Shown piece by piece: positions 1 through 33,489 of a DNA stretch of 33,489 nt. The stretch's first letter is position 1, and each line of letters starts with the position of its first letter. The stretch comes from Saccoglossus kowalevskii. Lineage: Eukaryota; Hemichordata; Enteropneusta; Harrimaniidae. The position numbers were made by a program, and so were the translations under genes. The stretch is taken from contig NW_003132850.1 in the NCBI RefSeq assembly GCF_000003605.2, forward strand, positions 361,605 to 395,093, in the 5' to 3' direction. The notes under the pieces were generated by a model. That model saw only the letters and a program-made list of their open reading frames with translations, did not search any database and was not told where the DNA came from.

Positions 1-1699
1 GATTTTATTTATTATCTGGGCGGCGGTAATTGGGGACTGATGTGGCACTGGGTGAGCAGTGGCCGCCCAGTATGAGCTTGACGTGCGACGCAAAACTTTC
101 GATTCGTCGAATTGCCCACGGGGAAACAGTAGGACTAACTGCGGACTGATATCGTGACCTATTGCCCGGAATGTCACCGCATGGATGTTGGCAGCAACAC
201 GATTCTGCTTACTGGGAAATTGGATTAGGTGTACTCAGAAATCAGAAACCATAACAGCAATCAATCATATCTCAAGAAGGGAGTATTAGTGACGGTAACT
301 TCCGGTCAGCCATTGTTGTTGATAACAATATATTTATTTGTCATTACATTCAATATCCTACAAGAAAAAGCACGCGTACGTCATTTTGTCGCTTAACGCA
401 GAAATTGGGAGGGGTGTCATTGTGTCATGTATGGGAAGCGAGAGAGAGATAATAAAGCACTCCGGAATGTTAATTGTTATTAGTCATCACGTATCAGCTC
501 GGTTTTAAACGAAATGCGTTTCTGGGAATTACAGTGGCTGGCGTAATGACACGTACTATTAACGGGTTGAGGAGTACATGTATATGGTTTAACTGCATGG
601 TAAACATTCTCTGTCTGCAGAAAATGACGTATTTGCCGTGTAAAAATGCCTCAAAGTTTCGATTTACATGATTTAAGCACTTGTGTTCTTTTAATTCACA
701 CTTATTGTGTAAGTTCTGATAACGAATAGCGTTTATTGGCAACCCCACATTCCTAAGAGACAACATCAAAAGTTCAATGTAGGATAAAAAAACTTAATTC
801 CTTTAGTCCCCCTCCCCCACTGAAACTTAATTGATAAATATTGATCATGACTACATTCACCATTAAATACAAATTGATAATCGGACAGTAGTATGGCATA
901 ACAGTTGGTTGTAGGTCCATGCTCTGAAATTGACCTCAAACCATTTTCTCGTCTTTGATGTTTTTTTTCTTCATTTTCTGTTATTTTTGTCCGTGATTGG
1001 ATAGAAAAAAAAACGAACTTCATTAAAAGATAAAATCGTTTTTGTAGAATGGAAACCTTTTGAGGTCAAACCCCCTACCCCACCCGCAAACTAAGGCAAA
1101 TAAGTTTTTTTATCCGACATCGATCTTTTGACGTCGTCCCTAATTCTGCCGTTATCGGCCTAATGTGGGTGAAGTATAATCGTACCTTCGTTAATTGAAA
1201 AACGCACGCCCTGGATTTACCTGTATGTATGTTTACTGCCCAAACAATGGTTTTCAAAATTATTAAAAAATTCTCATTGTTGATAATGTCCTTTTAATTA
1301 ATATATTATAATGACTATAAAAATGTTATTATTTATTGTGTTCTTGGGATTATTCGGTGAAATATTTGATTTGTTTGAAATATATTATATATGTTCAAAT
1401 TGGAATGCTTTGCTAGCGATCGTTTGCGCTTCAGATTTTTTTCGCATATGTTTTGTATTTATAAAATACTACTAGTAATAGCCCCGTGACCCCAATAAAG
1501 CTTCGAGGATGTGACTTTAAGTGATACAGTTGGTTTCCATGCCAGAGCCGCAACTTAGCTATATTTGGAGTAGAGGTTTTGACAGCAAACATACGAAAAA
1601 CGATGGGCTTACTATCTGCTGTATTTATAGAGCACGTTCTCAGTCGGTGACAAATTACACCTTTGCTCACTGGAGTGGACCGCACGGTGTGTCAATAAA

Positions 1700-1914
1700 T
1701 ACCACTTGAACCAGGCTTCCAACGATTTGCTGACTGATGTAGACTGCCAATACGAGGACAACGTAGACAGTGGCGAACAATGCAAGCTTCCAAACTCGGC
1801 ACCGCCCTTCGAAAGTAAACGGTTTAACGAGTTAAAACAGTTACATGCGCTAAGCACTCTTTATCGCAGCGTTAAACGACAAGTCATATTTAAGTGGTCT
1901 CCAACCGAATAGTT
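1700..1914 (+). other. Open, GC-richer stretch, possible exon or gene relic
   Basis: A 68-codon stretch without stops ends at a TAG at 1912. It stands out from its AT-rich surroundings by higher GC content and an ordinary amino-acid mix (for example FNELKQLHALSTLYRSVKRQ). A CCAG acceptor-like site lies at its left edge, but there is no convincing start and I recognise no family. It may be a terminal exon, a decayed gene or chance. The overlapping minus-strand frame is open as well. Confidence 0.2.
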
Positions 1915-2224
1915 CCATTATTCTTGCCACCAGGATACAGTAAATGAAAAAAACAAAACAATCGGACCTTTGTTCTTTTGAACACTACGTTCTATTTACG
2001 TTTTGTGAAATAATGGATTCTTACGGAAATTGTTCAACATTGTTCTATTTTTGTATGTTCTGTTACCGGGCAGCTAAAAGTATTGAAAAGTTCGCGACAT
2101 GTGTCATAATCAATAATGATGTGATACTTTTGAAAAACGTGTCATATTTTTATTGGCCTCAATTTATTAAGTGAGAAAAATTACCTTAAGAAGAATGGTT
2201 TGTTCGTAAAGTAAACTTTCATTC

Positions 2225-2226
2225 AT

Positions 2227-2281
<55 letters not shown>

Positions 2282-2284
2282 TTT
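2225..2284. repeat. (ATTT)n microsatellite
   Basis: Fifteen uninterrupted copies of a TTTA tetranucleotide. No other role is visible. Confidence 0.97.
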
Positions 2285-4190
2285 GAGGTTGACGTGGCCG
2301 AGATTTTTCGGGGACACTAACAGTGTCGGATATTAACTTCAATTTAGGGCATGTTAGTTTGAAACATAAATTATAAGCCCTTGTTTCAACATAAGTGATT
2401 TCATATCTAAACTGAGTCACCTCTCCCAGGACAACCATTGTGTTTTAAGATACAGGTGGTACCGAATCGATATTTTTCTGATTTGAATCAGTCGTAAACC
2501 ATGACATCTTATCGTGATTAACAAAGAGCCTTTTGCTCCTGTAACAACGTTGTATGTCCCCGCATCTCACATCAACTCCAAAACAGGCACATTGGTAGTG
2601 TTGGCTTATTAACTGTTCAAAATAACGCACTGGTTAATCAAGCTGACGAATTAAATTCACCCGAAAAACCGTAAACATTTCGCAAAAAACAAACGCACGT
2701 AATTTTTTCATATTCCAAAATTATCAAAATATAGGAAAACATTGTATCATCATTTTGACGGGGGAAAGTGGTGCACATTATTACAAATAAATTAAAAACA
2801 ACGTTGATTCCGAAAAAAATATATATAAATAAAAAATTATATATCTGTCTAGTTACATGGAAACATGAATTTGGTGTATTTCAAATAAACTGAAGTAGAA
2901 TCAGATGAAAAAAAATGAAATATGTATCATCTGAAATAAAACGTATACCTAGCAGTTGCTGTCTAGTCGCCATAGTAACAAGAGAGTAATATCGGGAACA
3001 CAAATGTATTTTTTTTTTACAAAAATGCGGACGAAGAAAGAGAATCATATAAAGGAGTCAATGTCATGGGCCGGCGTGAACGAAGGATATTGGGGCAGCA
3101 TTGGAAAATCGGATTAAAAAAAACAGAAAAAAATGTCCAAATGTATTGCTTTAATTAAGCTTTGTCTAACAATTCTTACTTAGCAATAAGATGTTAATAT
3201 TGGTCCACTGGAGTACAATATCAATACGCACATGCTGCAATACTATATTACACTGGTGATGCCAATAGGCTAGAAGGCAAATAGAATGAACTCCAGTGGG
3301 TAAATAAATAAATAATACAATATCGAATAATTACATTTTCTTCATTATAACTGAAATAACAAAAAATATCGATCTCAGAAAACAAATATGAAACAGTGGC
3401 TGCTATGTAATTGATATTTCTGAGAATGTACGATAATCGAATAATAGAGAAAGAACTCGTAAAAGTAAATCCATCGAATTTACCGTACTTGTCTGGACGG
3501 AAGTCTAATAAGGGCAACATCGAATTACGCATGAGGCGACTCTAAGGGTATACCATGGGATCGCTCATTAAGAATACGTGTATATTTACAGTGGGTAAAT
3601 TGTATAAAGCAATAACATTTAACTTAAAAAATCAACACTAAAAAAAGGATAAAGAAATAAAATGTATTTACAAAGACAAGAAAGTGGCTAAACAAATAAC
3701 AAATATGTGTAGCTGTGATTTAATTAGTACATGCTGTTTGTGAAGCGAGAGTACGCTTTGTCAGGTAACGTAAATAAATAGAACACCAAGACGTTTAATA
3801 CCACCGAAGTAATATTATACTAATAATGTATGTATATATTTGTCATAGCAACTAAATATTGATATAACTATAGGATCGATAACGTAAAAAAAATTATACG
3901 AATTCAGAGTAATCTTAGTAATTGTCAATGAAAAGGGCAGTTTCAGTTAATATGGTGGGCAGACACTCCGTTACCAAGGAAACTATTATATATTATGAAA
4001 CACTCGCTGTTTGTTGGTGTATGACCGACGCTTCGTAATCGTCACTACGGGGCAACTGATTCCTTGTCAGCATTGAATTGTGCGTTTTGTTTCTTTTCGA
4101 GTCACCATGATTTGACAAACATGTTGGCAAAGGTGACGTCAGGCTACTGGGTTCCAGTGTTTGCGGTACGCGTTCCTGTGTTACGGTACA

Positions 4191-4196
4191 TTTATT
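4191..4196 (-). terminator. Candidate polyadenylation signal AATAAA
   Basis: The plus-strand TTTATT at this place reads AATAAA on the minus strand, about 350 bases downstream of the stop codon of the 384-residue gene. It is the first exact match I found after that stop. Such hexamers are common by chance in AT-rich DNA, so this is only a plausible 3' end. Confidence 0.3.
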
Positions 4197-4542
4197 TGTG
4201 GTGTGTTTGTTCACTGTCGCCGTGCAGGCACAATAAGTAATATTAGTAACTACACGGCGTACACACATGTCATGAAGCGTACGAAGGCCCGTCCAATCTG
4301 ACCCGAGTACAGTTGTAACAGCGTTCTGCATGCCGAAGTCCCGAAATCCAGAACAAAATTAAACTTTCGAGTATTTTTGACATCATTGCAACTGTCGCAT
4401 GCAAACCAGGGCATTCTCTCTACAGGTAAAGCAATTTGGAACCATGATAAAGTTAAATCATAATGTCGGTAAACCGGTTGAAGTGTTTGTCACGTAAATA
4501 TAGGTAAAATTAAACTCCCTTGGATCGCGAAGTTCCCAGGAA

Positions 4543-5697
4543 TTAGTCCCCAGGGTAGATTATCCGTATAGCCGTTTCTGTGGATTCTTCGTCCTCGGCT
4601 ATTATATTCTCGGGGATAATTCGGGAACTGTTCTCCACACCTATGAGCCATTGTATTATTCGCCCGCTAGTTTCTTCGTCAATATCTGAGTCGTCGTTTC
4701 CCTCATTGCCTTGACCATTCCGGTCTTGTGCCTCCCGCCTCGGAAGTCCGTTTTCGTGGTTCGAAGATTTGGGAGAGCTCGCCTCAGAATTGCTATTTCC
4801 ACCGTTTTCGTTGGATGTGTGTGACTTAGTCACTGACAGAGTTCCCGTCGATTTTGCTAAAGTAGCCTTCAAAGCGTCATGTGGAAGGCTTTTGCGTCGA
4901 GTCGTCGCCGAGTGTACCCTGCCAGGTAGCGGTGTCGACCCTCGCCTGTTTAAAAAATTAGGATCAGATTTTGACTGGGTATAATTGTAGCTTGTCTGTG
5001 GACGTTTTACAGGCGAACTGAGTCTTTCAAAAACTGTGAGAGTTTTGTCTACCGCGATACTTGAATCCCCGGATCGTGGCCGAATCGGCAGTTTCACCCT
5101 TTCACTCGTACTAGGAGCGCTATGCGTGCTTAAGGACGACATACTCGGCACTGCTCGAAGTCTGTCTTGTCCGTTTTTTACTTTCACTATCAATGCATTT
5201 TCGCCGGTTGGTGACTTTTTTCTCGTCACGTATCTCGTCGTTTTGGGGCGCACTCCAACTATGCCTCCTGTCAAACCAGACGCCTTGCCAGCCAACGGAG
5301 GTAGACTTTGCTTCTTATCAAAAACGTCGGGAGCACTGCATCGCCTTTTTCTCATCGCCTCAAAGTTGGTTAACAAACCCGGTGTTATATCTCGCTTCAT
5401 GTCGTCCATTTTTCGCAGTTGAGAATGCCCTCCACTGAAGTTTTTCAGAAACGAATCATTAGTCCGAGGTGACCCGAACGGCCGGGCTGAGAACGGCCGA
5501 TGCAGATTCAAGCGGTGTACCTGTTTCTCTAACATGTCCAAAGTCTCGCTTCCAACTAATGAGCTGCGTCGGTGGTTGCTGGGTTTTATAGCGACATCCT
5601 GAGTGACTGTGCCACTATTCATAGCACAACGATAAGACGATACCACATTTAGTAGTTGCCTACGGCTGCATCCTGAGCAACGTTGGTATGCTGGCAT
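4543..5697 (-). CDS. Unrecognised basic, Ser/Arg-rich protein, single long exon
   Basis: An uninterrupted frame encodes about 384 residues from an ATG at 5697 to a TAA at 4543. The frame stays open a little further upstream to a GTG at 5781, but an in-frame TAA lies just beyond that, so 5697 is the first usable ATG. A second ATG at 5622 has a better Kozak context (G at -3) and would give about 359 residues. The protein is rich in Ser, Arg, Lys, Thr and Pro, with recurring short basic patches such as RPFSARPF, RPKTTRYVTRKK and SPVKRPQTS, and it looks largely disordered. A low-complexity Asn/Ser/Glu stretch leads to an acidic C-terminal tail containing a hydrophobic helix-like segment, SGRIIQWLIGVENS. 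There is no signal peptide, membrane segment or enzyme motif. Local GC content is clearly above the flanks, which supports real coding. I do not recognise the family. It could be complete or the main exon of a longer gene. Confidence 0.7.
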   Translation of the reverse strand: MPAYQRCSGCSRRQLLNVVSSYRCAMNSGTVTQDVAIKPSNHRRSSLVGSETLDMLEKQVHRLNLHRPFSARPFGSPRTNDSFLKNFSGGHSQLRKMDDMKRDITPGLLTNFEAMRKRRCSAPDVFDKKQSLPPLAGKASGLTGGIVGVRPKTTRYVTRKKSPTGENALIVKVKNGQDRLRAVPSMSSLSTHSAPSTSERVKLPIRPRSGDSSIAVDKTLTVFERLSSPVKRPQTSYNYTQSKSDPNFLNRRGSTPLPGRVHSATTRRKSLPHDALKATLAKSTGTLSVTKSHTSNENGGNSNSEASSPKSSNHENGLPRREAQDRNGQGNEGNDDSDIDEETSGRIIQWLIGVENSSRIIPENIIAEDEESTETAIRIIYPGD

Positions 5698-7599
5698 CGA
5701 AATAGCTTGACCGCCACTAACGCTGGCCCGCAGTGCGGCAATACCAGCCCCGGATTGCCAAGTTAAAAATCCAGGTGCCACCTCTCGTCCGATATCTTAT
5801 AGGATTGAGCACGGACTGCTCTTTTGGACGTATGATCGATACCGAGTAGTGAAAAAAACGAATAAAAACAAAGCGGAGACTGTATGAATGATGTTCATGC
5901 TTTAGAGATCACTGTTCACTACTTCGGAACTTGTCACAATCCGAGCACTATATCAGAACAGATCGCTTTACATGACAATGGATATCCCCGTGACAGCACT
6001 CTGTTTTAGAACGCGGATCTCTCACTCGCTGAAAATGGTACAGCAAACACGGCCAAGCTTAAAATAAGCGCACAAACCCGTTATGTGCATTGTACTGAGA
6101 AAGTATTGTATTCGTTTCTGTGTTTTTGCACACAAGCGAATGCAAAAATACAATGCTGACGCAAAGGTCCAATGGGCGGTTGTTGGCATACCGTTCTCTA
6201 CACGCCCCCACTCTGTTGTAACGAGTTCGTTTTAAACTTTTCCCCCCTCTTGATATGTGATGGATATCCCCAGGCTGGAAACAGAAAGAAAGAAAAGAGT
6301 TTTAAATATCATTGGTGCCTGGTTACAAAGCAATTCTAAAAACGGCTAAACATATCCACCACGCTTTGTGCATTGTGTCCAAAGTTTGTTCTGTGCAGTT
6401 CTGTAAGAACGTGATTTGACATAGGGCAAACGCGGACACAAACAACGTATGTTCACCGATTTGTTCCCTTTTGACAAATATGTATTATTAAACAACTCAT
6501 TCTGCATATCGTGTCCACAATCCACAATCATATGTAGTTATAACAGTACTCATCACGAATTGATGTTACATATATGTGTATGCGTCGCAACGATTATTAC
6601 TAGCGGGGTGTGAAAGGAGAATTGTTTTATTGGGGGATGAAACATCAATCTTAGATTTATCGAATGATAAAGAAATAATCTCACGTATTGTGCGAAAAGC
6701 TGGGTGCGTTCAATTTACTCACCACCCAACAGATGATTACCCCCCCCCCCCTCTGGCCCAATACACAGACAAATGCAATATACGGATTTTAATTTGACAG
6801 TAAAGTGATAGTTACAAACAAGGTTTAAATTTCATATTGTGTTGTACCGGTGATTACTATATTGTTTCTTGCCGTGAAATCGATATATTTTTCAAAACAC
6901 ATGTTTACAAAACACGACAATACATTGGTATAGATCTAGGTAATCTAGACCAAAATAAATGTGACCTAAATTCGTCAGTAAACTTGATAAACATCAACAT
7001 ACCGTGTTACATAACAGAGAAACATTAATCTAATAACAAATAAGGTTTCGTCATTTTTTTTTGGACAGAACTGATCCTTTGTGGCATTTATAACTATTTG
7101 TGTATCTACTGCATTAAGCTGCCTAATGTGTCCCTTCTATTCTATCCATAGTTATGATGAGAAACTTGAGAAAGAGTCAATTTACTTAAAGTGTCATGCC
7201 AGGTTCACAGTTGGCAGCATGGAAATAGCGTTAAGTTTAGTAACCCAGGATCTGACGGATTAACAAAGTTTAGCAATTAAATTACAAACACGAACGTAAA
7301 TTTTATAGACAGTCGTTTCTTCATGATGTAAAATATAATACAGTATCATTCTGGTGACGAAGATGCATCAGCGTACATTGTATCGCTTTATTTGTGCTCT
7401 ACCACTCTCTCACCGATAACAAAATGTGGTAGTTATACCGGGTAGTTATAAAACCCAGTCAACATTACTTTATTACGCTTCGAGGCTTTGTGAATTTATA
7501 TAACTAGAGTCATAAATTACTGGATGAAATTGTCAATAAATCTTGTCCCGACAATCACACTAGACAGTCAAGAATAATGGGCCGAGTATCCTCTCGGTG

Positions 7600-7771
7600 A
7601 AACTATCATTTGTGACCACTAGCCTAAGGTCCGAGCTTCCGCTTTGACCACTGGGTTCGAGTTTCCACTTTGACCAGTAGATCTAAAATTCTTCTTTAAA
7701 CCAGTAGGTACGCTTTGAACACAAAGTTCGAGCTCCTGTTCAAACCACACGGTCTGAACTTCCGGTGTGAC
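7600..7771. repeat. Degenerate ~27-bp tandem repeat
   Basis: About six diverged units share a pattern like GGTTCGAGCTTCC-CTTTGACCAGT, for example around 7631, 7655, 7710 and 7725. Spacing varies by a few bases and identity falls towards the right, so this looks like an old minisatellite. Confidence 0.65.
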
Positions 7772-7942
7772 TTATAATACCTATAACACTTGCATCAAAT
7801 ATATTGACGTAGTTATTGTGAAATAGGTTGGGTTGGAAATACAACCACCTGTTGTTCATGACCTGATCAATTCAGCGTCTGTAATGCGAGTTAGAGCAAT
7901 GCATCATGGGATAGATCATAAGAGATAGTTGCCATTATCTGA

Positions 7943-8346
7943 AATTGCATCATGGGAATTCTCTGTCTACGTTGCTGACAATGTCAATTTTCTTGGAGAG
8001 ATTTTAATTTGCGTTTATTATATTATTTGTATTTCCTCTGCCGTGTTTAGGCTAATGCAGTGTTGACCCGTTCGACGGTATCATTCTTTGATTTCGACCA
8101 ATGTAGTACTGTAGTCTATACTTCGAGTCGGTGTCAATATCTTTAATTGCATCGCGGGACTCCGCTGTCCACTTTGTTGACATTGTCAATTTTTTAGAGA
8201 TATTTTAATCTGTGTCGTAATATATTATTTGTTTTTCCTGTGTCGTGTTTAAGCTAATGCAGTGTTGACCCGTTCGACGGTATCCTTCTTTGATTTCGAC
8301 CAATGTAGTACTGTAGTGCATCCCGTGAGTCGATGTGCACTGTTAA
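7943..8346. repeat. Tandem duplication with a 202-bp period
   Basis: The segment beginning AATTGCATCATGGG at 7943 recurs at 8145, and TGTTGACCCGTTCGACGG at 8061 recurs at 8263. Both pairs are exactly 202 bases apart. The right parts of the two copies are nearly identical, including ATTTCGACCAATGTAGTACTG, and the left parts differ more. Another short duplicate (CTGTTAAAAAT at 8340 and 8381) follows directly. No open frame spans it. Confidence 0.85.
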
Positions 8347-10298
8347 AAATGGGGCACTGGTAACTAACAGCCGGTGTATACTGTTAAAAATAGGATACAG
8401 AAAACTAACAACCGACGGACTAAAAAAAAGTTTTGTATTGGTGATTCAAACAAACATCTGCACTGTCGCCTCTGGGTAAGCAATTAGTGTGCGTAAGTCT
8501 TTTACCAGATGATTAAATATTTCGTTTTCTTCGTCCCATACCGTTATAAGAAGTGACTCGGGGGCATTTCCCATTTTTAGATATTAAGGTGTGTAACAAA
8601 ATATCCAACTAGTTATAATTAATTGCCGTGGTTATTGTTAATCTCTGTACGTAATGAATAAATTTAGTTGGGAATCTTAATGACGCATACCTCCACCGCA
8701 TGAAATAAGTGAAAGCTATGTATTATATTTACAATAATTCTTTTAAGTCATTGTGGTGCGATGCGGGGGCAGTGTCAATGACTGATACTTCGGGGCGAAA
8801 GCTGGAAATCAGTAAACGGACCGCATATACCGAGAAACCATAACAGATGACTCAATGCGGGTTGCTATTAACAACTGTGGGATCAGATGTGAAATTTCAC
8901 GGGTCGGCAACATAGCAGCATTTGCCTGTCACGAAATGGAGTCGGTCATTGTGAGTCTTTGTTGAGGAGATCTATAAAGATCAGTTAGAAGATAAATAAA
9001 CTCGTTTCAGCATAACAACACCATTTAATGTGATATGCACAGTGCAACCGTTTCGAGACCGAAGCGTACTTTCAATGGAAGTTGCGGTATGGTATATGAC
9101 GGTGTGCTCGTAGCATACAAAAATGTATCTATCTAGTAACGTCTGCCCCTCCCACGTCGGCATCCTCCCCAGACAACGTAATTACATTCATTGAATTCTG
9201 AGAAGTGTTATTTGTCATACCAGTGTCATTACCAATTGTAGTTCCGACGGATCCGATATTTGGAAGCCAGCATACTCACACAGGACGTATCACCAGGCGG
9301 CGTGGTCATATTGCACAACGTCGTGTCAATGTTTCATTCTAAAATCACACTTTCAATAGACGACAATGTAAACACTTGCAAAGCAATGCTGTTCCATACA
9401 TAGATTGCAAAAATCCGAGTAGTAAAATTTAAAAACAATAAAAGAATGGATTATTATAGTTTTAAAAGTCAATTCAACTATACACTGACAGTGGTGGCAA
9501 TATTTGAAAAGTTGATCTAGAGAAGTATTCCCTTCAAATGTGTTATTTGAAATCTTGTTGTTTTCGCTCAAATTCTACTTCCAAATCTACTAGTACAGTT
9601 GGTATCATATTTAATTTGAACTACAAACGAAATGTTTGCAAAATAGATAGGGTTACATTGCAGGCCCCGGGCCGTTACACAAAGTATAGTTGGAGTGCCA
9701 ATTAATTAAGTTCCAAGACGATGTAGATAAGCAGTGTCACGGATGATGGTTTATTTTTAAGGTCACGTGTCACTTTGAACAGAAAGTGTAGACTCAACAA
9801 TTTATTAAGTACACTGTTTGGGAATGGTAACGAACGAGGGTCTAATTTCAGTGGTCTCCCCGCGCAGGTAATAAGGAACGGTTCAATTTACCAACGAATG
9901 TATTACACAACTTTAGCACGTAGCACAGGTCATGACATCAATCAGCTTAGATGAACCACGTGATGCCGTGTGGGTAGGACAAGGTCGGTCGGTTGGTAAG
10001 GCAAGCCACCCCGATAGTCAATCCATTTCCCTGCACTTTGTTCAACTAAATGAAATGATGTCTTATATCAAAACAAAACTTTATGTATATGTTGAATTTC
10101 ATCAACTAAAACTGAATTCAACCTTTCATATTTAGAAGTTGTGTATATCCACAGTCAGCTGGACTTATTTAGTTTTATGCTTCATTCAAGATGGCGGTCC
10201 CCATATAGTAAATATCGTATTTATTTTAATATCACGTGTGCGCCATCTGACTGAGTGTTTATCCCCTAAACACGTATGCGCGATGTCGTTTACTGTGA

Positions 10299-10484
10299 AT
10301 GTATTAATTATTCGTTGGGTTTTAATTTTGCTCTTTTCGCTGATAATAAAATCCGCGAAATTAAATCTACGTGAACATGAAAAAAATAACAATAAAACTC
10401 ATTGTTTCCTTGACAAATTCGTGAATATGCTCAAAACATCAAAATAGTGAAATTAAATGTCAGTGAAAATAAATGGTTTTGCCT
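10299..10484 (-). repeat. Dispersed AT-rich repeat, copy 1
   Basis: The start (ATTAATTATTCGTTGGG, then TTTTAATTTTGCTC) and the end (AAATGTCAGTGAAAATAAATGG) match in order the segment at 22130-22247. Internal parts differ in length. The TCAGTGAAAATAAA end also resembles the short family at 15206, 18336, 19829 and 32841. Confidence 0.65.
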
Positions 10485-11141
10485 GGTGAGCCTACCCATA
10501 AATCAGTATAGTACACGAACACTGGCGGATCCATACATTTGGTAACATATGGTGCTACTGCTATTGAATCTTCTTATGCCGTGGGCGAGGAGATTTTGTT
10601 TCGCAAGTTGAACGGGGCCGTCTCGTGCGCCTACCCATAAATCCGCGCGTGAACTGGATGACATCATCATTATTGTGTCCGGAAGTACATTGAGCGACCA
10701 GGACAACATAAGTGGTGGGTCAGCTTCAGGGTGTGTTATTAGTGTTTTCTCGTTTTCGTTTTTAAATAATAAATTAATGCTTCCAACAGCAAACATAATA
10801 CTTAATAGACCGAATAAAATTAAATACAGATAAATGAAAATAAACAAATCAAGTAAAAAATGACAAAACATGCGCACCAATCATATTAATGCTTACTAAG
10901 CAAAAAGCTTATTCGAGTTTACAAAATATAGATACACTGCCATGAATGCGCGTCACAGGAACTGGCAGAATGTGGCTTTAATAACAAAATAGTTTTATGT
11001 GAAAAAATAATGTAATATGACAAATCAGTCGGTCATGGAGCTGTATTATTATATTTATAATGTATCCGCCGTTTCTATGGAGTGATGACGTATGTGTGAA
11101 CGTATTAATTTACATACAATAACGTCGTTGATCAATGTGCT

Positions 11142-12257
11142 TTAAGGTAGCGAGACTATTATTTGTGTTGAAAATTACGATTTTCACATTTATTTATTAA
11201 TTGATGAAATGCACTATAAACTTTCATGTGATAAAGTCAACATAACATAGAATGTCATGTAAGTTGGTTAAAATGTAGATTTTCTGAAGGGAAGCAAGGC
11301 AGCCACAGTAGTGTTTTCCAAAATCAACAACACAGGTTTAATCTGTGTGCCTATAAGTTTCAAAGATAAACTCAAGACAAAGCAATGTTAGGATATGTTA
11401 TCAGTAATTGACACACAATTAGTGTTTCCAAACATTTGAGTGGTTTGTTTCCGCCCCTATTTGTTTCACAGATTAGTCATTTGCATATGAATGTGTCAGA
11501 CACAAGGTCACACAGCCACTGAAAAAAAATCATTGATTTTGGTGTTTTCATATGCCGAATTTATCCAATTATAGCTATCCCATTCCTTTATTTTTTTGGT
11601 TTCTAATAGTCTTACACATTTGGATGTCCCTACACATGTTAAAACAGACCTTGATGGGAAAACAAATTGATTGTGCCGATAAACAAGCTTGAAAATCTTT
11701 GCTGTTCCTTCATGGACGTTTTCTAGGAGTTTATGTTTTTCAAAATACAAGGTCTTTAACAAAAAATAACGTATACTTATTGTCGTCGGATTAACACCAA
11801 ATTTTCACAGCTTTAAGGTGACAATGAGAGGAACTTGAATGTGTCCAGACAAACTATTTCATCGATTATTTACCAACGAGTTGTGGTTGGAGTTGGGGGC
11901 AATGTGACTAAAACAGTAATTGAAATTCAGCACACTATTTTTTAAAACGCGTTGCTTGAATAAAACTGACCAGACACATTCAATTTACCAGACTATTGAA
12001 CAACTAGGAAAAGTGAAAAAAATACTTCTTATCGCCAGCATAAATGCGTAATTATTTTTTTTTACAGAAAAGGTAATTTTTCACTTTTGGTTGAGTAACG
12101 CGTTGTAAAATGCAGATACGGGCATGCAAAATACACTTGTGAAAAGCTTGAAGTCTGGCGATTCTTAAAATATATACTTTCCTGGGTCTATTTGTATTCA
12201 TTTAGTCACAATTAGAGGATGAAAACAAGTATGCAAATAATAGTCCCGCTACCTTAA
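11142..12257. mobile_element. 1.1-kb non-autonomous DNA transposon bounded by TTAA
   Basis: Inverted ends of about 21 bases match with one substitution: GGTAGCGAGACTATTATTTG on the left and the complement of CAAATAATAGTCCCGCTACC on the right. Each end is flanked by TTAA (11142-11145 and 12254-12257), the target duplication typical of piggyBac-like elements. The ends begin GG rather than the usual CC, so the superfamily is inferred only from TTAA. No transposase-length open frame lies inside. Confidence 0.75.
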
Positions 12258-12555
12258 GGGTGGGCCATTATTTACGTTGTGAATACAAAGGTTACATTCG
12301 TAAATTAGAAAGTTTGACACCAATTTGTTGAAAATATGCGCTTGAATTTTAAGCTCACGTGACCTTGCACGTGACGTTCAATTCTTGTCGTCCCAAAACA
12401 CAGAAAACAAAATGTGTACGAGTGTGTTAGTGTCTGATTGAAATGTCTAAAGTACATGTACATTTTCTCCGCTTTGCATCGTCTCACCCGGAAATCCCAC
12501 CAATATCTGGCACCGCCCCTAATTTGCAATGCATGATGGTATCTTAGCCTGTATC

Positions 12556-12585
12556 CACAGTCCCTCTATCTATAGAGGGACTGTG
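12556..12585. repeat. Perfect 13-bp inverted repeat (hairpin)
   Basis: CACAGTCCCTCTA is followed after four bases by its exact complement TAGAGGGACTGTG. The stem is GC-rich compared with the surroundings. It may be the fused end of a small palindromic element. Confidence 0.85.
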
Positions 12586-13531
12586 CTGTGTCGAAGTGTC
12601 CATGATTGAATCGAGTTGTTACGGTGATAGAATAATACTAAACACATCGCCATGTTAGACGGACATTTTATCTTCGAAATCGACCGAAAAATTAAAATAA
12701 ACTGCACAAAATTCCATTTTTTGAAAGATATACGTAATTTACAAAACACAAGACACATATTTCCGTAAATTTCGCCGCCAGTCGGAGGGAATCAATAAGA
12801 TTGTAGCTGTCGGTGAACAGCGAACATTTCATGGTGTTCTTCAAGAAGTTAGAAAAGAACTTTCATAAACAACCGTACATCATTAAGTCGCATTGTAGCG
12901 ATGTGAAAATTCTCACGTATACCAATACTGACTTGTGATAACCCGTTATTACACGATGTCTCGTGACATTTTTTATGTAACCACAAACCCTGTTACTTCA
13001 TCCAGTCTACTGTCACATAATTCATCGTGCCAGTAACACGTGTGTACCTGGCATACGTACGATCGTAGGCAATATGGAAATAATGATGAGTTATTAGATT
13101 ATTGCCTGGCACGAGATTGGAAATCAGAAACAACAACCACATAAATTTAACGTTAGAGTATACAAGTCAAAAGAGTTATGACAGATGCATTATGGGTATT
13201 ATTAATATAATTTCAAAACTTGAAACGATATCTGGAATACAATAATAAAAAGGAGTGTTGTTATTAGAGGAAATTCCTATAAAATATTATTGAACTAGGC
13301 TCAGCGAACTAAAATCTAACTAAAAATATATAAATTATGTAGTTTTATTTCACTGTGACTTCGTTTTCAGCTAGATTATTTTCACAATGATGATTTTTTT
13401 TTTTATAAATTCATCATCTCCCCGATTTTCTTTGAGACACAACCACAAACCCCTTCAAATCACTGTGTATTAAGCTAACTTTAGCCGATCAAAATAAATC
13501 TCCGAAACGTTAACATTTCATCATTCAATCG

Positions 13532-13555
13532 TTTTTTTTTTTTTTTTTTTTTTTT
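13532..13555. repeat. Poly(T) tract
   Basis: A run of 24 T bases, possibly the tail of an old retroposed copy on the minus strand or simple slippage. I saw no diagnostic body next to it. Confidence 0.9.
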
Positions 13556-14113
13556 GCATTTGCCAGGTTACTGCATAAGTTAGTCAATGGTTTGACATAT
13601 AACACATGGTAGAGTTCAGTTTTACGGGGATACCAACGCCCGGATGATAACAAGCAATAGCGACATCGCAGAATTCTCATTTGAACCAATATTTCTTCGG
13701 ACGTCAGAATAATGATGAATAATGTGTGACAGTAATGGAATTATATCAAATACCAAGTAAACACGACAAACACGATTGCTAGTACAAATGTCAGCAACAA
13801 AGATGGTAACTGTCACGACCTAACATTGACGGTCACGATAACTTAAGTTGAACGTAAACACGACCATCGATCATCCAATTTGCGTGGCTCGTCACTGTGA
13901 ACGCACAAAATGACTTACCGTATTCGGAATCCATGCGTTCAATATTGCCGTTAAATATATATTTGACTAAATAATTGTTATTTTCAGTTTTCTGATTTTT
14001 GAAGCAATATAAATAAAGTAAATATGTTGCGAAGAAAAGATCGAGACAATCTACATTTTAACATCCCCACGCACATGCGCTAGAATTTATCTGTGACGTA
14101 CAGGTAATTTGAA

Positions 14114-14123
14114 GCGCATGCGC
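14114..14123. promoter_or_regulatory. NRF1-like palindrome GCGCATGCGC
   Basis: GCGCATGCGC is the core of the NRF1 consensus. A related GCACATGCGC lies about 40 bases to the left, and a TGACGTA half-CRE lies between them. No gene start is visible nearby, so promoter activity is only a possibility. Confidence 0.3.
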
Positions 14124-14851
14124 AACAACGTTTTTCAGCAATGAAGGAATACAAATCATACGAAATTGCTTTTATATGCGAGTTGCATTTTCCGCATTAC
14201 CTATGTAATCAAATAAGTTTTCTCTCTACGCATTTCATCCAACGACACTGAGTATCATGAGTATATCGGTAAACACTTATGTTGATTTTATTTTGTGAAA
14301 GCTCACACAAATAGAATTGAACGATAAGAAGGCTAACGGTGTTTACAACTTCAAGAACCATCGTTCAAAAATGTAAGTAGGTATGGCAAAGATTGTCCAC
14401 ATTCACTTCAAATAGGTGTGAGAGAAATGTCGTGTATACGCATTTACGCCACTGCCTAGTACAGTAGTGTAATGCTAGCTACAGTGAGACGCTGTTGAAT
14501 AAAGGTACAAATATAACGTGCATATAGTCAGGCCATGTGTGGTCAAAGTGAAGTAGCTCTTAGATAATGGCAGTTTAGTGACCTTTATTTTACAAGTATA
14601 CTTTGAAATACATCAATATCCCAACTTCAGAAATCCCATTGTACAACTTGACTTTCCCAACGTTGAGTGCACACATTTTAAATGCAGATGTAAAATCGGT
14701 CACAAACCGGAGTGCAGTATTTATCAGAATGCAACAGGTGCGAAGAAGTTATCCCCTAAATCATTCAATATTTTTCTAACATGACTTACCAAATTTAACA
14801 ATAATCTTTTGAAATTGTAGTCTAAAAATAGTTTTCATAGTAACTAGTACG

Positions 14852-14999
14852 TTAAGTCGGGGGAGTCGTCACCTGCGCAAGCGGCAGACGACCATGGGGT
14901 TTCGTTATTTACGAACAAGCGTTCGTTTAGTGTGCGTTGTTATCGTCGATTGGGACTCAATTCCCACGCGTGCGCAGGTGACGACCCTTCCACTTTAAA
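14852..14999. mobile_element. MITE with GTCGTCACC ends, copy 1
   Basis: The inverted ends of about 30 bases read inward as TTAAGTCGGGGGAGTCGTCACCTGCGCA (left) and TTTAAAGTGGAAGGGTCGTCACC (right, complement). The interior aligns well with the complement of 16474-16639, including GGGACTCAATT and CAGACGACCATGG, so the two are one family in opposite orientation. No coding content. Confidence 0.85.
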
Positions 15000-15205
15000 G
15001 TATTACTTTCCACGACAAAGTCCGGTAAGTCGCTATCATTCCCATACTACCCACTGCAAGGTGTCTAATTATTTTGTAACATTTCTCTAAATTCGGCAAC
15101 TTTAGTAGCTATGAAACAGACGACTTCACAATCCGCATTATCCTGGGCATCGGGACAACAACAACATCATTTATTTTTGCTTCAGTGAAAGCCATTAAGT
15201 ACTAG

Positions 15206-15294
15206 TACTAAAAAAATGCTTTATTTCCGCTTACAATTCATTGTCACTATATTCGCTGATTGATTCAGTGAAAATAAAATCGAGCGAATATACC
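15206..15294 (+). mobile_element. Short ~90-bp dispersed element, copy A
   Basis: It runs from TACTAAAAAAATGCTTTATTT to CAGTGAAAATAAAATCGAGCGAATATACC and aligns end to end with the complement of 19829-19922. This suggests a tiny mobile element with ends TACyGTAAAATAC and GCGAATATACC. Confidence 0.7.
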
Positions 15295-15673
15295 TTTTTT
15301 TTCTACTATTCAACTCTTCAAAAATCAGTAAAAATAAATTCCATACAAAACATCCAGAGCTACACAGAAAGCTAGTATCATCTTCTATGCGACAATATGA
15401 TAATATTCCCACTCAGCAACAGCACTCAGTCTTCCCCGGGGCAACACAAATAACTTGTCCTGGTCATTCGTGTCGTGTAGTGAAGGCCAGTACAGACATG
15501 GTGTATACACAGAGATAATTTCTACGATTGTTACGGTATACAGATAATACAGTGGTGAGGTTCCACGGTCACTGGTCGTCGCATTTGTTCTTCCTTCACA
15601 CTCGAAGGTAAAATAAGGGAGTTGTTCAATGCTGTTGTACAGTTATTATTAAATATACATGTACGTTTTTCCG

Positions 15674-15800
15674 TTAAAGGGTGGTGGTCGTCGCGTAGCG
15701 CGTGTTTGAATTTCATGTATTAAACAAACAATGTATTGTACACGCGTCGCTATGAGTCCCATATCGAACAGACCGTGGCGCGACGACCACCGCCCTGTAA
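15674..15800. mobile_element. MITE with GGTGGTCGTCGCG ends
   Basis: The left end TTAAAGGGTGGTGGTCGTCG and the complement of the right end, TTACAGGGCGGTGGTCGTCG, match at nearly all positions. The 127-bp interior has no meaningful open frame. The terminal GTCGTC block relates it to the other three small elements of this type. Confidence 0.82.
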
Positions 15801-16473
15801 TGAAACAATCCGCGAGCCCGTGGAGATCAGCTAGAGACATTAGTTATCACAGTTTTGCATGCCGGTTGTAAACATATGACGTCACAGTGCGACGGCCTAT
15901 AGAAATTAAATTTCATTTTAGCTTCAGTAGGCCATCACTCTCAGCTCGTGCATGTATAATATTTGTTCTCTTCTCGTTTATTTTTTCACTCACCACATCA
16001 CGTACTGTGTGCAAATAAGTCAAGCCAAATGCACAACATGATATACCCAATATAGTAATTATTGCATCCACCAAATTACTAGTATATGAAGACGTGACTG
16101 GAATGAAAATTCCGCCATAACGATTTCTCAAAGGGGGATTTTATTTTCTACTGAAACACTATAAGATATTGCGACCCGAATAACGTAGTCGCAGGTCGTT
16201 ACAGTGTACACTAACCGAATAAACCGACACTGTACGGTGTTGACAATCGGATGGATAAAAATGTCAAACATTTTTTTTTCTTCAAAACATAAACTGTTCT
16301 ATTCACAGTATTGGTGAAATGTTTTACTTTTCTAGTCCTAAGTTTATATCTGATATGAGTTTCAAGTTATATTCTTCACTTGTGTTTTGTCTCGTGGGGG
16401 CGACATGAATCTGGATTTTGTTTTGGCGTGCTGTGTTTTGCCCCAAACCATGAACATTTCACATTTTCGCTAA

Positions 16474-16639
16474 TTTAAAGCGGAAGGGTCGTCACCTGCG
16501 CACGCGAGAGAATTGAGTCCCAAGCGACGATAAAAACACACGCTAAAAACGCAAAGGCTCGTGGGTAGACGCTTGTTTGTAAACAATGACACGCCATGGC
16601 CGTCTGACGCATGCGTAGGTGACGACACCCCGCTTTAAA
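16474..16639. mobile_element. MITE with GTCGTCACC ends, copy 2
   Basis: The ends TTTAAAGCGGAAGGGTCGTC and the complement TTTAAAGCGGGGTGTCGTCA are near-perfect inverted repeats. It belongs to the same family as 14852-14999 in reverse orientation. The terminal repeat includes TGCGCACGCG/TGCGCATGCG-like sequences resembling NRF1 sites. Confidence 0.87.
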
Positions 16640-17563
16640 CAAATAATTCAAACAAAGGCATAACGATTTCATCTTGTCGCTAAGTATCGTCTTTGAGGTG
16701 AGTTGGTGAATTATAAACCAAACTTATTTTTATCACGGGCAGTGTTTTTTTCTTCTCCACCAACAGGCCTGTATACGTCATGTGACTTTGTTCACGGTGC
16801 CGAGAGCAGGCTGACATTTGCATGACCTCATTTTCCCCTCAAGTTGGTAAACACAAAATATCTTTCAATTTGGGATAAAGCATTAACATACCATTTGTGA
16901 CACTTGCGTTTTGAACTTTTCACTTATCTTTTTAAGGCCGAACTATACAGCCACAAATTATCTTATGCTTCAGATTTAATAAGTTAATATTTCATAGTTC
17001 TTTAATGGAAACAGTCATTGAAACGTCAGTAAATTACTTTTATACAAAGAAATAAAAACATTTAAACGTAAACTATTTTCTCTAGACGCCCGTGGTCATT
17101 CCTATTTCAAGATCGGAGGTCAATTGTGTTGTTATTTTTGTCTTTGTTTACGTTAATCCTGTCTGAAGGGTTGGCGAGGATAACAAAAACAACTCGCTCG
17201 ACTTAATTCTTCATCTCAACTTTTGAAAGCATGCCTCGACGAACAAACACCGAATGGCACAAACTGTGAGGACGCACCCTCCCACTCACAACGCCTGCGC
17301 CAATGATGAATTGGAATATCACGTGAAGTAACCCTATTTTTCAGGTTAGCGGGCTGTCATCCGACTCAAGAGTACATTCTCAAATATTTTGTCCAGGTGT
17401 ATATAAGTTGTATAACTTAAATAAACCTCCGTGAAAAAAAAAAACTTTACCTAAGTAAGACGGAACAAAAAGCTGGGTTGGTGTGGCTTGTTAGCGTTGC
17501 TTATGTGTAGGCTTCGAATACGAACACAGCGTTCAGCACCATCGATGAGGTTTGATCACAATT

Positions 17564-17579
17564 ACTCTACTAGTAGAGT
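17564..17579. repeat. Perfect 16-bp palindrome
   Basis: ACTCTACTAGTAGAGT equals its own complement. It has no flanking element structure that I can see. Confidence 0.8.
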
Positions 17580-17884
17580 TTGATTGACTAAATAGGTTTC
17601 GATTGTATACAGCGCCACCTGTGGCTGTTCCTAGCTCAATGCGTCTTAGACGTGCCCGAGGAACTGTGTTTTACGTTATTAGTTAGTTTATAATACAACT
17701 TTCCGATAAGAGTGGCGAGTGTATTGCAATGTCGTTTAAATAAAAAACTGCATTAAGTAGTAAATATAATGCTATAGCATTTTTCTAATGTGTGCATTTA
17801 GTCTTTTTTTCGTGAATGCATTTGTCCTATGTATTTCATTTATCGGTTAGAAAAATAATACAACGCGAATAACGAGGCAATGGA

Positions 17885-17923
17885 CGATATTGTGTACGTT
17901 GCTTGGAAACGTATACAATATCG
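17885..17923. repeat. Inverted repeat with 16-bp arms
   Basis: CGATATTGTGTACGTT and AACGTATACAATATCG pair with one mismatch around a 7-base loop. A second pair, AAAACCGTAGT (17949) and ACTACGGTTTT (18054), follows at once, so both may be parts of one degenerate element. Confidence 0.7.
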
Positions 17924-18335
17924 AGTGGGCGCTGTCGGCCCTACGTAGAAAACCGTAGTAGAGGACACCCTTATCTCTGATTCGGTCTCCTACAACATGG
18001 CCACAAGAGGGCGCATTAACAAAAATGAAACGAAACGTTGCATACGAGAGGAAACTACGGTTTTTTAAACAGTTTTTCAGATTGAAATTGATCCCAAAAA
18101 ATGTACACAAGTATCAGAAATTTTTTTTAAATGAAAGTTACATAATTTACATAGTAGGCAATCACAAACTATGGCTTTTTTTTATAATATACAGATTAAG
18201 AATATCGGTGACAATTTTTTCATAAATATATAACATCCAGTTTTTTGTTCACATACATATATGTAGCTTATTAATTTATACACTTGCATTTTGGCTACGT
18301 GCCAGGGGTAAGAAATTTTAGAGGTGAATAAAAAC

Positions 18336-18376
18336 TACTGTAAAATACTTTATTTTAGTTGGAATTTATTTTCACC
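18336..18376 (+). repeat. Short dispersed element fragment, copy B
   Basis: It begins TACTGTAAAATACTTTATTT and continues GGAATTTATTTTCACC. The beginning is the complement of the repeat end at 32841-32867 and of the right edge of 19829-19922. Confidence 0.65.
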
Positions 18377-18875
18377 GATTTCTGACAAGTTGAATGTAAA
18401 ATATAGGAAACAAGTCATTGTCAATGACACGTCCCTGTTCCGTTCATATTTGAGTGACGTATACATTCAAAGCAGATCATGACCGAAATGCACCTGCATA
18501 TGTACAACACATTGTGCTAAATCTGAACAAAATCCATCCATGCATGACTGAGATCCGGTTCTGGAATTGTGAAAATACGTGATTTTGATGCATTTTCGGC
18601 CTTAAAATGGCCATCATTCCGCTATTGTTAAGCAGATCATGAAACAAAGGCACATATCTATTTGTGACATGATGTACCATGTGTGTGTGAAGTTTGAACT
18701 TGATCAATCCAGACATGTCTTGGATACGGATCCAGAACTGAATTCTTTAACAAAATGGCCGCCAGTCAGCCATTTCGAACTTGATCCGAAAAAAAAAAGA
18801 CGTGCATCAAGGTCCTATTATGTTTAATGTATGTACCAAATTTGAACAAAATCCATCCATGCATAACTGAGATAC

Positions 18876-19654
18876 NNNNNNNNNNNNNNNNNNNNNNNNN
18901 NNNNNNNNNNNNNNNNNNNNNNNNNNNNNNNNNNNNNNNNNNNNNNNNNNNNNNNNNNNNNNNNNNNNNNNNNNNNNNNNNNNNNNNNNNNNNNNNNNNN
19001 NNNNNNNNNNNNNNNNNNNNNNNNNNNNNNNNNNNNNNNNNNNNNNNNNNNNNNNNNNNNNNNNNNNNNNNNNNNNNNNNNNNNNNNNNNNNNNNNNNNN
19101 NNNNNNNNNNNNNNNNNNNNNNNNNNNNNNNNNNNNNNNNNNNNNNNNNNNNNNNNNNNNNNNNNNNNNNNNNNNNNNNNNNNNNNNNNNNNNNNNNNNN
19201 NNNNNNNNNNNNNNNNNNNNNNNNNNNNNNNNNNNNNNNNNNNNNNNNNNNNNNNNNNNNNNNNNNNNNNNNNNNNNNNNNNNNNNNNNNNNNNNNNNNN
19301 NNNNNNNNNNNNNNNNNNNNNNNNNNNNNNNNNNNNNNNNNNNNNNNNNNNNNNNNNNNNNNNNNNNNNNNNNNNNNNNNNNNNNNNNNNNNNNNNNNNN
19401 NNNNNNNNNNNNNNNNNNNNNNNNNNNNNNNNNNNNNNNNNNNNNNNNNNNNNNNNNNNNNNNNNNNNNNNNNNNNNNNNNNNNNNNNNNNNNNNNNNNN
19501 NNNNNNNNNNNNNNNNNNNNNNNNNNNNNNNNNNNNNNNNNNNNNNNNNNNNNNNNNNNNNNNNNNNNNNNNNNNNNNNNNNNNNNNNNNNNNNNNNNNN
19601 NNNNNNNNNNNNNNNNNNNNNNNNNNNNNNNNNNNNNNNNNNNNNNNNNNNNNN
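18876..19654. other. Assembly gap (779 N)
   Basis: The run of N is flanked by repeat units of the same family, so the real length and sequence are unknown. Confidence 1.
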
Positions 19655-19789
19655 GATCATGAAAAAAATGCATGTGCATATGTCCCATATAATGTGTGAT
19701 GTATGAGTGAAGTTTGAACTTAATCGGTCCATGCATGTTCGAGATACAGGTGATCACGGACGCACGGACGCACACAGGGCAAAACATAA

Positions 19790-19822
19790 GTCCCCGTTTT
19801 CGGACTGCGTCCGAACGGGGAC
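19790..19822. repeat. GC-rich hairpin at the edge of the array
   Basis: GTCCCCGTTTTCGGAC pairs with GTCCGAACGGGGAC around TGC, with a two-base bulge. It sits exactly where the tandem array gives way to another element, so it may mark the terminus of the repeat. Confidence 0.8.
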
Positions 19823-19828
19823 TAAAAA

Positions 19829-19922
19829 GGTATATTCGCTGTATTTTATTTTCACTGAAATTCATATGAATCACTCCTTCAGAAAAAGTCAATTCCAAGC
19901 AAAAATAAAGTATTTTACGGTA
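19829..19922 (-). mobile_element. Short ~94-bp dispersed element, copy C
   Basis: This is the reverse-orientation counterpart of 15206-15294, beginning GGTATATTCGCT and ending AATAAAGTATTTTACGGTA. It abuts the hairpin that ends the satellite-like array. Confidence 0.7.
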
Positions 19923-21325
19923 TTCAAAAGGTTGGCCAAGCCAACAAGACAGTGGTTCTCCCATTAGAAGATACAGGATTATTTACTTGCGTTACCAGTG
20001 TCCAAGTAAATGCTGAACATCCATAATTCCCAGTTCATTCATTAGTTGTTTAGTTGCTCCAGAGGCACAATGAGAGCAGAAATGCACATGTGCATTTATT
20101 GCAGTGAATTAATATATAAATTAATAGACAAATTACGCAAGGTACAAGGTTTTGAATAGTATAACTTGTAAACGCCATAAAACTTACTCAAATATGCCAA
20201 TATGACAACTTTTACTAAGTATGCACTGGTAAAATTACTCGGTCTATACTAAAGGTATTAGATATCAAGAAATCCATGTTTATGGACACAGCGAAATGGA
20301 CATCAGAAATGTCTGAAAGATTTGCAGCATACAATGAAACTCAGAAAAAAAATTAAAATTATTAAATATAATAACAATATTTTATTATATAAACATGAAC
20401 AGCAAAAGTTAATACAGAAATACATGTTGTAAACAGAAAAATAAGTTTTGATAAAATAAATGTTTGTTTTTAAATCCCTGACATTAATGTAACCTGAGAA
20501 ATGGGTGAACAAAAATGTTTTTATGCTTTCCTGATGCAAAGACTAAATAAAAATCCCTGTCTAGTTGATATGGCAGTCAAAATGATTCTAAATAAAAAGT
20601 TGACTGCGACAACATTTTTCTAAACTAAAGGGATTTATCTTGACAACGCTGGTAACTGGTTTGATCAAGATTTGGAGACGCTCTCTCTCAATATCTTGTT
20701 GCCATCAACTTTTTTAAAAGTCCCTACATAATCCAGCTTTTTGAAATTAGCATGTTGGTAATAAGGCAATCTATCCATTTTACAAAGTCTAAAACTGCTT
20801 GGGATACCTTTAGGTAAACAACCTACCAATAATTTTAAATAAATGTCATGAGTTGCCACTTTTAGATTACACTGTTCTGTTTACTTATTCTATCCACTAG
20901 GGATTTTGGTAAAAATTTCACACTTTTCAATTTGAAATATAGGCAGTGGTTACATTGATTCACCTAACAATCCCAAGTAATCAACATGCATGAAAAAAAG
21001 ATGGTTACATTTCTCACTGAGCTAAAAATTCCCAATAACATCAGCATACATTCTGGATTTATCACCCTTTTTTGGCAACCAGAAAAAAAAAAATCTATAA
21101 AGTCTTTAAAAACAGTATTCTTTATAAAATTATCACAATATCAAATTATCAACATGTTCATTACATAATCGAATCATACACATCTTCATCCAGTTTCCAT
21201 GACAACATCATTCTTCCAACATGAACAGATGGACTGAACAAAACTTAGTTAATATGACAATACCACAGAATACAGACAGGCAATCGCACTAAGTGTCTTG
21301 TTGCATCACATATTATGAGGTTATT

Positions 21326-21421
21326 ACGAGGATACTTCAAAGTATGCACGAAGACAGTACAGCGGGAGTATAGGGTGATGCAACGGCATACTGTCTTAGG
21401 CATACTTTGAGGTATCCACGT
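21326..21421. repeat. Long hairpin with ~33-bp arms
   Basis: ACGAGGATACTTCAAAGTAT and the following GCACGAAGACAGTA pair with the complement of 389-421 (TACTGTCTTAGGCATACTTT, then GAGGTATCCACGT). There are only a few mismatches and a loop of about 29 bases. It is either a tiny palindromic element or a precursor-like small-RNA hairpin. Confidence 0.8.
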
Positions 21422-21550
21422 AAAAACATTATTATACATCTTTTCCTCCAAGGATACATCATGGGAATGACGAAATCCAAAAAGTTTAGAACAGAATTCA
21501 GCAACTTCTTTGCATGGAGCTCGGTCAAACCCTGGTGGCAGTCATGGTTG

Positions 21551-21553
<3 letters not shown>

Positions 21554-21585
<32 letters not shown>
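21554..21585. repeat. (TTA)n microsatellite
   Basis: About ten TTA units in a row. On the minus strand the left edge creates an AATAAA-like hexamer near 21551, which could serve as a distal polyadenylation signal of the GTSF1-like gene. Confidence 0.9.
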
Positions 21586-22129
21586 GGACGCTTACGCGCG
21601 TAATTATTCCATATTTAGAATTCGCATTTCCTTATATGGTAGGATGAAAATACCTCATAAAATTACGGCACGCTGCAACTTATGGCGTTATGGTGACAGA
21701 TGTATAATAATGTGCTATAGTCCCATTGCGAGGGAGAACACCATCAGATGTGGATGGATCCTTTTAAAGACAGTCATTCATAGACCATCATCAAAACAAC
21801 AACGTCCCTTTTACTGATAGATGAAATTAATTTCAGCAATTCTTTACGGAATAATCCTCAGCGAAACAATTCAATCGTCAAGTTTTTTGTGTCATCATGA
21901 CCACATCAGAGTAAGCACACCTTGCTATATCTTCTTTGAATAATGCTCCATTTCAGTATGTAGTCAACATCATACTTTCACAGTGACAATATCCTAAGTT
22001 AATAACTTCAGACATTCATACACCATTCAAGCATTGTCCCTGTTAATTTAACAGCAACAATACCATAGACAACAAACCTCAAACAAAAAAACTGGGGTTT
22101 TCAAATTTCAAGAATACTTTCATGTAGAT

Positions 22130-22247
22130 GCATTAATTATTCATTGGGTTTTAGTTTTGCTATGTTCATCGACAAAAAATTACAATTTTCTCACCATACT
22201 CTAGTGATATTAAATTCCAATGAAAATTAATGATTTGACAGTATTTT
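22130..22247 (-). repeat. Dispersed AT-rich repeat, copy 2
   Basis: This shorter relative of 10299-10484 begins ATTAATTATTCATTGGG and ends CCAATGAAAATTAATGATT. On the minus strand its edge reads TACTGTCAAAT, close to the TACTGTAAAAT edge of the short family. Confidence 0.62.
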
Positions 22248-23031
22248 CAAATTAATATGAGGAGCTAATTGTATCAGAGACAGAGCAAATACAGAGTACC
22301 GTCACAGTATTCACAAAGCAACAGTTCAAATTTCCTGTAAACAATGTATTTTACACACATTGTTTATGTCACATAGAATCCATATTGAACACAGTGTGGG
22401 TTGATGGTTGTGGCGGTTAAAAACATAGCATAATCAAGATTTTAATTTAGTGAAAATCATACAAAAACTGACATCTCACCAAGAGAGCACCACAAAGTCA
22501 AGTAAGCCAGGTATGTCCAGTAAGTCGGGAAAGTCAGGTAAAGGGCAAGTAAATCATGTTTATAAACAAGCATAATCATAATGGTTTAAGAGAGAAAAAA
22601 GATGATTTCCAAAGACGTTTTCCACTAATGTTCGCAAAAAAATAATTATGTCATCTTCTGTGCGCTAAGGAAATTACGTCTACTGTGCAAGTATTTAAAT
22701 TATCCACAGCCCGTAAGTGAACAACAACATTTTCGGGTAAAATGCTATTTTCTGGCAGACCTCAAATTCAGAATTGTAACAATACAAAAGTTCAATTCTC
22801 ATCAAGAATGACTGTTGAATTGAACAGCGACACCAACATACACACATGTAAACACTGCGCAATCAGAAAAAAACTTTATACAAATTAAATCTATTTAAGG
22901 ACCCTGTGTTATAATAAAAGAAACATACAGCTCAATGCATATGTGCTTCCACAATTTCTCTGTTCCACAAATTATAGTTGCCCTAGTGTGAACAATGCAA
23001 AAATGGATATAATATTTTATGCATGTCTGCA

Positions 23032-23063
23032 GGGGTGGGGGTGGGGGGTGGGGGGTGGGGTGG
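23032..23063 (+). repeat. G-run array with G-quadruplex potential
   Basis: Five runs of four to six G separated by single T bases lie on the plus strand. This satisfies the usual quadruplex pattern. It lies about 0.7 kb downstream of the candidate last GTSF1-like exon, on the opposite strand. Confidence 0.8.
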
Positions 23064-23769
23064 TTTACACTGGGACAACAATGACATCATCAGTTAGGCA
23101 CAACAATGTTTTGCAACTTGTGAAGATCGTTAGAGATAAACTAGAAATACCCCAAATTGTATCCCATCACCCACCATGATTTAGATAAAACCCTCTCAAC
23201 TCGTTCTTGCCTGTGCTACAGAATAAACAAAATGTTTTTAAAAATATCAGTTGCTTATGTTGGTATTTTACAGCAACATTTCCTGCAGAAGTTCCAGCAT
23301 TCATCAGTCCAGTGATTTTAAGAGAAATTTGTGAATTATAAAAACTTAAAATATCCTTAAAAATATGCTTGTGTTCAAACTTTGTCCCTTTCTACGTAAA
23401 CAAATCACAGAAACCTTTCGGCCTAATAAAATTTGCATTTTTCAAAAAAAAATATTTTCATTAACATCTACATAAAAATGAAAAAATAAAAGTGAACAGA
23501 CTATATATGGTAGTATGGACAGGGAATATTATAAATGGCTAATTAATTGTTAAATCTCGTTCGCAACAAGTTACATAGCAGTACTGAAAGAAATGCAGCA
23601 GAAAAACCTGTTTAAATACTTGTTTTCAAACTCGAGGGGAAAAAAAGTGGCTCTAGCGTGATTTTTTTTTCTTCAAAATTTGTCCATAACATATATCACA
23701 GAATATCACAAAAAATGGTATATTAGTAAATGATAAAAACTTTGATTTCATAACAAAATATAAAAATGT

Positions 23770-23819
23770 CTACTTTAATTCCTCTTCATATTTGTCATCA
23801 TCTGTCACTGTCCAGCAAT
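23770..23819 (-). CDS. gtsf1: Candidate last exon of the GTSF1-like gene (reading frame ambiguous)
   Basis: A good acceptor (TTTCTATTGCAG) precedes a short open stretch. Joined directly to exon 9 in phase 0 it encodes only IAGQ and stops at 23805. In another frame it encodes CWTVTDDDKYEEELK and stops at 23770, an acidic end that fits the preceding peptide better. That frame would require an undetected exon of suitable length in the 3.9-kb intron. I cannot choose between these. No AATAAA on the minus strand lies close downstream; the first TTTATT I noticed on the plus strand is near 21551. Confidence 0.4.
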
Positions 23820-26800
23820 CTGCAATAGAAACAGATGAACAATAAATATTGATAACAATTATGTACACATACTTTATCAAAAGAATATTATTGAAATAAA
23901 TTATAATTAGTAAAATAAAATTATTTATAAATTCATATAAACAAAATGCAAACAACAAAATAGTAAACAAGTTGAAAAGTCATTCTGGGTGTGGGCATCT
24001 TGACACGAGGACCAAATATCATTTTGACGTGCTAACCCACAACAGACCTACAGGAAATGGTTACCCAGAATGCAAAGTAACTACCTACTTTGCACACTAT
24101 GGATAAACATTGACAGCAGTTTACTCTTTTCATTGAAATAAGAAGAGTCAAAAAGCATCTTTCGGTGGAACATTATTTTATGAGAACAAAAAAAATGAAT
24201 ATGATGGGGGAAAAAGAATAAATAACGTTAAGTATGTATACATTTTTATAAACAGCTATATAAAACCAAAAGTAATTACAACGTAAAATTATTTAAAAAA
24301 GTTAAATTTCATTAGCAATGTCAAGGTTTTAAAAAGATGGGAAATAAAATATGATTTTGGAAATGAAGCAAATATTGTTAAATTTTGTCAGATTTACCTC
24401 TCCATATGTGGTAAATGAATTCTCAAAGGACAGAAATGCAAAATCAGCTGTTCTATCTTTATTTAAGGAAACTTTCACTTCAAGAGTAGAAGTAAATTTA
24501 TATAATCAAAAAATAAGGTGATAATTTCTGTATTGCTCTATTTGAGACACATGTGCTCACATTAAAATCCTGTTTCATATTAACATTTCAAGTTTGATGT
24601 CAAATACCACCAACTTGTTGCCGGTTAACCCTTTCACCACCAGACTTTCTCGCCAAAATTTGTCTGCACATTTTTACCTCTTACATTCTTCAATATTTCT
24701 GGAAATGATCCCTAATTTTGGAGCCAACAGTCAAAATTTGAGCCAATTTTCAGTTTTGACTCAAAAAATGTGGCTATTTTTGTTCCAATCTTCTGAATAC
24801 AAGTGCAGACTATAAATGGGACTATTTTGTGAATTTGTGATGAAAAGAGGGAACTGGTGGTGAAAAGGTTAATGCAGTTTAATTAGGTTTATTGTGGATG
24901 TACGTCTCATAGAGCAAATACTGTATTGAATATATTACCAGTGACTGAGAATTTCATCCGATCTGGCTGAAACTGACTGTGATTTGGGTTGGCATAGTTA
25001 CGACAAAATGCCAGTACACAAATCGACAGCAGCATTGCCATAGGTCAACACCACCATGATAAATACTATTACATCACTGTTAATACACGAGGGAATTTGT
25101 TTTAACCCAGGAGAGAAATCTGACATGACACTTCATACCATAGACATGAGAGTTTAAATCTTTTCAATGTAGACTGGTGAGAGTATCCAGGTTTTGTCAA
25201 GTCCACTGTAGGCAAGAGCAATTAATGTCATGTTTATGTCAAACTTTTAACACAAAATACAGAGTTAGACAATGCCCTAAGCATACATAATTTTAAACTT
25301 GTACGGTAAGCAAAATTGCATATAAGACTCTCTGTTATACTATAAAAGATGAACTATACACTATTCAATTGTGATATTGCAGTGCCAAATATATAAAATT
25401 AATTTATTTCTGTAAAAGATAATAGTTGTACTTAATATATTGTTGGTTTTTGTCTGTGTAATGTAGAATATGTTTTATCTTTAACAGGGAGTACCCTCAG
25501 ATAGTACTTCAAAAGCAATAAGTATTACATGTATATCCTGTATAGCCATTTTGTCTCTCCTTTCAAATCTTTGAAGAATAAGTACTTCCTAGGTTAGTTG
25601 TTCTTAGCGTGCTCCCGAAGCACAATTCAAACTAGATTTAGTTCAGTGAAGTCTATGAACTGATCATAGCTAAGAGTATGTTGAAATTGAAAGGGCTTTC
25701 AACTGCAAGTTTCAGACAATGCAACTTTTAAACTATTAAACAAGATAATTCAAACATTATGAGTATGTAAAACTTTGGTAGAATGTTAAATATTACTGTG
25801 TATGGTGGAATATGTCAGCAGGTCATTTAAATAATAGTGACTATATGGTTTATAGTTATATTACTTACGTAAGTGATGACAACTTTTCAATGAGGCGGTC
25901 TTTCTTGGAAACTTTGTTGACCTGTGATAAAAGGAAACAACCAATAACTGAATGTGATAAAAGGAAACAACCAATAACTGAATGTTATAAAAGGAATCAA
26001 CCAATAACTGAATGTTATAAAAGGAATCAACCAATAACTGAATGTTATAAAAGGAATCAACCAATAACTAAATGTTATAAAAGGAATCAACCAATAACTG
26101 AATGTGATAAAAGGAATCAACCAATAACTGAATGTGATAAAAGGAAACAACCAATAACTGAATGTGATAAAAGGAATCAACCAATAACTGAATGTTATAA
26201 AAGGAATCAACCAATAACTGAATGTGATAAAAGAAATCAACCAATAACTGAATGTGATAAAAGGAATCAACCAATAACTGAATGTGATAAAAGGAATCAA
26301 CCAATAACTGAATGTGATAAAAGGAATCAACCAATAACTGAATGTGATAAAAGGAATCAACCAATAACTGAATGTGATAAAAGGAAACAACCAATAACTG
26401 AATGTGATAAAAGGAATCAACCAATAACTGAATGTGATAAAAGGAATCAACCAATAACTGAATGTTATAAAATGAATCAACCAATAACTGAATGTGATAA
26501 AAGGAATCAACCAATAACTGAATGTTATAAAAGGAATCAACCAATAACTGATTGTTATAAAAGGAATCAACCAATAACTGATTGTTATAAAAGGAATCAA
26601 CCAATAACTGATTGTTATAAAAGGAATCAACCAATAACTGAATTTGTTACCGTACTTGACCGCGTCAGCGCCCATGCCCGGGCAAGCGCCCACCCCCCAC
26701 TTTTGCAAAATTTTTATATTTGGGGTCACATTCGACAAAGCGCCCACCCCTTCAAAATGCAACTAATTTAAAACTTGGTCTTGCATAACGAATCCAGGTA

Positions 26801-29800
26801 ATCGTTTTTATATGATACAGCGTGGATATCGACCGCTGTGAACATGTTGTGAAGGCGTAGAACACGGTAACCATGCGTAAACTACGCTTCGACAATGACC
26901 TGTTAATACAAGTAAAGTGTGGTAAATATTTCATGCCATATTCAGTTTACCTCTCAAAAATGGCTACCGTAGTTACTAGTTTTTTGAAAAAAACCATGGC
27001 GTTTATTCGCTAAAATCAATTCGTACAGATCGTACTTCGACAATTCACTTCCGCATTGTGTTACCGGAAAGTCTTCGGAAATTTCCGAAGAATGGCGTCA
27101 ATACAACACAGCATTCTGATTGGTTAATAACCAACTTGACCCATTAGGTCAAAGGACGCTGCTGCAGGTAAAATCTGCAAATGCATCATGGCGAAAAGCG
27201 ATTTTCATCGAGAGTTTGCGTACGATCCAACACCTTCGTCAGTGGAGATAATATGACAATTTTGACTTCGACTGTGATCCAACAGACTCAAACGTTTTTA
27301 ATTTCGTAAATTCTGGTGGTACGTAATCAATATTGTAATAAAATATGCATATTTTTTGTGATCATTTCTGTTTCTTTATTGTGAAAATCAATGACGACTT
27401 AACTAATTTTGTAATTTGATTTTCCCTCAAAGACGTAATCTGTCACTTGATGAATAACAGTTTTCATTTGCACTATTTTTGGAGGGGGGCGCTCGGCGCT
27501 GGGCGCTAACGGGGTCGAGTACGGTAGTTAACAATGATTCTATTGATTCTTTTGAATACTCTTCAAAAGTTTTGAATTTTTAAATTGTTAACCATGTGTT
27601 TGCCATGGATCAGTGTCAGAGAAGCTAAGCTGATCGAAAATTCACAGGTACAAATTTCTTGAGTATTGTAATTTATGTTCATTTTGTGGAAGGAAAGTAG
27701 TCCACAGTAAGACAAAATAACATTTCACATTGAGTAGTAAGTATTTATATTACCTCCTCTTCATTAAGATCTCCACCTTCACTTTTTTTTTGTTCTAATA
27801 AAGTAATCTGCAAAGTTTACAAAACAATAGAAATAGTCAAATTACGGTATTTTTAAACACCAAACAGATGTATTATATAACAAGCTAAATCAAAGAAATA
27901 TTAAAATGAAATATGATAGGTAACAATTATTCCCAACTAAGAATAGAGCACGCAAGGATAATCTGGCATACCTGTTTTAGCTTCTTATTTAGCTTCCGTA
28001 CTTTTTTCTTTTTCGTTGCTTCCTGAAAACACAAGTATAGAGATGTTATACACACGAGCAAACAATAACACACCGTACAAGTCAGGTTGTGCCCAACACT
28101 TGCCAACAAAGAATCTAGTCAATTCCCACCAATACTCCATTTTCTCTATTAAAAGCACATTTAAACTCAAAATTGTATTTGGTGTATATACTGAAACATT
28201 TAAGCGCGGTAGTCGTCGCGACATTTGTGTTGATAAACATTGATTTTCCCACAACCCAATGCGTTCTTCAAATGGAAATCACAAGTATGAGGTTTGACCT
28301 GGGCGCGACTTGCACTGATTACCGACGAGGACTCCTTCGATACTTCCCAATCACATGAAATTGCCTAATTAAAGCTTGGAAATGTCTCAGTTCGTACTCG
28401 TTGATCTGCGCAACAGTCAAAGTCGCCATCTTTGTTTATATGAGACCCATATATCTCGCACATGCGCAGCGCGACGACTACCACGCTTTAAACATCTCTG
28501 TAGATTTCGCAAACACTTAAGAGTAATAAATACAGTATTGGAAGTGCAAATAAATGTAAAAATATGAATTTAGGCATTTACGCAAATGCAAGCACTACTA
28601 ACAGAGCAAATAGAGTATAGTGACATAGCATTTAGCTATTTCACCACAGGATCCCGCTTTTCATCACAAATTCACAAAACAGTCACATCCTTCGGAAGCT
28701 TGGAACAAAAATAACCAAGTTGCCTTTAGCGAAAACTGAAAATTGACTTCAATTGGTCTGTTGGGTCCAAAAATCAGGGTTCATTTCTTTAACAAGGACT
28801 TTTTTAAACGTTATTACCCACAACAAGCAATAGACTAGTAAATTAAACTATTTCAGCAATAAAAATAATTTACCTTTTCAGCTTCTTTTCTTTCTTGCAA
28901 CTGAACATCGGATAGTACATCTGCAAGATAGTTTACAATTACAAATAGTATCCCTTAACGAGTTGAATTCAGTAAGAACAAGATTGACCGTAGTCACAAT
29001 TAAACTCAACGAGGAGATACAGAAAGCAGACAGCGCTGTTATAACGTACCGGTACATACTGCCAATTACCAACTCTAAAAATGTAACCACATAATTATTT
29101 GCCAGATTTTTAAAATTTGTCTTCTAGAATTCCAACTGATCACAGAATTGTGTTTTTTTTTTAGTTTTTCATAATTTTGTCGGTCTTACATTTTTCTGCA
29201 ATAGAAATTTCAACTACAAAATTGATAAACTTCTTTTGAAAAATGAATAGAAATAAAACAATTTGATAACATTCAAGTCCTCCGGCCCATATACAACATA
29301 CATGTATCTTTGTACTCATCAACTACTGACATTTTTCTTTAGGTTCAAGTATTGTGGCAGATTTAAGCTATAATCTACAGCATTAGTGCAGACTGTGACA
29401 CATGTAAAATAAAACGAACACTGACTTACCAGTGGGTAGTGCTGAATTCACTGAAATATTCTGAGTACATGTCTCAGTCATACTAAGTGGCTCTACATAG
29501 GGCTGTACTTGCCGAACACCAATAGACTGTTGTACTCCTATGGCTTCATTAGTTGCAAATTTCTTTCCTCCAATGTGACTGATATTGCCACCTGGTCTCT
29601 TTAACAAGTCCATGATACCCCGGCCTCGACCTCTTCCCAACCCTGCACTCACAAACACCGATGTTCCATCTGGAGTTGATGAGGACCGCCGTGGCACAAC
29701 CTCTGTTGATCTATTAGAAATAGCCATGGCGTAGTTCATAGGTGCTGTCTGAGTATCTGTATTTGCCACATAATGCATTGGTGTCAAAGCAAGAGTGGTG

Positions 29801-32800
29801 GCAACTGGCAAATCCTCTGTGACCTGTGACATCCTCGGAGGAGGTGCCGACAAAGAATTGGAGCTTTTTTGAAGTTCTTCAAGTAAAGCATGCGTCGCAG
29901 CAGTTTTAGCAACTTGCCCCAAAACACTATTTGTTGCTGGTTTTTTATCAAGAGTATATAAACTTGCAATGTTATACGATGCCTTCAAGAACATGTTCTC
30001 CGTGGGAACAATACCATTCTTCTCATCATTATCGTCACCAAATATATTCGCAGCAATTTTATCAGCACCTAGAATATTGATAATAATAAATTAAGCACAT
30101 AATGCACACTAAAAACACCTGCTTTGAGTGACCTTGTGAACAAGCAAACGACCTGACATCAAATTAGCTATATCAGCAGAGCTACTAGACTTGCATACCG
30201 ACTTATTTATTTTTGGGTGTTTTTTCAATAAAATAAAAGATCATGAGAGTGTGTAAAGGGTGAAAGTATTAAAGTATGACTCATTTTGACCATACACTCT
30301 CTGTCATAATATATATAAGCATATGTGCTACTAATTTTAATAACGACAGCAAATGACACAATTTTTTTACCCTTAGCTCCAAAAGACTGCCAAACTGACA
30401 ACACACGAAAAATGTAAACAAGTGCATCCTACTTGCACTGTTCTTCTAAGTTTGAAAATCAGTACTGTGAGAAATTCCACGCTGTGTCACACACCTGTTT
30501 TCTCTACTTGTTTTTGTTGTTGCAGCACCATTGGAGTTTCCTTTGGAAGTCTCAGTGGTTTATCATTTTGAGGCCTGTCTTCTTCTGGTTGGACTGGCCT
30601 TCAAAATCAGTAACCAAATATTTATCTTTTGTTAAGATTGGAATATATTGAATATTTATCAAACTATCGTAAAACTTGTTGAAAAAGCGGCATGGAATTT
30701 TAGCGAATTGTGGTAAAATGACGTAATAGCGAAATGATGATTTAGCTAATCTCTCTTGTCATTGTTGATTTCCGGTTTTCACAATACTTGCCTGTCGCTT
30801 GCCAAAACAAATGTGCAGTTATCACCTCCATAAAAACAAAGCAAAACTGTCAAGTGTAATTAGGAAGCGACTCAAATTTGGCCATTTTGAATTTATAATA
30901 AAGTCATTAGCGACATCTTGAATTAGCGAATTAGTTTTCTCGCTAAAAAGACATGCTTGCGAAACAGACATGTTTTACAGTATACAGAAAGAGCAGGAAT
31001 TGAAATTCCTTGAATTCTCCACATGGAACATCAACTTTCTGATTCAGTGAAAATCTTGAAACTGGTTTAAGTGCAAAAAATAAACATTATGAAAAAGAAG
31101 ATAATCAATTCGCCACACACATTTAAAAAATTCTGCAATATTAATTATATAAATCACTCACAGCCCTTGAGCCCGCCTCCTGGCTTCTTCTATTAAGTTA
31201 TTGTGATACCTTTTACGCTCTGCGTTAGTCATCCAATCACTGAAGTAAGACGATACAAAACATGTAAATATACAACTATAAATGCAAGTGAAAAAAGTGG
31301 CTTTACACAGGATTTGAACCATGGACCTCAAGATTACATACATATTGAGAAAATTAATGTAAAGACAGGTATTCAAATCCATAAAGTACAATATGTGAAT
31401 TTTGAACAGCAGTCTCTCTGATACGAGAAGACAGCGTGCAGGTTATAACATAGCCCTGGAAATGCAATCAAATTCTCTCGTTTTGGCGATGAGGTAACAA
31501 ATTCTCAGCAGGCATACAGATGACATCCAGAAGTAGTTTACACATGAATATCAGTACTGTGCATTCTACACAGACAGTATACTGTATTTAAAACAGGTAA
31601 AAATCTAAGCATCATATCAAAAGACCATCAAATCATCTCCATGTTTGCTGCTTCACAAAGAAATACAAGTTAATACTTACACACTCATAGTAGATGGTTG
31701 GACATTATTTGATCCGTACATGTGTGTCTGGTTTTCATCTGTAAAATAGATGTCTAGTATTGGCTGACTATTTTTTTGCTTTTCATTTACACATGTACAT
31801 ACAGTACTTTCATTTAAAAGCCATGAATGAGACATTTGTCTCCTCATGCAAGAGTGCTTTCTGGTCATGGCTTAAAAGATTACATAAAAATATAAGCATC
31901 ATATTTTGATCGATAAGTAAAGCATGCACTGATCAGTCTATTACCATAATTATTCATATGATTGATCCAGTGCAGTATAAATACACTGTTTTTGTGCACT
32001 TCTAATGGAGCAAATAAAGTGATCAGAAATGATAAAATTCATCAACTTAATTACTGGTCCTGGTAAATTACAGAGGTGTTTCTATGGTCAAAAGTAGTAA
32101 TATTTTAAATGATCCAGCATACAATTCTGTTTATATGCATTGTTATTGGAGATACACTTCTAATAGAGCAAATACAGCAGCAATGCTTTGTGTTCAAATT
32201 TGGGGTCATCAAATAACGTTCATCTTTGCTCAAACCAATTGAAAGAGTTACAGTTTGTAGACTTTCTTGAATAGTAACTTCATTGAAGTTGTGTTAATGG
32301 CGGATACATGCAGATCAACGCAACCTACCTAAGTCCCAGTTTTCTTCTGGCTCTGGCATTTCCCACTCAGGGTTATGGTACGGCGGTACATCTGTATTGC
32401 CTTTGAATAGACTACCACTACTGCCAATACCTTGCTGGTGGATTATATCATTCTCTATCACAGCTTTATCCGGACAGTTACAAATATGATGCCGGAAGAG
32501 ATGGTGCTCTATAATGTGACGAGCATTGAATGGACACGTGTCCATTCTTTTAGTAGGATGGTTCTGAGATAAAGAGTCATGCAGTACATAATGAGTATGT
32601 AATTACACACAGGCATGGCATTGAAACGATAAGTGACAACATAGAATAAACGCATTATTACATCATATAAATCAAAGAAAGCTTAGAAAAGAACTCCTGT
32701 GTGCTGGGAGAACAGTACAGCTCAAAACTTGTTTACCAAATTGTTAGCTGTGCATTAACGTGATGTTAATTTTGCGATTTTGCGTTAACAGTCTCAATGC

Positions 32801-33007
32801 ACGTTAGCACATAGGTAACGTGCCAGGGTGTCAACATACTCCAGTGAAAATAAAGTATTTTACAGTACTTACTTTTTTACATTTCATAATATGATAAGGA
32901 AAGCGTTTAGATGCGACCCGATGGATGGGGTCGTATGGACAGACTAAAAACTCCTCTGGATCTATATCGGTCCTTGAAGCAATTCGGTGATAATTTCCAG
33001 AAGACAT
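23805..33007 (-). CDS. gtsf1: GTSF1-like protein: two CHHC zinc fingers plus long RG-containing tail (multi-exon)
   Basis: Nine coding exons on the minus strand join in phase: 33007-32873, 32563-32329, 31738-31681, 31239-31162, 30598-30495, 30068-29430, 28920-28874, 28022-27972 and 27807-27754, giving 467 residues. A tenth exon from 23819 is likely. Finger 1 is C23-x5-H29-x9-H39-x3-C43 and finger 2 is C55-x5-H61-x9-H71-x3-C75, the exact spacing of the CHHC (U11-48K type) finger. Two tandem fingers followed by a Trp-containing acidic segment (W112, W121) is the GTSF1/Asterix layout. From family knowledge, these proteins bind PIWI proteins in germ cells and support piRNA-guided silencing or slicing, with the fingers contacting RNA. 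Known vertebrate and fly members are about 150-170 residues, so the remaining 340 residues are unusual. The tail carries GLGRGRGRG, a possible arginine-methylation and Tudor-binding motif, and a charged helical end. The fingers are very secure; the exact 3' end is not. Confidence 0.88.
24625..24872. mobile_element. piggyBac-like MITE, complete
   Basis: TTAA-flanked inverted ends read TTAACCCTTTCACCACCAG (left) and, as the complement, TTAACCTTTTCACCACCAG (right). The 248-bp length, TTAA target and CC start are typical of piggyBac-derived MITEs. It lies in the large last intron of the GTSF1-like gene. No coding capacity. Confidence 0.85.
25921..26640. repeat. 24-copy, 30-bp minisatellite
   Basis: The unit AATGTGATAAAAGGAATCAA followed by CCAATAACTG repeats 24 times with no insertion or deletion. 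Variation is confined to a few sites, mainly TGTGATAA versus TGTTATAA and GGAAAC versus GGAATC. Because 30 is divisible by three, several frames on both strands stay open and mimic proteins of 190-320 residues. It lies in an intron of the GTSF1-like gene, so I treat these frames as non-coding. Confidence 0.97.
26648..27526. mobile_element. 0.88-kb inverted-repeat DNA element with TA borders
   Basis: The left end TACCGTACTTGACCGCGTCA (then GCGCCCA) and the complement of the right end, TACCGTACTCGACCCCGTTA (then GCGCCCA), match at all but three positions. TA at each edge suggests a Tc1/mariner-type target. The ends are GC-rich (repeated GCGCCCA motifs) in an AT-rich intron. It begins only a few bases after the minisatellite ends. 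A perfect 18-bp palindrome lies inside at 27073-27090. Confidence 0.8.
27073..27090. repeat. Perfect 18-bp palindrome inside the 0.88-kb element
   Basis: CTTCGGAAATTTCCGAAG equals its complement. It is followed by an inverted CCAAT box (GATTGGTTAATAACCAAC), which is itself partly palindromic. Confidence 0.85.
27754..27807 (-). CDS. gtsf1: GTSF1-like exon 9
   Basis: The acceptor AAACTTTGCAG and donor GTAATA bound 18 codons in phase 0: ITLLEQKKSEGGDLNEEE. The charge switches from basic to acidic. If the donor is not used, translation would stop three codons later (E-V-I-stop), giving an alternative end of the protein. Confidence 0.65.
27972..28022 (-). CDS. gtsf1: GTSF1-like exon 8 (lysine-rich)
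   Basis: The acceptor GTGTTTTCAG and donor GTATGC bound 17 codons in phase 0. The peptide EATKKKKVRKLNKKLKQ is strongly basic and could act as a nuclear localisation or RNA-contacting segment. That is inference from composition. Confidence 0.7.
28199..28492. mobile_element. MITE with GGTAGTCGTCGCG ends
   Basis: The left end TTTAAGCGCGGTAGTCGTCG and the complement of the right end, TTTAAAGCGTGGTAGTCGTC, are inverted repeats of about 23 bases. It lies in the intron between exons 7 and 8 of the GTSF1-like gene. The terminal block relates it to the elements at 14852, 15674 and 16474. Confidence 0.82.
28632..28790. mobile_element. Decayed, truncated relative of the piggyBac-like MITE
   Basis: TTTCACCACAGG, CTTTTCATCACAAATTCACA, TTGGAACAAAAATA, AACTGAAAATTG and GGGTCCAAAAATCAGGG follow the same order as the complement of 24625-24872. 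The far terminus is missing. It sits in the intron between exons 7 and 8. Confidence 0.75.
28874..28920 (-). CDS. gtsf1: GTSF1-like exon 7
   Basis: The acceptor is CTATCTTGCAG and the donor GTAAAT. The 47 bases restore phase 0 and encode DVLSDVQLQERKEAEK (the D is completed by exon 6), an acidic/basic helical segment. The following exon continues the charged pattern, which supports both. Confidence 0.7.
29430..30068 (-). CDS. gtsf1: GTSF1-like exon 6 (largest exon, RG motif)
   Basis: This exon of 639 bases runs from a TATTCTAG acceptor to a consensus GTAAGT donor and enters and leaves in phase 1. It encodes about 213 residues. They begin ADKIAANIFGDDND, pass through an Ala/Leu-rich helix-like part (VAKTAATHALLEELQ), then a Ser/Thr/Pro-rich stretch, then GLGRGRGRGIMDLLKRPGG, and end NSALPTG. 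The GRGRGRG run resembles sites of symmetric arginine dimethylation bound by Tudor proteins in the piRNA pathway. That role is inferred from the motif only. Confidence 0.82.
30495..30598 (-). CDS. gtsf1: GTSF1-like exon 5 (Pro/Gln-rich linker)
   Basis: The exon is bounded by an AG acceptor with a weak pyrimidine tract and a GTGTGT donor. It has 34 codons plus one base at each end, in phase with its neighbours. The peptide is proline- and glutamine-rich (PVQPEEDRPQND, then LQQQKQVEKT) and probably an unstructured linker. The weak acceptor makes the right boundary slightly uncertain. Confidence 0.65.
30667..30980. mobile_element. ~314-bp inverted-repeat element
   Basis: The left edge (CGTAAAAC, TGT, GC, CATG, TTTTAGCGAA in order) matches the complement of the right edge (CTGTAAAACATGTCTG ... 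GCATGTC ... TTTTAGCGAG) in imperfect form. TA dinucleotides border both sides. It lies in the intron between exons 4 and 5. Confidence 0.6.
31162..31239 (-). CDS. gtsf1: GTSF1-like exon 4 (charged helix)
   Basis: The acceptor is CGTCTTACTTCAG and the donor GTGAGT, with phases matching exons 3 and 5. It encodes DWMTNAERKRYHNN followed by LIEEARRRAQG, which should form a charged amphipathic helix or short coiled coil. Confidence 0.72.
31305..31345 (-). other. tRNA-like 3' half (B-box relic)
   Basis: On the minus strand, CTTGAGGTCCATGGTTCAAATCC contains an exact RNA polymerase III B box (GGTTCAAATCC) and resembles the variable and T arms of a tRNA. I could not build the D arm or acceptor stem, so it is not a tRNA gene. 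A tRNA-derived SINE fragment is the likeliest explanation. Confidence 0.3.
31681..31738 (-). CDS. gtsf1: GTSF1-like exon 3
   Basis: The acceptor is CTATTTTACAG and the donor GTAAGT. The exon enters in phase 1 and leaves in phase 2, encoding a short polar segment (ENQTHMYGSNNVQPSTMS). The phase agreement with both neighbours is the main support, because the sequence itself has no recognisable domain. Confidence 0.7.
31950..32180. repeat. Two diverged direct copies with an AGCAAATA motif
   Basis: TGATCCAGTGCAG ... GTGCACTTCTAATGGAGCAAATAAAG and TGATCCAGCATAC ... ATACACTTCTAATAGAGCAAATACAG follow each other about 150 bases apart in the intron between exons 2 and 3. Confidence 0.55.
32329..32563 (-). 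CDS. gtsf1: GTSF1-like exon 2 (CHHC finger 2 and Trp-containing segment)
   Basis: A TTTATCTCAG acceptor precedes 78 codons plus one base, and the donor is GTAGGT. It starts NHPTKRMDTCPFNARH, closely matching the family's linker and second finger, and ends with an acidic segment containing two tryptophans (PEWEMPEPEENWDL). In GTSF1 relatives, C-terminal tryptophans in acidic context mediate PIWI binding, so the same role is inferred here. Confidence 0.9.
32841..32867 (-). repeat. End of the short dispersed element next to a splice donor
   Basis: CCAGTGAAAATAAAGTATTTTACAGTA is the complement of the 18336 repeat start. On the minus strand the intron begins GTAAG and passes directly into TACTGTAAAATAC, so the repeat starts at about intron base 6. 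Confidence 0.7.
32873..33007 (-). CDS. gtsf1: GTSF1-like exon 1 (start codon and CHHC finger 1)
   Basis: This exon has 45 codons from ATG to a consensus GTAAGT donor (phase 0). An in-frame TGA 27 bases before the ATG (33032-33034) supports this start unless an upstream splice joins in between. It contains the complete first finger, with CPYDPIHR at the first Cys/His pair and FPYHIMKC at the second. The downstream intron begins almost at once with the end of a dispersed repeat (32841-32867). Confidence 0.9.
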
Positions 33008-33138
33008 TTTGATACAAACACGTTTTGCTTTTCACCAAAGGACATAAACTTTGTCTGTTCCTGAAGAAATTATTTTGATGCAGACAAACCTTGCTTTTCA
33101 ACTAAAAGCATAAACCTTGTTGGTTCCTACAGAAATAA
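33007..33138. repeat. 66-bp tandem duplication between the two minus-strand genes
   Basis: Two diverged copies (33007-33072 and 33073-33138) share the core TTGCTTTTCA, then CATAAAC and GTTCCT, in the same order. On the minus strand the copies carry acceptor-like sequences, TTTATTTCTGTAG/GAACC and ATTTCTTCAG/GAACA. The second junction also resembles the start of GTSF1-like exon 1 (ATGTCTTCTGGAA), so a third partial copy may run into the coding exon. Confidence 0.7.
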
Positions 33139-33143
33139 AAATA

Positions 33144-33489
33144 TCAAAGAAAGCTCTGAATTTCTGAATCTGTATCGTCGTCATTTGCAACTATGAAGTC
33201 ATCTGGTATTTTGTGCCGTAGTTCACCTGTTTTGTCGTCCAATACAAGTTCATCATCATACACAACACGTTTTTTTATAGTTTGTTTTTCGGGGAAACTC
33301 ACAAGTGTTGATTGTTCTATGTCGCATACACTTTCTTGTGCCATTTCTTTGGTGACATCGACGTTTTGTTGCGTACTCGCTTGGTCCATATGTTCAGGTT
33401 CCTGCTTTTCTGCGTTGACAGTTGTGGCGGATGTCGATGGTTCCGAATCACAAACATTGTCTTGCAAAAACTGTATCACATCTTCGACG
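33144..33489 (-). CDS. C-terminal part of an unrecognised protein (cut by window edge)
   Basis: The frame is open from the window edge to a TGA at 33144, giving about 114 residues with the N-terminus outside the window. The first half is Glu/Gln/Ser/Thr-rich and looks disordered. The second half begins TIKKRVVYDDELVLDD, continues KTGELRHKIPDDFIVAND and ends DDDTDSEIQSFL. I do not recognise the family. It lies on the same strand as the GTSF1-like gene, with only 136 bases between its stop and the next start codon and no AATAAA or ATTAAA between them. It could be the last exon of a separate gene or, less likely, an alternative upstream exon of the same locus. Confidence 0.6.
   Translation of the reverse strand, partial: VEDVIQFLQDNVCDSEPSTSATTVNAEKQEPEHMDQASTQQNVDVTKEMAQESVCDIEQSTLVSFPEKQTIKKRVVYDDELVLDDKTGELRHKIPDDFIVANDDDTDSEIQSFL

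Follow-up and report, generated by a model that had tools for sequence, protein, structure and literature searches.

A long GTSF1-like protein of Saccoglossus kowalevskii with a C-terminal end resembling those of eIF2A and PYM

Gene model and coding evidence

The window analyzed here, a stretch of 33,489 nucleotides from Saccoglossus kowalevskii, carries on its minus strand a gene model of 11 coding exons in which every intron is GT-AG and the phases agree across all ten junctions (Table 1). The joined reading frame of this long GTSF1-like gene spans 1476 nt including the stop codon and encodes 491 aa (55,071 Da), which is about three times the length usual for GTSF1-type proteins. A sequence-only reading had proposed that phase-consistent exons extend a GTSF1 protein by about 340 residues past its Trp-rich region; the extension is indeed in phase and the tail is long, but the exons number 11 rather than nine, the residues after W121-D122 come to 369, and the stop codon, at 23798-23800, lies a few bases beyond the low coordinate of 23805 given at that time. 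The coding score of each exon in its predicted frame was compared with the scores of 2000 intron pieces of the same length. For each of exons 1-9, at most 3.7% of these pieces matched the exon, and exon 6 sits inside a stop-free stretch of 235 codons. Exons 10 and 11 are without distinction by coding score alone, being matched by 9.8% and 36.7% of the intron pieces, respectively, and for exons 1, 10, and 11 an antisense frame outscores the predicted one. The donors of the model rank in the top 0.2-8.1% among 595 GTs. A search of the whole window against Rfam gave nothing at gathering thresholds. The phases, splice sites, and coding composition support the view that the extra length forms one coding unit with the GTSF1 module.

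Table 1. Coding exons and protein features of the GTSF1-like gene (positions in the window)
Feature	Position	Strand	Evidence
Exon 1, residues 1-45; ATG start with upstream in-frame stop; first CHHC finger	32873..33007	-	
CHHC zinc finger 1, residues 23-43 (CPYDPIHRVASKRFPYHIMKC)	32879..32941	-	pattern, PDB alignment, Pfam zf-U11-48K
Exon 2, residues 46-123; CHHC finger 2 plus the aromatic segment	32329..32563	-	
CHHC zinc finger 2, residues 55-75 (CPFNARHIIEHHLFRHHICNC)	32474..32536	-	pattern, PDB alignment
W112-x8-W121-D122	32333..32365	-	direct reading; PMC9385479; PMC10711660 (cited part)
Exon 3, residues 124-142	31681..31738	-	coding score
Exon 4, residues 143-168; short stretch rich in Arg and Glu, judged helical by eye alone	31162..31239	-	
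Exon 5, residues 169-203	30495..30598	-	coding score
Exon 6, residues 204-416; linker	29430..30068	-	coding score
GRGRGRG, residues 348-354, then IMDLLKR; possible dimethyl-arginine/Tudor docking site	29617..29637	-	
Exon 7, residues 417-432	28874..28920	-	coding score
Exon 8, residues 433-449; N-terminal, basic half of eIF2A/PYM-like element	27972..28022	-	
Exon 9, residues 450-467; presumed first helix (its end) and the turn after it	27754..27807	-	
Exon 10, residues 468-484; presumed helix 2, K470 opposite eIF2A K567	25869..25921	-	
Exon 11, remainder of residue 485 through 491, then the TGA stop	23798..23819	-	
eIF2A/PYM-like C-terminal element, residues 438-488, across exons 8-11	23810..28007	-	alignment, profiles, hydrophobic register

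The N-terminal GTSF1/Asterix module

The first 123 residues are well supported as a GTSF1/Asterix module, in line with the assignment made from the sequence alone. Both CHHC fingers follow C-x5-H-x9-H-x3-C, the exact family spacing that had been claimed for them, and a six-frame pattern scan of the window found these two patterns only. The best PDB match of the protein is mouse GTSF1 (6x46, E 3.4e-25 by phmmer, residues 14-124 aligned), and another GTSF1 structure, 9nhb, is matched at E 1.8e-8; at E up to 1, the sole match other than GTSF1 is a chance one at 0.65. Pfam zf-U11-48K (PF05253) is found in two stretches, with E 2.5e-9 for the protein. The U11-48K and TRM13 families have one CHHC finger each, and an identity with either is not favored, the finger pair matching GTSF1 structures. 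Searches of the N-terminal 123 residues against viral contigs (4 pattern matches) and genome contigs (16) confirmed no relative, as expected for an animal gene.

As in the GTSF1/Asterix proteins compared by sequence (6x46 and 9nhb), two tandem N-terminal fingers are followed by what reads directly as W-x8-W-D; fly Asterix, Bombyx Gtsf1 and Gtsf1L, and Paramecium Gtsf1 were likened through published papers instead. The central aromatics by which mouse GTSF1 binds PIWI are W98, W107, and W112 (PMC9385479). By direct reading, the spacing of W112 and W121-D122 equals that of mouse W98 and W107 followed by Asp, in which case the third mouse Trp, W112, is without counterpart; the phmmer alignment differs, pairing W112 with mouse W107 and leaving W121 in a gap. 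The protein differs from its relatives in size, its 55 kDa exceeding the <20 kDa by which GTSF1 proteins have been described, a reported generality rather than a defining feature (PMC9539491), and in the length of what follows the aromatic segment.

The tail and its C-terminal element

At its C-terminal end, the protein looks like the RNA- and ribosome-binding end of eIF2A and PYM over some fifty residues. Residues 438-488 align without gaps with the C-terminal 51 residues of human eIF2A (535-585), with 17 identical and 31 positive positions, and the alignment reaches within 3 residues of the end of the protein. Where the sequence-only reading described a basic-to-acidic helical end, the C-terminal end comprises a strongly basic stretch and then a mixed one; the very acidic DCWTVTDDDKYEEELK occurs only in another frame of exon 11. 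The exon 11 frame ending in ...CWTVTDDDKYEEELK was rejected because the exon 10 donor joins the one ending in ...LTLLDSDR, which also matches the eIF2A end. The likeness depends on residue order: the eIF2A alignment score was reached by none of 20,000 whole shuffles, none of 20,000 shuffles in 15-residue blocks, and 1 of 20,000 in 8-residue blocks, and an earlier run of 5000 shuffles gave 0 for both eIF2A and PYM1, 1 for Caprin-1, and 17 for Caprin-2. The hydrophobic register has one clear best offset, at which the tail keeps a hydrophobic residue at 13 of the 14 positions that are hydrophobic in eIF2A (7 at the next-best offset; 0 of 200,000 random placements). K470 aligns with eIF2A K567, in the numbering of the 585-residue protein, a residue whose mutation abolishes binding of eIF2A to IRES mRNA according to the cited part of PMC6208778.

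Profile comparisons lend modest support to the resemblance, which is presumed to reflect homology, rather than convergence, with eIF2A and PYM. A profile of four sequences, two of them PDB-sourced and two (PYM1 and Caprin-1) not drawn from a database record, scores 19.4 bits (E 0.01) on the isolated tail, a score reached by none of 20,000 shuffles (maximum 17.0). Composition bias accounts for about 12 bits of the profile score, and among 1117 six-frame pieces of the window the highest score is 5.9 bits. On the whole protein, the same profile gives E 1.2, with a best domain at 0.36 and 14.4 bits, less than the 15.7 bits of an unrelated tau construct in the PDB. Only the eIF2A and Caprin-2 seeds of the profile score above this construct there, the PDB control having used HMMER default filters, which may drop biased sequences, so that it is not fully comparable with the tail search, run with filters off. 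With the profile restricted to its two PDB-sourced sequences, the tail scores 13.7 bits (E 0.54; shuffles up to 11.7). When members were left out one at a time, the known ones scored 39.0-58.5 bits and the tail 13.4-20.5, and against Caprin-2 alone the tail scored 5.9-7.4 bits. A single hhalign comparison gave a probability of 94%, BLASTP with composition adjustment gave E 13, and phmmer of the tail against the PDB at E up to 10 found no match. It is doubtful that the last 51 residues are an ordinary Lys/Glu-rich helical hairpin without kinship to eIF2A and PYM, in a tail made of generic disorder and helix that would perhaps serve self-association or weak RNA binding. The BLASTP and phmmer outcomes, the composition bias, the weak Caprin-2 score, and best Pfam matches of the tail that stay below the cut-off are what such a hairpin would lead one to see; the shuffles, the single register, the kept K567 position, the extreme C-terminal placement shared with eIF2A and PYM, and a PDB control in which nothing except the seeds outscored the isolated tail (default filters) speak against it.

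The human eIF2A C domain (residues 502-585, PDB 8dys) shares with the tail the gapless match at the extreme C-terminus, the hydrophobic pattern, and the K567 position, but no WD domain was found in the GTSF1-like protein. The cited part of PMC6208778 reports that this C domain binds mRNA and that eIF2A itself is without small-subunit contact. In PYM, the partner of Y14 and Mago, an eIF2A-like C-terminal element likewise sits on a different RNP-binding module, the Y14-Mago binding module, in place of the GTSF1-type PIWI cofactor seen here. The cited part of PMC4072592 describes association of the PYM end with 40S in human cells and no ribosome binding for Drosophila PYM, which has the same kind of end. 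Caprin-1 and Caprin-2 carry an N-terminal motif, KxRNxxKK...G..L...Q, common to eIF2A (an eIF2A query finds Caprin-2 in PDB 8k9c at E 0.018); unlike the tail, however, it is not C-terminal and is without lysine at the K567 position, and it is less similar to the tail than eIF2A is.

Between the two ends, the linker of about 300 residues is probably disordered. Residues 120-416 drew nothing from Pfam at E up to 5, no family reached its cut-off anywhere in the tail, the C-terminus yielding sub-cut-off matches only, and residues 124-346 were unmatched by any PDB chain at E up to 10. A Tudor domain within the tail was rejected on these searches; of the Tudor- or RNA-binding tail envisaged from the sequence alone, the RNA-binding half looks the better one, and it can be narrowed to the resemblance of the last 51 residues to the eIF2A/PYM end. 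The predicted GRGRGRG run is present, its RG dipeptides lying at 349, 351, and 353; it is reminiscent of Ago3-type N-termini. At most, it may be a target for a Tudor domain, not a Tudor domain itself, and kinship with a solved PIWI N-terminus or Tudor ligand was set aside after a search of the PDB (E up to 10, chains of at least 20 residues) that matched neither. Action of the tail mainly through Tudor proteins is unlikely; in that scheme, extended Tudor domains of nuage scaffolds would bind a methylated GRGRGRG and the W-D pair, and the helices at the C-terminus would be secondary. The presence of W121-D122 together with three RG dipeptides at 349-354 would fit such docking, as would BmGtsf1L, whose W99-D100 binds the extended Tudor domain of Vreteno according to the cited part of PMC10711660, but a lone RG cluster among 491 residues counts for little, the run matched no PIWI or Tudor-bound peptide in that PDB search, and a W-D pair that occurs in short GTSF proteins too leaves the long tail unexplained. 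It is improbable that the locus is instead split into two transcription units, or read as isoforms, with exons 1-2 or 1-5 yielding a short GTSF1 and exons 6-11 another protein. In favor of a split, the exon 2 frame, read through its donor, stops in intron 2 four codons after residue 123 (giving a 127-residue protein), intron 5 contains AATAAA at 30211 and ATTAAA at 30341, further such signals occur in introns 9 and 10, internal Met codons are present in exon 6, and mediocre acceptors (top 11-21% among 473 AGs) precede exons 5, 6, 7, and 9. Against it, the phases hold throughout, introns 1-4 contain neither AATAAA nor ATTAAA, and exons 3, 4, and 5, each taken singly, look coding-like within the joined frame (fractions of equally good intron pieces, 0.021, 0.001, and 0.000).

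A possible link between piRNA action and translation

The reading that on balance best explains the locus, judged from its sequence, is a GTSF1 PIWI cofactor joined through an RG-containing linker to an eIF2A/PYM-like hairpin that would tether RNA or the 40S subunit. PIWI slicing is made efficient by GTSF1. In such a protein, the N-terminal 123 residues would act as GTSF1, binding a PIWI protein and RNA and speeding target cleavage, and the presumed two-helix element at the C-terminus would grip structured mRNA or the 40S subunit, tethering being the most likely mechanism. Tudor-domain scaffolds of nuage may be docking partners of the RG run, and the length of the linker would allow the GTSF1 module to reach PIWI-piRNA complexes, so that slicing might be favored on mRNAs that the translation machinery has engaged or is just releasing. 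More specifically, and as a tentative possibility, GTSF1 may have been fused in the manner of PYM to an eIF2A-like RNA- or 40S-binding end, with piRNA-guided cleavage taking place in this lineage on translating or ribosome-bound transposon mRNAs. Among the matches listed in a search of the openly licensed literature (titles and opening abstracts), no long-tailed or eIF2A-like GTSF1 is described, which is not proof of absence. An eIF2A/PYM-like end on GTSF1 would point to a connection between translation and the silencing of transposons, and it would extend to the piRNA pathway the principle seen in PYM of an eIF2A-like end placed on another RNP module. For a GTSF1 with a long linker and a possible mRNA- or 40S-binding end, deletion of that end, some 50 residues long, should uncouple catalysis from access to the target. 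From a broader point of view, such a protein would be relevant to the question of whether piRNA action is coupled to ribosomes in invertebrates.

Gene model and GTSF1 module

The GTSF1-like gene comprises 11 joined minus-strand exons (1476 nt, 491 residues), with an in-frame stop immediately 5' of its start codon. The introns are GT-AG throughout and phases agree at every junction, giving a single frame that bears out the phase-consistent extra exons proposed in the sequence-only reading. When a rough matrix was used to rank the gene's 595 GT and 473 AG sites, all 10 donors fell within the top 0.2-8.1% and 6 of the 10 acceptors within the top 0.2-3.0%, the acceptors of exons 5, 6, 7, and 9 ranking lower (top 11-21%).

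Exons of the GTSF1-like gene (window positions)
Exon	Positions	Strand
1	33007-32873	minus
2	32563-32329	minus
3	31738-31681	minus
4	31239-31162	minus
5	30598-30495	minus
6	30068-29430	minus
7	28920-28874	minus
8	28022-27972	minus
9	27807-27754	minus
10	25921-25869	minus
11	23819-23798	minus

The CHHC fingers (residues 23-43 and 55-75) have the exact C-x5-H-x9-H-x3-C spacing first read from the DNA, and the pattern does not recur in the six frames of the window. In a PDB search, residues 14-124 match mouse GTSF1 (6x46, E 3.4e-25), with a second GTSF1, from entry 9nhb, at E 1.8e-8; Pfam zf-U11-48K finds two stretches (E 2.5e-9). By direct reading, the tryptophans in W112-x8-W121-D122 are spaced like mouse W98 and W107, which belong to a set of three whose combined mutation is reported to weaken MIWI binding more than 60-fold (PMC9385479). 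Because phmmer instead places W112 opposite mouse W107 and W121 in a gap, and the third mouse tryptophan lacks a counterpart, this equivalence is tentative. BmGtsf1L is reported to bind the extended Tudor domain of Vreteno through a W-D pair (PMC10711660). The extra length relative to the known family also holds, since the predicted protein is 55 kDa, whereas a review puts all Asterix/GTSF1 homologues below 20 kDa (PMC9539491); Paramecium Gtsf1 is given as 18 kDa (PMC11724296).

Upstream, another minus-strand ORF runs in from the window edge (33144-33488, 114 residues inside the window, no Pfam match). It has an acidic end, DDDTDSEIQSFL, and just 136 bases separate its stop codon from the start codon of the GTSF1-like gene, an arrangement that fits tight packing or an operon-like pair. 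A 66-bp tandem duplication (32999-33130, 71% identical) covers the 5' leader, and on the minus strand an acceptor-like TTTCTGTAG or TTTCTTCAG precedes each copy, possibly marking cis- or trans-splice sites. Elsewhere, a Ser/Arg-rich minus-strand open frame of 417 codons (4543-5796, no Pfam match) is probably part of another gene, a 202-bp tandem unit occupies 7936-8317 (1.9 copies, 86% match), and an N run (18876-19654) is an assembly gap or masked stretch.

Coding signal and transcript ends

For the coding-composition score, each exon was excluded from training, and the 417-codon and upstream ORFs were counted as coding. The predicted frame beats the other two same-strand frames in 9 of 11 exons (exceptions, 8 and 11), and for each of exons 1-9 no more than 3.7% of intron pieces of equal length score as well; exons 3-9 of the tail, the part following W121-D122, are therefore very probably real coding exons. 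Exons 10 and 11 are equaled by 9.8 and 36.7% of intron pieces, and in exons 1, 10, and 11 the top antisense frame outscores the predicted one. Support for exons 10-11 therefore comes mainly from their splice sites and from the eIF2A alignment running through both.

Shorter products can be envisaged. Isoforms without exons 3-5 may exist because dropping these 240 nt would keep the reading frame (the end of exon 2 and the start of exon 6 are both phase 1). Premature ends are also possible: read-through of donor 2 would give a 127-residue protein, and intron 5 holds AATAAA (30211) and ATTAAA (30341), with more such signals in introns 9 and 10, but introns 1-4 contain neither. The coding evidence for exons 3-9 stands despite both possibilities, and the long-tailed gene is, as far as genomic sequence can tell, real and unusual.

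A minisatellite (25923-26643, 24 copies of 30 bp, 97% match) starts two bases upstream of exon 10, and its unit resembles the acceptor tract of that exon, with look-alike 3' splice sites repeated. Read in frame with exon 10, 20 of the 24 units carry TGA, so that most of these acceptors would truncate the C-terminal element; the other 4 carry none, two of those being nearest exon 10.

Likeness of the tail to eIF2A and PYM

With E limits of 5 and 10, respectively, a Pfam search of residues 120-416 and a PDB search of residues 124-346 found nothing; the GRGRGRG run noted earlier spans residues 348-354. Comparison with eIF2A and PYM was prompted by a likeness of the C-terminal 75 residues to their ends. 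The tail aligns with human eIF2A (letters from PDB 8dys) over 51 residues without gaps, 17 identical and 31 positive, stopping 3 residues short of the C-terminus. This score was matched by 0 of 20,000 shuffles of the whole tail, 0 of 20,000 in 15-residue blocks, and 1 of 20,000 in 8-residue blocks; a first run (5000 shuffles per partner) gave 0 for eIF2A, 0 for PYM1, 1 for Caprin-1, and 17 for Caprin-2. Hydrophobic residues occupy 13 of 14 eIF2A hydrophobic positions (next-best offset, 7), a level that 0 of 200,000 random placements attain; this null lacks helical periodicity and so overstates the case. K470 lies opposite eIF2A K567 (585-residue numbering), a lysine reported to be better conserved than any other in the region and to be required for IRES mRNA binding (PMC6208778).

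The shuffle estimates (about 4e-5 to 4e-4) are insufficient at whole-proteome scale, and spotting the likeness in the first place amounts to such a search. Against a profile of eIF2A, PYM1, Caprin-1, and Caprin-2 (eIF2A and Caprin-2 letters from the PDB), the C-terminal part of the tail, cut out, scores 19.4 bits (E 0.01 for 177,635 sequences), reached by 0 of 20,000 shuffles (maximum 17.0), or 18.8 bits with a MAFFT alignment instead; the whole protein scores just 12.7 (best domain 14.4). A PDB search with the four families realigned and a limit of E 10 returned 7 sequences, an eIF2A chain and two Caprin-2 chains on top, then tau (15.7 bits), two designed-coil sequences, and another protein (12.8), a list that serves as a guide and is unmatched as a control, since HMMER default filters applied there but were switched off in scoring the tail. 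Among the four, the best partner of the tail is eIF2A (17.9-18.2 bits, similar to Caprin-eIF2A at 18.3-21.1), Caprin-2 giving only 5.9-7.4. Counting against eIF2A kinship are the scores of left-out true members (39.0-58.5 bits in leave-one-out profiles, versus 13.4-20.5 for the tail), the BLASTP E of 13, and the lack of a PDB match with the tail alone as query. On balance, we consider it fairly likely that the C-terminus is either kin to an eIF2A/PYM-type end or a close mimic; the long tail of the GTSF1 module probably ends in an eIF2A/PYM-like element (residues 438-488, exons 8-11), the eIF2A-like end being a supported hypothesis.

A possible tether

Human PYM is described as combining an eIF2A-like C-terminus with a Y14-Mago binding module and associating with the 40S subunit (PMC4072592). 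By analogy, the GTSF1-like protein would join an eIF2A-like end to a PIWI cofactor, and we infer that it may tether the ribosome or mRNA. In this simplest working model, the CHHC fingers and tryptophans would contact PIWI and RNA, Tudor scaffolds are a possible partner of the RG run, and the predicted C-terminal hairpin would bind mRNA or 40S. Fly PYM is reported not to bind the ribosome (PMC4072592), eIF2A is described as binding mRNA through its C-terminal domain without direct small-subunit contact (PMC6208778), and ribosome-guided piRNA production is said to be absent from invertebrates (PMC9114089). In light of these cautions, a tether to structured mRNA would be the safer half of the model.
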